Origin: Aggregatilinea lenta
Lineage (GTDB): Bacteria > Chloroflexota > Anaerolineae > Aggregatilineales > Aggregatilineaceae
Assembly (NCBI RefSeq): GCF_003569045.1
Contig: NZ_BFCB01000003.1
Coordinates: forward strand, 372,001-436,000
Reading direction: 5' to 3'
Length of the DNA: 64,000 nt
Position numbers and translations under genes: made by a program. This document shows, piece by piece, positions 1 through 64,000 of this stretch. How positions within the stretch are numbered: the stretch's first letter is position 1; every line of letters begins with the position of its first letter. A model generated the notes under the pieces. The model saw only the letters and a program-made list of their open reading frames with translations. It was not told the origin of the DNA and did not search any database.

Positions 1-38
1 CGGCGGCCAGTCTGACCACCGCCTCGTTTTCCATCCGA

Positions 39-1115
39 TTAGAACAGATACTGGGACTCAGACCACAGAATACCATCTGCGGCGCTCAGGCCGTAGTTGC
101 GCAGCTTCCACGGCTCGTCCGCGAGATCGGGGTTCGAGTCGATATCCGCGAAGATGGCCGGGCCGTCCGCCAGGATGTAGAACGGCATCTCTGCTCTGGC
201 CTGTTCGAGGCCCACCGTGGCCGCCCACGCGCCCGCGAGGACTGCCCAACTGTGGATGCGGTTGGCCGAGTTGCGAGCGGTCGCCACCAGGCGGCCATCG
301 CGCACGGCTTCGACCGCGGGCGGCATCGCGTCCACGCCGCCGACGAGCACCTGGTCGCCCAGGCCCGCGTTCTCAACGATCTGCCGGGCGGCCAGCGCCA
401 TGTCGTCGTTGTCCGCGAAGATCGCCTTCAGGTCGGGGTGACGGTTGAGGACCGATTCGGTCAGGTCCGCTGCGCGGGTCACGTCCCAGTCGGCGGGCTG
501 GTCGTCCACAACCTCAATGTCGGGATACTTGTTGACCAGATTGAAGAAGCCCTGGCCGCGCGCCTGCGCGCCGGTGTGGCCCGGCTGGCCGCCGATGTGC
601 GCGATCTTGCCCGCGCCTTCCATCTTGTCGATCAGACGCTGCACGACCGATTCGGCCATGAAGACGTTGTCCGGGGCGATGAAGGCCAGCACGCCGAGGC
701 TCTGCAGATCCTGGAGCGGGGCGATCAACGTGTCCATATCGATGACCGGCACGCCGGATTCGGTCAGGGTCTGGATCGGCTCGATGAGCGTGCCAATGGC
801 GCCCGGCTGGACCGCCACGAAGTCCCATTCCTGGGTGACGAGCTGGTCGAACTTGGCCCGCTGTGCCTGCGCGTCGAATTCGCCGTCGAACCACGTAATC
901 TCGACGCCGAGCAGCCCGGCCATCCACCGCGCCGCTTCTTCACCCTGTGCGTTCCAGGTTCCGGCGAGGCCCGCGCTGGACATCGCAGCCTTGAGCGGCT
1001 GGTCCTGGGCGTGCGCACGGCGGTACTCGATGAAAGGCAGGTAATTGGCGAGGGCGAATCCAGAACTTAAAACGAGGCTGTTCTTGAGGAAGTTGCGCCG
1101 GTTCAAGGTGGACAT
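39..1115 (-). CDS. Sugar ABC transporter substrate-binding protein (RbsB/type I periplasmic binding fold)
   Basis: This is the extracellular sugar-binding subunit of an ABC importer, 358 residues from the chosen ATG. That start is preceded by AAGGAG (1122-1127). A longer frame exists upstream but has no ribosome site. The N-terminus reads NRRNFLKNS and then a hydrophobic stretch ending near AHA, which is a twin-arginine-type signal peptide and suggests folded export. The mature part has the features of the ribose/galactose-binding family, including a DNDDMALAARQ segment and a late VGGVDAMPPA segment. A consensus promoter and a LacI-type palindrome lie upstream. Permease and ATPase genes would lie beyond the window edge at position 1. 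The family call is firm; the ligand is unknown. Confidence 0.85.
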   Translation of the reverse strand: MSTLNRRNFLKNSLVLSSGFALANYLPFIEYRRAHAQDQPLKAAMSSAGLAGTWNAQGEEAARWMAGLLGVEITWFDGEFDAQAQRAKFDQLVTQEWDFVAVQPGAIGTLIEPIQTLTESGVPVIDMDTLIAPLQDLQSLGVLAFIAPDNVFMAESVVQRLIDKMEGAGKIAHIGGQPGHTGAQARGQGFFNLVNKYPDIEVVDDQPADWDVTRAADLTESVLNRHPDLKAIFADNDDMALAARQIVENAGLGDQVLVGGVDAMPPAVEAVRDGRLVATARNSANRIHSWAVLAGAWAATVGLEQARAEMPFYILADGPAIFADIDSNPDLADEPWKLRNYGLSAADGILWSESQYLF

Positions 1116-1214
1116 GTTCTGCTCCTTAACTAAAGTATCATGAAGATTTATTTCCGAATGAGAGCGTAACGCGTGCCTGCAAGTAGCCTGTTTCATTAAT
1201 AAGTTTGCCGTCAC

Positions 1215-1230
1215 CTGTGAACGCTCACAG
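1215..1230. promoter_or_regulatory. LacI-family operator candidate
   Basis: CTGTGA-ACGC-TCACAG is a perfect inverted repeat with a central CG, the hallmark of LacI/GalR operators. It lies about 15 bases downstream of the -10 box of the minus-strand promoter at 1247-1275, where a bound repressor would block early transcription of the sugar-binding protein. No complete LacI regulator is present in the window. Confidence 0.55.
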
Positions 1231-1246
1231 TGTTACACTCAAACTC

Positions 1247-1275
1247 ATGATAGGCTGAATTAGAGGGGATGTCAA
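1247..1275 (-). promoter_or_regulatory. Sigma-70-type promoter of the binding-protein gene
   Basis: On the minus strand a perfect TTGACA (1270-1275) is followed by 17 bases and TATCAT (1247-1252). The start of transcription would fall near 1240, about 125 bases ahead of the ATG at 1115. Confidence 0.65.
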
Positions 1276-1277
1276 GA

Positions 1278-1329
1278 AACCGGAAGCCACTCTCAGCGCG
1301 CGCAACGGCGTGCTGTCAGGCTCCCGGTT
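1278..1329 (-). terminator. Hairpin downstream of the histidine kinase
   Basis: Arms AACCGGAAGCC (1278-1288) and GGCTCCCGGTT (1319-1329) pair at 10 of 11 positions, with further pairing inside the loop. Read on the minus strand, the stem follows the kinase stop and leads into TTTCTT. The -35 box of the next gene starts only 3 bases later, so the T tract is short and termination may be partial. Confidence 0.4.
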
Positions 1330-1372
1330 AGGGACTTTTGACGTGCGGTTTAAAGCTTGGCCGGAGGCGGGC

Positions 1373-4300
1373 CTATTCGCAAGCGGCGCTGGCGTAGCGC
1401 GGCAGCGTCACGGTGATCGTCGTTCCCTGGTCCAGGTCGCTGTCCACTTCGATCGATCCGTCGAGCAGGTCGAGCAGGTTTTTGACGATGGTCAGCCCTA
1501 CCCCGGTGCCTTCGTAAGCGACCGCGTTGCTAGCGCGGTAGAAGACGTCGAAGACCTGGCGCTGCTCGTTGGCCGGGATGCCGATGCCCTCGTCGCGCAC
1601 GCTGATGGTCACGTCGTCCTCGTTGGCGCTCAGGGCGACCGTGATGGGCGTGTCGTGCGGGGAGAACTTGTTCGCGTTGGTCAGCAGGCTCTGGAAGATC
1701 TGCTGGATCAGGCGCTCGTCGCTGCACATCGGGATGCTGTCCGGCTCGGCGCTCAGCTCGATCTTGCGTGCCCGCATTTCGAAACGCTCGCGCGCGCCGT
1801 TGATCGTCGCCTGGGTCAGCTCCATCAGATCGAACTCATTAGCCGCGATCTTCTGCTCGGTGCCGCTGAACTGGTGGAAGGTGAGCACGTCGCCGACGAG
1901 GTGCGTCATGCGCGTGATGCCCGCGCTCATCTGCTGCATTTCCTCGTCTTTGTCTTCCTCCGTGAGGCGGTCGTTGTACATCGTCAGCAGGTCCACCGAG
2001 TTGCGCATCAGCGCCAGGGACGTGCGCAGTTCGTGCGAGGAGACGGTGACCAGCCGCGACATGGCCTCGTTCAGCTCGGTTTCGCGCTCAAGGGTTTGGT
2101 AAAGCTGGGCTTCCATCTGCTTGCGCAGCGTAATGTCGCGGAAGCTGCACACCACGCGTGACACGTGGCCATCGGGATCGATCACCGGCGAGAGCGCAAG
2201 GTCGGCCTGGAAGGTCGCATCCATGTCGCCGCACGCTTCGATTTCCAGGCGATAGGGCTGCTTGCTCTCGATCACAGCCGCCAGCGCGTCGGACAGCAAG
2301 GGACGCTGGTCAGACACGATCAGATTGGTGATAGGCACGTTTGGCCCGGTATGGCGGCGCAGCAGGTAGTTTGCCGCCGTGTTGTTGTGCTTGACGTAGC
2401 CGCCGGGCGACACGAGCAGAATGGCGTCGCTGCTGCCGTTGAGAATGGTTTCCATCTCTTCCTGCTTGCGATACAGGTCGAGCGTGCGCTGCTTGACGCG
2501 TTCTTCCAGCTCGTCGGCGTGGATGCGCGCCTGATCGAACAACTGCGCGTTCTGAATGGCGATCGCCGCTTGGTCGGCAAAAAGTTGCAGCCGCTCGGCA
2601 TGGTCCTGCGTGAAGAAATCGGGCGTGTAGCTGTCCAGGTTCAGGAAGCCGATCACCTGGCCGTTGATCTGGATCGGGGAGCTGACGTACGAGCGGACTT
2701 GAAGCCCGATTTCGTCCGGCAGGTCCAGCCAACGCGCCCAGTTGTGCGTGTCGGGGATGACCATTGGGCGATGTGTGATCGCCATCTGTTCCAGGTTGGG
2801 CGTGCCTTTGACCGGAATGCGCAGTTGATTGAAGCTGGCGACCACGTGCGGTGGATAGTCGCGCCAGTACGCGATCTGCACGTGCTGGTCGTCGATCAAC
2901 ATGATGTTGGCCGAGTTCGAGCTGACTACGGCGTCTACCGAGTTGAGGATCTTGTGCATGACGTCGTCGAGATCGAGCGTGCTGTTGAGCGTCGCGCCGA
3001 TCTGGCGCAGGGCCTCGACCAGCGCGTGTCCTTCACGCTCAGCGGTGTATAGCTGCGCGTTGTGAATGGCAGTCGCCGCTTCTTCGGCAAAGATTTGCAG
3101 CGGTTTGATCTGCCGTTCGTTGAAGAAACCCGGGGTATATCCGTCCAGATTGATGAACCCGATGATGTCACCTTTCACCTGGATGGGAACGCCCAGGTAC
3201 GAGCGGACATCTTGAAAGCCGTGTGGCACACGACGCCAGCTTGGGATTTCGGAAGTGTCGGTTATGAGCACGGGCATGCCGTTGTGAAGCATCGCGTAGA
3301 AGGGCGATCCCTCTTCTATGATCAATGGCATCGCCAGCAAGGAAGGATAGAGTTCCGGCGCATAGCCGCGCCCACGGACGACCCTTAACCGACCCTCTTC
3401 GATCAGGGCGATGTTGGCTGTGCCGTATGGCACCACCCCTTGTAATAGTTCGAGAATAACGGGGAGCACTTCCTCCAGATCGAGGGTGCTGTTGAGCTTG
3501 GTCGCGATCTGGCGCAGGGCCTCGACCAGCGCGTGTCCTTCACGCTCGGCGCTGTAAAGCTGCGCGTTGTGAATGGCCGTGGTGACCTCTTCGGCAAAGA
3601 TTTGCAGGCGCTCGATGTGCCGCTCGTTAAAAAAGCCCGGCGTGTAGGCGTCCAGGTTGATGAAGCCGATCACGTCGCCATTGATCAGAATCGGCGCGCC
3701 GAGATAGGAGCGCACCTTGGTCAGGTCACCCGGCGCCTTATGCCAGTCGTCTATCTTGTGTGTATCCGCAATGAGCAGCGGTTGGCGCGTGTTCAGCATG
3801 TACTGCAGCACCGGAATCTCCGCGATCGGGCGGCGCGATTCCTTCAGGTATGCGTCCTGTTCGGCTGGATAGCCGCGACTGTGAACGACGTACCAACGCC
3901 CATCCTCGATCAGCGCGATGTTCCCGGTTTCGTAGGGCACCACCTCGGCCAACAGATCGAGGATTTCGTGGAACACTTCGTCCAGATCGAGCGTGCTGTT
4001 CAGCTTGACGGTCATCCGGTGCAGGGCCTCAACCAGCACGCGGCCTTCGCGCTCGGCAGTATAAAGCTGCGCATTGCGCACGGCGATAGCGACTTGATCG
4101 GCAAAGATCTGGAGATGCTCGGCGTGCAGTGCGTTGAATATGCCCGGTGTCGCGCTGTCGACGTTGAGCAGACCGATTACCTTGTCGTCGGCGCAGATCG
4201 GCACGACCATGTACGAGCGAATCCACTGCGCTTCGGGTAGATCGATCCAGCCCGGATCGGCGTGTGTGTCCACGATGTACTGCGTTTGGCGCGTGGCGAT

Positions 4301-5539
4301 CGCCTTCTGCAGGTGCGGCAGGCGGTCGATCTCGAACATGATGTCGGTCCACCTGCCTTCGATGTCTTCGTGACGCCTGACACTGCGCGCAATGTGCGCC
4401 ACGCCGGACTCGATCAGCATGATATTGGCCGCGTCGAGCGGCACGACACGCTGCACGTTGGACAGCAGCCGGTCAAATATGGCGTCCAGATCCAGCGTGC
4501 TGGACATCAGCACGGCGGCATCGCGCAGAGCCTCGGCCAGAATGCGCTGTTCCTGCTCGGATTCCTTGGCGCGCATCTCCTCGGTGATGTCGCGCAGAGT
4601 ACCTTCTAACAGCAGCACGCCGTCCCTGGGCTGACTCAGCACAGACACACGCTGCGCCATCCAGATCATGGTGCCGTCTTTGCGCCGGACGCGGAAAGCG
4701 TCAAAGGCGCTGGCGTCATGGTTCAACAGCGCTTTCGTGATGATCACCTGATCTTCGGGCGGCATGCGCTGGAGCAACAACTGAGGATTGTCGATCCACT
4801 CTTGCGCCGTGTAGCCGATGAGTTTGAAGATCGCGGGGTTCACATATTCGATGTGTAAGTCGCTGTCCAGGCGCATCCTGAACAGGATGTCGGGCGCGTT
4901 TTCGACGAGCTGGCGATAATAGGCCTCGCTGGCGCGCAGCGCAGCGGCCTCCGCAGCCCGGCTCGCCTCGCCGGATTCGCCCTGCGTCATGGCCTGTCCG
5001 ATCGGGGCGTCGAGCGGCTCCAGCGCCAGACTGGCAGGCGATGATTCGCCGCCTGCCAGCGCGCTCGATGGTGGATGGCGTTGGCTAGGCTGTGCCTGCG
5101 TCTGGTGATACTGCCGCCGCGTGATGCTCGTGACCAGCGCCTGTCGGAGGTGAGTATAATGGGCTTCCTCCCGCGCGAAGGAGTCGTCCGCGCCCAGCGT
5201 GATCGCCATCAGCCTGGCCGCCTCATCGCCGGCGCCGCTCAGCACGACCAGAGCCGCGTCCTGCCAGGTTTGCCGCGCCAGTGTAATAGTGTCGTGGGTA
5301 TCGTCCGTCAGGGCTTCCAGAGACAGCAGCACAGCATCGACGTGGTGAATGTCCGCGTCTGCAACTGCCGCCCGGACGGACTCCGCTGCTTTGAACTGCA
5401 GCGCTTTGCCCCCCAGCTTTTGCAGGTGCTCGAACAGGCGCGCCCGCTCTTTAGAATCGGCTGCAAGGATAAGGATCTGTGTTTGCTGGCCGGGGGACGC
5501 GCCGGACCGGGTGTTTTTCTGGCGGTTGAAGTTCGACAT
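1373..5539 (-). CDS. Giant hybrid-type sensor histidine kinase: pseudo-receiver, PAS, 4 GAF, PAS, HisKA, HATPase
   Basis: A soluble sensor kinase of 1388 residues with no clear membrane segment. In order: a receiver-like domain (about 15-140), a PAS/PAC domain (205-330), four GAF domains (335-1005), a coiled coil, a second PAS (1035-1150), HisKA with the SSHELRTS phospho-acceptor box, and HATPase with N box (LLTNANKFSPH), G1 (DEGIGIP) and G2 (GTGVGLTIVK). The receiver-like domain has DAVLLSLEAL where a receiver would have an aspartate, so it probably cannot be phosphorylated. GAF copies 2 and 3 are nearly identical and offset by 507 bases. The ATG at 5539 was preferred over an in-frame TTG at 5566; neither has a strong ribosome site. 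Its partner regulator is not adjacent. Confidence 0.88.
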   Translation of the reverse strand: MSNFNRQKNTRSGASPGQQTQILILAADSKERARLFEHLQKLGGKALQFKAAESVRAAVADADIHHVDAVLLSLEALTDDTHDTITLARQTWQDAALVVLSGAGDEAARLMAITLGADDSFAREEAHYTHLRQALVTSITRRQYHQTQAQPSQRHPPSSALAGGESSPASLALEPLDAPIGQAMTQGESGEASRAAEAAALRASEAYYRQLVENAPDILFRMRLDSDLHIEYVNPAIFKLIGYTAQEWIDNPQLLLQRMPPEDQVIITKALLNHDASAFDAFRVRRKDGTMIWMAQRVSVLSQPRDGVLLLEGTLRDITEEMRAKESEQEQRILAEALRDAAVLMSSTLDLDAIFDRLLSNVQRVVPLDAANIMLIESGVAHIARSVRRHEDIEGRWTDIMFEIDRLPHLQKAIATRQTQYIVDTHADPGWIDLPEAQWIRSYMVVPICADDKVIGLLNVDSATPGIFNALHAEHLQIFADQVAIAVRNAQLYTAEREGRVLVEALHRMTVKLNSTLDLDEVFHEILDLLAEVVPYETGNIALIEDGRWYVVHSRGYPAEQDAYLKESRRPIAEIPVLQYMLNTRQPLLIADTHKIDDWHKAPGDLTKVRSYLGAPILINGDVIGFINLDAYTPGFFNERHIERLQIFAEEVTTAIHNAQLYSAEREGHALVEALRQIATKLNSTLDLEEVLPVILELLQGVVPYGTANIALIEEGRLRVVRGRGYAPELYPSLLAMPLIIEEGSPFYAMLHNGMPVLITDTSEIPSWRRVPHGFQDVRSYLGVPIQVKGDIIGFINLDGYTPGFFNERQIKPLQIFAEEAATAIHNAQLYTAEREGHALVEALRQIGATLNSTLDLDDVMHKILNSVDAVVSSNSANIMLIDDQHVQIAYWRDYPPHVVASFNQLRIPVKGTPNLEQMAITHRPMVIPDTHNWARWLDLPDEIGLQVRSYVSSPIQINGQVIGFLNLDSYTPDFFTQDHAERLQLFADQAAIAIQNAQLFDQARIHADELEERVKQRTLDLYRKQEEMETILNGSSDAILLVSPGGYVKHNNTAANYLLRRHTGPNVPITNLIVSDQRPLLSDALAAVIESKQPYRLEIEACGDMDATFQADLALSPVIDPDGHVSRVVCSFRDITLRKQMEAQLYQTLERETELNEAMSRLVTVSSHELRTSLALMRNSVDLLTMYNDRLTEEDKDEEMQQMSAGITRMTHLVGDVLTFHQFSGTEQKIAANEFDLMELTQATINGARERFEMRARKIELSAEPDSIPMCSDERLIQQIFQSLLTNANKFSPHDTPITVALSANEDDVTISVRDEGIGIPANEQRQVFDVFYRASNAVAYEGTGVGLTIVKNLLDLLDGSIEVDSDLDQGTTITVTLPRYASAACE

Positions 5540-5794
5540 CTTGGCTGGTCTTTCGGTATTTAACAATGGAACGAAACGCTGACGGGAGGGACGGAAGCCG
5601 GAACGTGGAGGATGACTTTGGGCGTATACCGCGCAGACAAGATGGTCTTGCCGACCAGTTGATTCATGGATTCGAATCTATAAGGAAAGTTTATCAAAAA
5701 ATAATGGATTTAGCATTAAGCGTGGATTTATATACCGACTCGAATTGTTAAGGATTCCGCGCAAATCGGCTTGCCCACGGGGAAGCGAACGATA

Positions 5795-6445
5795 TCAGCC
5801 GGACGCTTCGTCGGGGCTGTCGGGCCGGGACAGCAGCCCGTCGAACATCATGCGTGTCAGCAGGGCCGACAGCCGTTCGGGATCTCGCCACAAAGTCTGA
5901 GTCGCTTCGTCGCCGACCAGCGCCATAATCTCCAGCCCGAACCCCAGCGCCGCCAGCGTGCGCGATATGAGCGTCACGTCGATCGGCGCGATCTGCTCGC
6001 GCTCCACGCGGGCCTGGAAATGCTTCTCCAGGTCGCGCAGGGCGGGGATCATAATTTGCTGGCGATACCGCTCGCGCAGGGTCGGCGTGCTCAGCATTTC
6101 CGGCAGGACGGCGAACAAAAACTCGTTTTGATCCTGGACCGCCGATAGTCGTTGGAACATCAGCTCCGAAAACGCCTGGCGCACGTCGACGTCGAGCATG
6201 TGATCGTAGACGTCCAACCGTCCGCGCAGGTCGGCCAGGGAGTCGATGAGACTGAGCAGCAGGTCATCTTTGCTGTCGAAGTAATTGTAAAGCGTGCCTT
6301 CGGCCACGTCCGCGGCCTCGGCGATCTCTTTGGTGGTCGTGCGGTGGAAGCCCTTTTCGGCAAAGACACGGGCCGCTGCCTCTAGAATATGGGCTTTTCG
6401 ACGCGCGGCGCGGCGCTCCTTGCGGTCCTTCGGCTTAGAATTCAT
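5795..6445 (-). CDS. TetR/AcrR family transcriptional regulator
   Basis: A 216-residue DNA-binding repressor. The N-terminal helix-turn-helix covers residues 18-62, with the typical TTTKEIAEAADVAEGTLYNYF core, and follows a strongly basic leader. The C-terminal ligand-binding part is not diagnostic. GGAGG at 6456-6460 precedes the ATG. It is divergent from an MMPL exporter, and the shared 224-base spacer holds two palindromes that overlap the exporter promoter. The simplest reading is ligand-relieved repression of the exporter. The inducer is unknown. Confidence 0.9.
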   Translation of the reverse strand: MNSKPKDRKERRAARRKAHILEAAARVFAEKGFHRTTTKEIAEAADVAEGTLYNYFDSKDDLLLSLIDSLADLRGRLDVYDHMLDVDVRQAFSELMFQRLSAVQDQNEFLFAVLPEMLSTPTLRERYRQQIMIPALRDLEKHFQARVEREQIAPIDVTLISRTLAALGFGLEIMALVGDEATQTLWRDPERLSALLTRMMFDGLLSRPDSPDEASG

Positions 6446-6550
6446 GCGTTTCCATCCTCCACGCCGTAACCCGAATGCGATTCATCCAACTTGTAAATTA
6501 GGAAAACCTAAATTATAATTTTACTGATTCGCCCCCTAAGTTTTAGGGTG

Positions 6551-6580
6551 TTGACGTTCAGGTCGAATTAGCCATAAAAT
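6551..6580 (+). promoter_or_regulatory. Promoter of the MMPL exporter
   Basis: TTGACG (6551-6556), 18 bases, TAAAAT (6575-6580). The -10 box touches the first operator palindrome at 6579. A second possible pair, TTGTAA-N17-TATAAT, sits at 6491-6519. Confidence 0.5.
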
Positions 6581-6616
6581 GAGTTATTGCTCATAAAATG
6601 AGTATACGCTCATTTT
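6579..6616. promoter_or_regulatory. Tandem TetR-type operators
   Basis: Two copies of ATGAG-N6-CTCAT occur at 6579-6594 and 6598-6613, centred 19 bases apart. The second extends to a perfect 8-base-arm palindrome, AAAATGAG-TATACG-CTCATTTT (6595-6616). They cover the predicted transcription start of the exporter, as expected for repressor binding sites. Confidence 0.7.
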
Positions 6617-6669
6617 GTTTTGGTGTCAGCCCTTTGTCTATTTTGATCCTCTTCGAACCCGGAGGTCTC

Positions 6670-9216
6670 ATGTTTCGTTTCCTGGGCCGCATAGCCGTTC
6701 AATATCGTGTTCCCATCATCCTGTTCTGGATCGCGCTGGCGATCACGCTGCCGACCGTTGCCCCCAGCCTGGAGGACGTGGGCACGTCCGACCAGCGCGA
6801 CTTCTTGCCCGGCGACGCGCCGTTCGCCCAGGCCGAACGCCTCTATCAGGACGCCTTCCCTGAGAACTTCTCCCCTAGCAGCGGCATCGTCGTCGTCGAC
6901 AGCGGCGCGGCGGCGGGGATCGCCGAGGATACGCCCGCGTGGCAGTACCTGCAAGCGCTGACGGCCTGGCTGGCGAGCGAAGACGCGCCGGACAACATCC
7001 TCGACGTCAGCTCGCCCACGCTGGACCCGGCCATCGCCGCGCGGCTCATCTCTGAGGACGGGCGTCATGCGCTGGTGGTGTTCGGCCTCAGCACGTCCGA
7101 TGCAGACAAGGCGACCATTGACACGGTGGGCACCATCGACGACTGGATCGACGACAACCCGCCGCCGGACGGCATCGCCGCCTATCACACGGGTCAGGCG
7201 AAGATCAACGTCGAGAGCGACGAAGTTACCCTCGAGACGCTCGACCAGACGTTGATCATCACCGTGGCGCTGATCATCATCTTCCTGCTGGCGATCTACC
7301 GCTCGCCGGTCAGCCCCCTGATCCCGCTGTTCACCGTGACGATGGCCCTGCTGGTGACGACCGGGCTGCTCGGCCTGCTCGGCGACGCGGGCGTGCTGAC
7401 CATCATCAGCCAGATGACCGTGTTCCTGATCGTCGTCATGTACGGCGCGGGCACAGACTACTGCCTGTTCCTGATCAGCCGATTCCGCGAGGAAATGGCC
7501 GACGTGCACGACGTCACGGCGGCGACGCAGGACACAGTGTACCGGGTGGGGGAGACGATTTCCAGCAGTGCGGCGACCATCGTGGTTGGCTTCACGGCGA
7601 TGGCGTTTTCGGAGATGAGCGTGTTCGCGCACACCGGCCCGATGCTGGCCGTAGGCGTGATCGTGGGGCTGCTGGCCGGGCTGACGCTGACGCCCGCGCT
7701 GCTCTCGCTGCTGGGCGAGCGCGCCTTCTGGCCGAACAAGGCGCAGCACCGCGCGCACGGGCGCTGGTACGACTTCACCTCGCGTCTGGTTAGCTCGCGC
7801 CCGCTGCTGACGATTCTGGTGATCGTGGTCGTCATGGTCCCGTTCGGCGCGTATGGCCTGACGCGCGACGTGAGCTACGAGTTCATGGCGGACTATCCCG
7901 ACACGATGGAGTCGGTCGAGGGCTATCACCTGCTCGAAGACTACTTCGGCGGCGGGCTGCTCTACCCGCTGACGGTCGTCGCGGCGGATCGTTCGCCGGA
8001 GGCGCTGGCTGCCGATCAGGTCAGCCTGTCGCAGGACCTGGCGCAGATCGAGGGCGTGGATGACGTGTTCAGCCTGAACGATCCGCTGGGCCTGCACAGC
8101 GAGCAGTACCAGAACCTGCTGCGCGTCGATACGCAGCTTCAACTGGCGCTGGGCCTGGTGAGCCAGGCGCTGCAAGCGGGCGATCCGCAGCCGGCTCAGA
8201 GCGCGATCGCGGGCGCGCAAGCTTACCTGGACCGGCTCGCGGCGCGCTTCCCTGAGATCGCGGACGATCCCGATCTGGCGCAGCTTCAGGGAATCCTGGG
8301 TGGCGGCGCGGAGACGGTCGCGGCCAGCCAGGAGGCGCTGAGCGAGGCGGCGGCGTCCCTGGGCGAGCGGCTGGCGTCACTGGACAACCCGACCATGCTG
8401 CTGAGTGAGGGCGGGCCGTTGTTCGAGCAGTTCGGGCAGATCGCGGCGGCATACCTGTCGCAGGACGGGCGCGCGTTCCAGATGTCCGTCACCATCCGCG
8501 ACGAGCCGGGCACGGAGCGCTCGTTCGAGACGATCGATGCGATCCGCGCTGTGCTGGCGCGTTATGAGGACAGCGGCCCGGCGGGGGTCAGCGGAACGGC
8601 AGTCGTGCTGGCCGACATCCGCGACACCGTGCAGCGCGACCTGCTGCAGGCGTTCGGCTTCGTGCTGTTCGGTATCTTCGTTGTGCTGCTGGTCATGCTG
8701 CGCAGCGCGATCGCGCCGCTGTACCTGATCTGCACGGTCGTGCTCAGCTATACGTTTACGCTCGGTGTTACGAATCTGGTGTTCGACGTGTTCTTCGACA
8801 CGCCGAAGCTGTCGTTCTTCGTGCCGTTCATGATGTTCGTCTTCCTGGTGGCGCTGGGCATCGACTACAGCATCTTCCTGTTCGGGCGTATTAAAGAAGA
8901 GGTAGGCAACCACGGCATCCACGAGGGCGTGCACGTCGCCGTCGCCACAACCGGCACGATCATCACCTCGGCGGGCATGATCCTGGCAGGCACGTTCGCG
9001 GGCCTGATGGCGGGCGATATCAAGTTCCTGGCAGAGGTCGGGTTCGCGGTGGCGTTCGGCGTGCTGATCGATACGTTCGTGGTGCGCACTGTCCTCGACC
9101 CGGCGCTGGCGGCGTTGTTCGGTCGCTGGACGTGGTGGCCGGGCGGCGTGCCCAAAGCGCAGCCGCGCGCCTCTGGTGCGCCTGCGGCCACGGCCTCGGG
9201 CGAGCTATCGAAGTAG
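6670..9216 (+). CDS. MMPL/RND-family transporter
   Basis: An inner-membrane exporter of 848 residues in the MmpL/HpnN-like RND branch, where members move lipids or hydrophobic compounds using the proton gradient. It has the duplicated architecture of the family: a single N-terminal membrane helix, a soluble loop and a membrane bundle, then the same again. The family motif appears as GTDYCLFLISR near residue 260 and as GIDYSIFLFGR near 730. The ATG at 6670 follows GGAGG (6661-6665). An upstream in-frame ATG at 6598 lies inside the operator and is rejected. The neighbouring TetR gene very likely controls it. The substrate is unknown. Confidence 0.92.
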   Translation: MFRFLGRIAVQYRVPIILFWIALAITLPTVAPSLEDVGTSDQRDFLPGDAPFAQAERLYQDAFPENFSPSSGIVVVDSGAAAGIAEDTPAWQYLQALTAWLASEDAPDNILDVSSPTLDPAIAARLISEDGRHALVVFGLSTSDADKATIDTVGTIDDWIDDNPPPDGIAAYHTGQAKINVESDEVTLETLDQTLIITVALIIIFLLAIYRSPVSPLIPLFTVTMALLVTTGLLGLLGDAGVLTIISQMTVFLIVVMYGAGTDYCLFLISRFREEMADVHDVTAATQDTVYRVGETISSSAATIVVGFTAMAFSEMSVFAHTGPMLAVGVIVGLLAGLTLTPALLSLLGERAFWPNKAQHRAHGRWYDFTSRLVSSRPLLTILVIVVVMVPFGAYGLTRDVSYEFMADYPDTMESVEGYHLLEDYFGGGLLYPLTVVAADRSPEALAADQVSLSQDLAQIEGVDDVFSLNDPLGLHSEQYQNLLRVDTQLQLALGLVSQALQAGDPQPAQSAIAGAQAYLDRLAARFPEIADDPDLAQLQGILGGGAETVAASQEALSEAAASLGERLASLDNPTMLLSEGGPLFEQFGQIAAAYLSQDGRAFQMSVTIRDEPGTERSFETIDAIRAVLARYEDSGPAGVSGTAVVLADIRDTVQRDLLQAFGFVLFGIFVVLLVMLRSAIAPLYLICTVVLSYTFTLGVTNLVFDVFFDTPKLSFFVPFMMFVFLVALGIDYSIFLFGRIKEEVGNHGIHEGVHVAVATTGTIITSAGMILAGTFAGLMAGDIKFLAEVGFAVAFGVLIDTFVVRTVLDPALAALFGRWTWWPGGVPKAQPRASGAPAATASGELSK

Positions 9217-9230
9217 GGCGAGATCAGCGC

Positions 9231-9255
9231 GTAGGGGCGGAGCTTGCTCCGCCCG
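9231..9255 (+). repeat. Palindromic repeat, family 1
   Basis: A copy of the GTAGGGGC-type intergenic repeat; arms GGGCGGAGC and GCTCCGCCC flank TT. Confidence 0.7.
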
Positions 9256-9407
9256 CTGGGAGAACCACCCCACACAACACGCGTTGCGTGGGGACCCCCG
9301 AAAAAAAGCCAGGTGGAGCTTGCTCTACCCCGCCGAGCGGACGTTGGCTTTGGCTTGAACCAACAACCAACGACGAACGACTAAAAACGGTTCCCACATC
9401 CCCCACG

Positions 9408-9449
9408 CCGCAGCGGTCAGGCAACCCCTACCTGGCCGCTGCGGATTTT
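9408..9449 (+). terminator. Terminator of the MMPL gene
   Basis: Arms CCGCAGCGGTCAGG (9408-9421) and CCTGGCCGCTGCGG (9431-9444) form a 14-base stem with one T-G pair, followed by ATTTT. It lies between two convergent genes. Confidence 0.55.
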
Positions 9450-9463
9450 GCGCACCGCTGCGC

Positions 9464-11947
9464 CTACTCGTCGCGCAGCACGACCAGCGGGCGCACCCGC
9501 GTTGGTCCCCAGGCGACGGCCAGCGCGCTGACCACGGCGATCCCGGTGGCGACGAGCACGATGATCAGCGCGGGCAGCGGATCGAGCACGATGTCCACGC
9601 GCGACTCGGCCATGTGCAGCGCGCGGAATGCGATCTCCACCGCCGCCACGCCGAGCAGACTCGCCAGCAGGCCCATCAGCGTATGTTCCAGCAGGAAGGC
9701 GCGCAGCACGTGGTTGCTGCTGTAGCCGACCGCTTTGAACACGCCGATCTCGCGCCGCCGCTCGATCATCGACAGGCCGACCGAGTTGGCGATGAGGATC
9801 GCCCCCGCGACCAGCGCCAGCCCCGCGACCGTGATCGCGAACACGAACAGGTTGGTGAGCATCTGCTGCAGCACGGCGCGGATGTCGGCAGCGGTGAGCA
9901 CCATCGCGTCCGGCAGGGCGTCCTGCAACCGGTCGCCGAGCTTGACCAGATGATCGGGTTCTACCTGCGCGACCGCGATCAGGCTGAGTGAATCCCCGCC
10001 GAGCGTGCGCGCCACGTCCTGCGAGACGAGCGCCGCCCGCCCATGCGAGATCATGCTGCTGTCCTCTTTCCAGTAGGTCCCGGCCAGCACGAGGTTCAGC
10101 GCTTCGCCGGACGCGCCTGTCACGCGGACGAGTGTGCCCGCTGGCAGATCCTGGAACCCGTACACCGAGGGCAGGTAGATTGCGTCCGGGCGCGTGCCCC
10201 ACGCCTCGCCGTCGATCTGCAGGCCGCTTTCGCTGGCGAGGTCGGTGCGGCCCTCGATGCGCGGCACGTCGAGCGTCTGCCACGCGTCGCCACTCTGCGC
10301 TTCGACCGAAGTCACCCCGGCCTGAACGACCGTGAACCAGTTCTCCACTCCCGGCTGGCCGTCGATCGCGGCGCGCAGATCGGTTTCCTGCTCCGGCGTG
10401 CCGAAGACGACCACGTTTTCGCCTTCCAGGGACCCCTGCCGCACGGCGAATTCCTCGCGCGCGCTGAGGATGGTGGCCGACGAAAAACCGATGGCGAATA
10501 CGCCGACGAACAACGCGATCAGCGCAAAGATCAGGCGTCCGCCCTGACGCTTGAGGTTGTTACGCGCCAGCGTCAGCAGCCAGATGCGCGGCGCGGGCAG
10601 CCGCACCGCCACAAACAGCAGCCCGCCGAGCAGCAGGCCAAGCACGATCAGTCCGGCCAGCGCAACCAGCACCACGCCCGCGCCCTGCAGCAGCGATCCC
10701 ATGATCAGCGTGCTCAGCGCACCGAACGGCAGCGCCAGCAGCGCGTAGACGCCGGCGGCTTGCAGACGTCGCCGCCACGTGGAGAAGGTGGGCATCTGGC
10801 GCAGCAGCAGCGAAGGCCGCACGCCGCTGGCGCGCAGGATCGCATAGATGCCGAAGATCAGCGCGGTGGCGACGCCCGCGCCCGCGCCGCTCAGCAGCAG
10901 GCCGGGGTCCACCGACCAGTTGAGCAGCATCGCCCCGGTGCGCTCCATCGCGCGGGTGAGCGGGATCGAGAAGCCGATCGCGGCGAGCACGCCCAGCGCG
11001 CTGCCCGCCAGCCCGATCAACAGGGTTTCCAGGCCGAACAGCAGCATCAGGTGGCGCGGACGGTAGCCGAGCGTCTTCAGGATGGCGATCTCGGTCGTGC
11101 GGCGGGCGAGCAGCACCTGCATCGTGTTGGCGACGCCGATCCCGCCGACCAGCAGCCCCAGCATGCCAGCACCCTTGAGCATGAAGTTGAAGACGTCACG
11201 CACCGAGTCCTGGTCGGTGCGGATGTCGTCCGGCGTGGTGACGCCCCATCCGGCGGCTTCCAGGTCGGCAGCCAGCCCGCCGGGATCGTCGGGCACCAGC
11301 AGCGACGCGCCGCTGACCACCTGGGTGTTGTTCGCCAGCAGGCGGGCCGTGTCCAGCGTGTAGAGGACGCGGCTGCCCATGTGATCGGGCGTGGCGTCGA
11401 TGATGCCGCCCACCGTCAGCCGCTGCGGCGATCCGCTGACCGTGTCGGCCACCAGTACCAGATCGCCCACGTGCAGGTCGAGGCTGTTTGCCAGGTCGCG
11501 CGTGATGGCGAAGGCGCGCGGGCGCGCCAGCACCTCGGCCAGCGTCGCGCCGTCCGGCACGCTGAGCGACAGCGTGCCGACCATCGGGTACTTGTCCGGC
11601 TCGACGCCGTAGGCGTAGCCGACGAAGCTGGTATCGGTGTCGGTCTTGATCACCAGCTCGTACGTGTCGGCGGTCAGTGTGTAGTCGCTGATGCGGCCCG
11701 ATTCGCGCAGCGCGTTAAGCTGCTCGATGTCCGCCTCGGTCAGATCGTCGTCCCGGTAGACCTCCAGGTCGCCGCCCAGGTCCACGCGCGGATCGCGGAT
11801 GACAACCGCGAAGATGTTGTCGGTCAGCATCTGCATCGACACCAGCGCCATCACGCCGAAGGCGACGGCGACCATCGCCAGCAGGGTGCGCTGGCCGCTG
11901 CGCCGCAGCGAGCGAACGGCATAGGTCAGGTAGAACGTGATGCCCAT
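9464..11947 (-). CDS. ABC transporter permease with two FtsX domains (MacB/LolC type)
   Basis: An 827-residue membrane subunit of an ABC exporter or lipoprotein-release-type machine. A first FtsX unit has an N-terminal membrane anchor (RTLLAMVAVAFGVMALVSM), a soluble domain and a cluster of three helices after the LARRTTEIAILKTLGY motif. A second unit repeats this and ends with the matching MIERRREIGVFKAVGY motif. Its ATG lies one base after the stop of the ATPase gene and uses GGAGG at 11956-11960, inside the end of that gene, so the two are co-translated. The upstream two-component system on the same strand may control the pair. The substrate is unknown. Confidence 0.88.
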   Translation of the reverse strand: MGITFYLTYAVRSLRRSGQRTLLAMVAVAFGVMALVSMQMLTDNIFAVVIRDPRVDLGGDLEVYRDDDLTEADIEQLNALRESGRISDYTLTADTYELVIKTDTDTSFVGYAYGVEPDKYPMVGTLSLSVPDGATLAEVLARPRAFAITRDLANSLDLHVGDLVLVADTVSGSPQRLTVGGIIDATPDHMGSRVLYTLDTARLLANNTQVVSGASLLVPDDPGGLAADLEAAGWGVTTPDDIRTDQDSVRDVFNFMLKGAGMLGLLVGGIGVANTMQVLLARRTTEIAILKTLGYRPRHLMLLFGLETLLIGLAGSALGVLAAIGFSIPLTRAMERTGAMLLNWSVDPGLLLSGAGAGVATALIFGIYAILRASGVRPSLLLRQMPTFSTWRRRLQAAGVYALLALPFGALSTLIMGSLLQGAGVVLVALAGLIVLGLLLGGLLFVAVRLPAPRIWLLTLARNNLKRQGGRLIFALIALFVGVFAIGFSSATILSAREEFAVRQGSLEGENVVVFGTPEQETDLRAAIDGQPGVENWFTVVQAGVTSVEAQSGDAWQTLDVPRIEGRTDLASESGLQIDGEAWGTRPDAIYLPSVYGFQDLPAGTLVRVTGASGEALNLVLAGTYWKEDSSMISHGRAALVSQDVARTLGGDSLSLIAVAQVEPDHLVKLGDRLQDALPDAMVLTAADIRAVLQQMLTNLFVFAITVAGLALVAGAILIANSVGLSMIERRREIGVFKAVGYSSNHVLRAFLLEHTLMGLLASLLGVAAVEIAFRALHMAESRVDIVLDPLPALIIVLVATGIAVVSALAVAWGPTRVRPLVVLRDE

Positions 11948-11948
11948 G

Positions 11949-12701
11949 TTAGCGGCCTCCGTGCATACGGACCGACTCGCGCAGCGGTTCCGCGACGTGT
12001 CCGTTGCCGGGCTGCTGCAAGCGCCCATCGACCAGCGTCAACAGGCGATCCGCGCGTGCGGCGACCTGGCCGTCGTGCGTGGCGACGATGACCGTCACGC
12101 CCAGATCGCTCCGCAACCCGGCGAACAGATCGAGCACCTGCGCGCCGGTTTTCGTGTCGAGGTTGCCGGTCGGCTCGTCGGCCAGCAGGAGCGTCGGCTG
12201 GGTGACCAGCGCCCGCGCGATGGCGACGCGCTGCTGCTGCCCGCCGGAAAGCTGGTGCGGGCGGTGATTCATGCGGTCGCTCAGGCCGACGAGGTCTAGC
12301 ATCTCCTTAGCGCGCTGCGCGATGTTGCCGGGATGCTCGCTGACGTACAGCGGCACCTCGACGTTTTCGCGCGCGGTGAGGGTCGAGATCAGGTTGAACG
12401 ACTGGAAGACGATGCCGATCTTCTCGTTGCGGAAGCGGGCCAGGTTGCGCTCGCTCATGGTGGTGATGTCCACGCCGTCGATGCAGACCGTGCCGCCATC
12501 GACCGTGTCGATCCCGGCCAGTACGCCCAGCAGCGTCGATTTACCGGACCCGGACGGGCCGGTGAGGGCGATCCAGTCGCCGTGCGCGATGGCGAACGAG
12601 ACGTCGTTCAGAATTTGAATCCGCTCACCGCCCAACGGCAGCGCGCGGCGCAGATTGCGCGCCTCGACGGCATAGGGCGCGGACGGGGTAGGCTTTGACA
12701 T
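11949..12701 (-). CDS. ABC transporter ATP-binding protein (LolD/MacB type)
   Basis: The 250-residue ATPase partner of the FtsX permease that follows it. Walker A is GPSGSGKST (48-56), the signature LSGGQ (151-155) and Walker B LLLADE (171-176), followed by PTGNLD as in the LolD/MacB/FtsE group. AGGAGG precedes the ATG at 12701. This group powers mechanotransmission rather than substrate import. It is separated from the upstream histidine kinase by 347 bases that carry intergenic repeats. Confidence 0.92.
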   Translation of the reverse strand: MSKPTPSAPYAVEARNLRRALPLGGERIQILNDVSFAIAHGDWIALTGPSGSGKSTLLGVLAGIDTVDGGTVCIDGVDITTMSERNLARFRNEKIGIVFQSFNLISTLTARENVEVPLYVSEHPGNIAQRAKEMLDLVGLSDRMNHRPHQLSGGQQQRVAIARALVTQPTLLLADEPTGNLDTKTGAQVLDLFAGLRSDLGVTVIVATHDGQVAARADRLLTLVDGRLQQPGNGHVAEPLRESVRMHGGR

Positions 12702-12885
12702 AGGAAGGTTCCTCCTGGTGATCGGGGTGATGATCGGGAGGCCGGGACGCGCGTCACCCGCTGGGACGCGTCCGGCACCCTTTCTATGCTACGGGCCGGA
12801 TGTCGCGCCCCGATGGTGAAGATGTCGCAACTTTGTCGCAGAAGCATGAAGGCGGGCGGGATGGCGGGACGAGGGCATGTCGTTT

Positions 12886-12912
12886 GTACGGGCCTATGGC
12901 CGTACGCCCCTA
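12886..12912 (-). repeat. Palindromic repeat, family 1 (variant)
   Basis: A copy ending in CGCCCCTAC, with GTACGGCC-type internal arms. Confidence 0.5.
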
Positions 12913-12947
12913 CGAGAATCAGGAGATTCTATGCGGGGCGGAAAAAC

Positions 12948-12972
12948 CGGGCGGAGCAAGCCCCGCCCCTAC
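12948..12972 (-). repeat. Palindromic repeat, family 1
   Basis: Minus-oriented copy, CGGGCGGAGC...CCGCCCCTAC, closely matching the copies at 25192 and 41009. Confidence 0.7.
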
Positions 12973-12985
12973 CGATCATGGTTTA

Positions 12986-13027
12986 CTCCCCTTTCCAATC
13001 CGGTTGGAGAGGGGCCGGGGGTGAGGT
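12986..13027 (+). repeat. Palindromic repeat, family 2
   Basis: CTCCCCTTTCCAA...TTGGAGAGGGG followed by a CCGGGGGTGAGG tail, as in the copies at 35099 and 57872. Confidence 0.7.
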
Positions 13028-14703
13028 GATTTTCGCTTTAGGTCACGCTCACTGCTGGCTGTTGGCTCTGGGCAGACGCACGGTGAACGTGCTGCCCTGG
13101 CCGAGCGCGCTTTCCGCCTCGACCGTGCCGCCCATCGCCTCGGCCAGCTCCTTGACCAGTGCCAGCCCCAGCCCCGCGCCGCTGCCGTCGCGCAGACGGG
13201 CCGTGTCGCCGCGATAGAAGCGCTCCCAGATGTGCGGCAGGTCGGCGGACGGGATGCCCTCGCCGGTGTCCTTCACCTGCACGACGACGCAGTCCGGCTC
13301 CGGCGCGGCGGTCACGGCGACGATGCCGCCGGGCGGGGTGTGGCGCGCACCGTTGCGCAGCAGGTTGTGGAGGATCTGTTCCAGGCGGGTTTCGTCCGCG
13401 CGGACGCGGGGCAGGTCGGGCGGGACATCCGCCACCAGTTCGACCTTCGTCGTGTTCCACAGGAGGGGGGCCGCGGCCTCAACCGTACGGCGGATGAGTG
13501 CCCCGGCATCGACCGGCTGCGGGTGCAGGTCCAGCTCGCCCAGCTCCACGCGCGACAGGGCGAACAGGTCTTCGATGAGGCGCTGGAGCCGCTCCGTTTC
13601 GTGGTCCATCACGGTCAGGTCGCGCCGGAGATCGGCGGACAGGTTGTCCTCGCGCGTCAGCAGTGGTTCCAGTGTGCCGCGCAGCGTGGCGACCGGCGTG
13701 CGCAGCTCATGTGAGACGCTGGCGATCAGTTCACGCCGGTTGTGCAACAGCAGCGTCACGGCGTCACGTTCGGCCTGGAGCGCGTGCACGGTATGATCCA
13801 TATCCTCGGCCATGGCGTTGAAGTTGGATTGCAGGGCGGCGACTTCATCTTCGCCCTGGACCGAAACGCGCGCGCTGGTATCGCCCGCGCTCAGCGCTGC
13901 CGCCCCGTCCATGAGCACCTTCAAGCGGCGGGTCGTGCGCCGCGCGGCGAGGTAGGCCAGAAAGATCGACGGCGGCAGGACGGCGACCAGGAGGAGGATG
14001 AGCAGCACACTGTAGACAATGGCAATCGGGACCAGGTTGACGAGCAGGGTGAAGGCCGAATCGGTCCCGGCGTTGCTGGTCGTGATGTTGTTCCACGACC
14101 CGGCGATCAGCACGATGGCGAAGGCCAGGGTCGGGAGCACGACCAGCAGCACGTGCGAATGGGTCAGCGACCACAACAGGTGGCGGCGGCGCAGGTGGCC
14201 CCAGAACAGCCAGATCCGCATCAAGGTGCGCGCCGTGATGTGGGCAATGACCCCGGACAGGATCACCGCGACATAAGTTTCCGGAGCCAGCACGTCGTAG
14301 GTGGCATCCCGGTTGTTGGTGATCAGGGCCCGAACCAGAGCCAGCGTCGCCCGGACGATGGCGACCAATCCCGCGTCGTCGAGGGTTTTCAGGACAGACT
14401 GGATCAGCAGGTTGCCGATCTCTAAAATCAGCACACTCATGCCCAGGCTGACGGCCAGCCCTCCGACCAGCTCGAAGATAATCTGCCGCCACCAGCGCCC
14501 CCGCGCGCGCCGCAGGCGGATGGCGTACCACGAGATGCCGGTCAGCATCACGATGAACAGCCCGTTTTGCCGGTCCGAGAGGGAAAAATGCGTGGTGGTC
14601 AGCAGCAGGATCGCCATCATCGCGGTGCTGATCGCCAGCGCTTCGATCAGGGCGCGTGGCAGTGAGACCCGCAGCGTCCAGTTGCCGAAGGACAGCCGTG
14701 CGA

Positions 14704-15399
<696 letters not shown>

Positions 15400-15539
15400 A
15401 CCTTGCCATTCTGAGCGGTGTCTGGTGGTCTATGTAGTGTAGCGCGAGTTTATCGGGTTCGCGCCGGATCGGGTATGAGGAATGCGCGCAGCAGGGCAGG
15501 CGAAGGCCGCGCGTGGTGTGATAGTCATGCGAGCGCCAC

Positions 15540-15568
15540 TTGCCGCCTGAGGCAGATTGCTGTATAAA
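15540..15568 (+). promoter_or_regulatory. Promoter of the LysM protein gene
   Basis: TTGCCG (15540-15545), 17 bases, TATAAA (15563-15568), followed by GGAGGGG (15611-15617) and the ATG at 15620. Confidence 0.5.
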
Positions 15569-15619
15569 TCAAGTTAAGATTACAGTGAGTCGTCCGAAGA
15601 ACCTCAACTAGGAGGGGAC

Positions 15620-16339
15620 ATGAGAAGCCGTTTGGGAACAGGAAAATGGATCGCCGTCCTGCTGGTCGCGGCGGTATTAGTCAGCGCGGTGACCGTTCCG
15701 TCGCTGCCGCGCGCGCAGGCGCAGGGCACGCCCAGCTGCCCGATCCAGATCGTCATGCAAGACATGCTGATCCTGCATGCAGGTCCGGCTTGGAACACGC
15801 AGACCGTCGGGACGCTGCAAGCAGGTAATGTCGTTTGCTTGGTGGGACGCGACGCCGCGACGACGTGGCTGCTGGTTGGCTCCGGGCAGGCGTACCTGGG
15901 CTGGGCCCCGGTGAACGCGTTCTGGGCGAACGTACCGTTTACCATTTTGCCCGTGATGAGCGGCGGCACGACCGGCCCGACGCCGATCCCGCCGACCGCG
16001 ACCCCGGTGCCGGTTTCTCAAACCTACGTCGTGCAGTGGGGCGATACGCTCTACAGCATCGCGCAGCGCTTCGGCGTGACGCAGGCGGCGCTGGCGCAGG
16101 CCAACAACATCGCGGCGACCTCGTGGGTGTATGCGGGTCAGGTACTGGTCATCCCCGGCGTGGGCACGACCCCGCCACCGGTCAGCGGCACGACCTATGT
16201 CGTGCAGCGGGGTGACTATCTGGTCTCCATCGCCGCGCGCTATGGATTGATCTGGTGGCAGTTGGCGCAGGCCAACAACATCCAGCCGCCGTACGTGATT
16301 TATCCCGGACAGACGCTGGTGATCCCGGTTACGGGCTAA
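15620..16339 (+). CDS. Secreted protein with SH3-like domain and two LysM domains
   Basis: A 239-residue exported protein. A signal peptide covers residues 1-35 (hydrophobic core AVLLVAAVLVSAV, cleavage near AQA). A bacterial-SH3-like segment (about 42-105, ending in GWAPVNAFW) is followed by a proline/threonine linker. Two LysM domains follow (about 133-178 and 192-237), both with the YVVQxGDxLxSIAxRxG pattern. LysM domains bind N-acetylglucosamine polymers such as peptidoglycan, so the protein is probably attached to the cell envelope. It has no catalytic domain. A strong ribosome site supports the start, and a terminator follows. Confidence 0.88.
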   Translation: MRSRLGTGKWIAVLLVAAVLVSAVTVPSLPRAQAQGTPSCPIQIVMQDMLILHAGPAWNTQTVGTLQAGNVVCLVGRDAATTWLLVGSGQAYLGWAPVNAFWANVPFTILPVMSGGTTGPTPIPPTATPVPVSQTYVVQWGDTLYSIAQRFGVTQAALAQANNIAATSWVYAGQVLVIPGVGTTPPPVSGTTYVVQRGDYLVSIAARYGLIWWQLAQANNIQPPYVIYPGQTLVIPVTG

Positions 16340-16361
16340 GTATCCGGCTTCTCGACTCATC

Positions 16362-16398
16362 AAAACGCCCCGGCGATCAAGTCGCCGGGGCGTTTTTT
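16362..16398. terminator. Bidirectional intrinsic terminator
   Basis: Arms ACGCCCCGGCGA (16365-16376) and TCGCCGGGGCGT (16382-16393) enclose TCAAG, with AAAA before and TTTTTT after. It separates the convergent LysM and HAD genes. Confidence 0.9.
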
Positions 16399-16426
16399 GC
16401 GTTCGGATATATTCGGATAGTTGAAG

Positions 16427-17083
16427 TCAGCGCGCGGCGAATGCCTGGGTGATGACGTCCAGCGTCGCGCCGGACAGGTCCGGCAGCACAAGATCCGCCG
16501 CGCCGACGAGATTGGGCGATCCGAGGCCGACCGCGAACATACCGGCGGTGTGCGCGGCGTCGATCCCCGCGGCGGAGTCCTCGAACACGATCGCGCCCTC
16601 CAGCGGCGTGTGCAGCGCGCCCGCCGCCCAGACAAAGATGTCCGGCGCAGGCTTGAGCCGCGCGACGGTGTAGCCGTCCGCGACTGCGCCGAAGCGCTGG
16701 TACAGGCCGGTGCTGCGTAGAATGGTCTTGGCCTTCGTGCTAGACGACGCCACCGCCAGCCGGATCCCGGCGACCTGGGCCTCATCCAGCAGCGCCGCCA
16801 CGCCCGGCAGAATGTCCGCCGCGCTCATGCGGTTCAGGTCGTCGTCCAGCGCGGCGTCCTTCACGGCGAAGTAGTGTCGCGCCTCGTCCGCCGACAGCTC
16901 CCGCTCCTGCACGATATAGCGCAGGTAGTCGCGGCGGTGGTGGCCGCGCATGCGGTCCATGTCGTCGGGCGTGAAGGGCATACCGGCGGCGTCCGCGACC
17001 TGCTTCCAGGCGCGGTAGTGCAGGTCGATGGTGTCCACGAGGACGCCGTCCATGTCGAAGATAAACGCGGCGGGTGCGGCCAC
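16427..17083 (-). CDS. HAD-superfamily phosphatase/phosphomutase (beta-phosphoglucomutase-like)
   Basis: A 218-residue HAD enzyme. With the GTG start at 17083, motif I is FIFDMDGVLVDT (nucleophile D10, acid D12). Motif II is in VASSST, the lysine is in RLKPAPD, and motif III is VFEDSAAGID. The RGHHRRDYL cap segment is like that of beta-phosphoglucomutases, which convert beta-glucose-1-phosphate to glucose-6-phosphate. AAGGA lies 9 bases before this GTG; the longer frame to 17209 adds 42 unlikely residues. It is the last gene of the alpha-glucoside operon, where such an enzyme would process the product of a disaccharide phosphorylase, but none is seen here. It could instead be a sugar-phosphate phosphatase. 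Confidence 0.75.
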   Translation of the reverse strand: MAAPAAFIFDMDGVLVDTIDLHYRAWKQVADAAGMPFTPDDMDRMRGHHRRDYLRYIVQERELSADEARHYFAVKDAALDDDLNRMSAADILPGVAALLDEAQVAGIRLAVASSSTKAKTILRSTGLYQRFGAVADGYTVARLKPAPDIFVWAAGALHTPLEGAIVFEDSAAGIDAAHTAGMFAVGLGSPNLVGAADLVLPDLSGATLDVITQAFAAR

Positions 17084-17180
17084 GGCGACCGGTCCTTGTT
17101 TGGGGGATAGGCTCAGGGCAGTGCAGTTGCGCGCATGAGTATAGCGGGCCGCGCGGCGAAGATCTAACATGCGACGTCGG

Positions 17181-17219
17181 CTCGCGCCGGATGATCCACA
17201 CGGGATCATCCGGCGCGAG
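17181..17219 (-). other. Perfect 17-base-pair intercistronic hairpin
   Basis: CTCGCGCCGGATGATCC (17181-17197) and GGATCATCCGGCGCGAG (17203-17219) pair perfectly around ACACG. No T tract follows in either direction. It lies between the GH31 and HAD genes and could protect or process the operon mRNA. Confidence 0.75.
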
Positions 17220-17233
17220 GAAAATCGGGAGGA

Positions 17234-19537
17234 TCAGCCGAAGCGCAGCGTCGTGGTTGGCTCGGCAGAGAGATCGACGCGTTCACCCAGTGTGCCAGTT
17301 GGCCCCAGCCGCACGGGGATTTCCGCTCCGGCGCGGGCGTATACCGGGATACGGTCCAGCGGCGCGGGCACGTCGAGTGGCTGCCCGCCCATGACCTGCT
17401 CACTGGTCCACAGGTCGAACCAGTTCCCGGCGGGCAGCGTGACGCGCTGCGTCTCCGCGCCCGGTTCCGTGACCGGGAACACCAGCAGGTCGCGTCCGAA
17501 GTAATACGCATAGGGTGAGGCGTCTCGTTCGGTGAGCGCCAGCGCGCGCATCATCGGCTCGCCGGTTGCGGCGGCGTGCTGCGCCTCCTGCCAGATGTAC
17601 GGCATCAGGTTGTGGCGCACGTTGGTGAAGAAGCGAAACGCCGGGATCACGCGCTCGTCGCCGCTGAGCGCCTGGATGTTCCACGGCGTACGGTCGCGCG
17701 GGGCGCGGTGCTGGTTGAACTCCGAATGGTACTGCATGATCGGGCAGAAGGCGGCCATCGCCGCGCCGCGCAGATACAGTTCCGCGCCGGGCGGTTCGCC
17801 GCTGAAGCCGCCGAGATCCCAGCCCCAGAACGGGATGCCGGAGATTCCCGCCGACAGCCCCGCCAGGATCGAATGGCGGTAGGCGTCCCAGGTCGAGTTT
17901 TCGTCTCCGGCCCAGTGTGCCGGGCTGCGCTGCGACCCGGTGAACCCGGCGCGGCTGAAGGTCAGCGCGTCGCTGCCGCGTTTTTTGGTGGTGAAGTTGT
18001 AGTACGCCTCGATGTAGCGCTGCGGGTATTCGTTCCAGACTTCCGCGCCGCTGCGCCCGTCCGAGAAGATCACCGATTCGCCCCACAAATGCTCGCCGCC
18101 GTCGGTCTTGAAGCCGTCCACGCCCATATCTTCCAGCAGGTAGGCGCGTTTGTTCAGCCACCACGCGTTCGCGGCGGCATTGGTCGGGTCCCACAGATAG
18201 CCGTCCCGGAACCAGAACGGTTTGACGCGGTACAGGCTGCCGTCCGGTTCGTGCACGCCGAAGCCAGACGTCTCGAAGTGCGCGCGGTCGGCGTCGTGCT
18301 GCGCGTGCGGACCTTCCGGCGCTCTGATCACCGGGATCTGCCACAGCACCAGTCGGATGCCGTGCGCATGCAGCCAGTCGGTCATCGCTTTCGGGTCCGG
18401 CCATTTGCCTTCCGCCGGGAAGGTGAAGTCCTCGTAGCGGAACGCCCGGTCGCCGGGGATGGCGTCGTACTGCGCGTCGTTCCAGATGTAAAACGTGGTT
18501 TCGTCGCTCCACGCCTCGATCACCAGCACGCTTGGCTGGATGCCGTGCTCCAGCGATTCCTGCGCCACGTCCATCACGCGCGCCTGCGTATTCCACTCGT
18601 TGCCGCTCATCCACAGTCCGAACGTCCACAGCGGCGGCAGGGCGGCGGGGCCGGTCGCGCGGGCGAACTGCCCCGTGATAGCGACCGGATCGTCGCCCGT
18701 GTACCACGTCAGGTCGAGTCTTTCGTCCGCGCCGAGGTCGGCTTCCAGCGTCCAGCGGTCCGGCGCGGACGCGGCCAGATCGAACTGCATCCAGCGGCTG
18801 CTCTGCACGTAGACACCGTACCCCGCCGAGGACAGCAGGAACGGCACCGGCATATAGGTGCGCTTGCCCTGGTTTTTGTACTGCTCGTAACAGCGCACGT
18901 CGAGCACCTCGCCGCGCTGATCGAGCGCGTTGAAGCGTTCGCCCAGGCCGTAAAAGCCCTCGTCCGGCGCGGCGGTAAAGCTCAGGCGTACGCGCCGCGC
19001 GCGCTGCCCGTCCGTCAGCCACTGGATTCCGAGCAGCCGGGGTAGGCGCGGATCGTCGGGCGTTTGTCGGGTATCGCCGCCCCGCGCGGCCCGCACCGTG
19101 ATCGCGCCGTCTTCGATCTGCTGGAGCGCCAGCATCGGATCGGGGTCAGCGGTCCACGCCTCGCCAACCAGCGTAAAGCGCGGCGTGCTGGCTCCGGCGG
19201 CCTCGGCCCAGTACGTCAGCGTGTGGCCCTGGGCGGGCGCGGTCAGCGCCGCCTGCCATACGTCCTGCTCGACGCGTACCATGCGCTCCAAAAATTCCGC
19301 GCCTGCGCCTTCTTCGCGTTCCTGCTGCCAGTGCGGTTGTTTCACGGCGTCGATAGGCTGCGCCGGGCCGTCGTCCACGCAGGCGAACACGTGCACGGCC
19401 TCGACCGCGCCGGGTGGGCGCGTCACGATGCCCACGGTAATGGCTTCCCCGGCCAGCGGTTGGCGCGGGAAACGTTCTTCCGGCCCCTGTTCGTAAGGAT
19501 GTTCCTGGCCGGAGGGGAGATGAAAGATCTCGATCAT
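17234..19537 (-). CDS. Glycoside hydrolase family 31 (alpha-glucosidase/alpha-xylosidase)
   Basis: A 767-residue retaining glycosidase with no signal peptide, so it is cytoplasmic. A beta-sandwich region (1-300) contains the GFYGLGERFNALDQRG segment. A TIM barrel follows, with nucleophile D479 (GFKTDGGE) and acid/base D545 (HWAGDENSTWDAY), then IPFWGWDLGGF and C-terminal beta domains. It overlaps the GH15 gene by 4 bases (ATGA) and is therefore co-translated. Together with the ABC importer and GH15 upstream it indicates intracellular hydrolysis of imported alpha-glucosides. Substrate choice between alpha-glucosides and alpha-xylosides cannot be decided from sequence alone. Confidence 0.93.
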   Translation of the reverse strand: MIEIFHLPSGQEHPYEQGPEERFPRQPLAGEAITVGIVTRPPGAVEAVHVFACVDDGPAQPIDAVKQPHWQQEREEGAGAEFLERMVRVEQDVWQAALTAPAQGHTLTYWAEAAGASTPRFTLVGEAWTADPDPMLALQQIEDGAITVRAARGGDTRQTPDDPRLPRLLGIQWLTDGQRARRVRLSFTAAPDEGFYGLGERFNALDQRGEVLDVRCYEQYKNQGKRTYMPVPFLLSSAGYGVYVQSSRWMQFDLAASAPDRWTLEADLGADERLDLTWYTGDDPVAITGQFARATGPAALPPLWTFGLWMSGNEWNTQARVMDVAQESLEHGIQPSVLVIEAWSDETTFYIWNDAQYDAIPGDRAFRYEDFTFPAEGKWPDPKAMTDWLHAHGIRLVLWQIPVIRAPEGPHAQHDADRAHFETSGFGVHEPDGSLYRVKPFWFRDGYLWDPTNAAANAWWLNKRAYLLEDMGVDGFKTDGGEHLWGESVIFSDGRSGAEVWNEYPQRYIEAYYNFTTKKRGSDALTFSRAGFTGSQRSPAHWAGDENSTWDAYRHSILAGLSAGISGIPFWGWDLGGFSGEPPGAELYLRGAAMAAFCPIMQYHSEFNQHRAPRDRTPWNIQALSGDERVIPAFRFFTNVRHNLMPYIWQEAQHAAATGEPMMRALALTERDASPYAYYFGRDLLVFPVTEPGAETQRVTLPAGNWFDLWTSEQVMGGQPLDVPAPLDRIPVYARAGAEIPVRLGPTGTLGERVDLSAEPTTTLRFG

Positions 19538-20610
19538 GTGTGTTTATCCAAAAGTGAATGAACGACCAGAACCATCGCGTGCGACCATAACAGCGGGCTG
19601 GCGGGCGATCCCCACCTGGCTTCCCACTGCGGATAATAACTCGCGTCGAGCATGTGATCGGCCACCTGCTCCGGCAGCGCGCCCGCTTCATCCGCCTGCG
19701 CCTCGATCCAGCGCAGCAGGCCGCGCGCTTCCTCGATCCGGCCCAACTCGATGTACGTCCAGGCCAGCCACGCCGTCAGCAGAATCCACTCGCCGCCGCC
19801 GTAGTACGTGTCCGCCGCGTAGCGGTACACGCCGCCGCCGGGCCGCAGCAAATCGCGCTCGATTTTCGCCAGCGTGCGCGTGAAGATCGGGTCGCGGGCG
19901 TCCACCAATCCATACGGCACGGCGGCCCACAGCAGACTGGCATCCACGGCGGGATTTTCGTGTGTTTTCTGGATGTGGCCCTCCGGCGCGACGCACGTCG
20001 CCCGCGCGTAAGCTTTGATCCGCTCCGGCAGGCCGTCCGGCACCAGCGCGAGGTCCACCGCCCGCACGGCATCCAGCCCGCCGTAGATCGCGGCCAGGGT
20101 GCTGGTATGGATCTGGTCGCGGGCTTCTTCCCAGCAGTCGTAATTCGGGCTGCTCCACAGCGCGGCGAGGTAGCGCACCGTCAGCCGGATCGCGGGAATC
20201 AGCGCGGCCCACAGCGCCATGTCGCCCGTCTGCCGGACGTGCGCCGCCAGCCCCCACAGCCACGTGCCGTAGCCGTCGAGCTGGAAGTCCCACCAGAAGT
20301 CCGTACCCAGCTCGCCGTCGAGCGTGAAGCGCGTCGGCAGATAGTCGGCGTCGTCGGGCGTTTCGCCGCGCGCCAGCTTGTCGAGCAGGGTGTTCAGCCG
20401 GTCTTCGTGCTTGACCAGCGTGCGCCCGGCCCAGTCGTAAAACGCGCGGCTGGAGTCGTGCTGCCCGGCGCAGTCCATGCCGTAGGCGACCCATGCGCCG
20501 TCGCGCAGCCAGGCGTAGCCGTACTGCGAAAACGTGGGCGAGGCGACGTATGCGCCGCTGGGGGCCTGCCCCGCGCGGATGATTTCGATGCTGGATTGAA
20601 TGAGGTTCAT
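19534..20610 (-). CDS. Glycoside hydrolase family 15 (glucoamylase/glucodextranase-like)
   Basis: A 358-residue (alpha/alpha)6-barrel inverting glucosidase without a signal peptide. Family features are GYAWLRDGAW (31-40), the acid-bearing CWEEA (159-163, E161 or E162) and the base in GALPEQ (E314). The length matches a bare catalytic domain, lacking the N-terminal beta domain of many bacterial GH15 enzymes. It would release glucose from the non-reducing end of alpha-glucosides or isomalto-oligosaccharides. The ATG sits 77 bases downstream of the binding-protein gene, and the stop overlaps the GH31 start. Confidence 0.88.
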   Translation of the reverse strand: MNLIQSSIEIIRAGQAPSGAYVASPTFSQYGYAWLRDGAWVAYGMDCAGQHDSSRAFYDWAGRTLVKHEDRLNTLLDKLARGETPDDADYLPTRFTLDGELGTDFWWDFQLDGYGTWLWGLAAHVRQTGDMALWAALIPAIRLTVRYLAALWSSPNYDCWEEARDQIHTSTLAAIYGGLDAVRAVDLALVPDGLPERIKAYARATCVAPEGHIQKTHENPAVDASLLWAAVPYGLVDARDPIFTRTLAKIERDLLRPGGGVYRYAADTYYGGGEWILLTAWLAWTYIELGRIEEARGLLRWIEAQADEAGALPEQVADHMLDASYYPQWEARWGSPASPLLWSHAMVLVVHSLLDKHT

Positions 20611-20642
20611 GGTTTTGTCATCGGATTAGTGGGGGCAGGTAG

Positions 20643-20672
20643 GCGGCGGCGGGGCGCATGCCCTGCCGCCGC
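20643..20672 (-). other. Intercistronic GC hairpin after the binding-protein gene
   Basis: A 13-base stem (20643-20655 with 20660-20672, one G-T pair) with the loop GCAT and no T tract. A stem here could stabilise the binding-protein part of the operon mRNA, as is common for ABC importers. Confidence 0.6.
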
Positions 20673-20687
20673 ATCGGTTACGGAAGA

Positions 20688-21917
20688 TTACTGAAGCAGG
20701 CCGTCGATCTGTTCCTTGGCCGTGTCGAGGGCGCTCTGCGGATCAAGCTCGCCCATTTCGACGGCGGTCAGAAGCTGGTTGAGATCGTCCTGCATTTCGG
20801 TCTGACGCTCGATCACGGGCGGCGTCACGGGGCTTTCGAGGGCCTCGAAGACGGCTTCGCGGTTATCGGGCGGGGTCTGTTCCAGGTATGCGGCCACGTA
20901 TTCCGGCACGTCGATGGCGGGCAGTTCCCACCCGGCATCGATGCGGACGGTAGCAGCGATCTCGCTGGAGGTCAGGAACTGCGCCCAGGCGGCAGCTTCT
21001 TCGGGGTGCTCGCTGTCGGCGGAAACGGCCACGCCGTTAGCGAAGAAGTGATGCGCCTTCTGCGCCGCGCCCGGCTCAAGCTGGATGTCCCACGCGAAGG
21101 GCGCGTCCGCGAAGGCGGCGAACTGCCAGATGCCGATCACGTCCATGCCCAGCTTGCCCTGCAAGAACAGTTCTTCGTTGGCGACACCCGCCAGTTCGGT
21201 CTGGTCCGGCATGACGTCTTCGTTCACGAAGCTGACCATCGTCTCCAGCGCCGTGACACATTCCGGCGAGTTAAGAGTCGATTCGGTCATGTCCGCGTTG
21301 AAGAACGCGCAGTTATTCTGGGCGGCCTTCTTGTAGAATTCCCAGAACTGGATCGGGGAGTAGATGCCCCACACGTCGTCACCCAGCGCGCGGATCGCCT
21401 GCGCGGCGGTCATGGCGTCGTCCCAGGTCCACTCGGCGGTCGGGTAGTCGATCCCGGCCTGGTCGAACAGGTCCTTGTTGAAGAACAGCAGCACGGTCGA
21501 GAACGACTCGGGCAGCGCGTACTGCGCACCATCGCTCTGGAAGGCTTCCAGCGCGCGGGGATAGTAGGGCGCGTCGCCGCTGACGTAGGGCGTCAGGTCC
21601 AGCAGCACGTCGTTGGCTGCATAGCTGACGAAACTCTCGAAGTTCAACTCGAACACGTCCGGCGCGTCACCACCGACGAGGTCGGCTTCCAGCAGGGTGA
21701 AGTAGTCCGCGAACGGCGCGCTGGAGACTTCGATAGTGATGTTGGGGTTTTCGGCCTCGAATGCGTCGATGATCGTTTGCAGATCTTCCACATGGTCCGG
21801 GTCCGACGAGAAGTTGTAGAAGCGGATCGTCACCGAATCCTGGGCCAGCGCCGATGCGGGCACGAGCGCGGCCAGCATCACGACGACGAGCAGTGTCACT
21901 AAGCTTTTACGAAGCAT
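20688..21917 (-). CDS. Sugar ABC transporter substrate-binding protein (MalE-like)
   Basis: A 409-residue extracellular solute-binding protein of family 1. The signal peptide is MLRKSLVTLLVVVMLAALVP...ALAQ. The mature part has the family's ITIEV...DYFTLLEADLVGGDAPDVFELN region and ends in a helix that probably closes the C-lobe. AGGAGA precedes the ATG. It follows the MalG-like permease by 79 bases and precedes GH15, which indicates an alpha-linked glucose oligosaccharide as ligand. No cognate ATPase is present in the locus. Confidence 0.92.
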   Translation of the reverse strand: MLRKSLVTLLVVVMLAALVPASALAQDSVTIRFYNFSSDPDHVEDLQTIIDAFEAENPNITIEVSSAPFADYFTLLEADLVGGDAPDVFELNFESFVSYAANDVLLDLTPYVSGDAPYYPRALEAFQSDGAQYALPESFSTVLLFFNKDLFDQAGIDYPTAEWTWDDAMTAAQAIRALGDDVWGIYSPIQFWEFYKKAAQNNCAFFNADMTESTLNSPECVTALETMVSFVNEDVMPDQTELAGVANEELFLQGKLGMDVIGIWQFAAFADAPFAWDIQLEPGAAQKAHHFFANGVAVSADSEHPEEAAAWAQFLTSSEIAATVRIDAGWELPAIDVPEYVAAYLEQTPPDNREAVFEALESPVTPPVIERQTEMQDDLNQLLTAVEMGELDPQSALDTAKEQIDGLLQ

Positions 21918-21996
21918 TGCGTTTCTCCTGTTTTCTAAGACGATGTGCGAACTTTTGAATCGTGCGACTGCACCTTGATAAGACGTGCCCGACCGG

Positions 21997-22881
21997 TCAG
22001 CCTTTGATGCCGCTCAGCGTCACGCTGCGGACGAACCACTTCTGCGCGAACAGATAGGCGATCAAGATCGGCAGCACGGTCACGACGGCGCCTGCCATCA
22101 CCACATTCCACTGTGTCAGTGCCCTGGGACCTCCTTGTAGTTTTGCCAGCCCGACGGGTAGCGTCATGAAGATCTCCTGACGTGCCACGAACAGGGGCCA
22201 GAGATACGCGTTCCAGTACTGCATGAAGCTCAACACCGCCAGCGTCGCCAGTGCAGGGCGCGTGAGCGGCAGGATAATGCGCCAGAAAATCGTGAAGTGA
22301 GTCGCGCCGTCGATGAAGGCGGCTTCTTCCAGGTCGCGGGGCAGGCTCAGGAACGCCTGCCGCAGCAAAAACGTGCCAAACGCGCTGAACAGGCCGGGCA
22401 GAATCAAGCCCTGGTAGCTGTTCACCCAGCCAAGCTGCCGGATGAGGATGAACAGCGGGATCAGCGTGACCTGGCTGGGGACCATCATCGTGCCCAGGTA
22501 CAGCAGGAAGACGATCTCGCGCCCGCGCCACTCGATCCGAGCGAAGGCATAGGCGGCCATTGCGGACACGAGCACCTGCCCGCCCGCCCCGGCCAGGGCG
22601 ACGAACAGGCTGTTGCCCAGCATGCGACCCATCGGCATCAGGTCGAACAGCGTGCGGTAGCTGTCGAGCGTGGCCGGGTTGGGGATGAACTGCGGCGTGA
22701 CGCTGAGGATGTATTCGGTCGGCTTGAGCGACGTGCTCAACATCCACGCGAACGGGATGAGCATCACCAGCGAGAGCAGGATCAGCGCGGCGTAATAGAG
22801 CAGATCGACGATCCACTTGTTGAGGTGCAGCGGGGCCGCAGTGGGCGCGGCTGCTGCGTGAGAAAGCTGGCTCTCGGTCAT
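21997..22881 (-). CDS. Sugar ABC transporter permease, MalG type
   Basis: A 294-residue inner-membrane permease with about six membrane helices. The EAA loop (EEAAFIDGATHFTIFWRIILPLTRP) contacts the ATPase. The ATG at 22881 overlaps the stop of the MalF-like gene (ATGA, 22878-22881). The frame stays open upstream through the MalF gene, but that extension is only a shadow. It works with the preceding permease and an ATPase encoded elsewhere. Confidence 0.93.
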   Translation of the reverse strand: MTESQLSHAAAAPTAAPLHLNKWIVDLLYYAALILLSLVMLIPFAWMLSTSLKPTEYILSVTPQFIPNPATLDSYRTLFDLMPMGRMLGNSLFVALAGAGGQVLVSAMAAYAFARIEWRGREIVFLLYLGTMMVPSQVTLIPLFILIRQLGWVNSYQGLILPGLFSAFGTFLLRQAFLSLPRDLEEAAFIDGATHFTIFWRIILPLTRPALATLAVLSFMQYWNAYLWPLFVARQEIFMTLPVGLAKLQGGPRALTQWNVVMAGAVVTVLPILIAYLFAQKWFVRSVTLSGIKG

Positions 22882-23762
22882 AGGTCGTAGTGCACCCAAC
22901 GTTTTTGCAGCCGGATCTGCACGATGGTGATGGCGAAGATGGCGGCGAACAGCACCCACGACATCGCCGCCGCATAGCCCATGCGGTTGTAGCGGAAGGC
23001 GTAGTTGACGATCTGCTCCACGACGACGCTGGTGCCGGTGCGGGCGTAGTCTTCGGGCATCAGCCACGCCTGCTCGAACACCTGGAACGAGTTGATCAGC
23101 GAAATGATCAGCGCGAAGAAGGTCGTCGGCGTCAGCAGCGGCAGGGTGATGTGGCGCAGCCTTTGGAGCATCTGCGCGCCGTCGATCTTGGCCGCTTCGT
23201 AGTAACTTTCGTCGATGCCTTGCAGGCCGGAGAGGAACATCACCGTGATGAAGCCGATGTCCTTCCAGATGCCCGCGATGATGATCGCGTACAGCGCCGT
23301 GTCGGGGTCGAACAGCCAGTTGGGACCGGTGATGCCGATCTGCGCCAGAGCGTAGTTCAGCAGGCCGTAGCGCGGATTGAAGATCCACTTCCACATCAGC
23401 GAGACGACCACCCACGACGACACGACCGGCACAAACGACACCGCCCGGAAGAACGCCACGCCGCGCAGCGGGCGGTTGAGCAGCAGCGAGACACCCAATG
23501 CCAGCGCCAGCACTGAGGGGGTGTAAATGGCGATATAAGTCAGCGTATGCTTGAACGACGCCCAGAACTCCGCGTCGTGGTACAGGTCCTTGAAGTTGTC
23601 CAGGCCCACGTACACCGGATCGGACAGCAGGTTCCAATCGTACAGCGTCAGACGCAGCGAGTAGAGCAGCGGGCCGACCATGAACACCAGCAGCCCGATC
23701 AGGCTTGGGGAGAGGAAGAAGATGACCCACTTCCACTTGTGTATGCCGTGATTGCCTGCCAC
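22878..23762 (-). CDS. Sugar ABC transporter permease, MalF type
   Basis: A 294-residue permease beginning with an N-terminal membrane helix (WVIFFLSPSLIGLLVFMVGP). Its EAA loop reads YYEAAKIDGAQMLQRLRHITLPLLTP. The start is a GTG at 23762, and the ribosome site is weak (GAAAGAAG). It lies 48 bases after the ROK regulator gene and is translationally coupled to the MalG-like permease. Confidence 0.92.
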   Translation of the reverse strand: MAGNHGIHKWKWVIFFLSPSLIGLLVFMVGPLLYSLRLTLYDWNLLSDPVYVGLDNFKDLYHDAEFWASFKHTLTYIAIYTPSVLALALGVSLLLNRPLRGVAFFRAVSFVPVVSSWVVVSLMWKWIFNPRYGLLNYALAQIGITGPNWLFDPDTALYAIIIAGIWKDIGFITVMFLSGLQGIDESYYEAAKIDGAQMLQRLRHITLPLLTPTTFFALIISLINSFQVFEQAWLMPEDYARTGTSVVVEQIVNYAFRYNRMGYAAAMSWVLFAAIFAITIVQIRLQKRWVHYDL

Positions 23763-23810
23763 GATCCGCGACTTCTTTCTTCACTCACTAAAGAAACTTT
23801 GGCAAAAAAC

Positions 23811-25034
23811 TTACGATGCCGGTTGGCTTTCCACGCGTTCCAGCAGCGGCGACTCGAACAGCTTGCCTACCACCAGCCCTGCCGCGCCGCGCGCCCAGAT
23901 CTGGTCGTCGGTCGGCTTGACCACGATCTGCACATTGTCCAGCAGGCCGTTGAAGGTGTGCTTGCGCAGGCTTTCGAACATCGGTTTGAGCCGGTGATCG
24001 CCCGCCGCGACGCCCTCCCCGCTGATGATCAGCAGTGATGGGCACAGCAGGTTGATCACGGTGGCGAAGCCGATACCCAGGTAATGCCCGCTGCGGGCCA
24101 GCGCGTCCTGCGCCAGCGGATCGCCTGCATCCGCCGCGCGCACGATGTCCGCCATACGCGGCGACGGCGCGAGACTGGTGCGTGCGCCGCGCGTCAGGGC
24201 GCTTTCCACGTCGCCAATCACGGCGGGGTCGGCGGCCATCGCTTCCAGGCAGCCGTATTTCCCGCACGCGCAGCGCGGCCCGTTCTCGTCGATGGTGACG
24301 TGGCCCAATTCCCCGACGCCGCCGTGCACGCCCTGGTAAAGCTGGTGGTTGAGCACGGTTCCCATGCCGATGCCGCGCCCGACCGTCACCACGACGAAGT
24401 TCGGCACGGAATGTCCCGGCCCGAACAACTGCTCGGTGATAGTCAGCGTATTCACGTCGTTTTCCAGGTAAACGGGCAGGTTTAGCCGCGCGGCGACGAG
24501 ATCGGCCAGGGGCACGCTGCGCCACTGGAAGAACGGCGAATAGTGCACGATGCCGCTGGCGCAGTCGATCACACCCGCCAGCCCGATCCCCACGCCGACC
24601 ACGCGCGCCGAAGGGATATCCGCCTCGGCCAGCGCCTGCGTGACGGTTTCGGCCAGCTCCGCGCTGACGGTCTGCGGCGTATAGTCGGGGGACATGGGGC
24701 GCTCGGCGTAGGTGAGCACGGTCGTTTCCAGGTCGGTGACGGCGCACACCACGCGGTCTTCCATCAGCTTGAGGCCGACGACATACCCGGCGGTGGGGTT
24801 CAGTCGCAGCATCACCTGGCGGCGGCCCCCGGTGGATTCGCTTTCACCGACTTCGACCAGCCAGCTTTCGTGCAGCAGTTCGTTGACCAGCTGCGACACC
24901 GCGCCAACGCTCAGGCCGGAAATATGCGTGACCTGCGTGCGCGATAGGGGGCCTTCGCTCCTGACGATGTTCAGGATCAGGTTGCGGTTGAGAGCTTTGA
25001 TGAGGTCGCGGTTCGCGCGGCGAGGCTGGTTCAT
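23811..25034 (-). CDS. ROK-family transcriptional regulator (NagC/XylR type)
   Basis: A 407-residue sugar-responsive repressor, first gene of the alpha-glucoside operon. An N-terminal winged helix (about 10-75, RTQVTHISGLSVGAVSQLVNELL) is followed by the ROK sugar-binding fold. The zinc motif CACGKYGCLEA and the EVDH-like GELGHVTID segment are intact, so it should bind a sugar. A consensus promoter and repeated CAGTCAG sites just downstream of the predicted transcription start suggest autoregulation. By analogy with XylR/NagC, sugar binding would release it from DNA. Confidence 0.92.
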   Translation of the reverse strand: MNQPRRANRDLIKALNRNLILNIVRSEGPLSRTQVTHISGLSVGAVSQLVNELLHESWLVEVGESESTGGRRQVMLRLNPTAGYVVGLKLMEDRVVCAVTDLETTVLTYAERPMSPDYTPQTVSAELAETVTQALAEADIPSARVVGVGIGLAGVIDCASGIVHYSPFFQWRSVPLADLVAARLNLPVYLENDVNTLTITEQLFGPGHSVPNFVVVTVGRGIGMGTVLNHQLYQGVHGGVGELGHVTIDENGPRCACGKYGCLEAMAADPAVIGDVESALTRGARTSLAPSPRMADIVRAADAGDPLAQDALARSGHYLGIGFATVINLLCPSLLIISGEGVAAGDHRLKPMFESLRKHTFNGLLDNVQIVVKPTDDQIWARGAAGLVVGKLFESPLLERVESQPAS

Positions 25035-25042
25035 GAGCTTTT

Positions 25043-25068
25043 CAGTCAGCTACTTTTATCAGTCAGTG
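25043..25068. promoter_or_regulatory. Candidate ROK operator of the alpha-glucoside operon
   Basis: CAGTCAG occurs at 25043-25049 and again at 25060-25066, 17 bases apart. Both lie between the predicted transcription start (about 25077) and the ROK start codon. The AGTnAG half-site resembles that at 42613-42633. Confidence 0.45.
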
Positions 25069-25083
25069 AAATAAGTTGACCTA

Positions 25084-25112
25084 AGCATACGCCCGATTGA
25101 GGGTGCTGTCAA
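25084..25112 (-). promoter_or_regulatory. Promoter of the alpha-glucoside operon
   Basis: On the minus strand TTGACA (25107-25112), 17 bases, TATGCT (25084-25089). Confidence 0.7.
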
Positions 25113-25191
25113 GCAAGTGATCTGCGGGCGCATGTGATGCACTTTTCGGGTGAGGAAACTGGTTCCACCTTCACCCCTTACCCCAAGATCC

Positions 25192-25216
25192 GTAGGGGCG
25201 AGGCTTGCTCCGCCCG
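25192..25216 (+). repeat. Palindromic repeat, family 1
   Basis: GTAGGGGCGAGGC...GCTCCGCCCG, followed by a T tract as in the copy at 26491. Confidence 0.7.
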
Positions 25217-25300
25217 TTTTTTCGCGCAAAATGCCCCCTTCCCGCCGTTTGCATGGGGGATCATGTCCGGGGACGGGGGCCGTAATCGTGTTTCGCGCCT

Positions 25301-26215
25301 CTAACGCACCAGGAGACGGTGCCACTCGGCGCGCATGATGCGGATGAACGCGGCAGTCGGCGGATCCGGCTCGCGCCCCGCCTGCCCGATCAGCACGACC
25401 TCGTTCGCCAGCGGCGGCATATCCTCGAAGTCGAGGAACATCAGGTTGCCCAACCCGACCTGCCGCGCCACGTACCCCTCGCTCAAAAACGCGATGCCCT
25501 GGCCCAGCACCAGCGGGCGCAGAACCATCAGCGCGGGCAGTGTGATCACCGCGCCGCCGCTGCCCCGCCGGGCGTGCTCGCCGATGCCCTGGATGAACGC
25601 CGTCACGATGGGATTGAGCGTCGTGCGGAACAGCGTGTGGTCGTAAATATCCGCCACGTGGATCGGCTCGCCCGCCAACTGCTGCTGCGCGAGCGGGTGA
25701 TCCGGCGCGCAGACGGGCCGGACCGCTTCGCGGAAGTGTGCGTAGACGGTCGTCGCCTTGTCCCACACCGGCGCGCTGAGCAGCCCCAGCATGGTCTCGC
25801 CAGAATGCAGCATCGCCAGGATTTCCGGCGAGCGCCGAGCCAGAAACGTGATGTCTACGGCGGGGTAGTCCGCGCGGAAGCGTTCCAGGGGCAGGGACAG
25901 CATATACGTGACCAACGGCGGCACCGCCGCGAGCCGGACGTGTCCCAGGCTGCCCTCGGCGGTGCGGTGCGCGGCTTCGCGCCCGTCTTCCAGTGCACCG
26001 AGCGCGCGTTCGGCGTAGGGCAGATAGGCGCGCCCCAGCGGCGTCAGACGCAGCGACCGGCTGCCCCGTTCGAACACCGGTCCGCCAAGCTCCGTTTCCA
26101 GCAATGCGATGCGCGCGCTGACGGACGGCTGCGTCAGCCCCAACACGTCCGCGGCGCGGGTAAAACTCCGCTCGCGCGCGGCCAGCACGAACGCCTCGAT
26201 TTGCGACAGCTCCAT
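25301..26215 (-). CDS. LysR-family transcriptional regulator
   Basis: A 304-residue regulator. The N-terminal winged helix (residues 1-60, AFVLAARERSFTRAADVLGLTQPSVSARI) is followed by a two-lobed effector domain. The ATG at 26215 with GGGAGG just ahead is preferred over an in-frame ATG at 26227, which lies inside a perfect palindrome. The gene is divergent from a tiny gene at 26327, and LysR proteins usually control the divergent neighbour. The effector is unknown. Confidence 0.9.
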   Translation of the reverse strand: MELSQIEAFVLAARERSFTRAADVLGLTQPSVSARIALLETELGGPVFERGSRSLRLTPLGRAYLPYAERALGALEDGREAAHRTAEGSLGHVRLAAVPPLVTYMLSLPLERFRADYPAVDITFLARRSPEILAMLHSGETMLGLLSAPVWDKATTVYAHFREAVRPVCAPDHPLAQQQLAGEPIHVADIYDHTLFRTTLNPIVTAFIQGIGEHARRGSGGAVITLPALMVLRPLVLGQGIAFLSEGYVARQVGLGNLMFLDFEDMPPLANEVVLIGQAGREPDPPTAAFIRIMRAEWHRLLVR

Positions 26216-26223
26216 ATGCCCTC

Positions 26224-26242
26224 CCATAGAAAACTTCTATGG
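26224..26242. promoter_or_regulatory. LysR-type binding site candidate
   Basis: CCATAGAA-AAC-TTCTATGG is a perfect palindrome with 8-base arms directly upstream of the LysR start. This is the position of an autoregulatory site that would also serve the divergent gene. Confidence 0.6.
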
Positions 26243-26326
26243 AAACGATAGATTGCATTGCCTTCCATTATAGTGCGGCGTGCCGTACAGTGGAATCATC
26301 CGGGCTGCATGAAAGGAGGATATCCC

Positions 26327-26455
26327 ATGATCGCATGGCTGCGGCGGGTATTCCGCCGGATTTCAGCGCCGTGTTCCCGGCCCACGCCGGAACAGGCGCA
26401 GTCGGAGCAGTCGACGTTTTTCATGATGGAGATGCTGCTCCAACAGCGCCGCTAG
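26327..26455 (+). CDS. Small hypothetical protein (42 residues), divergent from LysR
   Basis: A short frame with an excellent ribosome site (AAAGGAGG at 26312-26319, 7 bases before the ATG). The product starts with a basic, amphipathic stretch (MIAWLRRVFRRIS), has one cysteine, and ends with a glutamine-rich tail (MLLQQRR). A TATAGT -10-like box lies upstream near 26269, without a good -35, as is usual at LysR-activated promoters. No family is recognised. It may be a LysR-controlled small protein that associates with the membrane through its basic helix; this is inference. Confidence 0.5.
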   Translation: MIAWLRRVFRRISAPCSRPTPEQAQSEQSTFFMMEMLLQQRR

Positions 26456-26490
26456 TCGCTGCCAGGAGTGGTTGAACTCGAAGCGTTTTC

Positions 26491-26515
26491 GTAGGGGCGG
26501 GACTTGCTCCGCCCG
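26491..26515 (+). repeat. Palindromic repeat, family 1
   Basis: GTAGGGGCGGGAC...GCTCCGCCCG followed by TTTTT. The sequence after it resembles that after the copy at 25192, so the repeat unit is longer than the hairpin. Confidence 0.7.
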
Positions 26516-26583
26516 TTTTTGCGCTTGCTTTTTCCCCTTCCCACCGTGTGCATGGGGAACCGTGCCAGGGGATGCGGCATCAT

Positions 26584-26611
26584 GTAGGGGCGTATCGCAA
26601 TACGTCCCTAC
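26584..26611 (+). repeat. Palindromic repeat, family 1 (CGTATCGCAATACG variant)
   Basis: GTAGGGGCGTAT...ATACGTCCCTAC, with the same ends as the other copies and a different centre. Confidence 0.65.
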
Positions 26612-26632
26612 AAACCCGTTGAGGCGGCTTTT

Positions 26633-26671
26633 CTCCCCTCTCCAACTTGATGTATAGATTGGAGAAAGGGG
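26633..26671 (+). repeat. Palindromic repeat, family 2
   Basis: CTCCCCTCTCCAACTTGAT...ATTGGAGAAAGGGG. Confidence 0.6.
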
Positions 26672-26753
26672 CGATGTCGCGGTGATGATACGCCCCTACC
26701 GGAAGGTACCGGATTGGATTCGTGCCGTTCGGCTAACAGCCAATCGCTAACCG

Positions 26754-28490
26754 CTACTCGCTGCTTTCCGCCCGCTCGAACAGCGGCAGCACGTTGAGCG
26801 GCGCGGGATAATCGCGCAGCCACTGCCCGCCCTCGTGTACTTCGCTGGGATCCCAGCCGCTCTGCCACGTGCCGGGCGGCAGGTAGATGTCGCGCGAACG
26901 CGCGCCCTCCACGATCACCGGCGCGACGAGCAGATCGTCGCCGATCAGGTATTCGTCCGCGCAGGTCAGCGCGTCCTCGTCGTGCGGGGCCAGCCACCAC
27001 AGCGGGCGCACCAGCGGCACACGCTGGCGGGCCAGCTTGATCGTCTGCGCGGCCACCTGCCGGTGCAGGTCGGCGTACTGCGCGCAGATCTCCGCGCACT
27101 CGCCGCCGTAGTCCCACGGCGCGAGACTGAACTGGATGATCGGCATCGGTGCGACGGCCTGCGTCCAGCGGATCATCAGTTCCGCCGTCACTTTCTGGTC
27201 GAAGTACTGGTTGCCGCCGATCATGTCCGGGAAGCTGTACGGGTAGCCCAGCAGGTTGAGCGTCATGGCCTGCGTGATGCAGCTTGCCAGCCCATTGTCG
27301 AAGCCCCACACGCTGCTTTTGTCCCACTGGCGGAATAACATCGGGAACGCCTGGCTGCGCCACGCGGCGCGGCTGTCCGACCACGGGTAATGTGCCGCCG
27401 CCCCCCGGATGTAGGTCGTGCTGGCGGTGTTGGGGGCGCCGCCGTCGTGCCGCACTGTGCCGGGGATGTCGTAGAACATGCCCTCGCCCGCATCGAACTT
27501 GAAGCCGTCCACGCCGACCTGCCCTGCCAGCCGTTCAAGGCGGCCCATGTGCCATTCCAGCGCGTCGGGGTTCGTCACGTCCAGGAAGACGGCCTCGCCT
27601 TCCCACCACCGCCCGATGTACGGGCTGCCGTCCTCGCGTTTGATCGCGTAACCCTCGTCGATGGCGGTCTGGTAGTGCATCGAATCGGCGTTGAAGAACG
27701 GCACGCACCACAGCGTGACGGCCATGCCCAGCTCGTGCAGCATGCGGATCGTGTGGCGCGGGTTCGGGAAGCGCGCCGGATCGAAGCGCGTATCGCCGAA
27801 GGCGCGCTGCCACTTCGCGTCGATGCCGAACACGCTGCCCTCGAAGCCAAGCTGCTGCATGCTCTGCACGTGGTCGAGGATCAGGTGGTGCGAGATGTCG
27901 TTTTTGAAGCGCGCCCAGGTGGTCCACAGCGGGCGCTCGAACAGGTAGTCCGGCGGGGGATCGCTGATCTCGATCTGCCGCCAAAACGCCTCGACCACCG
28001 CGCGGGCGGAATCCAGCGCGAAGAACCGGATCGTCAGGCCGTCGCCGCGAATGGTCAGCGCGCCGTCCGTCTCGCGTCCGGCGGCCAGCGGTGGGCGCTG
28101 GTCGAGCGGGGCGGGCGCGTCGAAGCTGTGCGCGGGTGGTTCGCCGTGCAGCGGCGCGTTGAAGCTGGTTTCCATGCGGTCGCCTTCGACCCACACGCCG
28201 AATCCGCCCGACGAGATCCACAGCGGCTCCAGCATGCCGAGCAGCCCGGTCGCGCCGTTGTCGCTGGTAGTGAACGGCGCCGGATACTGCGCGATTTTTT
28301 CGAGCGGCCACTGCTGGTGGCCCAGCCCGCCCTGGCCGTACCAGTGTGCGTCGCCCAGCGCGATGCGGATCTCGTCCACGCCGCGCCAGATCACGCCATA
28401 CTCCCACGGCTCGGCGTCCGGCTGGGCCGGGTTCACGTCGAGGATGTCGAGTGCCGGGCGGCCTTGTGCGCCCTGGATTGCATGGTTCAT
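26754..28490 (-). CDS. Glycoside hydrolase family 31 (MYORG-like subgroup)
   Basis: A 578-residue cytoplasmic GH31 enzyme, shorter than and clearly different from the one at 17234. An N-terminal beta domain holds WYGQGGLGHQQWP. The barrel begins at PLWTTWARFKNDIS (188-201), and the nucleophile is D333 in VGVDGFKFDAGE. These motifs are closest to the animal MYORG/bacterial GH31 subgroup, whose characterised member acts on alpha-galactosides, but specificity is not assigned here. GAAAGG precedes the ATG. It is not part of an evident operon; a thioesterase lies upstream on the same strand. Confidence 0.87.
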   Translation of the reverse strand: MNHAIQGAQGRPALDILDVNPAQPDAEPWEYGVIWRGVDEIRIALGDAHWYGQGGLGHQQWPLEKIAQYPAPFTTSDNGATGLLGMLEPLWISSGGFGVWVEGDRMETSFNAPLHGEPPAHSFDAPAPLDQRPPLAAGRETDGALTIRGDGLTIRFFALDSARAVVEAFWRQIEISDPPPDYLFERPLWTTWARFKNDISHHLILDHVQSMQQLGFEGSVFGIDAKWQRAFGDTRFDPARFPNPRHTIRMLHELGMAVTLWCVPFFNADSMHYQTAIDEGYAIKREDGSPYIGRWWEGEAVFLDVTNPDALEWHMGRLERLAGQVGVDGFKFDAGEGMFYDIPGTVRHDGGAPNTASTTYIRGAAAHYPWSDSRAAWRSQAFPMLFRQWDKSSVWGFDNGLASCITQAMTLNLLGYPYSFPDMIGGNQYFDQKVTAELMIRWTQAVAPMPIIQFSLAPWDYGGECAEICAQYADLHRQVAAQTIKLARQRVPLVRPLWWLAPHDEDALTCADEYLIGDDLLVAPVIVEGARSRDIYLPPGTWQSGWDPSEVHEGGQWLRDYPAPLNVLPLFERAESSE

Positions 28491-28550
28491 TACGTGATGC
28501 CTTTCAGATGAAAATTCAGTGTGTCCAGATTTGTTAACGGGTCCGCTGCG

Positions 28551-29048
28551 TCACGAGTGCATCACGCCGCAGACGGGTGCGTCCCAGTCCAACGCGCTGT
28601 GCTCGGCCAGCAGCCCGTCGATGTGCGCCGCGATCTCGTCCGGATAAGGGGCGGTGCGCCGCACGGTCAGATCCGCGAATGAGTTCACGCACTCGAAGAT
28701 CGAGGCGAGCGTGCCGCGCGTCTCGTTGACCATGAACATCATGTAGTGAATGCGCTTCGCGGTGCGGTCGAGCAGGCGCACGTACACTGCGACCGTATCC
28801 CCGACCAGCACTTCGTTGAGGTAGTGAATGTGGTGCTCCAGGTCGAAGCCGCCGGTGCCGTGCTGCTCGTGATAGGTCGGGGTCAAGCCCAGGCCCGCCG
28901 CGAAGGGATAGCCCGCGTCGTCGAAGACCGCCAGATACCAGCGGATGTTCATATGCCCGTTTTCATCTTCGAACTCCGGCGGGATCTCGGCGCGGTAAAT
29001 GTGCGTGAGCGTGGTGATCTGGTCGAGCGGGATGGCAGGTGGTTTCAC
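28551..29048 (-). CDS. Hotdog-fold acyl-CoA thioesterase (4HBT-like)
   Basis: A 165-residue protein of the thioesterase superfamily. FEDENGHMNIRWYLAVFDDAGY carries the D-x-x-G-H-MN motif typical of the 4-hydroxybenzoyl-CoA thioesterase group, and HIHYLNEVLVGDTV forms the following strand. The likely role is acyl-CoA hydrolysis. The GTG start at 29048 is preceded by GGAGAGG with good spacing. Confidence 0.82.
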   Translation of the reverse strand: MKPPAIPLDQITTLTHIYRAEIPPEFEDENGHMNIRWYLAVFDDAGYPFAAGLGLTPTYHEQHGTGGFDLEHHIHYLNEVLVGDTVAVYVRLLDRTAKRIHYMMFMVNETRGTLASIFECVNSFADLTVRRTAPYPDEIAAHIDGLLAEHSALDWDAPVCGVMHS

Positions 29049-29213
29049 GGCAGCCTCTCCGAGTGTTAGGTACGGTGAACTGCGGAAAGGATAGAGCAGA
29101 TACGCCCGCCAATCAAGTCCCTGCGCGAGGTTTTGCGAGGGTGTAGGAGATCGTGTTTTAAAAATCGTTCATTCCCGCTCGTCGTTCCCTAAAACAGGGC
29201 ATCCGCGGTTTTT

Positions 29214-29256
29214 CTCCCCTTCCCTCACTTGTGGGGGAAGGGGCCGGGGATGAGGG
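29214..29256 (+). repeat. Palindromic repeat, family 2 (variant)
   Basis: CTCCCCTTCCC...GGGGGAAGGGG with the CCGGGGATGAGGG tail. Confidence 0.6.
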
Positions 29257-29386
29257 ATTGAAAACACTTTCTAAGTGTTAAGCAAATCCGAAAAATGTAT
29301 CAAGAAAACCTCAAATCGAGCGTTCGTGAGGATATTTATCACGAGTTTAATTACGTTTTGATCAATGTAGTATATAAAAAAGGTAG

Positions 29387-29401
29387 ATTGTCACTGACAA
29401 T
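29387..29401. promoter_or_regulatory. Candidate operator palindrome
   Basis: ATTGTCA-C-TGACAAT, a perfect palindrome with 7-base arms immediately downstream of an AT-rich TATATA box. The regulator is unknown. Confidence 0.4.
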
Positions 29402-29578
29402 TCCTCATTGAGTCGGTTAATGTCGATAGGCGATATGACAATCGTGCTGTCAGGCGACCTAATCGCAGACCGTGCGTTGAAAGAAACGAGCGCATTGCCG
29501 GTAAGCCTCATGTAGTGAATCTCGAGAGCGTCGGAACAGAATCAATAGTCACATGCTGCCCACCGAGTTACGGAAAGA

Positions 29579-30067
29579 TTGTATGACATTGTGGATTGGG
29601 AACTTGATCGCGGCGAGTCTGGTCCCGGCACGAATGCACGGACCGGCATGAACGATCGTTTCGAACATCATGGCGCGGTGAGCCGTCAGGCCGCTTACTT
29701 TGCCCTGCTCTACGACAACCCGCTGCTGGGCCACGGGGCAGCCACGCGCCTGGACGCCGTCCTGCGCGCGTTCGAACGGGTCCACAGATTCACGCTTGAC
29801 GTGACGCTTCAGGATAGCACGCGCCGTTTTCTGTCGATGGACGGCGCGCCTGTGCGCGATGCAGAGACGGAGACGTATCGCTTCCACTGCATCCTGCAGG
29901 AGGTGACGGGCCATATCCGGCAGAAAGATACGCCGCACGTGGCTGGACGTGACATCTCCATCCTGTTGGGGCATCCCGGCCCGGATGGGTGGGATGCCGG
30001 GCTGGGGAGCCGCGCGCTCAATGCGATACGACTAGGTGTACAGATTGAGGCAGACCGACATGGCTAG
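29579..30067 (+). CDS. Possible PAS-like protein fragment upstream of a CheY-like regulator
   Basis: A reading frame of up to 162 codons with the codon usage of the neighbouring genes. The middle (RFLSMDGAPVRDAETETYRFHCILQEVTGHIRQKD) resembles the C-terminal half of a PAS/PAC domain, while the N-terminal half is not recognisable. Its stop overlaps the response-regulator start by 8 bases, so translation would be coupled. The start is uncertain: a TTG at 29579 or an ATG at 29648, neither with a good ribosome site. It may be a decayed or short sensor protein. The call is tentative. Confidence 0.4.
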   Translation: MYDIVDWELDRGESGPGTNARTGMNDRFEHHGAVSRQAAYFALLYDNPLLGHGAATRLDAVLRAFERVHRFTLDVTLQDSTRRFLSMDGAPVRDAETETYRFHCILQEVTGHIRQKDTPHVAGRDISILLGHPGPDGWDAGLGSRALNAIRLGVQIEADRHG

Positions 30068-30443
30068 AATCGTTGTTATCGAAGATGAAGCGCCCCTGCG
30101 CGAAAGCATTCTCATGCTGCTGCGCTTCGAGGGCTATGATGCCGTTGGGGCCGCGAACGGCGGCACGGGTTTGGAAGAGATCCGCCAGCAGATCCCGGAC
30201 GTGGTTATTTGCGACGTGATGCTGCCGGTGATGGATGGATTCCAGGTCGTCGAGACGCTGAAGGGTGTCCCGGAGACTGCCTCGATCCCTGTGGTTTTCA
30301 TCTCTGCGCTGTCCGACCGGGCGGCGATCGCGCGCGCCCGTGAGATGGGCGTGCAGGCGTATCTGGTCAAGCCGGTGACGTTTGAAGTACTGCTCGAGGA
30401 GCTGAAGGCCGTTCTGGGCGAGGATCAGGGCGGCGACGCCTGA
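30060..30443 (+). CDS. Single-domain response regulator (CheY-like)
   Basis: A 127-residue receiver with no output domain. E8/D9/E10 form the acidic pocket, D52 is the phospho-acceptor (ICDVMLPVMDG), S83 and K104 (LVKPV) complete the active site. It probably passes phosphate or acts by protein contacts. GAGG precedes the ATG about 10 bases upstream. No kinase is adjacent; the orphan kinase at 1373 is one possible partner, without direct evidence. Confidence 0.9.
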   Translation: MARIVVIEDEAPLRESILMLLRFEGYDAVGAANGGTGLEEIRQQIPDVVICDVMLPVMDGFQVVETLKGVPETASIPVVFISALSDRAAIARAREMGVQAYLVKPVTFEVLLEELKAVLGEDQGGDA

Positions 30444-30488
30444 CGCGGCACGACCGGCACGGAAGCGAAACCATGAGGGGCGTATTGG

Positions 30489-31544
30489 CTACGCTCCTTT
30501 TTGTTTGCCACTCCGGGTGTCGCTTTCGTCGGTGCGGAACTGCTCCCATGTGCGGACGTGCAACGCTGCCGCGACTTCGTGGGTGTCGTGCGTGCCGCAG
30601 GCGAAGCAGTGTACGCCGTGTGTGAGGTAGTTCCAGCCCGCCGACGGGTGCGTGTCGTCGTGGAACGGGCAGCGGAAGTTCCGGCTGAAGCCGCGCTCGT
30701 CCGGCGCGGAGATCGACCACGCGCGCAGTGCCGCCGCCTCGACTTCCTCGACGCACCACTGCTCGTACAGGTCGTACAGCTCGCCGTGCTCCGCCGGACG
30801 TGCGGGCAGCGGATCGGGCGATAGCGGCTCGTCGTCAGGCAGGGCCATTAGCGGCAGCCGTTCCAGCACCGGTTTCAGATCCCCAGAGCCAACCTGAACC
30901 AGCAGGCGGCCAATGTCGCCTTTGCTGCCCGGCAGAAAAGGCAGCGTGTGGATCCTCAGCCGGATCGGCAGATCGGCCAATGTGCGATCCAGCCGCTGCG
31001 CGAACAACGTGCCGGTCGGGTCGCAGTCGGGCGCGATATGCAGCGTGCGCACGCCCAGCCGAGCCAACTGCGCCGTGAACCATGTGGGCACGCGTTTGGC
31101 CTCGCCGTCGAACATGCATGTCGCGTTGTAGATGCCGCCTTCCCACAGCGCCCATACGTCCGCTTCGCCACTGGCGAGCCACAGCCTGCCGTTCGCCATA
31201 CGGACGCGTTCGGCCAGCCTGCCGTCCAGGTCGTAAAACGTGATGCCGTCCGGCTTGCCCGGCAGCCAGCGATACTTGGGCCGTGCCGTGCTGTCGAAAG
31301 CTTTCCAGCGCCGTGCCTCGATGGCAGGGTGTACGGGGTAAGTCCAGCCTTGCGCGCGCGGCAGCAGCACGAAGTGGGCGATGGTCGCGGGGGATAAGCC
31401 GCGCGCCGCCAGCAGATCGGTCCACAACGGCGTGACGTGCCGGGCGCGACGCGATCGCCGGACGCGGACCACGCCGGGACGCAGCGTACGACGGACGCGC
31501 ATGAAACGGGTGCGGCGGATGGGTGCGGATCGGGATGCGCTCAT
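30489..31544 (-). CDS. Primase-like protein: TOPRIM domain followed by a C-terminal CHC2 zinc finger
   Basis: A 351-residue protein. An arginine-rich N-terminus (1-37) is followed by a TOPRIM-like domain with GEADVWAL (126-133) and the acidic DCD pair (D173, D175). A linker follows, then a CHC2-type zinc ribbon: CPFH (C292, H295) and CFAC (C313, C316). In DnaG primases the CHC2 finger is N-terminal and TOPRIM central, so the order is inverted here and the RNA-polymerase domain is not evident. The ATG at 31544 has GAAGG upstream; an ATG at 31610 has none. It may be a mobile-element-derived primase or a nucleic-acid-binding protein. No replication or phage genes are nearby. Confidence 0.7.
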   Translation of the reverse strand: MSASRSAPIRRTRFMRVRRTLRPGVVRVRRSRRARHVTPLWTDLLAARGLSPATIAHFVLLPRAQGWTYPVHPAIEARRWKAFDSTARPKYRWLPGKPDGITFYDLDGRLAERVRMANGRLWLASGEADVWALWEGGIYNATCMFDGEAKRVPTWFTAQLARLGVRTLHIAPDCDPTGTLFAQRLDRTLADLPIRLRIHTLPFLPGSKGDIGRLLVQVGSGDLKPVLERLPLMALPDDEPLSPDPLPARPAEHGELYDLYEQWCVEEVEAAALRAWSISAPDERGFSRNFRCPFHDDTHPSAGWNYLTHGVHCFACGTHDTHEVAAALHVRTWEQFRTDESDTRSGKQKGA

Positions 31545-31806
31545 CGGCGGGCCTTCGGGACTTGCCACGCTCCTTGGCAGGACGACTCTAATGCCTGAAT
31601 GATAGCTCATTTGTTCTAAAAACGCGAATCTTCATAGGGTTTACGGTCGCCCTAAAATGTGGATTTGTCCGCTTGCCCTCCGGCGCGATTCGCATGCAGT
31701 GGCACGCGCTGGATTTGAGCTACAATCATGGGCGTGACGCGTTTTGTGTCCCAGCCTGCGCAGCCAGTTGTCCAGGCGCGGGACCGCATCGTTGAAAGGG
31801 CTGCAC

Positions 31807-32616
31807 ATGAAACTGCGACCAACACCGGTTGTGATCCTGGGCGCGGCTGCCGTGCTGTGGGCCGGGCTGCGCATCAAGCCGCACGCCGTGCCCGCCTATG
31901 GCGAGCCAACGCCGCCGCTGCGTTGGGTCGATGTGCCCGGCGGCCTGCCCGAACCGGTCGCACGGTTTTACGAGGTGATCGGCGGCGGGCGCGTGCCGGA
32001 GATCACGTCTGCCATAATCGACGGGCGTGTGACACTGCGACTGGGCGGTATCCCCATGCCGGGGCGCTTCCGCTTCATCCACCACGCCGGGCAGGGCTAC
32101 CGCCACGCGATCGAGGTGACCGTGTTTGGCCTCCCGGTGATGGCCGTCAACGAGTACTACCTTGGCGGGCAGGCGCGGCTGGAACTGCCGTTTGGCACGG
32201 TCGCCAACGAGCCGAAGACCGACATGGCGGCCAACCTGGGGCTGTGGGCGGAATCGGTCTGGCTGCCGTCGCTGTACGTGACCGATCCGCGCGTGCGCTG
32301 GGAGCCGGTCGATGCGACGACCGCGCGCCTGATCGTGCCGTTCGGCGCGGAGGAAGATACCCTTACCGCGACGTTCGATCCTTCGACGGGACTGCTGCGC
32401 CGCCTGGAGGCGCTGCGTTATCGCGGCGCGAAGGACGACAGCAAGATCCTGTGGCGCAACGAGATGGCCGCCTGGAAGCGCTGGCATGGCCTGCTGATTC
32501 CGTCCGTGGGTAACGTGACGTGGATGGACGAGGGCACGCCCTGGTTCGTATTCTCGCTGGACGACGTGACGTATAACGCGGACGTGTCGAGCGCGATCCG
32601 CGCGGCGGGGATCTAG
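31807..32616 (+). CDS. DUF6544-family protein
   Basis: A 269-residue protein with a single N-terminal hydrophobic segment (VVILGAAAVLWAGL), so probably membrane-anchored or exported. The rest resembles the DUF6544/DUF6920 group: LPEPVARFYEVIGG, RFRFIHHAGQGYRHAIEVTVFGLPVMAVNEYYL, and AANLGLWAESVWLPS. The function of this family is unknown. AAAGGG sits 6 bases before the chosen ATG. The downstream kinase starts 3 bases after its stop, so the three genes 31807-34343 form one unit. Confidence 0.75.
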   Translation: MKLRPTPVVILGAAAVLWAGLRIKPHAVPAYGEPTPPLRWVDVPGGLPEPVARFYEVIGGGRVPEITSAIIDGRVTLRLGGIPMPGRFRFIHHAGQGYRHAIEVTVFGLPVMAVNEYYLGGQARLELPFGTVANEPKTDMAANLGLWAESVWLPSLYVTDPRVRWEPVDATTARLIVPFGAEEDTLTATFDPSTGLLRRLEALRYRGAKDDSKILWRNEMAAWKRWHGLLIPSVGNVTWMDEGTPWFVFSLDDVTYNADVSSAIRAAGI

Positions 32617-32619
32617 CCG

Positions 32620-33654
32620 GTGGCCGGGGATGCGAACACGGGCGATCTGGTCCTGGCGGTCGATGGCGGGGCGAGCAGCACGCTTGCGTTGCTGGCCGCG
32701 CCGGACGGGACGATTCTGGGATCGAGCCTGGGCGGTCCCGCCAATCACGTGCACGAGCCGGGCGGCATGGATCGCATGCGGCGCACGCTGCGCGGGGTGA
32801 CCGAAGGCGCGTTTGCGTCGGCGGGGCTGCCCTTTGGGCCGGTACGCAGCGCGTGCTTCGGGTTGACGGGCGGCGTGGACGTGGCCGACGGCATCGCGCG
32901 CGAGTTCCTGATGGCGGACGCGCTGCGCGTCGTGCACGATTCCGTGACGGCGCTGGCCGGGGCGAGCATGGCGCAGCCCGGCGTGGTGGTGATCGCCGGG
33001 ACGGGCGCGGTGGCGTATGGCGAGGACGGCCAGGGCGCGAGCGCCAAGACCAGCGGTTGGGGCTACATTATGGGCGACGAGGGCAGCGGCTACGATATCG
33101 GCATCCTGGCGCTGCGGGCGGCGACCGCCGCCGCCGATGGGCGTATGCCGTCCACGTCGCTGGGCGCGCTGATCCCCGCCTTCTTCGGGGTCGAGTCGCT
33201 GGAAGCGGTGCATCGCCTCATCTACTCCCAGGGAGTGGTGCCACGCCCGCGCATCGCGGGGCTGGCGGCGGTGGTATCGCGGGCGGCAGCGGACGGCGAC
33301 AAGCCCGCCCGCGCGATCCTGGTACGATCCGCCGCGGATCTGGCGACGGCGGTGATCGCGGTGATGGGCCAGTTGGGTCAGGTACGGACTGGCATGTCCA
33401 TCTACCCGGTGGGCGGTGTGTTCCGCGCCGGGCAGTGGATCATGGAGCCGTTCGAGCGCGTGCTGCGCAGCGCGTCGCCCGCCAGTCAGGTGCGCGACCC
33501 GGCCTTTGCGCCCGTGATCGGCGCGCTGCTGCTGGCCCTGCGCGACGCGGGCATCGAGCCGGACGACGCGGTGATCGAGCGCATCCGCGCGACGATGCCC
33601 CCGGCGGCGCGCTCGAAGGTGGGCGAAGAGGATCGGGAAACGGGGCAGGCATGA
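32620..33654 (+). CDS. N-acetylhexosamine kinase, BadF/BadG/BcrA/BcrD ATPase family
   Basis: A 344-residue ASKHA-fold kinase: phosphate-1 motif LAVDGGASST, GTGAVAYG, and the family marker GWGYIMGDEGSGYDIG. Members phosphorylate N-acetylglucosamine or related sugars. The GTG at 32620 comes 3 bases after the DUF6544 stop, and the gene ends in an ATGA overlap with nanE. This pairing suggests phosphorylation of N-acetylmannosamine or N-acetylglucosamine ahead of epimerisation. Confidence 0.85.
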   Translation: MAGDANTGDLVLAVDGGASSTLALLAAPDGTILGSSLGGPANHVHEPGGMDRMRRTLRGVTEGAFASAGLPFGPVRSACFGLTGGVDVADGIAREFLMADALRVVHDSVTALAGASMAQPGVVVIAGTGAVAYGEDGQGASAKTSGWGYIMGDEGSGYDIGILALRAATAAADGRMPSTSLGALIPAFFGVESLEAVHRLIYSQGVVPRPRIAGLAAVVSRAAADGDKPARAILVRSAADLATAVIAVMGQLGQVRTGMSIYPVGGVFRAGQWIMEPFERVLRSASPASQVRDPAFAPVIGALLLALRDAGIEPDDAVIERIRATMPPAARSKVGEEDRETGQA

Positions 33655-34343
33655 GCGACTTTACGGAACTCTTCGAGCGGCTGCGCGGCCAGCTTATCGT
33701 GTCGTGCCAGGCGCTCGACGACGAGCCACTGCACGGCGCGATCCACATGGCGGCGATGGCACGCGCGGCGCTGATGGGCGGCGCGGGCGGCATCCGCGCC
33801 AACGGCCCGGACGACATCGTCGCGATCAAGCAGGCGGTCCCGCTGCCGGTCATCGGCATCTTTAAGCAGCACTTTCCCGGCATCGAGATTTACATCACAC
33901 CCACGTTCGAAGCGGCCAAAAGCGTGGTCGAGGCCGGGGCGGATCTCGTCGCGCTGGATGCGACCGACCGCGCGCGGCCCGGCAGGATCGCGCTGCCCGA
34001 CCTGATCGCGCGCATTCACGGCGAACTCGGCGTGCCGGTCATGGCGGATACGTCGTGCATCGAGGACGCGCGCTTCGCGCAGGCGGCGGGCGCAGACCTG
34101 ATCGGCAGCACGTTGGCGGGCTACACTCCGCACGGTCGCCCCATGACGTCGGGACCGGACCTGGACTACCTGCGCGCGCTGCTGGCGGAGATGGATCGCC
34201 CCGTCATTGCGGAAGGCCGCTACCACACGCCGGAAGACGCGGCAGCGGCGTTGCGCCTGGGCGCACACGCGGTCGTCGTGGGCGGCGCGATCACGCGTCC
34301 CCAGGAGATCACGCGGCGCTTTATACAAGCGATTAGCGGTTAG
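33651..34343 (+). CDS. nanE: N-acetylmannosamine-6-phosphate 2-epimerase
   Basis: A 230-residue TIM-barrel epimerase that converts ManNAc-6-phosphate to GlcNAc-6-phosphate in sialic-acid or ManNAc breakdown. Family segments are LIVSCQALDDEPLH, GGAGGIRANG, PVIGIFKQHFPG, ITPTFEAA, LVALDATDRARP, DTSCIEDARFAQ, IGSTLAGYT and VIAEGRYHTPEDA. The catalytic lysine is in GIFKQ and the acid in AEGR. It is translationally coupled to the kinase. No sialate lyase gene is in the window. Confidence 0.93.
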   Translation: MSDFTELFERLRGQLIVSCQALDDEPLHGAIHMAAMARAALMGGAGGIRANGPDDIVAIKQAVPLPVIGIFKQHFPGIEIYITPTFEAAKSVVEAGADLVALDATDRARPGRIALPDLIARIHGELGVPVMADTSCIEDARFAQAAGADLIGSTLAGYTPHGRPMTSGPDLDYLRALLAEMDRPVIAEGRYHTPEDAAAALRLGAHAVVVGGAITRPQEITRRFIQAISG

Positions 34344-34366
34344 CAGACAGCCGTTAACCTGAACGC

Positions 34367-34410
34367 AAAAAACGCGGGAGCGACCTGTACACCATCGCTC
34401 CCGCGTTTTT
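34367..34410. terminator. Bidirectional intrinsic terminator
   Basis: Arms AACGCGGGAGCGA (34371-34383) and TCGCTCCCGCGTT (34395-34407) with A and T tracts on either side, between convergent nanE and msrA. Confidence 0.9.
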
Positions 34411-34452
34411 GGTTTTTGCTCCCGGCTAACCGCTAACGGCTGTTTGCTGCTT

Positions 34453-34989
34453 TTACGCCTTCAGCCGCTCGTAGTGCTGCTTGCGGAACTTGGCGACCTT
34501 CGGTGCGACGACGACCATGCAATAGCCCTGGTTGGGGTTGTTCTTGAAGTACTCCTGGTGATAGTCCTCGGCGGGATAAAACGTCTCGAACGGCACGACC
34601 TGCGTGACGATGGGTGCGTTCCACAACGCGGACTGGTTCAGTTCCGCGATAGTCTGCTCCGCGACCGCTTTTTGCTCCGGCGAGTGGGTGAAGATCGCGG
34701 AGCGGTACTGCGGGCCGACATCGTTACCCTGGCGGTTGAGCGTCGTGGGATCGTGGATGGTGAAAAACACGTCGAGCAGATCCTTGAACGAGATCACGTC
34801 CGGGTCGAAGGTGACCTGCACCACTTCGGCGTGGCCGGTCGTGCCGGTGCACACCTGCTGGTAGTCGGGCGCGTTCACGTGCCCGCCCGAATAGCCGGAC
34901 ACGACGTCTGTCACGCCCTTGAGATCGTCATAGACCGCTTCCAAACACCAGAAGCATCCCCCGGCCAGCGTTGCGACTTCCGTTGCCAT
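34453..34989 (-). CDS. msrA: Peptide-methionine (S)-S-oxide reductase
   Basis: A 178-residue repair enzyme that reduces methionine-S-sulfoxide. The active site is GGCFWC (C12), with DPTTLNRQGNDVGPQYRSAIF and the C-terminal EDYHQEYFKNNPNQGYC stretch holding the resolving cysteine. The ATG at 34989 (AGGG 8 bases upstream) is preferred over one at 35007. There is no fused MsrB domain. Confidence 0.95.
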   Translation of the reverse strand: MATEVATLAGGCFWCLEAVYDDLKGVTDVVSGYSGGHVNAPDYQQVCTGTTGHAEVVQVTFDPDVISFKDLLDVFFTIHDPTTLNRQGNDVGPQYRSAIFTHSPEQKAVAEQTIAELNQSALWNAPIVTQVVPFETFYPAEDYHQEYFKNNPNQGYCMVVVAPKVAKFRKQHYERLKA

Positions 34990-35098
34990 GTCCTCATCCC
35001 TCATCATTGCCGACTGTAGAGTGAGCAGATTATAGGGCTTTTGATCGCTCGTTGGCAGGCACTGCGGGATGCTCTACGATTCGTTAGGGTTTGCTTGT

Positions 35099-35141
35099 CT
35101 CCCCTCGCCAGCGCAGACTGGAGAAGGGCCGGGGGTGAGGT
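35099..35141 (+). repeat. Palindromic repeat, family 2
   Basis: CTCCCCTCGCCAG...CTGGAGAAGGG with the CCGGGGGTGAGGT tail. Confidence 0.65.
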
Positions 35142-35156
35142 CTCTCCGATGACGCT

Positions 35157-35585
35157 CTACTCCGCGATGCCCTTCTGCGCGACGACGTGCATCGGCGTGA
35201 GACGCACCAGCAGCTCGCCCTCGACGCCGTTGCGCGTGCCGAACGCCTCGGCTTGCTCGTCGCCCACGTAGCGCCGCGCGATTTCGGTCGCCCAGTGGCG
35301 GATCTCGTCCGGCGGCAGGGTCAGCACCCGCGCCGTGCCCTCGACCATGACGAAGTCGTAAGGCAGGCGGTCGTCGTCCACGCACAGCGCGACGTGGGGA
35401 TTGTGCTCGATGTTATGCCGCTTGACGCTGGTGTGCCACGTCGTCAAGACGATGTCCTCGCCGTCGAACATGTACCACACCGGCACGACGTGCGGGCGGC
35501 CATCCTCGCGCACGGTGGCGATCTTGCCCGTGCGCGCCGGGTGCTGCATGAAGGCCCGGTATTCGCCGGGCGACATTTTTCGCAT
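35157..35585 (-). CDS. PPOX-class flavin/F420-binding oxidoreductase-like protein
   Basis: A 142-residue split-barrel protein of the pyridoxamine-phosphate-oxidase superfamily: TGKIATVREDGRPHVVPVWYMFDGEDIVLTTW, then RHNIEHNPHVALCVDD and FVMVEGTARV. Such proteins bind FMN, F420 or haem; which one cannot be told. GGAG precedes the ATG by 7 bases. Confidence 0.85.
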   Translation of the reverse strand: MRKMSPGEYRAFMQHPARTGKIATVREDGRPHVVPVWYMFDGEDIVLTTWHTSVKRHNIEHNPHVALCVDDDRLPYDFVMVEGTARVLTLPPDEIRHWATEIARRYVGDEQAEAFGTRNGVEGELLVRLTPMHVVAQKGIAE

Positions 35586-35603
35586 GAGTGCGCTCCGCAG
35601 AAA

Positions 35604-36062
35604 CTAAGATCGGACGATCAAACTCTCGCGCAGGCCGTGATCGTTGAGGTAATACACCCACGCGCCCAGGCTGATCTCGCCCAATTCGTTATGCAGTGCT
35701 TTAGTCGTGGGCGACACGCCCGCCGCCTGAAGCTCGTCGACGATCGCCAGCGTTTCGTCGCGCGTGCTCATGAAGGCCTGCGTCAGCGCCGCCATCGTGT
35801 CGAGATCGTCGGGACGATAGCCGTTATACTCGTCATGCACCAGCGGCGCGCCCAGGGCGGTCCGCATACGGCTTTGCCCCCAACGCTCGATGCCGGTGAT
35901 GTGCCGCGCGCGTTCGAGATTCGAAGCGGAATCGCGCCCTTTGCCGAAGCGCTCCCCTACCGCCTGCTGCGACTCGATCAAAACCTGCTTGAGTTCGGGA
36001 TACGACAATCCGTTCGCGCGGCGCTCGCTGCGCCGCCGAAGGATCCAGCCTAGAATGGTCAT
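35604..36062 (-). CDS. DinB-like four-helix protein
   Basis: A 152-residue protein with a DinB-type pattern, including NLERARHITGIERWGQSRM in the centre and a C-terminal HNELGEISLGAWVYYLNDHGL helix resembling the metal-binding end of DinB folds. Substrate and reaction are unknown; some relatives are thiol S-transferases. GGAG sits upstream of the ATG. It lies 18 bases ahead of the PPOX gene on the same strand. Confidence 0.6.
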   Translation of the reverse strand: MTILGWILRRRSERRANGLSYPELKQVLIESQQAVGERFGKGRDSASNLERARHITGIERWGQSRMRTALGAPLVHDEYNGYRPDDLDTMAALTQAFMSTRDETLAIVDELQAAGVSPTTKALHNELGEISLGAWVYYLNDHGLRESLIVRS

Positions 36063-36140
36063 CGAGGATTACTCCGCTGTGAGTCGATAGGCGCAGTCAG
36101 ATTGTCGCACGAATGGGCGCGGACCGGGTGGCCCGTGGCA

Positions 36141-37073
36141 TCAGGTCTCGTCGGGTGACTCCGGCTCGTCGAAGATGCGGCGGATTTCGTCTTCCCACAC
36201 GTCGTCCAGCGGATCGAAAGTCTTTTCGACGAACTCCTCGTTGAGGCGGTCGAAGTAGGCGCTGAGGTCGAGCTGCGGCGACGTGCGCTCCAGGTCCGCG
36301 ATCTTCTCGTCCATGACGGTCAGCAGGCGGCGGCTCTTGCGCTCCAAGTCGGCCAGGCTGAAGTTGGTCTTGAGCATATAGTTGATGCGGCGCATGATGC
36401 CCAGCCACGCTGTGTAGTCGTTTTCGATGCGGATTGCATTGCCCACGTCGCTGACGCCGGAAAAATCGTAGGTGGGCACGAAGGCATACAGCCCCACGTA
36501 CTCGATGTCCCGGTCGCCCGCGCGGCGGCAGATAACCGAGCCGATGCTGGCCCCGCCCTGGTAGTTGCTCAGCTCGACGGCCAGCGCCTCGACCTCGTCC
36601 TTCAGCGCGGGCAGGCTGTAGTTGGCGGAGATCATGCGCTCCTTGGCGTAGGGCAGCTCGCCGTAGACGCCACCCAGCCCGATGATGCGCGTCACGTGCA
36701 AGGATTCGGCGGTGTCGAGGACCGCGCCGATGTAGCGCTCGATGTCCATGTGCGGCTCGTCGCCCAGGAAGATGACGACACCGCGCCCGCCGCTTTCGGT
36801 GTAATACAGCTCGTTGTGCTGCATTTGCAGCGCTTTAGGATAGCCCTCTTCGAATTCCACGGCGGGCCGCACGAGGTCGTGCGTGCCGGGGATCTGAAAC
36901 AGGTAAAAACCGTCCGGGCGCATCGTGCCGATCTGGCGCGCTTTGGTCTGCTGCACGAGGTACTGGGGCAGTGCGGACGAAACCGATCCGGCGTCGGCCC
37001 ACTGCCGCCAGCCCACGATCATGACCATCTCGTCGACGTTCGGGTGTTCGGAGAGTTCTAAGGTGTCAGGCAT
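36141..37073 (-). CDS. PAC2-family protein
   Basis: A 310-residue protein of the PAC2 (proteasome-assembly-chaperone-like) family: MVMIVGWRQWADAGSVSSALPQYL at the start, FEEGYPKALQMQHNELYY, VVIFLGDEPHMDIERYIGAVLD, IIGLGGVYGELPYAKERMISA, and a helical C-terminus. The function in bacteria is not established. GAGGG precedes the ATG. Confidence 0.85.
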   Translation of the reverse strand: MPDTLELSEHPNVDEMVMIVGWRQWADAGSVSSALPQYLVQQTKARQIGTMRPDGFYLFQIPGTHDLVRPAVEFEEGYPKALQMQHNELYYTESGGRGVVIFLGDEPHMDIERYIGAVLDTAESLHVTRIIGLGGVYGELPYAKERMISANYSLPALKDEVEALAVELSNYQGGASIGSVICRRAGDRDIEYVGLYAFVPTYDFSGVSDVGNAIRIENDYTAWLGIMRRINYMLKTNFSLADLERKSRRLLTVMDEKIADLERTSPQLDLSAYFDRLNEEFVEKTFDPLDDVWEDEIRRIFDEPESPDET

Positions 37074-37178
37074 TCAAAAGACCCTCAATTGTCAAGCAGT
37101 TTGGGCGCAGAATGCGCTGCGTCCGAGACGAACGTGTCCCCCGATACTACCCAATTCGCGGCCCACCGCGCAACGCGA

Positions 37179-38684
37179 TCAGTCCGGTTCGGCGGTGAAT
37201 TTCAGGTCGAAATCGACCTCAAACGTGCGATCCCACGGCAGACGCGCGTTCCGTAGCGCCAGCCCTTCGAAGCCGGGCAGATCCGCCAGCGCACGCGCCA
37301 GCGTCACCTGGATGAGCATACTGGTCGTGTCCAGGTTATCCGGTGACGGCTCACGCTGCTCTGTTGTCTCGCCCAGCCAAGTGCGTATCTCATCTCGGGT
37401 GTAGCGCTGGTACATCCAGTCCTCGATGAACCGGTGCGCCAGAAAACGCCGCTGCGCCGCCTGTTGATCGGGCGTGCTGGCGTATAGGGCAGCGCACGCC
37501 TGCGCGATGACCGTACCAAGCGTGTTGCCCGCCGTGTTCCACGCGCCGTAGGCCGCCAGGCGGTCCAGTGGCACGCGCTCGCGCAGCAGGTCGAAGAACG
37601 CTGCATCCGCGCCGTTGGCGTGCGCCACGTCCGCCACCGCGACGCGCTGTCCCGCCTCTACCGCCGCCGCGATCTGCTCGACGGCTTCTTCGAGGGATGG
37701 CAGGCGTGCCGCCGCCTCATCGGGCGTGTAGCTGCGCGGCCAGTCGGCGTCCGGCCCCAGCGGTGGATTGATCACCAGCACGACGTCGGGATCGTCGCCC
37801 ACAAGCTGCGCGCCCGCCGCGCGGATCTGCCGCTCGACCGTGGCATAGATCGGGCCGTCCTCGAACGCGGCGACGATCTGATCGCCGCCCGGCATGATGT
37901 ATGCGGGTTGGAAGCGCGGCACGCGGTCCGCCTGCCGGTTGACCAGCCGCGCCACCAGCGCGCAGCCGACCTCGTCCGCGCCGGGATACATCAGCAGGCC
38001 GTCGCCCAGACCCAACTGATCGGCATACGTTCGCAGCGCGCGTTTTTCCTGCGAGCTGAGGCCATATTCGCTGGTGTCGTCGGAGCTGAGCACCAGCAGG
38101 TCGAGCGTATCGTCGGCCAGCAGGTTCAGCGCGGCGAGGTTGATCTGGTGGTTGCGCCCGCGCCGGTCGAGGAAGTCCCGCACGTATTCGGCAGGGATGG
38201 CGGCGTGCAGCGCGTCCAGCTCCGCGCCGACCATCTCACCCCGCGCGGCGCGATCCATCATCTGCGACAGGCGGAACAGCGCCGAGCCGTACTCCGCCCA
38301 GTAGATCGGCTCCTCGGTCGCGTCGTTGTGGCGCGAGATGCGCGTGATCACGTTGAAGCCGTAGATCGTCAGCGCGGGATACGCGGCCCGCAGCGCGCGC
38401 AGCACGTTCAGCCGTTCCAGGATCGCCCCGGCGGATTCGTCCGTGATGCGCGAGGCGATCAGCCCGCCATAGCCGAGCATCTCGACCGACACGATCAGCG
38501 TGTCGAGCGTGGGCGCGTGCGCCTCGATCCACTGCGCCAGCGCCTCGGGGATTGCCGGGGTGCGGTAGCGGCTGAGCGCTTCGCGCGGGGGCACGAGCAC
38601 CTCCACGCCCGCGATTTGCCCGATCATAGCCGGGTAGCGCGTGTTGGCGGGCCGCTCGTCGAGCGGGATCAAGCCGATTCGCAT
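37179..38684 (-). CDS. DUF4127 family protein
   Basis: A 501-residue cytoplasmic protein. The N-terminus MRIGLIPLDERPANTRYP and the segments EMLGYGGLIASR, YGFNVITRISRHNDATEEPIYW, and RGRNHQINLAALNLL...LVLSSDDTSEYGLSSQEK identify the DUF4127 family, whose function is unknown. Glycoside-hydrolase-like roles have been suggested only by fold. AAGGAGG supports the ATG at 38684. The gene begins 16 bases inside the end of the MFS gene, so the two are coupled. Confidence 0.85.
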   Translation of the reverse strand: MRIGLIPLDERPANTRYPAMIGQIAGVEVLVPPREALSRYRTPAIPEALAQWIEAHAPTLDTLIVSVEMLGYGGLIASRITDESAGAILERLNVLRALRAAYPALTIYGFNVITRISRHNDATEEPIYWAEYGSALFRLSQMMDRAARGEMVGAELDALHAAIPAEYVRDFLDRRGRNHQINLAALNLLADDTLDLLVLSSDDTSEYGLSSQEKRALRTYADQLGLGDGLLMYPGADEVGCALVARLVNRQADRVPRFQPAYIMPGGDQIVAAFEDGPIYATVERQIRAAGAQLVGDDPDVVLVINPPLGPDADWPRSYTPDEAAARLPSLEEAVEQIAAAVEAGQRVAVADVAHANGADAAFFDLLRERVPLDRLAAYGAWNTAGNTLGTVIAQACAALYASTPDQQAAQRRFLAHRFIEDWMYQRYTRDEIRTWLGETTEQREPSPDNLDTTSMLIQVTLARALADLPGFEGLALRNARLPWDRTFEVDFDLKFTAEPD

Positions 38685-39925
38685 TCGAAACTCCTCCTTG
38701 CGGCGGTCCATCCGGCCAGGGCACGCAGTCCCGCGCCGGTCAGCAGCACCATACTCAGGCTCAGGCCCATGCGGGTGAGCGCACTGCCGATCAGGGGCCC
38801 GGTGAACAGCGCCAACGACAGCAGTTGCAAATAGGCGGTGGTGTAGCGCGTCGAGTCTTCCAGCGGCACGTGGTCAGAGAAATACCCGAACTGCCCGATA
38901 TCCGCCACCGTCCACGCGCCGCCGAGCAGCGCGGCGGCCAGCAGCGTCGGGGGTAGGCTGGGTGCCAGCGCGATGATCGCCACGCCGAGCGCCGTGCCGC
39001 CTAACGCCAGGGCCAGCATACGGCGGCTGCCCATGCGGGGCACAATGCGCATCGTCAGCGCCGCGCCGACCGTGCCCGCTGACAGCTCGAATACGCCGTA
39101 CACGGCGATGAACGCCTCGTCCGCGCCCAGGCCATCGACCAGTTGCAGCGGGATCAGCGGCACCACCGCGTAATAGGCGGCGTGCACGATCACGAGCAGC
39201 GCCGCGACGCGCAAAAAGCGCGGGTTGCGCCACAGCGAGCGCCCCGGCGCGGCGGCAGGCTTGGTAGGAACCGCGTACAGCGGCTGCGTGTGGTTGATGT
39301 GCCAGAAGCTGACCAGCGACGCGGCGAACGATGCTACGAACATGATCTGGTAGTTGATCGGGAACGCGACTTTTTCCAGCCAGACGCCCAGCGCCAGCCC
39401 GCCCGCGCCGATCGTCACGTTGAGGATCATCTGGCGGCGGCTGAGCAGGGACGTCATCTGGGCGGGCGTGACCGCTTCACGCATCAGCGTCAGGGTGATG
39501 CTTTCCGCGATGCCGCGCGCCAGGGCGGGCAGTGTAACGGACGCGATCAACCACGCAGGCTGCCACGCCAGCGGGAAAAATGGCGTGAATGCGGGCAGCA
39601 GAAACGAGAGACGCGACAGCGCCGAGGGGATTACCTGCGCCTCGGCGCTGCTGCGGTAGCGGCCCCGCCACCACACGCCCAGCGTCGTCGCCAGCAGCAT
39701 CATGATGCCCGGCAGCGACGTCATCCAGTTCAGGTCGCTGGCGGTTGCTCCCGCGCGAATGGCGTATACCGCCAGAAAACGCGTGGTGGCGGAGGCGAGT
39801 CCGAACCAGGCCCGGTCCGCGACGAGGTGATAGACGTTAGCGCGGGCAGGGACATCAAGGGCAGCGGCGGGGTGAATGGCGGGTCTCTCCTGGGTAGGCG
39901 GCAGGCGGCGCGAGACACAACACAC
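38669..39925 (-). CDS. MFS transporter
   Basis: A major-facilitator permease of about 400 residues with some 10-12 membrane segments, for example IMMLLATTLGVWWRGRYRS with the loop 2-3 basic motif. The substrate is unknown; overlap with DUF4127 suggests a shared pathway. The frame has no ATG near its start. The outermost start is a GTG at 39925 without a ribosome site. A strong AGGAGAG (39885-39891) lies 7 bases before an ATT codon at 39877, which may be a rare AUU start and would leave about 402 residues. Confidence 0.82.
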   Translation of the reverse strand: MCCVSRRLPPTQERPAIHPAAALDVPARANVYHLVADRAWFGLASATTRFLAVYAIRAGATASDLNWMTSLPGIMMLLATTLGVWWRGRYRSSAEAQVIPSALSRLSFLLPAFTPFFPLAWQPAWLIASVTLPALARGIAESITLTLMREAVTPAQMTSLLSRRQMILNVTIGAGGLALGVWLEKVAFPINYQIMFVASFAASLVSFWHINHTQPLYAVPTKPAAAPGRSLWRNPRFLRVAALLVIVHAAYYAVVPLIPLQLVDGLGADEAFIAVYGVFELSAGTVGAALTMRIVPRMGSRRMLALALGGTALGVAIIALAPSLPPTLLAAALLGGAWTVADIGQFGYFSDHVPLEDSTRYTTAYLQLLSLALFTGPLIGSALTRMGLSLSMVLLTGAGLRALAGWTAARRSFECESA

Positions 39926-39985
39926 GCCGCACGGTCATCGCGCGGCGCGAAGAAAAGCAAATACGCAGCGTTTAGCTGTTAGCGG

Positions 39986-40978
39986 ACCCGATGTACAAGT
40001 TTAATCGGACAGAAGGGCAGCGAACTGGAGCGGCGACGCCAAGCCAGCCTGCTGAGCCAGGAAAACCGCAAACGTATGACTGAGCAGCTTGCGCAACCAG
40101 CGCGAACACAAATGCCAGGGATCACGGGCCCAGACACGCTTGCCTTGAAAGCGCTCGACCAATTGGCCGATGACGGTTTCGACACGGCGGCGGGTCTGGG
40201 TCAGCCAGCGCGGCCAGGGATGATGGTCACGCTTGACCGATGTTTTGCGCGGGGCGAGCAGGCAAGCGCCTTGCCGGACCAGATCGTCACGCAGCATCGG
40301 GCTCCAGTAGTTGGTATCCCCCAGGACCCAGCCGTGGGCGTTGGCGAGCAGGTCTTCAGCCGCCCAGCGGTCATGCACATCGGCAGGAAAGACGGCCAGT
40401 CCCACAATCACGCCGGGCCAGCAGATGCGGACATGCACCCGCATCCCGAAGAAACGCTGCTTGGCCACATCGTCGTAGCCCCATGCCGACCACTCGCGCA
40501 GTCGTCGGCAGCGGTACGCGCGCCCAAAACGGCACACCGGCAGGGGAAAGCTGTCCACCACCGACAGCGCCGGGTCAAATGCCACCTGCGTCAGCAGATG
40601 CTGCCACAGTCGCTCTTTGACCCGCCACAGATTCGCCGCTTGACGCACAAATGTGACCCGGTCTACCTGCCGCAGCTTTGGAAACCACTCACTATAGTGG
40701 CGACAGAAATGCTGATAGATCGCGTGGTCCGTATCGATGCTCAGGTATTCGCCGACGATTTCCATCGTCAGCACTTCGCTGTCGGCCAGGATCGGCTGCG
40801 GTCCGCGCTGTCGCACGCGCGGCTGCGTCTTGAGCCAGTCGTCAATGTAGCAGAAGATCGTGACCATAAACGTGATATGATCCATCTTGGAGCTCCTTGG
40901 TCGGATTTTTGGTGTCAGCTACCTCAGATCCTACAAGCAGCTCCTTTTTTTGTCAGTCCATAAACCTGTACATCGGGT
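39986..40978. mobile_element. IS982-family insertion sequence, complete
   Basis: A 993-base element with terminal inverted repeats ACCCGATGTACAAGTTTA (39986-40003) and, at the other end, TAAACCTGTACATCGGGT (40961-40978), 17 of 18 matching. A perfect 6-base target duplication TAGCGG lies at 39980-39985 and 40979-40984. One intact transposase is inside. ACCC ends are typical of IS982 elements. It inserted in a copy of the family-3 intergenic repeat. Confidence 0.93.
40001..40885 (-). CDS. IS982-family transposase
   Basis: A 294-residue DDE transposase. The central DSFPLPVCRFGRAYRC holds the first aspartate, and the VLGDTNYWSPMLRD segment the second. RRRVETVIGQLVERF provides the glutamate. The stop codon lies inside the left inverted repeat. 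The frame is undamaged and both ends are intact, so the element may be active. Confidence 0.93.
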   Translation of the reverse strand: MDHITFMVTIFCYIDDWLKTQPRVRQRGPQPILADSEVLTMEIVGEYLSIDTDHAIYQHFCRHYSEWFPKLRQVDRVTFVRQAANLWRVKERLWQHLLTQVAFDPALSVVDSFPLPVCRFGRAYRCRRLREWSAWGYDDVAKQRFFGMRVHVRICWPGVIVGLAVFPADVHDRWAAEDLLANAHGWVLGDTNYWSPMLRDDLVRQGACLLAPRKTSVKRDHHPWPRWLTQTRRRVETVIGQLVERFQGKRVWARDPWHLCSRWLRKLLSHTFAVFLAQQAGLASPLQFAALLSD

Positions 40979-41008
40979 TAGCGGTCAGCGAAAGGCAAGA
41001 ACGCTCTC

Positions 41009-41033
41009 GTAGGGGCGGGGCTTGCTCCGCCCG
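41009..41033 (+). repeat. Palindromic repeat, family 1
   Basis: GTAGGGGCGGGGC...GCTCCGCCCG just right of the IS element. Confidence 0.7.
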
Positions 41034-41040
41034 TTGTCCC

Positions 41041-41514
41041 TCAGTCCAACAACCCCGCGTAGACGCCCGGCCACGAATCCTCGATCACGGTTGCGCCCAC
41101 GATGTGCGTGTAAAACTCGGTGGGTCCCGCCGCGCCGATGATGGCGTAGCCGTAGCCCTCTATGCGCAGGCTGTGCAGGCAGGCCAGCAGCAGCGCCTTG
41201 CCCGTGCCCAGGCCGCGCGCCGATTCCGCGACCCCGGTCGGGCCGAAGAAGCCCTTCGCCGTGACGTCGTAACAGCCGAAGCCGATCAGCGCGCCGTCAC
41301 GCACGGCGACGTAGCAGCCGATAGGCTGGTGCGCGAACGACACGTCGCATTCGCTGTCCCAGGCGGTGTCATGAAAATGTTTGCGCACCCATTCGACCAC
41401 GCGGCGCTTTTCCGGCGCGAGCGCCCGCCGCACGGTGATCCCTTGCGCGGCCTGCTCCGCGAGCACCGGCGCGAGGTCCGGCAGAGTGTAGAGCTTGACG
41501 AGCATATCCGGCAT
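41041..41514 (-). CDS. GNAT-family N-acetyltransferase
   Basis: A 157-residue acetyl-CoA-dependent acyltransferase. The acetyl-CoA site is VAESARGLGTGKALLLACL (R/QxxGxG/A type), preceded by the ALIGFGCYDVTAKGFFGPTGV strand pair. The substrate is unknown. AAGGAG precedes the ATG at 41514 by 8 bases; a longer frame to 41568 lacks such a site. Confidence 0.82.
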   Translation of the reverse strand: MPDMLVKLYTLPDLAPVLAEQAAQGITVRRALAPEKRRVVEWVRKHFHDTAWDSECDVSFAHQPIGCYVAVRDGALIGFGCYDVTAKGFFGPTGVAESARGLGTGKALLLACLHSLRIEGYGYAIIGAAGPTEFYTHIVGATVIEDSWPGVYAGLLD

Positions 41515-41599
41515 GGGTGGATCTCCTTCGGTCGGACCCGTGCAACCAGACAGTTTAAGAAGGGGCATTTCTTGAATTGCCCCTACGCAATCGACTCAA

Positions 41600-42553
41600 T
41601 TATCCACAGGGATTGGTTTCGCGCTGCGCCTCGAACGCCAGACACGCCGCGCCGAGTGCGATCCGTTCCAGGCCGGAGCGCACCACACGCACCGAATCCG
41701 CCACGTCCGGCAGCACGCGTTGGCGCATTGCCTCCTGCGCCGGATCGATCAGCAGATCCGCCGCCGCGAGGCCCAGCCCGCCGCCGATCACCAGCGCCGC
41801 CGGATCGAACAGGCTCGCGCAGCACGCCATGATCTGTCCCAGCGTGACCGCCGCTTCGTTCATGACGGTGCACGCCAGCGCATCCCCCGCCCGTGCCGCT
41901 GCCAGAATATCGCTGGGCGCAGCCTCAGCGGGCAGGATCGTATCGGGATAGTCGGGGCGGTGTTCTTTCGCCCCGGCGATCAGCCCCACGCCCGCGACGT
42001 ACATCTCCGCGCAGCCGTGCCCACCACAGCGGCACAGCCGCCCGCCCGGATCGAAGGACAGGTGGCCCACTTCCATCGCGGACGCGCCCGCGCCGACGAC
42101 GATGTGCCCGTTCACCAGCGCACCCGCACCCAGGCCCGTGCCCACGGCGAGGTACACGAGGTCGCCCAGGCCGCGCGCCGCGCCGAAATAATACTCGCCC
42201 AGGGCGGCGGCGTTCACGTCATTGTCGCATGCGATGGGGAGATCGACCAGGAGGCGGTTCAGGACTTCCTGCCGCAGCGCGACTTCCGTCCAGCCCAGGT
42301 TGACCGCCGTGCGCACCACACCTGAAACCGGATCGACGTGGCCGGGGCAGCCGATGCCGATGCCGCTCACCGGTCCCGGCGCGTCCTGCAGCAGCCGTGT
42401 GATGCCGTCCGCCACGCGGTCGAGCACGGCGGCGGGGCCTTCGGCGGCCAGGGTGGGCAGGCGATGCTCGGCGTGAACGGTGCCGGAGGTGTCGAGCAGC
42501 ACGAGGTCGATCTTGGTCCCGCCAATATCTACGCCGACTGCCAGCGGATTCAT
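41600..42553 (-). CDS. ROK-family sugar kinase
   Basis: A 317-residue kinase of the glucokinase/NagK group without a DNA-binding domain. It has the ATP site VGVDIGGTKID, the substrate loop ACDNDVNAAALGEY, the GTGLGAG motif, the GHLSFD histidine and the zinc motif CRCGGHGCAEMYV. It phosphorylates a hexose or N-acetylhexosamine. GAGGGTG precedes the ATG. It is divergent from an ABC importer and shares a 194-base control region containing a ROK-type operator. Confidence 0.9.
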   Translation of the reverse strand: MNPLAVGVDIGGTKIDLVLLDTSGTVHAEHRLPTLAAEGPAAVLDRVADGITRLLQDAPGPVSGIGIGCPGHVDPVSGVVRTAVNLGWTEVALRQEVLNRLLVDLPIACDNDVNAAALGEYYFGAARGLGDLVYLAVGTGLGAGALVNGHIVVGAGASAMEVGHLSFDPGGRLCRCGGHGCAEMYVAGVGLIAGAKEHRPDYPDTILPAEAAPSDILAAARAGDALACTVMNEAAVTLGQIMACCASLFDPAALVIGGGLGLAAADLLIDPAQEAMRQRVLPDVADSVRVVRSGLERIALGAACLAFEAQRETNPCG

Positions 42554-42568
42554 TTTCGCAACACCCTC

Positions 42569-42598
42569 TTGACTTTCGCCGTTCGACGGCTATATACT
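42569..42598 (+). promoter_or_regulatory. Promoter of the second ABC sugar locus
   Basis: TTGACT (42569-42574), 18 bases, TATACT (42593-42598). A divergent minus-strand TAGTAT box for the kinase overlaps it. Confidence 0.6.
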
Positions 42599-42612
42599 AG
42601 CAGAAAAGAGAA

Positions 42613-42633
42613 AGTAAGTAAAGCTAACTAACT
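42613..42633. promoter_or_regulatory. ROK-type operator between kinase and importer
   Basis: AGTAAGTAA-AGC-TAACTAACT is an inverted repeat with 7 of 9 arm positions matching. It lies 8-28 bases after the predicted importer transcription start and upstream of the divergent kinase. It resembles XylR/ROK operators of the TTAGTTTGTT type. Confidence 0.55.
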
Positions 42634-42747
42634 AATTGTTCAAGGCCTGTTGCTGGACCGTTCCGAGAGGAGCTTCAACCCATTTTGCGCTTCTCACTTG
42701 CACGCCCGTTCCCTATCTGTTCCGGTTTTTCTAAAGGAGATCGTGCT

Positions 42748-44109
42748 ATGAAACGTCTGATCGTCGCCCTGGTTCTTGTGTGTGCGCTCGTCGTGCCGAT
42801 GGCGACCGGCTTCGCGCAGGATGACGACCCTCGCGCGTCTGACCCCTTCTGGAATCCCACCGACGAGTTGATCCAGTCCTGGCGCGTGATCGACAACGTC
42901 GAAGAGGGCGCGGAAATTACGTTCTGGACGATGTCGCTCTCGCCCACCTTTGATGAGTATATCAATAAGATCGTGGAAAACTTTGAGCTGGCCTACCCCG
43001 AAGTGACCGTTAACTGGGAAGACCAGCCCTGGGACAGCCTGCAGGACAAGGTCCGCAATTCCTTCGCGGCAGGCGAAGCGCCCGACGTGATCAACATCAA
43101 CCCGACCTGGATCGGTGAGTTCGCCGAAGCGGACCTGCTGATGAACATGGACGACGCCCTGGCGGCCTACCCCGACGTGCGCGACCAGTATTCGGACGGC
43201 GCGTGGACGACCTCCATGTACAACGACGCCAGCTACCAGATCCCCTGGTACCTGGGCCTGTCGAACTTCCTGGGCTACAACACCGCGATCCTGGACGAAC
43301 TGGGTGTCGCGCCGGAAGACCTGCCCACCACCTGGACCGATCTGTACGACTTCTGCGCGATGGTCCGCGAAGAGAGCGACTACTACTGCACGTCGCTGAA
43401 CTTCGGCGGCGGCATCGAACTCAACCTGCTCAACTACCTCGTCTACAACGACGTCCCGGTTTACAACGAAGACGGCACCGTGGCCCTGAACACCGGCTCG
43501 GCGGTCGAGAATCTGCAGCTGTGGGCCGATCTGGTTCAGAACGACCTCGTCCCGCGCGAAAGCCTGACCGACGACCACCGCGCGATGGTGGAGCGCTTTA
43601 GCCAGGGCGAAACCGCCGTCATCATGATCGCCCCGCACATGCTGCGCCTGGTCGAAGAAGCCAACCCGGACGTATACGCTCAGCTCGCCGTGGCCCCCGG
43701 CATCACCGGCACGAGCGGTGCGAACGCGACCGACGTGCAGTCGCTGGTCATCCCCGCCGCCACCGAATATCCCAACGCGGCGCTGGCCCTGGCGACCTTC
43801 GTGACCAACGCGGAAACGCAGGCGGCCTTCAGCAAGGAAGCCGCGATCTTCCCGTCGAACCTGGGCAGCTACGACGATCCGTTCTTCCAGTCGGTCGATC
43901 CTGAGAACCCCGTCTCGGTCGTGCGCCCGCTGGCTTACGACTACGTGCTCAACGCGCTGAACCTGCGCCCGACCTTCCCGAACGACGCGGAAGTGCAGCA
44001 GGTGATCATCGACGCGCAGAACGCCGCCCTGCTGGCCGAAAAGACCCCGCAGGAAGCGCTCGACGACATGGTCGCTCAGATCAACGAGTTGATCGCTGAG
44101 GCCGAGTAA
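42748..44109 (+). CDS. Sugar ABC transporter substrate-binding protein (family 1)
   Basis: A 453-residue extracellular binding protein. The signal peptide is MKRLIVALVLVCALVVPMATGFAQ. The mature part has NFELAYPEVTVNWEDQPWDSLQDKVRNSFAAGEAPDVI, as in family-1 proteins for oligosaccharides. AAAGGAG supports the ATG. The GH3 and the ROK kinase of the same locus suggest a beta-linked or N-acetylated sugar. A terminator follows, which should give more binding protein than permease. Confidence 0.92.
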   Translation: MKRLIVALVLVCALVVPMATGFAQDDDPRASDPFWNPTDELIQSWRVIDNVEEGAEITFWTMSLSPTFDEYINKIVENFELAYPEVTVNWEDQPWDSLQDKVRNSFAAGEAPDVININPTWIGEFAEADLLMNMDDALAAYPDVRDQYSDGAWTTSMYNDASYQIPWYLGLSNFLGYNTAILDELGVAPEDLPTTWTDLYDFCAMVREESDYYCTSLNFGGGIELNLLNYLVYNDVPVYNEDGTVALNTGSAVENLQLWADLVQNDLVPRESLTDDHRAMVERFSQGETAVIMIAPHMLRLVEEANPDVYAQLAVAPGITGTSGANATDVQSLVIPAATEYPNAALALATFVTNAETQAAFSKEAAIFPSNLGSYDDPFFQSVDPENPVSVVRPLAYDYVLNALNLRPTFPNDAEVQQVIIDAQNAALLAEKTPQEALDDMVAQINELIAEAE

Positions 44110-44127
44110 GTAAGATTAAGGCAAGCG

Positions 44128-44162
44128 GCGGGAGAACTCGCACCGGGTTCTCCCGCTTTTTT
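44128..44162 (+). terminator. Intrinsic terminator between binding protein and permeases
   Basis: GCGGGAGAAC (44128-44137) and GTTCTCCCGC (44147-44156), followed by TTTTTT. Placed inside the operon, it should attenuate transcription of the permease genes. Confidence 0.85.
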
Positions 44163-44345
44163 GAACGACACCGGTCCGTATCCCTTTTAGCAGCCCGTTT
44201 TCAGCCTAAAGCGAGCGCCGCGTCCCGCCGGGCTAATGCCCCAGGCATCGCGCCTCACGCGTCGCTGGCGGCGCAGAAAGTGCAGGCCCCGATGGCAACC
44301 ACGGTTGATAGCTCTCCGGCCCAGGCCGCGACGCGGAGATCGCAC

Positions 44346-45224
44346 ATGTCGGTCATGGAACGCCGCCGCACCGTCGCCTCATACCTCTTTTTGCTGCCTG
44401 CCCTGGCCTTTCTGGCCGTGTTCCTGTTCGTGCCTATCGCGCAGGTGGTGTACTACAGCTTCACCGATTACGACCTGCTGACCGCGCCGCACTGGGTAGG
44501 GCTGGAAAATTATACGAACCTGTTTCAGGACGACCTCTTTTGGAAGTCGCTGCTGCATTCGCTGATTTATTTGATCGTTACGCCGATTCTGATCGTGGTG
44601 TCGATCGTGCTGGCGATCATCGTCAACCGCCCGCTGCGCGGCATGTATTTCTTCCGGGCGCTCTATTATATCCCCGTGGTGATCTCGGCGGTCGCTATCG
44701 GCATGATCTTCGACTTCGTCTTCGCCGAGCCTGCCGGGCTGATCAACGGCACGCTGCGCCAACTGGGACTGATCGACAAGCCGATCCATTTCCTGACCGA
44801 TCCCGGCCTGATCCTCTATTCGATCATGAGCGTGACGATCTGGCGCGGCATCGGCTATTACATGGTGATGTTCCTGGCCGGGCTGCAATCCATCCCCGAA
44901 GAACTCTACGAGGCGGCCTCCATCGACGGCGCGAGCCGCTTCCGCCAGCACCTGCACATCACCATCCCGCAGCTTCGCCCGGTGATTACGTTCGTCGCGG
45001 TCATTTCCTCGATCGCGGCGCTACGCGCGTTTGACGAGATCTACATTTTGACGGACGGCACCGGCGGCCTGCTCGACAGTGGCCTGACCGTGATCTTCTA
45101 CCTCTACCGGCAGGCGTTCCGCTTCCTGAACATCGGTTATGCGGCGGCGATTGCGGTGGTCTTCACGTTGTTCACCATGATCTTCTCGCTGATCAACCTG
45201 CGCTTTTTGGAGGAGAGGAACTGA
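44346..45224 (+). CDS. Sugar ABC transporter permease, MalF type
   Basis: A 292-residue permease with about six membrane helices, starting with RRTVASYLFLLPALAFLAVFLFVP. The EAA loop is ELYEAASIDGASRFRQHLHITIPQLRP. The ATG at 44346 has CGGAGA 8 bases upstream. An earlier GTG at 44280 and ATG at 44292 would add a low-complexity leader and are less likely. Its stop overlaps the next start by one base (TGATG). Confidence 0.92.
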   Translation: MSVMERRRTVASYLFLLPALAFLAVFLFVPIAQVVYYSFTDYDLLTAPHWVGLENYTNLFQDDLFWKSLLHSLIYLIVTPILIVVSIVLAIIVNRPLRGMYFFRALYYIPVVISAVAIGMIFDFVFAEPAGLINGTLRQLGLIDKPIHFLTDPGLILYSIMSVTIWRGIGYYMVMFLAGLQSIPEELYEAASIDGASRFRQHLHITIPQLRPVITFVAVISSIAALRAFDEIYILTDGTGGLLDSGLTVIFYLYRQAFRFLNIGYAAAIAVVFTLFTMIFSLINLRFLEERN

Positions 45225-46267
45225 TGGCTGCTCCCGCGCTGATATCACGCAAGCCGCTGAGCGCGCGCTTCAAGCGCTGGCTGGAAGGCAGCGGCTGGTA
45301 CGCGCTCCTGATCCTGTTCGCGCTGGCGACCGCGCTGCCGCTGATCTGGACCGGCCTGATGAGCGTGCGCGAAAACTCCAGCAACCTGTTCCACAAGAAC
45401 GCGCCGCCGGAGTTGCTGCCCTATCCCGGCGTGATCGGCTGGGGCGAGGGTTACCGCGACGCGCAGCAGTCCGGCAGCTACGACGTCAGCGAGGACGAAG
45501 CGACCGGCAGCCTGCCCGCCGGACAGTGGACCGACTATGGCCCGACCTGGGAGGAGCGCTTCCAGGGCACGATCCTGGAAGGTTATACCTTCCCCGCCAC
45601 GACGCAGAACTATTACAAGGTGTCCACCGATGTGCCGATCGCGCGCTACTTCGCCAACAGCCTGATCGTGGCGATCAGCGTGGTGATCCTGAACGTCATC
45701 ACCTGCTCGTTGGCCGCTTACCCGCTGGCAAAGCTGCACTTCAAGGGGCGGCGTGTGGTGTTCTCGGTGATCCTGGGCACGCTGGTCTTCCCGCCGCAGT
45801 TGTTGTTTATCCCGCTGTACGTGATGGCGGTCAAGGTCTTCCACTTCGACGACACGTTCTGGAGCCTGATCCTGCCGTTTTCGACCAGCGCATTCGGCAT
45901 CTTCCTGCTGCGCCAGATCTACCAGGGCATCCCCGATGAACTGCTCGAAGCGGCCCGCCTGGACGGCGCGACCGAGTTTGGCATCTGGTGGCGCGTGCTG
46001 CTGCCGCTGATCAAGCCCGGCGTGGCGACCCTGGCGATCATTACCTTCGTCGATTCGTGGAACGCGTTCCTGTGGCCGCTGCTGATGATGTCCGACCGCA
46101 ACAAGTTCACGCTGCCGCTGGGCCTGTCGTATCTGCGCGGCTTCTTCAGCGGCGACATTCGCACCGTGGCGGCGGGCATTGTGATCGCCACCGTTCCGAT
46201 GATCATTTTCTTCCTGGTGTTCCAGAAGCAGTTCGTGCGCGGGCTGTCTGGGGCAGTCAAGGGGTAA
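45224..46267 (+). CDS. Sugar ABC transporter permease, MalG type, with enlarged first loop
   Basis: A 347-residue permease, about 60 residues longer than usual. The extra length is a hydrophilic loop of some 90 residues (about 48-138, with acidic YDVSEDEATGSLP and tyrosine-rich stretches) between the first membrane helix and the core, on the outer face. The EAA loop is ELLEAARLDGATEFGIWWRVLLPLIKP. The loop may contact the binding protein or the substrate. Confidence 0.9.
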   Translation: MAAPALISRKPLSARFKRWLEGSGWYALLILFALATALPLIWTGLMSVRENSSNLFHKNAPPELLPYPGVIGWGEGYRDAQQSGSYDVSEDEATGSLPAGQWTDYGPTWEERFQGTILEGYTFPATTQNYYKVSTDVPIARYFANSLIVAISVVILNVITCSLAAYPLAKLHFKGRRVVFSVILGTLVFPPQLLFIPLYVMAVKVFHFDDTFWSLILPFSTSAFGIFLLRQIYQGIPDELLEAARLDGATEFGIWWRVLLPLIKPGVATLAIITFVDSWNAFLWPLLMMSDRNKFTLPLGLSYLRGFFSGDIRTVAAGIVIATVPMIIFFLVFQKQFVRGLSGAVKG

Positions 46268-46286
46268 CCACAAGAGAGACGTCGTC

Positions 46287-47804
46287 ATGTCACAACTGAT
46301 GCTGAGCTTCGAGGGGCTGACCGTCCCGCACGATATTTTGGCCGCCGTCGAGCGCGGCGAGGTCGCCAGCTTCTGCCTGTTCGGCCACTACAATGGCGGA
46401 TCCCCGGCACAGGTGCGCGCCCTGGCGGAGTCGCTGATCGATGCGGCGCGCGCCGGAGGACTCCCCACGCCGCTGATCGGGCTGGACCAGGAGGGCGGCC
46501 AGTTGATGGCGCTCACCGAGGGCGTGACCGAGCTGCCCGGCAACATGGCGCTGGGCGCGACGCGCTCGCCGGAGCTGGCTGAGCAGATCGGGCGCGTGCT
46601 GGGCCGCGAGCTGCGCGCGATGGGCATCAACATGAACTTCGCGCCCTCCGCTGACGTGAACGTCAACCCGGCCAACCCGGTGGTGGGCACGCGCTCGTTT
46701 GGCGAAGATCCAGCGCTGGTCGCGGATCTGGCTGCCGCGATGATTCGCGGCATGCAGGCCGAAGGCGTCGCGGCGACGGCCAAGCACTTCCCCGGTCACG
46801 GCGACGTCAGCCTGGACTCGCATTACGATCTCTCGGTCGTGCCGCATGCGCGCGAGCGGCTGGACGCGGTCGAGCTGTTCCCGTTTCGCGCGGCGATTGA
46901 GGCGGGCGTCAAAGCGGTGATGACCGCTCACGTGCTTTATCCCGCCCTGGACGCCGATCTGCCCGCGACGCTCTCGCCTGCGATCCTGACCGGCCTGCTG
47001 CGGCGCGAGCTGGCCTTCGACGGCCTGATCATCACCGATGCGATGGACATGGCCCCTGCCGCGCCGCGCTACGGCGCGCTGCAGAGCGCGCGCATGGCAC
47101 TTGAAGCGGGCGCGGATCTGGTCATGCTGGCCCATCTGCCCGATCAACTGGCGTTGGTGCGGGACACGCTCGACCTCACACGTCCGCAGTCGGCGGCGCG
47201 AATCCACGCGCTGTGCGTCGCGCTGGACGGGCCGCTGCCATCGCTGGACGTGGTCGGCTGCGCGGCACACCGGCAGATCGCGCAGACGGTCGCGGAGCGC
47301 GCGATTACCGTTGTGCGCGACGGCGGGACGCTGCCGCTGCAACCCGCCCCCGACGATTCCATTGCGGTCGTGACACCCGAAACGCTCAACCTGACCCCGG
47401 CGGATTCGTCCGAGGGGGTGAGCATTCACCTCGCCGACGCCATCAGGCGGCGGCACCCGCGCACGCAGGATTACACGCTGCGCCACGGGAACGGCGACGT
47501 GGCCGCGCTGCTGGCAGCGGTCGAAGCGGCGTCCGTGGTGGTGGTCGGCACGATCAGCGCCGAGCACGATCCCGATCAGGCGGCGCTGGTGCAGGCGCTG
47601 CACGCCCGCGACCAGCAGGTGATCGTCGTGTCGCTGCGCACGCCATACGACCTGTCCGTTTTCCCGATGGTGGAGACGTACCTGTGTGCGTACGGCATCC
47701 GCGACGTGAACACCGAAGCCGTGGCGCGCGTGCTGTTTGGCGAGATCGCGGCGACGGGCGTGCTGCCCTGCGCCATTCCGGGCATCGCGGCGACCGCGCC
47801 GTAA
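46287..47804 (+). CDS. Glycoside hydrolase family 3 (beta-N-acetylhexosaminidase-like)
   Basis: A 505-residue cytoplasmic GH3 enzyme. The NagZ-type motif KHFPGHGD (166-173) precedes a DSHYDL segment, and the nucleophile is D251 (ITDAMDM). A C-terminal domain of about 170 residues follows, so it is longer than NagZ alone. The KHFPGHGD histidine is typical of N-acetyl-beta-glucosaminidases, some of which are phosphorylases. It lies 19 bases after the permease gene, so imported N-acetylglucosaminides are the likely substrate. Confidence 0.9.
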   Translation: MSQLMLSFEGLTVPHDILAAVERGEVASFCLFGHYNGGSPAQVRALAESLIDAARAGGLPTPLIGLDQEGGQLMALTEGVTELPGNMALGATRSPELAEQIGRVLGRELRAMGINMNFAPSADVNVNPANPVVGTRSFGEDPALVADLAAAMIRGMQAEGVAATAKHFPGHGDVSLDSHYDLSVVPHARERLDAVELFPFRAAIEAGVKAVMTAHVLYPALDADLPATLSPAILTGLLRRELAFDGLIITDAMDMAPAAPRYGALQSARMALEAGADLVMLAHLPDQLALVRDTLDLTRPQSAARIHALCVALDGPLPSLDVVGCAAHRQIAQTVAERAITVVRDGGTLPLQPAPDDSIAVVTPETLNLTPADSSEGVSIHLADAIRRRHPRTQDYTLRHGNGDVAALLAAVEAASVVVVGTISAEHDPDQAALVQALHARDQQVIVVSLRTPYDLSVFPMVETYLCAYGIRDVNTEAVARVLFGEIAATGVLPCAIPGIAATAP

Positions 47805-47873
47805 CCCGCGCTCCCGCCTACGATGCCCCATCGGGGCGCTTAACCAGCCTTTAACATATAGGGCAGAGCGGGT

Positions 47874-47883
47874 AAACGCGTTT
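47874..47883. promoter_or_regulatory. Candidate LacI-like palindrome ahead of the ROK gene
   Basis: AAACGCGTTT is a perfect palindrome with a central CG, in the 260-base spacer upstream of the ROK regulator. A 10-base GC stem (47909-47918 with 47928-47937) follows without a T tract. Confidence 0.3.
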
Positions 47884-48064
47884 TAACCTTCAAACTCAGA
47901 GGCGCAGCGGCGGGGCGGGTCACCGATCCGCCCCGCCACACCCGCCGGAGATGTGCTCGTCTCCCCCCTACGGCGCGAGTAGCCGCGACGGGCCGAGACG
48001 GATATGATTGTGCAGCAGTTGCCTGACTTGAATCCTGCCTGTGCCCGATTGACCACGATCGACT

Positions 48065-49267
48065 ATGGTAAGCTCGCGGAACGCCGCCGATAAAGCCACC
48101 CCCAGCCAGCTGCGGAATCACAACCGCCAGCTGCTGCTGCGTGCAATCTATACCGGCATGGCGGAAACGCGCGTCGCGCTGGCCCAGCAAACCGGCCTCG
48201 CCAAGCCGACCGTCTCCGAAGTGATCGCGGAATTGATGGACGCCGGGCTGCTGGTCGAGGAGGGGCGCGGCCCCTCAACCGAGGGCGGCGGCAAGCGGCC
48301 CCGCCTGCTGCGCTTCGTGCCCACCGCGCGCCAGGTGATCGGCATTTCGATCACCGAGGAGCGTGTCGAGGGCGCGCTGGCGTTCCTGGACGGGCGTATG
48401 GTCGCGCAGCATTATCTCGACCTGGAGGAGCCCGATTATCCGACCGGTGAAGCCGCGATTGACGCCGTGTTCCAGGTGCTCAACGGGCTGATCGCGCAGT
48501 TGGACGCGCCGCTGCTCAGCGTGGGGGTGGGGGTATCCGGCGTGGTGGACGCCGAGCGCGGGCTGGTGAGCTACATGCCGTGCCTGGAATGGCACAATGT
48601 CCCGCTGGCGCAGCGCCTCGAAGCTTACTGTGAGGCCCCGGTCTACATCGCCAACAGCACGGAACTGGCCGCGATGGCGCAGTACGTCTTCGGGCTGGTG
48701 GGCGACGTCAACACGCTGGCGACGGTGCTGGTCGGCGGCGGGGTGGGCGTCGGGCTGGTGATCTCCGGGCGGCTGTTCCACGGCGGCGGCGAGATCGGCC
48801 ACCTGCGGCTGGCGCACCATCTGCCGGGCGCGTCCGGCGATCTGGCCGGGACGCCGCTCGAAGCGCTGCTCGGCTGGCGCGCGGTCAAGGCGCGGGCGCG
48901 CGTGCTCCAACGCGAGTTTCCCGGCGATCTGCTGCCCGGCCCCGACGAACGCCTGACGTACATGCACCTGGGCTACGCCGCCGCCAACGGCGATCCGGTG
49001 GCGCTGGCGCTGCTGGACGAATTGAGCGGTTATCTGGCCCAGGTCTTCGCGTGGATCATCGGCCTGCTGCGGCCCGATCACATCACGCTGGCCGGGCCGA
49101 TCACCAATGCGGGTCCGGCGCTGCTGGAGCGCACTATCGCGCGGACGCAGCAGCTCGTGCTGCCCGATCTCGCGCAGAGCGTGTCCTATTCCCTGACCGA
49201 ATCGACCAATCTCGTGGCGGTGGGCGCTATCGCACAGGCACTTCAGCGCGAACTGGGGGTGGTGTGA
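48065..49267 (+). CDS. ROK-family transcriptional regulator lacking the zinc cysteines
   Basis: A 400-residue repressor-like protein. The winged helix (about 15-75, RVALAQQTGLAKPTVSEVIAELMDAGLLVEEG) is clear. The ROK domain has VGVGVSGVVDAERG and GGGVGVGLVISG, and GEIGHLRL follows. The usual CxCGxxGC zinc motif is missing and is replaced by HLPGASGDLAGTPLEALL. It may therefore sense sugar differently or rely on its partner: the next gene, a LacI-type sensor, starts in its stop codon (TGATG). No ribosome site precedes the ATG at 48065. Confidence 0.88.
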   Translation: MVSSRNAADKATPSQLRNHNRQLLLRAIYTGMAETRVALAQQTGLAKPTVSEVIAELMDAGLLVEEGRGPSTEGGGKRPRLLRFVPTARQVIGISITEERVEGALAFLDGRMVAQHYLDLEEPDYPTGEAAIDAVFQVLNGLIAQLDAPLLSVGVGVSGVVDAERGLVSYMPCLEWHNVPLAQRLEAYCEAPVYIANSTELAAMAQYVFGLVGDVNTLATVLVGGGVGVGLVISGRLFHGGGEIGHLRLAHHLPGASGDLAGTPLEALLGWRAVKARARVLQREFPGDLLPGPDERLTYMHLGYAAANGDPVALALLDELSGYLAQVFAWIIGLLRPDHITLAGPITNAGPALLERTIARTQQLVLPDLAQSVSYSLTESTNLVAVGAIAQALQRELGVV

Positions 49268-50082
49268 TGGCCTCCCGACAGCCCGCGCTCGGCATCATCA
49301 CCAACGACCGGCACAACATTTTCCAACGCAACGCCATTGCGGGGATCGAAGACATCGCGTCGCAGCACGGCTACCGCGTCGTGGTCGATTCCTTCGCGGA
49401 AGATCCGGCGCACCCTGGCCCCATTACGCTCGACGTGGCGGCGATGGCGGGCGTGCTGGTGATCGCGGACGCGGCCCCGCACGACCTGCTGCGGCAGATC
49501 GATGCGATGGGCGTGCCGATGGTGCTGGTCAGCCATCAGGTGCCCGGCCTGCCGATCCCATCGATCATCGTGGACAACGCCCAGGGCATTGCCGCGTTGA
49601 TTCAGCATGTCGTGGAGCACTGCGGGCGGCGTAAGCTGGTGTTCATCCAGGGCTTGATGAGCCAGCGCGACGCCATCGAGCGCGACGCCGCGTTCCGCTG
49701 GGAGCAGATGCGCTATAACCTCGCCGTGCCGCCGTCGCGTTTTCTGCGCGGCGACTTCATTGAAAGCGTCGCGGCGGATTCAGTGCGCGCTCTGCTGGAC
49801 ACCGATCGCGATTTCGACGCAATCGTGGCCTCCGACTATGTGATGGCGCAGGCTGCCGTCGAGGTGCTGCGCGAGGCGGGCATCCGCGTGCCGCAGGACG
49901 TGTGCGTGGTTGGCTTCGGCGACGCGCCGGAGGCGGACGCGGCGGGCCTGACGACCGTCGCCGCCGACGTCGGCGAGCAGGGGCGGCGCGCGGCGCGCCA
50001 GCTTTTGAGCGTGATCGCCGGGCGGCGCACGCGCGGCGTGACCGTGCTCAGCGCGCGCCTGATCGTGCGCCAGACGTGCTGA
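49267..50082 (+). CDS. LacI-type sugar-sensor protein without a DNA-binding domain
   Basis: A 271-residue type I periplasmic-binding-fold protein, like the effector half of LacI/GalR regulators: LGIITNDRHNIFQRNAIAGIEDIASQHGYRVVV at the N-terminus, PSIIVDNAQGIAALIQHVVEHCGRRKLVFI, FDAIVASDYVMAQAAVEVLREAGIRVPQDVCVVGFGD, and TTVAADVGEQGRRAARQLL. There is neither a signal peptide nor a helix-turn-helix, so it should be a cytoplasmic sensor. Its start overlaps the stop of the ROK gene by one base. It probably acts with that regulator; this is inference. Confidence 0.85.
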   Translation: MASRQPALGIITNDRHNIFQRNAIAGIEDIASQHGYRVVVDSFAEDPAHPGPITLDVAAMAGVLVIADAAPHDLLRQIDAMGVPMVLVSHQVPGLPIPSIIVDNAQGIAALIQHVVEHCGRRKLVFIQGLMSQRDAIERDAAFRWEQMRYNLAVPPSRFLRGDFIESVAADSVRALLDTDRDFDAIVASDYVMAQAAVEVLREAGIRVPQDVCVVGFGDAPEADAAGLTTVAADVGEQGRRAARQLLSVIAGRRTRGVTVLSARLIVRQTC

Positions 50083-50099
50083 GGGTGGTTTTTAGGCAA

Positions 50100-50140
50100 C
50101 CTCACCCCCAGCCCCTCTCCAACTTGATTGGAGAGGGGAG
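50100..50140 (-). repeat. Palindromic repeat, family 2
   Basis: CCTCACCCCCAGCCCCTCTCC...GGAGAGGGGAG with the ACTTGAT loop shared with the copy at 57872. Confidence 0.7.
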
Positions 50141-50164
50141 AAAAACGAGAACCCGAGAGGTTTT

Positions 50165-50185
50165 GTAGGGGTCACAGACCCACCC
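50165..50185 (+). repeat. Palindromic repeat, family 1 (short variant)
   Basis: GTAGGGGTC-ACA-GACCCACCC; degenerate copy. Confidence 0.4.
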
Positions 50186-50506
50186 AGTTTTTTGCATCAC
50201 GCCGGGGCAGTCCACGATCGTCCCTTTTCCCTCGCATTTGACCGCATTCCCAACCTTGCATTTTTATCATATACTTCTGCTTATCTGGTTATGACGCCCG
50301 GCTTAAGCCGACTATGGGTGCTTCTTCGATCTCGCACCGTGCCCCGGACGCGCACCCGCCGCTGCATGGACTCGTTCGTACCTCCACGTACAGCCTATCC
50401 ATCCGTCCGCCCCTGCTTGGGATAAATACCTGAACCCTCCCCCCGTCCGGTTACTGTCCGCGCGGCTGCCATATGCTCTGGCATCCCCGTGTGAAGGAGG
50501 CTCTTT

Positions 50507-51634
50507 ATGGGGAGTTCCCTGTCCCATCCCGTCTATTCCCGTGACGCGACCGTGTACGTCATTTCCGGCACGGAGAAGTTCGAGACGTTCCACCGCGCGG
50601 TCGAGCAGTCCGGCTTCATCAACCACGTGCTCGATCGCTGGCGCGCGACCGGCAAACCCCAGGCCGAGTTCCGCATCGCCATCAAGCCCAACATCATGAC
50701 CGCCTCGAAGCACGAGGAGAATTCCCCGGTCTACACCGACCCGGCGCTGGTGGAAGACCTGATCCGGCTGCTGCGCGCGGAGGGCTTCTCGCGCTTCACC
50801 GTGGTCGAGACGCAGAATGTCTATAACTACTCGTACACGGGGCGCACGGTGCAAGCCGTCGCGGAAATGTGCGGTTATTCCGGTGATGGGTACGACATCG
50901 TGGACCTGAACGACGACACCGTGCCGCTCGACTATGGCGGTTTGCTCGGCGTGCATCCGGCGGGTCGCGCGTGGCTGGAAGCGGACTACCGCGTCTCGTT
51001 CGCCAAGAACAAGACGCACTGGCAGTGTTTTTATACCGCCTCGCTGAAGTGCGTCTACGGCTGTCTGCCGATGTGGGACAAGATGAAGGTCTATCATGGG
51101 CGCGGGCGCGGCGGGCGTAATATCGAGTTTTTCCACGCGACGGTGCTGGTCAACGAGAAGATGCCCGCGCACTTCGGTTTCATGGATGCGTGGGTCAGTG
51201 GCGACGGCCTGACCGGCCACGTGCGCGATCCGTATCCGAACGAGACGCATACGATCTTCGCCTCGGAGAACTGCTTCGCGCTGGACTGGGTCGCGGGCGA
51301 AAAGATGCAGATCGATCCGGGCCAGAACTACGTGCTGCAAGAAGCCATGCACCGCTGGGGCACGATTCACATCACGCGCGTGGGCAACATGACGCCGTGG
51401 TATCCGTGGGACAACGTGCGCCCGATCGTGGTGATCGGCTTCAATGTCATCGAAGAATTTTACTGGTTCGGGCGTTTCATGTCGCGCGCGGCGGCCACCG
51501 AATCCGACCCGCGCTTCCCGCAGGTGGGGCGCTATCAGGGCTTCTTTAAGGTGATGCAGGCGATCGTGCGGCTGTTGGAGGGCCTCTTGACCCGCGCGAC
51601 CGATCCCAAGAAAACACGGAGGCTGCCGGTATGA
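50507..51634 (+). CDS. DUF362 family protein
   Basis: A 375-residue protein of the DUF362 family: FRIAIKPNIMTASKHEENSPVYTDPALVEDLIRLL, FTVVETQNVYN, VSFAKNKTHWQCFYTASLKCVYGCLP, and a late FGFMDAWVSGDGLTGHVRD. No iron-sulphur motif is fused. The family is poorly understood; some members are linked to redox or anaerobic metabolism. AAGGAGG precedes the ATG. Its last four bases (ATGA) are the start of the next gene, so it is co-translated with the membrane and GMC proteins. Confidence 0.85.
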   Translation: MGSSLSHPVYSRDATVYVISGTEKFETFHRAVEQSGFINHVLDRWRATGKPQAEFRIAIKPNIMTASKHEENSPVYTDPALVEDLIRLLRAEGFSRFTVVETQNVYNYSYTGRTVQAVAEMCGYSGDGYDIVDLNDDTVPLDYGGLLGVHPAGRAWLEADYRVSFAKNKTHWQCFYTASLKCVYGCLPMWDKMKVYHGRGRGGRNIEFFHATVLVNEKMPAHFGFMDAWVSGDGLTGHVRDPYPNETHTIFASENCFALDWVAGEKMQIDPGQNYVLQEAMHRWGTIHITRVGNMTPWYPWDNVRPIVVIGFNVIEEFYWFGRFMSRAAATESDPRFPQVGRYQGFFKVMQAIVRLLEGLLTRATDPKKTRRLPV

Positions 51635-52482
51635 TCGTCCCGATGCGGCGTTTTGACCTGAACGTAACCGAGACTTTTCTGGCCGACCTGGGCAACGGCG
51701 TGGCCGTGCTGCTGATGATCTTAGGCGTGGGCGTGGCGCTCAAGCCGTCGTGGTTCGAGGCGCACGACTTTTGGGGCGGGCTGTTGACCTGCGCGACGTT
51801 CGGCAGCGGGCTGCTGCTGGGGCTGGGCAGCGGCGGCATCCGCCAGAACCGCGCCGTGCTCGACATGTCGCTGCGCATCATGGCGCTGGCCGCGTTAGGG
51901 TGGCTAGTGTTGGGCATCTGGCGCGGGGCGTGGCTGTCGATCGTGGCGGGCGTGCTGATCGGCATGTTCGCCGCCGCGTGCTGGATTCTGCGGCGAGAGG
52001 GCACGCGCTCGCGCTTCATCCCGCGCTACTTCACCATGCGCCAGTTCGAAACGATGATCCAGATCGCGGACGCGATGCTCGACGCCGACGACCTCAAGCT
52101 CAGCCCGATCGACGTGGCGATCCGCACGGATCACCTGCTGGCCGAGGTGGATTCCCCGGTCAAGGACGACATCAAACAAGTGATGTTCCTGATCGAGTGG
52201 CTGACGCCGTTCCTGGTGCTGCGCCCGTACCCGTTCAGCGACCTGGGCACGCACGAGCGGCGGCGCATTATCCGCAAGGTGATCTGGTCGCGGGGACTGT
52301 TCCGCGACGTGTCGCGCACGCTCAAGCTGCTTTCGACGTTCACCTACTACACTGCGCCGGATGTGCGCACCGATCTGGGCTACGTGGACTTCGACGACCG
52401 CGAGCGCACGCAGGGCATCGACCAGTCGCTGCACGCCTATCCCGTCCCATCCGTTCCCGCCGAGCCGGAGGAGGTTCCATGA
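51631..52482 (+). CDS. Membrane-anchored accessory subunit of a GMC oxidoreductase
   Basis: A 283-residue protein with three or four N-terminal membrane helices (about 18-120). A soluble C-terminal part follows: YFTMRQFETMIQIADAMLDADD and FLIEWLTPFLVLRPYPFSDLGTHERRRIIRKV. The soluble part resembles the small helical subunit or N-terminal domain found with long-chain alcohol oxidases and gluconate-2-dehydrogenase-type enzymes. It overlaps both neighbours by 4 bases. The likely role is to tether the oxidoreductase to the membrane, possibly near quinone; this is inference. Confidence 0.65.
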   Translation: MIVPMRRFDLNVTETFLADLGNGVAVLLMILGVGVALKPSWFEAHDFWGGLLTCATFGSGLLLGLGSGGIRQNRAVLDMSLRIMALAALGWLVLGIWRGAWLSIVAGVLIGMFAAACWILRREGTRSRFIPRYFTMRQFETMIQIADAMLDADDLKLSPIDVAIRTDHLLAEVDSPVKDDIKQVMFLIEWLTPFLVLRPYPFSDLGTHERRRIIRKVIWSRGLFRDVSRTLKLLSTFTYYTAPDVRTDLGYVDFDDRERTQGIDQSLHAYPVPSVPAEPEEVP

Positions 52483-53906
52483 AACGCTACGACGCAGTGA
52501 TCGTTGGTTCCGGGGCAGCGGGGGCGGTGATGGCGTACCGCCTGTCGAGCAAGGGCATGAGCGTGCTGGTGTTGGAACGCGGCAAGCGCGAAGATCCGGC
52601 CACCTTCGAGCACAACGAGATGGAGATGCTGCCGCGCATCTACAAAAACGGCGGGCTGCAAACCACCGCCAACCTGGACCTGGCGATCATGCAGGGCTGT
52701 ACGGTCGGCGGCTCGACGGTGGTCAACAACGCGATCTGGCTGCGCGCCGATCTCGACCGCCTGCTGCCGGACTGGAAGACGCGCGGCGCGGACCTGGACC
52801 GGGCGCGCATGGAAGCGGCGTACACGGACCTGGAAAGCAAACTGCGCGTCAGCCAGATTCCGATGGCGCTCGCCAACAACGGCACGGACGTCTTTTTGCG
52901 CGGCTGCGAGGCGCTGGGCATCCCCGCGCGGCTGCTGTCGCACAACCGCGACGAGTGTATCGGCTGCGGGTGGTGCAACTACGGCTGCCGCTATAACCGC
53001 AAGACCTCGATGCTGGTGACGTTTATTCCCTGGGCGGAGTCGCACGGGGCGGAGGTGATCGACCAGTGCCGCGACGTGCGCCTGACGCGCCGGGGATCGG
53101 CTATCGCGGAGGTGCGCTATCACCGCCTGGGAGTGACGGAAACCGTGGCGGCGGATCGTGTGGTGGTGTGCGCGGGCGCGATCGGCTCGTCGGACCTGCT
53201 GCTGCGCAACGACATCACGCAGCGCGGCACGGTGGGGCGCGGCTTCCACGCGCTGGGCGGGGTGATGGTCACGGCGGAGATGATCGGGCAGGTGGACGGC
53301 TACGACAAGATCGGGCTGACGTGCGTCGCGGACGTGGGCGACGAGTGCGTGGTGGAGACGTTCTTTTCACCGCCCGGCGCGTTCTCGATCACGCTGGGCG
53401 GGTGGTTCGCCGCGCATTATGACCGCATGCACCGCTACACGCGCTTCACGCAGGCGGGCGTGATGGTCGGCACCGACCCGACCGGGCGCATCACCATCGA
53501 CCGCAAGGGCCGCACGAAGATCGACCTGTCGTTCAGCCAGCGTGACCTGGATCGTCTCAAGAAAGGCGTGGGCACACTGGCCGGGATCTTCTTCGCGGCG
53601 GGCGCGATCTCGGTGCTGCCGTCCTCGTACCGTTTCATCGAGCTGACCAACCCCGGCGACGTGCACCTGATCGACGAGCAGGTGCAGCACGCGGACGATC
53701 TGCTGCTCGGCTCGGCGCACCCGCAGGGCGGCAACGTGATCTGCGAAGACCCGTCGAAGGGCGTGGTCGATCCGTCGTTCCGCGTGCACGGCTTCGATAA
53801 CCTGTTCGTGGTGGACGCCAGCGTGTTCCCGTCGAATCTGTGGGCCAACTGCCAGGCAACGGTCATGGCGCTGTCGCACATGGCGTCCGATCACGTCGCG
53901 GCGTGA
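52479..53906 (+). CDS. GMC-family FAD-dependent oxidoreductase
   Basis: A 475-residue flavoprotein. The FAD site is VIVGSGAAGAVMAYRL near the N-terminus, and the GMC motif reads GCTVGGSTVVNNAIWLR. The cysteine-rich CIGCGWCNYGCRYNRKTSML matches that of fatty-alcohol-oxidase-type members. The C-terminus has SAHPQGGN...VVDPSFRVHGFDNLFVVDASVFPSNLWANCQATVMALS, with the active-site histidine in SAHP and the asparagine in WAN. It oxidises an alcohol or sugar; the substrate is unknown. GAGGAGG precedes the ATG inside the previous gene. Confidence 0.9.
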   Translation: MKRYDAVIVGSGAAGAVMAYRLSSKGMSVLVLERGKREDPATFEHNEMEMLPRIYKNGGLQTTANLDLAIMQGCTVGGSTVVNNAIWLRADLDRLLPDWKTRGADLDRARMEAAYTDLESKLRVSQIPMALANNGTDVFLRGCEALGIPARLLSHNRDECIGCGWCNYGCRYNRKTSMLVTFIPWAESHGAEVIDQCRDVRLTRRGSAIAEVRYHRLGVTETVAADRVVVCAGAIGSSDLLLRNDITQRGTVGRGFHALGGVMVTAEMIGQVDGYDKIGLTCVADVGDECVVETFFSPPGAFSITLGGWFAAHYDRMHRYTRFTQAGVMVGTDPTGRITIDRKGRTKIDLSFSQRDLDRLKKGVGTLAGIFFAAGAISVLPSSYRFIELTNPGDVHLIDEQVQHADDLLLGSAHPQGGNVICEDPSKGVVDPSFRVHGFDNLFVVDASVFPSNLWANCQATVMALSHMASDHVAA

Positions 53907-53971
53907 GCAGCGGCGTCCCTGGGACGCGGCAAAGACTGACATTTGGCGCAGAACAAAGGAAACCTGTCACC

Positions 53972-54000
53972 TTGACGGTTGGGGGTGTGCTCTCTACTAT
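53972..54000 (+). promoter_or_regulatory. Promoter of the ferredoxin gene
   Basis: TTGACG (53972-53977), 17 bases, TACTAT (53995-54000). The ferredoxin thus has its own transcription start after the GMC gene. Confidence 0.55.
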
Positions 54001-54061
54001 GGAGGAAGCCTTGATTGAGGCGTTTTCACGCACGCAATGTTGATATGAGGAGCTAATTCCC

Positions 54062-54253
54062 ATGGAAGTGACCGTCGATTCCAACGTCTGCTCGGCTTGC
54101 GAGCTGTGCGCCGATCTGGCCCCGAACGTGTTCGAGATGGGCGACGAGGGCTATGCGGTTGTGCTCGTGAACCCGGTCCCCGCCGAGTACGAGGACGACG
54201 TTCGTGACGCCGCCGACAGCTGCGCTTCGGGCGCGATTGAAATCACCGAGTAG
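54062..54253 (+). CDS. Small [4Fe-4S] ferredoxin
   Basis: A 63-residue electron carrier of the single-cluster Thermotoga/Bacillus type. Cluster ligands are C10, C13, C16 and the remote C54 (DSCASGAIEI). The extra cysteine that usually follows (LCP) is alanine here (LAP), so the disulphide of related proteins is missing. GAGGAG precedes the ATG. The neighbouring GMC enzyme and proline dehydrogenase could be redox partners; this is inference. Confidence 0.92.
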   Translation: MEVTVDSNVCSACELCADLAPNVFEMGDEGYAVVLVNPVPAEYEDDVRDAADSCASGAIEITE

Positions 54254-54278
54254 TTTTCTGCTCGACCGTTAAAACCTG

Positions 54279-54314
54279 ACACGGCGCTGTAGACTTGCTG
54301 CAGCGCCGTGTTTG
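54279..54314 (+). terminator. Hairpin after the ferredoxin gene
   Basis: ACACGGCGCTG (54279-54289) and CAGCGCCGTGT (54301-54311), followed by only TT. It may terminate weakly. Confidence 0.5.
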
Positions 54315-54370
54315 CATTTCTGGTACCAGATCGTTCTCGACGCGTTGGCACGGGCAGCAAGGAGCGACAC

Positions 54371-55336
54371 ATGAGCGAATCAGGCATTGGGTGGAGGTCG
54401 CGCCTGTGGCAGCAGACGATGATCCGCGCGGCGCGCAGCAGCCTTCTCAGCCGCGTGATGGAAGGCAATCCCCTCACGCACCGCCTCTCGCGGCGCTACG
54501 TCGGCGGCGGGACCCGCGCGGAAGCGCTAGAAACGGTCCGCGCGCTGGCGCAAAAGGGCCTGCACAGCTCGCCCTACTACCTGGGCGAATACGTCGATAC
54601 GCCGGAGCTGGTTGAGCGTAACGTGCGCGAAATCCTCGACGCGCTGGCCGTGTTCGACGCCGCCGAGCCGCCGGTCTTCTTCTCGGTCGATCCCACGCAG
54701 ATCGGCTACACGATCTCCGACGATCTGGGCCGCGCCAACGCCCTGCGCATCGCGGAGGCGCTGCGGCAGTACCCTGGCATCCGCTTCATCATGATCGACA
54801 TGGAAGATGCGTCGTACGTGGAGCGCACCATTGCGCTGTACGAGACACTGCGTGAGGCCGGGGCGCAGGTGGCGATCACGCTGCAAGCCTACCTTTACCG
54901 TACTGAACCGGACTTCGAGCGGTTGGCGAGCGCGGGCGCACGCATCCGGCTGGTGAAAGGGGCGTTCGTGGCAGGGAAAGACATCGCCTACACGCAGAAA
55001 TCCGACATTGACGCCGCGTACGAGCGTATCGCGCGCCGCGCGCTGGACCCAGATCTGAAGACGGCGGGCGCGTACCCGATCTTCGCCACGCATGACGACC
55101 GCGTCCTCGACGCGCTCGCGCCGCTGATCCGCGCAAACGGCTGGGAGCCGGATCAGTACGAGATCGAGATGCTGCTGGGCGTGCGCGAGCCGCTACAGCG
55201 CCGTCTGGCGCAGGAAGGCCATACCGTGCGCGTCTACGTGCCGTTCGGCACGGCGTGGTGGGCTTACACTGTGCGCCGGGTGGGCGAAAACCCTGCAAAC
55301 GCGCGCTTCGTGCTCCAGGCGTTGTGGGGGCGCTGA
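54371..55336 (+). CDS. Proline dehydrogenase family protein
   Basis: A 321-residue monofunctional FAD-dependent proline dehydrogenase, which oxidises proline to pyrroline-5-carboxylate. Barrel strands carry IRFIMIDMEDASY, VAITLQAYLYRTEPDFERL, RIRLVKGAFVAGKD, and the end has YEIEMLLGVREPLQRRLAQEGHTVRVYVPFGTAWWAY, with the family's arginine pair. AAGGAG supports the ATG at 54371. No P5C dehydrogenase gene is adjacent. Confidence 0.9.
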   Translation: MSESGIGWRSRLWQQTMIRAARSSLLSRVMEGNPLTHRLSRRYVGGGTRAEALETVRALAQKGLHSSPYYLGEYVDTPELVERNVREILDALAVFDAAEPPVFFSVDPTQIGYTISDDLGRANALRIAEALRQYPGIRFIMIDMEDASYVERTIALYETLREAGAQVAITLQAYLYRTEPDFERLASAGARIRLVKGAFVAGKDIAYTQKSDIDAAYERIARRALDPDLKTAGAYPIFATHDDRVLDALAPLIRANGWEPDQYEIEMLLGVREPLQRRLAQEGHTVRVYVPFGTAWWAYTVRRVGENPANARFVLQALWGR

Positions 55337-55693
55337 GACGAAATAAGGATCTGTCGCAGCCAGACTGCCGTTGACAAATAGCCAATAAACTCATCGACGG
55401 GCATCTCACCGGCCTGTTCAATGATGCTTTTCATTGCCGTCAGTATTCACGACTGCGCCGTCTGGAGAAACAGACCCTATATTCCACTGGTATACCTGAA
55501 CATCGTGAAGTGCCGCTGAATTGAGGACGAATGAATCCGGCGGCACGGTTTATTATTTTTTGCAATTTGGGGCTAACACTCTACACTTGGCACGAACCGA
55601 TTGGCTTCATCGTGAAAAAGTGTTCAATCAGGAGGGAACCCGTTTCCTCTGCCCTAGGGGGGCGTGAAGGGGCAGCGGGAAACCGTGACACGA
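55337..55693. other. Spacer upstream of the CAP/LysM gene
   Basis: No gene is supported. TTGCAA-N16-TACACT near 55560-55588 is a possible promoter for the CAP protein. Short overlapping frames here look like chance. Confidence 0.4.
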
Positions 55694-56722
55694 ATGGTGA
55701 CTTCAACCCTCAAGTGGCGCATCGTAACCGTAGCTGCCCTCGTCGGGGCACTTATCGCATTCGGCGGGGCTGGCGCAGCATTGCGCGCACCCGATACCGT
55801 CCTGGCGCAGGGCGATTCCGGCTCGACCGTGGTCAGCGCGGTGAACGCCTACCGCGTGACACACGGCCTGCCCGCGTTGACGGTCAACGCCTCGCTGATG
55901 GCCGCGGCGCAAAATCACGCCAGCTGGATGGCCGCGAGCTATACCTATTCGCACACCGGTGACGGCGGGACTTCGCCGCAGAATCGCGCCAACGCGGCGG
56001 GTTACTCCGGCAACGTGCTCGAAAACTTCTTCCTGGGCGGGTCGGCCAGCTCGCAGGATGCCGTCAACTGGTGGGACACCAGCCCGGTGCACAAGGCCGG
56101 CATGCTCGCCACGCCGCACACCGAGGTTGGCGCGGGCTTCGCGTCGAACGGTGACGTGCGGATCTTTGTGCTGGTGGTCGGCAACCCTGTGCCGCCGACG
56201 CCGGTGCCCAGGGTCGCCTCTGGCGGCGCTGCGGTCGAGGAAGAGGAAGAAGAGGCCGGGCCGCCGATGATCATGATCTATAAGAGCGATCCGCGCGAAG
56301 ATGGCTCGGTTGTGCATGACGTGCAAGAGGGTCAAACGCTGTGGGACATCTCCGCCGTGTACGGCGTCGGCCTGGACGAGCTGAGCGCGCTGAACTACCT
56401 GAAACCGGGCGACGTGATCCACCCTGGCGACCAGATCCTGGTGCAGTTAGGGCCGGGACAGACACCGCCGCCGCCGCCGGAGCAGCCGAAGACCCACGTA
56501 GTCGAGGAAGGCGAGACGATCTGGGAGATCGCCGTGCTGAATGGGCTGACGGTAGACGAACTGCTGGCCCTGAACGGCCTGACGCGCGCGGATGTGCTGG
56601 TTCCCGGCACGGAACTGTGGCTGCGTGCGGACGATCCGGCCACGGCGGAGCCGACCGCCCCGGCGGCCACTGTTCCACCGACACTTGCCGGGCCGACCCC
56701 CACGCCAGCGCCACCCGCCTGA
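55694..56722 (+). CDS. Secreted CAP-domain protein with two LysM domains
   Basis: An exported protein of 342 residues from the ATG chosen. A signal peptide is followed by a CAP/SCP domain (about 45-165) with NAYRVTHGLPAL, ASLMAAAQNHASWMAA and the YSHTG histidine. A glutamate run (EEEEEE) follows, then LysM domains (about 212-250 and 270-310, each starting HxVxEGxTxWxI) and a proline/threonine tail. It probably sits on the cell wall; CAP function in bacteria is unclear. GTG codons at 55664 and 55685 are alternative starts. A strong terminator follows. Confidence 0.85.
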   Translation: MVTSTLKWRIVTVAALVGALIAFGGAGAALRAPDTVLAQGDSGSTVVSAVNAYRVTHGLPALTVNASLMAAAQNHASWMAASYTYSHTGDGGTSPQNRANAAGYSGNVLENFFLGGSASSQDAVNWWDTSPVHKAGMLATPHTEVGAGFASNGDVRIFVLVVGNPVPPTPVPRVASGGAAVEEEEEEAGPPMIMIYKSDPREDGSVVHDVQEGQTLWDISAVYGVGLDELSALNYLKPGDVIHPGDQILVQLGPGQTPPPPPEQPKTHVVEEGETIWEIAVLNGLTVDELLALNGLTRADVLVPGTELWLRADDPATAEPTAPAATVPPTLAGPTPTPAPPA

Positions 56723-56751
56723 GTCGCGGCGCGTATCAATTAGCCTCCTTC

Positions 56752-56794
56752 AAGGAGCGGCGGTAAACTCGTGGACGAGCCGCCGCTCCTTTTT
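56752..56794 (+). terminator. Intrinsic terminator
   Basis: AAGGAGCGGCGG (56752-56763) and CCGCCGCTCCTT (56780-56791), with an inner CTCG/CGAG stem and a TTTTT run. Confidence 0.88.
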
Positions 56795-56826
56795 GTGTTG
56801 CGGCCCCGCCGAAAGTAGATTTTGTG

Positions 56827-57660
56827 ATGGCCCACACGATAGACGGTTTTGTGTTCGACCTGGACGGCACGGTTTATCTGGGCGATCGCGCGCTGCCTGG
56901 CGCACCGGAGACAATCGCCACACTGCGCGCGCAGGGCAGGCACGTCCTGTTCGTGAGCAACAAGCCGCTGGAGCCGCGCCAGAACTACGCCGCCAAGCTA
57001 ACCCGCCTGGGCATCCCGACCGGGCCGGACGATGTCATCACGTCGGGCTACGTGATGGGCTACCATCTCGCCCGCGAGTACCCCAAGCTGCGGTATTACG
57101 TGGTGGGCGAGCAGCCGCTGCTCGACGAGCTGCGCAGCCACGGCCTTGAGGTCGCCGGGGAGTTCGAGTCGCAGAACCCCAAGGACGTGATCCAGCCCGA
57201 CGGCATCGACGCGGTGATTGTCGCCTTCGACCGCACGCTGGACTATCGCAAGCTCAACACGGCGTATCAGGCGCTGCTGAACGGCGCGCGCTTCTTCGCC
57301 ACCAACGCCGACAAGATGTGCCCCATGCCCGGCGGCGGCATCCCCGACGCGGGCGCGACCATCGCCGCGCTGGAGCATATCACCGGGCGGCAGCTCGAAC
57401 TGCTGGCGGGCAAGCCGTCGCTGCTGATCATGCAGGTGGCGCTGGACCGGCTGGGGCTGCCCGCCGGGCGCTGCATGATGATCGGGGACCGGCTGGAGAC
57501 AGATATGCGCATGGGCCAGCAGGCAGGCATGGTCACGGCAGCGGTGATGTCCGGCGCGTCCACGCGCGAGGACGTAGCGCGCATGGAGCGCCCACCCGAC
57601 CTCGTGCTGGACGGCATCGGCAACCTGCCGGACGCGCTCGCGGCGATGGAGAGCGCGTAA
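56827..57660 (+). CDS. HAD-IIA family phosphatase (NagD/pNPPase type)
   Basis: A 277-residue HAD hydrolase with a type IIA cap. Motif I is FVFDLDGTVYLG, motif II VSNK, the lysine is in AGKPS, and motif III is MIGDRLETDMRMGQQAGM. The central TNADKMCPMPGGGIPDAGA is the hallmark of the NagD/pNPPase group, which dephosphorylates nucleotides or sugar phosphates. The ATG at 56827 was chosen; a GTG lies one codon earlier. Confidence 0.9.
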   Translation: MAHTIDGFVFDLDGTVYLGDRALPGAPETIATLRAQGRHVLFVSNKPLEPRQNYAAKLTRLGIPTGPDDVITSGYVMGYHLAREYPKLRYYVVGEQPLLDELRSHGLEVAGEFESQNPKDVIQPDGIDAVIVAFDRTLDYRKLNTAYQALLNGARFFATNADKMCPMPGGGIPDAGATIAALEHITGRQLELLAGKPSLLIMQVALDRLGLPAGRCMMIGDRLETDMRMGQQAGMVTAAVMSGASTREDVARMERPPDLVLDGIGNLPDALAAMESA

Positions 57661-58027
57661 GGGCAGCGGATAGCCGTTGGCGATTAGCGGTTGGCAGGAA
57701 GCGATAGGCTGAACGTTGACCGTTTCGGATGCAATCGGGCGGTGGAAGTTGTGTTGTTTCGCCCCCATCCCCTGACCCCTTCCCGCACGCAAGCGGAGGG
57801 AAGGAGGAAAGAGCAAAAAACCGGGTTGAGCAAGCTCTGCCCCCTACACGAGCACGCGAGGATTTGCTTGATTCCCCTTTCCAACTTGATTGGAGAGGGG
57901 CTGGGGGTGAGGCCGGCTTGAAATGTTTTGAGTTCCTGGCTTTTAGCTAAAAGCTCATCGCTAACCGCTAAAAGCTGATGTTTGCGCGTTGGGTTCTTTG
58001 CAAAAGTCTTATGAGGAGATCCGTACC
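57661..58027. other. Spacer with repeats upstream of the epimerase
   Basis: It carries family-3 fragments (57681-57694, 57957-57971), a family-2 variant (57762-57805) and a family-2 copy (57872-57912). No gene or convincing promoter is visible. Confidence 0.5.
57872..57912 (+). repeat. Palindromic repeat, family 2
   Basis: TTCCCCTTTCCAACTTGATTGG...AGAGGGG plus the CTGGGGGTGAGG tail. Confidence 0.7.
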
Positions 58028-58885
58028 ATGCCAAAATTTGGCGCACATGCATTTGTTTGGATACCCGACTGGAACACCGAGATGGGCAACCAGGCGATTG
58101 CCGAAGCCGCGAAAGCGGGCTGCGACTTCATCGAGATCCCGATCCTGCGCCCTGACGACTTCGACGCAGCGGCGCACAAGAAGGCGCTGAAGGATGCCGG
58201 GATCGAAGCGGCAGCCTCCACCGTGCTGCCCCGCGACGCGCACGCGCCGAAGGCCCCCGACAAGGCCATCGCCTACCTGAAGGCGTGCCTGGACCAGCTC
58301 GAAGCGGTCGGCGGCACATACCTGGGCGGCTGCATCGGCTATTCGCTGGGCTACCTGACCGGCGCGGCTCCCACGGCTGCCGAGCGTCAGACGGTGATCG
58401 ACGTGCTGGGCGAGGTCGCAGACTATGCCAAGGCGCGCGGCATGACGCTGTCGCTGGAAGTCTGCAACCGTTACGAGACGTATATGTACAACGCGCTGGC
58501 GGACGGTCAGGACGCGGTCAAGGCCGTGCGCGCGCTGGGCTTTGACAACATCGAGCTGCACGCCGACACGTACCACATGAACATCGAGGAAGAGGGCTTC
58601 TACCAGCCGCTGGTCGATGCCGCCGAGACGCTCGGCTACATCCACATGAGCGAGAGCCATCGCGGGCTGGTCGGCTCCGGCACGGTGATTTGGGATCAGG
58701 TCTTCAAGGGCCTGGCCGACGCGCATTACACCGGTCCGCTGGTGTTGGAATCGTTCGCGGCAGTCAACAAAGACCTGATTGCGGCAACGTGCCTGTGGCG
58801 TCCGCCGAACCAGCCGCCTGCGGTGCTGGCGGGTGAGGGCATCAAGTTCCTGCGGGATGGCGCGGCGAAGGTCGGACTGGCATAG
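58028..58885 (+). CDS. Sugar 3-epimerase, D-tagatose/D-psicose (allulose) epimerase family
   Basis: A 285-residue TIM-barrel ketose epimerase/isomerase. The metal-binding residues of the family are seen in SLEVCNRYE (Glu), LHADTYHMNIEE (Asp and His), HMSESHRG (His) and VLESF (Glu). It should interconvert ketohexoses at C3; the preferred sugar cannot be told. GAGGAG supports the ATG at 58028. It stands apart from the other sugar loci. Confidence 0.88.
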   Translation: MPKFGAHAFVWIPDWNTEMGNQAIAEAAKAGCDFIEIPILRPDDFDAAAHKKALKDAGIEAAASTVLPRDAHAPKAPDKAIAYLKACLDQLEAVGGTYLGGCIGYSLGYLTGAAPTAAERQTVIDVLGEVADYAKARGMTLSLEVCNRYETYMYNALADGQDAVKAVRALGFDNIELHADTYHMNIEEEGFYQPLVDAAETLGYIHMSESHRGLVGSGTVIWDQVFKGLADAHYTGPLVLESFAAVNKDLIAATCLWRPPNQPPAVLAGEGIKFLRDGAAKVGLA

Positions 58886-58912
58886 CGTCCCGGTAACCAA
58901 TGGCGATTGGGC

Positions 58913-58939
58913 GTAGGGGCAAGGTCGATCTGCCCCTAC
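58913..58939 (+). repeat. Palindromic repeat, family 1 (variant centre)
   Basis: GTAGGGGCA...TGCCCCTAC. Confidence 0.6.
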
Positions 58940-59163
58940 GATCACGCTACGCCCCGACACTTCCGTAGAATCCGTTTGAGAACCCCCCATCTCCAGCCCT
59001 TCCCCCACAAGGAGGGAAAGGAGAACGGCAGTTCCCCTCCCCGCCGCTGGCGTGAGGCAGGGGTTCGGGGTGGCGGCAAACGCGAATCGACGTAACCTTT
59101 CAAATGGTTTCTTACGCCGCCGGAGAAGCGATCCGCCGCGTGACGAGTTAAAGGATCATCACC

Positions 59164-60432
59164 ATGGATCACCCAGTCGAAATCGTAATCGGCCATGACG
59201 CCATCGAGCGCCTGGTCCAGTTTTGCAAGGATCTGCCTGAGCCGAGCCTGACGTTGGTCGCGGACACGAACACGTACGCGGCCCTGGGCGAGCGTGTCGA
59301 GCGCGCGCTGACCGAGGCCAAGCTTGAGGTGCTGCCAATTATCCTGCGCGGCGAGGAAGTCGCGGCGGACGAGAAGCGTCTGGTCGAAGTGCTGGTGAAA
59401 GCGCCGCCCGTGCCGCAGACCTTCCTGGCGGTGGGCAGCGGCACGATCACGGACATCGCGCGTTACGTCAGCTACCGCACGGGGAACAAGTTCATTTCCG
59501 TGCCAACGGCGGCCTCGGTGGACGGCTTTGTGTCTACGGGCGCGCCGCTGGTGGTGGGCGGCATCAAGGATACCTACCCCTCGCATGGCCCCTACGCGCT
59601 GTTCGGCGACCTGAAGACGCTGGTCGAAGCGCCGCGTCCGCTGACGGCGGGCGGGTTCGGCGATATCCTGGGCAAGGCGAATTCGCTCGCCGACTGGGGG
59701 CTGGGCCAACTGCTGTGGAACGAGCCGTATGACGCGGGCATCGCGCAGCGCACGCGCATTACGCTGGACGAGTGTATTCAGAATGCCGAGGAGATCCGCA
59801 GCGGGTCCGAGCAGGCCCTGCATGCGCTGCTGGAGGGGTTAATCGAGTCCGGCCTGTGCATCCTGGACTTCGGCAACTCGCGGCCTGCGTCCGGCGCGGA
59901 GCATCACTGTTCGCACTACTGGGAGATGCAGCTGCTCAAGCTCGGTCGCCCGGCGATTCTGCACGGCGCGAAGGTAGGCTACGCCGCGATCCTGATGTCG
60001 CAACTTTACGCGCAGGTGCGGGGACTGACACAGGACGAGGTCGCGCGCCTCGCTGCCGCTGCGTCCGTGCCCTCGCGCGAGGCGCAGATCGAGGAGATCC
60101 GCGCGGCGTATGGCGAGTCGGCGGATGGCATCATCCAGATCCAGCAGCCGTTCCTGTCGCTGACAGATGCGGACGTGGCGCAGCTTCAGCAGCGCATCGT
60201 GGCCGAGTGGCCGACGATCCAGGCGATCGCCGCGACGGTCCCGCCGCCGGAGGCCATCACGCACGCGCTGGAGACGGTCGGCGCGCCGGTAAGCTGGCGC
60301 ACGCTCGGCCTGCCGGAGTCGGTGGTCGCGGGCGGGCCGCGCTACGGGCATTACCTGCGCAACCGCTTCACGATCCTCAAGCTGTTCGGCTTCCTGGGCC
60401 TCGACGCGCCGGGATCGATTGAGTACGTGTAG
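59164..60432 (+). CDS. sn-Glycerol-1-phosphate dehydrogenase (AraM/EgsA type)
   Basis: A 422-residue NAD(P)-dependent dehydrogenase that reduces dihydroxyacetone phosphate to glycerol-1-phosphate. Family segments are AVGSGTITDIARY (nucleotide loop), SVPTAASVDGFVS, GGFGDILGK (metal Asp), GAEHHCSHYWE and LHGAKVGYA (metal histidines). In archaea the product starts ether lipids; bacterial AraM feeds a minor glycerolipid. AAAGGA lies about 10 bases upstream. No partner prenyltransferase (PcrB/GGGP synthase) is nearby. Confidence 0.9.
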   Translation: MDHPVEIVIGHDAIERLVQFCKDLPEPSLTLVADTNTYAALGERVERALTEAKLEVLPIILRGEEVAADEKRLVEVLVKAPPVPQTFLAVGSGTITDIARYVSYRTGNKFISVPTAASVDGFVSTGAPLVVGGIKDTYPSHGPYALFGDLKTLVEAPRPLTAGGFGDILGKANSLADWGLGQLLWNEPYDAGIAQRTRITLDECIQNAEEIRSGSEQALHALLEGLIESGLCILDFGNSRPASGAEHHCSHYWEMQLLKLGRPAILHGAKVGYAAILMSQLYAQVRGLTQDEVARLAAAASVPSREAQIEEIRAAYGESADGIIQIQQPFLSLTDADVAQLQQRIVAEWPTIQAIAATVPPPEAITHALETVGAPVSWRTLGLPESVVAGGPRYGHYLRNRFTILKLFGFLGLDAPGSIEYV

Positions 60433-60467
60433 GTCCATTTCACGCTCATACGAGCGTTTGATAAAGG

Positions 60468-60494
60468 CAGGGCGGGTTGCAAACCCGCCCCTAC
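60468..60494 (-). repeat. Palindromic repeat, family 1
   Basis: CAGGGCGGGTTGC...AACCCGCCCCTAC. Confidence 0.7.
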
Positions 60495-60540
60495 TGCATC
60501 CACTGTCGTGGATGATCCCGATTGTCTCGCACCTGCTTTT

Positions 60541-60566
60541 GTAGGGGCAGGTTTGTAACCTACCCG
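60541..60566 (+). repeat. Palindromic repeat, family 1
   Basis: GTAGGGGCAGGTT...AACCTACCCG. Confidence 0.65.
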
Positions 60567-60573
60567 GCTCATT

Positions 60574-60598
60574 CGGGCGGAGCTTGCTCCGCCCCTAC
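60574..60598 (-). repeat. Palindromic repeat, family 1
   Basis: CGGGCGGAGC...GCTCCGCCCCTAC, only 7 bases from the previous copy and opposite to it. Confidence 0.7.
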
Positions 60599-60733
60599 GA
60601 AAATCACGGTGGCGATCGGTGGTCGCATCGACCCTCCGCAGACCCCGCGCCTGAAACCCCTGTCGGCATTCCGCCGGGTCGGGGTATCATAGGCGCATTC
60701 GATCCCTGTGTCTGTCTCACCGCCGAGGAACCT

Positions 60734-61930
60734 ATGACTCATTCCGTACTGGATCGCATCCAGCCCCTGCGCATGGATAACGACTTCGCCCGCGACACGA
60801 TGACCCGGCGCGTGCCGGGCATTCTGCGCGAGGTGCAGGCCGTCAACCCCGACTACCCGCCCGAAATCATGCAGGCCATCGACCGGCTGCGCGACGCGCT
60901 GGTCAACGACGAGCCGATCGCCATGCTCGACCTGCTGCCCGCGCCGCCGCCCGACTATGTGGACTGGCTGGTGACGTGGCGCGCGCAGAGCAAACGCTCC
61001 CCGCGCATGACGTGGCAGAGCGCCGAGTGGTTTTTCACCGAAACGTACCTGTACCGCTGCCTGATGCAGGCAATCCGCTGGCATGAAACCGGGCGCGACC
61101 CGTTCGTGGCGATCAAGCAGCGCGACATGCGGAGCGAGCGCTTCTTGCAGTTGGTGACGGCGGCGCTGGACGTGCAGGGCAGCTTTTCAGAGAAGCTGGG
61201 ACAGATGCTGGCGATTGACCTGTGGGGCAACCGCGTCGATCTCAGCCATCCCGCCAGCGACCTGGCCGACAAGGCCGCCGCTGACGACGATCTGCTGGTG
61301 GACGACACGGCGGCGGTGGTCGATCTGATTCGCCCGGATGGCCCGCGCGCGGACGGCGCGATCCACCTCGTCACCGACAATGCGGGCAGCGAGCTGGCGC
61401 TGGACCTCGTGCTGCTCGACCTGCTGGTGGTGGGCAGCGGCAGCCCGGTCGTGCTGCACGTCAAGCCGCACCCCACCTACGTTAGCGACGCGACGGCGGC
61501 GGACATCTGGACTACGCTCGACGTGTTCGAGGCGGCAGGCGGCACGCCGTCGGCCCTGGCGCAGCGGCTGCGGGCCGCGTGGCAGGCCGGGCAGTGGCGC
61601 ATGACCACGAATCACCTGTGGGGCAGCGCGCGCTACCTGTGGGAAATGCCGCCCACGCTCTACGAGGCATTCGACCACGGTCGCCTGATCATCTTGAAGG
61701 GTGACGTGAACTACCGCCGCCTTACCGGGGACACCGTCTGGACCGACGACGTGACCTTCGCGGATGTGGTCGGCAAGCTGCCGCTGCCGGTGCTGGCGCT
61801 GCGCAGCCTGAAGTGCGACTCGGCGGTGGGCCTGCCCCAGCCGCGCGCCGCCCAGCTCGACGCCACGACGCCCGGCTGGCGCGCCACGGGGCAGTACGGG
61901 GTGATCCAGTTCGCCCGGAACGCTTCGTAG
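60734..61930 (+). CDS. DUF89/ARMT1-family metal-dependent phosphatase
   Basis: A 398-residue protein like the ARMT1 branch of DUF89 damage-control phosphatases. The N-terminal helical part contains WQSAEWFFTETYLYRCLMQAI. The metal and phosphate site is in LVTDNAGSELALDLVLLDLL, and KPHPTYVSDAT and NHLWGSARYLWEMPPTLYEAF follow. Members remove phosphate from damaged or side-product sugar phosphates such as fructose-1-phosphate. GAGGAA precedes the ATG. The next gene lies 19 bases on and may be co-transcribed. Confidence 0.85.
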   Translation: MTHSVLDRIQPLRMDNDFARDTMTRRVPGILREVQAVNPDYPPEIMQAIDRLRDALVNDEPIAMLDLLPAPPPDYVDWLVTWRAQSKRSPRMTWQSAEWFFTETYLYRCLMQAIRWHETGRDPFVAIKQRDMRSERFLQLVTAALDVQGSFSEKLGQMLAIDLWGNRVDLSHPASDLADKAAADDDLLVDDTAAVVDLIRPDGPRADGAIHLVTDNAGSELALDLVLLDLLVVGSGSPVVLHVKPHPTYVSDATAADIWTTLDVFEAAGGTPSALAQRLRAAWQAGQWRMTTNHLWGSARYLWEMPPTLYEAFDHGRLIILKGDVNYRRLTGDTVWTDDVTFADVVGKLPLPVLALRSLKCDSAVGLPQPRAAQLDATTPGWRATGQYGVIQFARNAS

Positions 61931-61949
61931 CGGGACTGATAAGCCCGGC

Positions 61950-62795
61950 ATGAGTCCCGTTATTCGCCGCCGCTCCGCTCGTCCCGAAGGCCAGCCGACA
62001 CGCGGCAAGACGACGCGCAATCGTCTGCGTCGCACGGATCTGTTCCTGCTACTCAACGAAGGGCCGCTGGTCCGCGCGGAGGGCGGAGCTTATGACCGCG
62101 CCTACTTCGTGGATCTGGGCTACGGCGCGGAGCCGTTCACCACGCTCGAAAGCGCCGAACGGCTGCGCGCGGCGAACCCGCGCCTGCCGGTGCTGGGCGT
62201 GGAGATCGACTCGGAGCGCGTGGCGCGTGCCGTGCCGTATGCGGGTGAGGGCGTATTGTTCCGGCTGGGCGGCTTCAACGTGCCGCTGGCGGCGGGCGAG
62301 TCGGCGCGGATCATCCGCGCGTTCAACGTGCTGCGCCAGTACGAGGAAGGCCAGGTGCGCGAGGCGTGGCAGGTCATGGGGCGCACGCTGCTGCCCGGCG
62401 GCGTGCTGATGGAGGGTACGTCCGATCCGTTTGGGCGGCTCTGGGTTGCCAACCTGCTGCGGCGGACCGGGGATACGCTGGTCTATGAGGGGCTGCTGTT
62501 CAGCACGAATTTCCGCTGGGGATTCGAGCCGCGCCTGTTCCAGCCTGTGCTGCCCAAAAACTGCATCCACCGGATGCTGCCCGGTGAGCCGATCAACGAC
62601 TTCATGGACGGCTGGCACCGCGCCGCGCGCGAGACGGTGGCGTTCAACGAGTGGGGGCTGCGACAGTGGTTCGAGGCCAGCGCGCACGCGCTCGTCGCGC
62701 AAGGCTTCCGGGTGGATGGGCGGCGCAAGCTGCTGCGGCGCGGCTTCTTGGTGTGGAAGGAGTCGCCGCACGGCGATGCGCTGATCCCGCTTTAG
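61950..62795 (+). CDS. Class I methyltransferase-like protein
   Basis: A 281-residue protein with a basic N-terminus. A Rossmann-type SAM motif (AYFVDLGYGAEPFTTLE, motif I) and LGVEIDSERVARA (acidic end of strand 2) follow, with RIIRAFNVLRQYEEGQVREAWQVMGRTLLPGGVLMEGTSD in the position of motifs IV-VI. The substrate is unknown. The ribosome site is weak (AAGCCC). It probably forms a unit with the DUF89 gene. Confidence 0.65.
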   Translation: MSPVIRRRSARPEGQPTRGKTTRNRLRRTDLFLLLNEGPLVRAEGGAYDRAYFVDLGYGAEPFTTLESAERLRAANPRLPVLGVEIDSERVARAVPYAGEGVLFRLGGFNVPLAAGESARIIRAFNVLRQYEEGQVREAWQVMGRTLLPGGVLMEGTSDPFGRLWVANLLRRTGDTLVYEGLLFSTNFRWGFEPRLFQPVLPKNCIHRMLPGEPINDFMDGWHRAARETVAFNEWGLRQWFEASAHALVAQGFRVDGRRKLLRRGFLVWKESPHGDALIPL

Positions 62796-62807
62796 GCGCG
62801 AGGGGGA

Positions 62808-63425
62808 TCAGCCGGGGTTGTCGGCGGTGAGGTGGTTCGCAGCGTCCAGCTCGTCGGGCGTGTTGATGTTCATGAACGACAGCCCTTGCGGATCGACCTG
62901 CCGCGTTTCGGCCTCGTCCACGTAGCGCACTTTCACGCGGTCGTAAAACCCGAACAGCTTCAGCCGCCCCGCGTCGATCTGCTCGCGGATGACGGGCATG
63001 CACGCCTTGCTGTAAATGGCGAGCGTGCCCTGCGGCAGATCGCCCACGCGCGGCGCGATGACGTCGTAGGGGCCGGATGGCTCCGCGCGCAGCGTATTCA
63101 TGTGCCGCAGCAGCGCCGGGCTGATGAACGGCATGTCGCACGCGACGACCAGCACCGCGTCCGTGCGGCTGTGATGCAGCGCGGTCAGCACGCCGCCGAG
63201 CGCGCCCTTGTTGGGGATGAGGTCGGGGTAGGCGGGCAGATTCAGGTGCGCGAACTGCTCTGCCGAGTTGGTGATCAGAATCGTCTCGTCCACGCCGGGG
63301 ACCTGCGCGATCCGGGCGAGGATGTGCTCGATCAGCGGGCGGCCTTGCAGCAGCACGAATGCTTTGTTTTGCCCCATGCGCGAGCTTTTGCCGCCCGCCA
63401 TGAGCGCTACGGTTAACCCTGACAC
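62808..63425 (-). CDS. mobA: Molybdenum cofactor guanylyltransferase
   Basis: A 205-residue nucleotidyltransferase that attaches GMP to molybdopterin. The signature LMAGGKSSRMGQNKAFVLLQGRPLIEH is near the N-terminus, PDLIPNKGALGGVLTAL follows, and the metal site is VVACDMPFISP. The C-terminus has SFMNINTPDELDAAN. The GTG at 63425 places the signature where MobA proteins have it; an ATG at 63476 would add 17 residues. The convergent neighbour is the methyltransferase-like gene, 12 bases away. Confidence 0.88.
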   Translation of the reverse strand: MSGLTVALMAGGKSSRMGQNKAFVLLQGRPLIEHILARIAQVPGVDETILITNSAEQFAHLNLPAYPDLIPNKGALGGVLTALHHSRTDAVLVVACDMPFISPALLRHMNTLRAEPSGPYDVIAPRVGDLPQGTLAIYSKACMPVIREQIDAGRLKLFGFYDRVKVRYVDEAETRQVDPQGLSFMNINTPDELDAANHLTADNPG

Positions 63426-63566
63426 GATCCCGTCACTTTGCCTGCTTAACGTCCGGCGCAAACGAATGAAAAGCATAGCGCATCTTGGGCGATGTGTCAG
63501 GTGTAAGTGCGCACTTAAAACGCGGCGCGGCGGGGTGTGGGGCGGTTCGGCGCGGGGATGGACGCG

Positions 63567-63935
63567 TCAGCCGGCGTTCAGTTTGTCGTTGACAATCCTG
63601 AGCAGCTCGTTTGCTTCGAAGGGCTTGGTGAGGTAGTGGTCGATGCCCAGCGCCAGCCCGCGCTCGATTTCCGACTGGCTGGCTTTGGCCGTCATGAACA
63701 CGAACGGGATCGAGGCTGTCTCGGCGGACTGCCGCAGCAGGGCCAGCACGCCGTACCCGTCCAGCACCGGCATGCGGATGTCGCATATGATCAGGTCAGG
63801 CAGGTGTTCGCGCGCCGCCTTCAGCCCGGTGACGCCGTTCTCGGCGTCGAGGATGGTATGCCCTTCAAATTCCAGCAGCTTGCGCAGCGTGCGCTGCAGC
63901 ACAATCTCATCTTCGATGATCAGGATGGTCGCCAT
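63567..63935 (-). CDS. Single-domain response regulator (CheY-like)
   Basis: A 122-residue receiver: E8/D9/E10, D52 (ICDIRMPVLDG), T82 and K104 (YLTKPF). There is no output domain. It is similar to the receiver at 30060. It lies 6 bases after a possible stop of an upstream gene that runs off the window, so a kinase may be encoded just beyond 64000. No clear ribosome site is seen. Confidence 0.9.
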   Translation of the reverse strand: MATILIIEDEIVLQRTLRKLLEFEGHTILDAENGVTGLKAAREHLPDLIICDIRMPVLDGYGVLALLRQSAETASIPFVFMTAKASQSEIERGLALGIDHYLTKPFEANELLRIVNDKLNAG

Positions 63936-63941
63936 TGTGAT

Positions 63942-64000
63942 CTAGCTTTCGGGCAGGCGCGGTGCGCCGTATGTCGTCCTTCCGCCCCGCCAGGTTGAAC
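63942..64000 (-). CDS. Possible C-terminal end of a gene entering from the right edge
   Basis: On the minus strand one frame reads to a TAG at 63942-63944, 6 bases ahead of the CheY-like gene, giving 18 residues ending GAPRLPES. This could be the end of a sensor kinase. The piece is too short to identify. Confidence 0.25.
   Translation of the reverse strand, partial: STWRGGRTTYGAPRLPES

Follow-up and report, generated by a model that had tools for sequence, protein, structure and literature searches.

Within a 64,000-nucleotide stretch of the Aggregatilinea lenta genome (hereafter the window; NZ_BFCB01000003.1, positions 372,001 to 436,000), a minus-strand gene at 30489-31544 (351 aa; coordinates include the stop codon) encodes a primase-like protein which, judged by sequence profiles and a predicted structure, consists of a DnaG-type RNA-polymerase core followed by a CHC2-type zinc ribbon. 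This is the reverse of the usual DnaG order, ribbon first, stated in a passage of PMC9198812. The open reading frame has two orthologues, both in other genera. We regard the protein as a new variant among TOPRIM primases rather than filing it as DnaG, because it differs from DnaG in the position of the ribbon, in the catalytic glutamate and in the helicase-binding domain. The explanation that we favor, tentatively and at somewhat below even chances, is that a phage or mobile-element primase has been reduced to a stand-alone, now SOS-controlled protein that would act on single-stranded DNA, perhaps repriming stalled replication forks.

All residues named in an earlier note on this DNA are present in the translation, numbered from the ATG at 31544. 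The core, delimited by structure model and hhalign, spans residues 34-232 (30849-31445) and comprises a basic N-terminal subdomain and the TOPRIM domain. The latter contains the motif ASGEADVWAL at residues 124-133 (31146-31175; GEADVWAL at 126-133), in which Ser125 occupies the column of the canonical glutamate and Glu127 and Asp129 are invariant, and an Asp-x-Asp motif at residues 173-175 (D173, D175; 31020-31028) that is invariant in all 12 rows of the family alignment. C-terminal to TOPRIM lies the zinc ribbon (residues 285-330; 30555-30692), with ligands C292, H295, C313 and C316, and the protein ends about 20 residues past the ribbon and an adjoining helix. A helicase-binding domain was not found at the C-terminus, where Pfam and NCBIfam matches are confined to the ribbon.

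Pfam CHC2 matches the window protein at residues 291-319 with an E-value of 0.0017, under the curated cut-off, and one orthologue (L049) at 1.9e-5, with a bit score equal to the cut-off. PHROG primase ribbons match the window protein at 2.7e-6 and 4.9e-6, and 34 of the 46 ribbon residues are identical in each of the two orthologues; with all four ligands in place, the earlier assignment of a CHC2 ribbon holds. Pfam returned no TOPRIM match for the window protein, and eight relatives (L011, L012, L013, L017, L044, L045, L046 and L052) pass the Toprim_2 cut-off. The predicted structure, computed with 12 relatives aligned (mean pLDDT 79), models residues 41-230 well (18 of 19 ten-residue blocks at pLDDT 83-97) and the ribbon less well (blocks 291-320 at 63-74). 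DnaG cores are the top Foldseek matches to this model (best E 1.8e-8), and VIA-align superposes residues 34-241 on Bacillus subtilis DnaG (5guj) with Z 17.3 and an rmsd of 3.1 over 197 residues, followed by T7 gp4 (5ikn; Z 15.5) and Twinkle (Z 14.2). The PKY lysine of DnaG has an aligned counterpart in the window protein, and the TOPRIM fold proposed for residues 100-230 is present in the model, with DnaG cores as its best matches.

By profile comparison, the module order is truly reversed relative to DnaG, with both modules kept. When the family profile A6 (12 sequences) was aligned by hhalign with 14 Chloroflexota DnaG proteins, two matches were obtained in crossed order: residues 42-184 correspond to the N-subdomain and TOPRIM of DnaG (E 7e-10), and residues 264-341 to its N-terminal ribbon region (E 1e-5). 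The protein is therefore not a DnaG that has lost its N-terminus, and the inverted order that the earlier note had proposed is borne out. Both orthologues likewise carry the ribbon after TOPRIM. Among 44 sources scanned with separate module profiles, TOPRIM precedes the ribbon in 22 (21 distinct proteins, as L018 repeats L052) and follows it in six (four DnaG proteins, L024 and L065), while nine gave TOPRIM only and seven the ribbon only; three of the proteins that are TOPRIM-only by profile (L022, L063, L064) show an N-terminal Cys/His ribbon by eye. In the open-access literature, covered through titles and the opening lines of abstracts, TOPRIM-then-CHC2 primases were not found described.

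Relatives were gathered from 61 near genomes, 396 genomes of the class, 400 of the phylum and 154 of the order, with further members from one genome collection and from viral contigs. Six of the 400 phylum genomes matched at 1e-8: the window genome and G357 have the reversed order, L065 is ribbon-first, and L062-L064 gave TOPRIM only. The class search matched 80 of 396 genomes at 1e-3; among the matches listed, the lower scorers are mostly the TOPRIM stretch of ordinary DnaG or a ribbon alone. Four family members come from viral contigs (L044, L045, L046, L056), phage integrases lie near L051 and L053, and resolvases near L011, L051 and L052. DnaB-like families follow the ribbon in phage relatives L044 and L045 and in element relative L012, and the P-loop domain carried by L046 and L056 is alignable with, or similar to, that of these DnaB-like relatives. 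The tail of L011 matches D5_N, DUF5906 and Pox_D5, and L070 carries a Herpes_ori_bp-type helicase; L053 is also long-tailed, and the long tails of L010, L013, L017 and L050-L052 gave no significant Pfam match. A model of L045 finds T7 gp4 (2e-5) and DnaB (2e-4) structures, although the model is weak (mean pLDDT 62.7, pTM 0.40), as is its helicase half.

Direct searches were less productive. No match was found with the window protein in phages and plasmids (tblastn) or, used alone, in viral_contigs, nor with L045 in annotated phages; the core of L045 retrieved only itself from viral_contigs, and L046 gave one partial match (E 2e-4) in an unannotated record. The suggestion of a primase from a mobile element stands for the family, found in viral contigs and beside integrases and resolvases, but not for the window locus, where no element family occurs among the neighbors tested. 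The survey also showed that the homologues are not truncated ordinary primases. A truncated relic of such a primase is ruled out by the reversal and constraint of both modules in three genera and by the ordinary DnaG elsewhere in the genome (one copy, PF08275), and an assembly or frame artefact by the same order in three genomes and in the longer relatives.

A tree of TOPRIM sequences with 36 rows places all but one of the 23 rows of the reversed group on one side of a branch, weakly supported (83/59); L012 and L072 were placed in this group by kinship, the ribbon profile having found no ribbon in them. The three stand-alone proteins cluster together (100/99), then with L010 and L050-L053 (99/98), and this assemblage falls within longer forms (95/91). 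As the stand-alone branch is nested among longer forms, its members were probably shortened by losing the C-terminal part. Grouping all 23 reversed rows in one clade is rejected (p-AU 0.0018), with L079 falling among the outside rows. In L079 (1-2451; G793:C183), the TOPRIM half shares 49% identity with L021, and the ribbon-helicase half has its closest relative in L070, a reversed-order protein (29% over 556); we read this as a second event, in which a core would have been swapped into another ribbon-helicase chassis. Derivation of the ribbon from AEP proteins is not favored, the best outside ribbon scored being the N-terminal one of L065.

Alignment to DnaG places Ser125 in the canonical TOPRIM glutamate column, so that GEADVWAL, put forward earlier as a TOPRIM signature, lacks the catalytic glutamate at its usual place. 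T7-type TOPRIM domains combine a Glu with DxD, according to a passage in PMC5517523; in the window protein the DxD of this triad is present (D173, D175) and the Glu is missing. Across the reversed group, read in the 36 rows with L065 left out, the column holds Glu in six of 23 rows (L013, L017, L075, L076, L078, L083), the residue in the other 17 being S, A, G, T or N. The 12-row alignment is invariant at R79, K81, K90, Y91, W93, E127, D129, D173, D175 and D210, as well as at ribbon ligands C292 and H295, part of the second ligand pair being missing in L050 and L053. The alternatives are a displacement of the acid by two positions, to Glu127, and a loss of priming, so that catalysis by this core is putative. 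Four TOPRIM proteins outside the reversed group (L020, L021, L022, L081) have Asn in this column (NGE) and Glu two residues on; replacement of the glutamate is therefore not confined to the reversed family. A displaced glutamate would provide a clean test of the part played by the TOPRIM acid in priming, and mutational work on the acidic residues of T7 gp4 reportedly exists.

Stand-alone genes were detected in three of the 154 genomes of the order, in three genera. The two orthologues are 57% and 60% identical to the window protein and 64% identical to each other, and NG86 estimates of dN/dS range from 0.29 to 0.37 over the three pairs (0.34 and 0.37 for the window gene against the orthologues) with dS near 1, a pattern of purifying selection at the sequence level. 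The three loci share no neighboring genes: none of the other window ORFs of at least 90 aa matches the flanks of L048, and those of L049 yielded one match, to a window ORF at 11949-12701, far from the primase-like gene. The adjacent CheY-like gene, to which the earlier note had drawn attention, is not conserved, as no adjoining match was found in either set of flanks. By Pfam, six window neighbors comprise a response regulator, a thioesterase, a GH31 glycosidase, a DUF6544 protein, a BadF-type ATPase and one protein with no match, and four orthologue neighbors are a zinc-type dehydrogenase, an MFS transporter, a GNAT-type acetyltransferase and a YkuD transpeptidase. Integrase, phage or element families were not found among these 10 proteins, the remaining neighbors being known as ORF lists alone. 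A small mobile element surrounding the gene was rejected, there being no tRNA in the window, no convincing flanking repeats, and a GC content of 0.64-0.69 over the gene. In the PADLOC set of known defense proteins, the RTasDnaG-like and RT_UG29 models, which have no curated cut-off, match at most weakly.

The best clue to function, a LexA/SOS-box-like site, falls outside the coordinates of the earlier note. The site, TAGAACAAATGAGCTA at 31603-31618 on the minus strand, is common to both orthologues (matrix score in the window, 16.4) and is accompanied by a -10-like hexamer, TATCAT (31599-31604, minus strand), which was recognized by eye, overlaps the end of the box and is absent from the sigma-70 scan list. 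Upstream of all three stand-alone genes, TAGAACNNNTGNGCTA is followed by a -10-like hexamer. Because the in-frame ATG at 31610 falls within this promoter element, translation more likely starts at 31544 or later. In these three genomes lexA always carries GAACNNNNGTTC plus GAACNNNNGTGC upstream, and a GAACNNNNGTGC site precedes just one of the two recA copies; both recA genes are full-length, the pairs being L116/L117, L121/L124 and L122/L123. All four imuA-like RecA-family genes have sites, and one adjoins an IMS-family polymerase gene; imuA and imuB are established gene names. Other LexA-like or RecA-like matches either have no site (L115, L125, L127) or have one far upstream (L120, L131, L132; -168 to -235).

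A matrix was built from 15 sites of lexA, recA and imuA-like genes, none from a primase gene; the motif had been spotted by eye before testing, and the training sites were chosen as near-matches to GAACNNNNGTTC. It scores the window site at 16.4 and the orthologue sites at 23.4 and 23.2, whereas 217 control regions upstream of mechanical ORFs, fused relatives included, average 3.7 (sd 3.3); the three site scores are reached by 3, 0 and 0 of the 217. As the G003 recA site is letter-identical to the L049 site, scoring was repeated with the genome under test left out of training, giving 16.5, 22.8 and 22.5; among 206 controls, from which the fused relatives had been removed, 3, 0 and 0 score at least as high. 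A site within one mismatch of GAACNNNNGTTC is found at 12 of 128 control ORFs. Of the three boxes, that of the window gene scores lowest, GAGC replacing GTGC, and the one-mismatch pattern is not enriched in the window genome (18 places versus 22 for the reversed pattern). The presence of an SOS-like site in three genera suggests a role under DNA damage. Weak LexA control is known for the dnaG operon of Escherichia coli.

None of 13 fused relatives has a site directly upstream (best score 12.0, with mechanical start codons). Within the sister group, elements L051 and L052 carry sites scoring 17.3 and 16.6 at 1.4 kb upstream of the fused primase, before another same-strand gene; they map near L051:6508 and L052:2995, and the gene that they precede is located between the integrase-side genes and the fused primase. 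DNA damage may induce these elements, and SOS control of the stand-alone genes may have been inherited from such elements instead of being recruited in the host, which makes host recruitment a less probable explanation. Elsewhere in the window genome five further exact box matches occur, three by AlkZ-like DNA glycosylase, RibD_C and glyoxalase genes and two adjoining frames with no Pfam match, and a strong site also accompanies a RibD_C gene close to the G001 orthologue. Candidate SOS regulon members are thus L096:195-1451, L098:911-1465, L097:1519-1947 and L008:17245-17841 (AlkZ-like, RibD_C in two genomes, and glyoxalase-family).

In the reading that we favor, the gene would stay under LexA repression as long as the DNA is intact. 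Upon damage, the ribbon and the basic subdomain would attach the protein to single-stranded DNA where forks have stalled, and a primer made by the TOPRIM core, with Glu127 perhaps standing in for the missing canonical glutamate, would let synthesis resume past the lesion, alongside the ordinary DnaG of the genome. Against repriming, priming may have been lost with the canonical catalytic glutamate. The protein would then be a catalytically dead core kept as an SOS-induced binder of single-stranded DNA or nucleotides, in fork protection or in interference with phage replication, an explanation that we consider somewhat unlikely. Ser125 and the S, A, G, T or N of 17 of the 23 reversed rows are in its favor, and Twinkle offers a parallel, the animal protein being a helicase only, through changes in its primase domain, according to the abstract of PMC3610141. 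Conservation nevertheless extends to the remaining acids, the PKY lysine and the ribbon, and phage versions beside a helicase-like domain have the same glutamate change. A bolder form of the repriming model, which we find fairly doubtful, equates the protein with PrimPol, as its bacterial counterpart with an unrelated fold (DnaG/TOPRIM): a second primase, inducible by damage and controlled by LexA, made from a phage replication protein minus its helicase half, with the palm-then-zinc-finger layout of PrimPol and a catalytic glutamate moved by two residues.

The gene might instead be cargo of a LexA-regulated prophage or integrative element, or a remnant of one, and serve no function in the host. 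The composition of the family (phages and elements), the patchy distribution of stand-alone copies (3 of 154 genomes) with no shared neighbors, and the LexA-box-like sites 1.4 kb upstream of the primase in L051 and L052 would fit this origin; yet the 10 neighbors tested include no integrase, phage or element family, constraint has persisted over long divergence (dN/dS 0.29-0.37, dS near 1), and the box lies directly at the stand-alone gene in all three genomes, which leaves a relic quite unlikely in our estimate. SOS control would also suit a recombination protein, and the TOPRIM domains of RecR (Z 9.3) and gyrase (about 7) do appear lower in the structure list, but DnaG and T7 gp4 cores score far higher (Z 14-17), with the basic N-subdomain covered, the PKY lysine of DnaG aligned and a ribbon of primase type, so that a TOPRIM nuclease or RecR-like recombination protein is highly improbable. 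If the stand-alone branch does represent a damage-induced primase, the existence of a dedicated bacterial repriming enzyme becomes a directly testable question.

The window protein shares with DnaG both modules, a common core fold (Z 17.3) and a ribbon homologous by profile; in contrast to DnaG, it has them in reversed order, has Ser for the canonical Glu, lacks a helicase-binding domain after the core, and is encoded by a gene that stands alone in a genome with an ordinary DnaG elsewhere. T7 gp4 and Twinkle resemble it in core fold (Z 15.5 and 14.2), and the longer phage relatives, like gp4, carry a DnaB-like domain; the zinc-binding domain comes first in gp4, as a passage of PMC9198812 has it, whereas in these relatives it lies between TOPRIM and helicase and in the stand-alone form it comes last. 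Primase ribbons of jumbo phages are also found away from the usual N-terminal place, but, in the account given in part of PMC7824862, as a separate gene accompanying a DnaG-like TOPRIM protein, unlike the C-terminal fusion described here. The RTasDnaG-like profile of PADLOC (DRT-associated primase) gives weak ribbon and TOPRIM matches (E 4.9e-8 for L049), although the profile has its ribbon (68-100) before TOPRIM (319-363). The ribbon-then-TOPRIM order usual in DnaG-type primases is thus not obligatory: a whole family of proteins from phages and mobile elements retains the opposite order, and cores appear to have been exchanged between the two layouts, as in L079.

PrimPol would be the closest functional analogy to the stand-alone protein. 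In PrimPol and other AEP primases with a C-terminal zinc finger, a palm is followed by a Cys-His-Cys-Cys zinc module, which PrimPol needs for priming (both points from a passage in PMC8136793). The AEP palm is, however, a fold unrelated to the TOPRIM of the window protein, which has no AEP family match in Pfam and a DnaG-type fold. A passage in a review (PMC12448304) describes a PrimPol-like specialized primase as absent in B. subtilis. The window genome itself encodes an AEP-TOTE primase-polymerase with a C-terminal CHC2 ribbon (L088:2766-3725; G000:C3, about 2081765-2082724); imuA-like and IMS-family polymerase genes lie near it on one side, with a ParA-like gene on the opposite side. C-terminal ribbons also occur in RepB-type primases (L090:3144-3899, L092:3003-3758 and L093:2441-3376; L090 and L093 assigned by Pfam, L092 by likeness to L090), and the palm-then-ribbon layout therefore recurs on a different catalytic fold.
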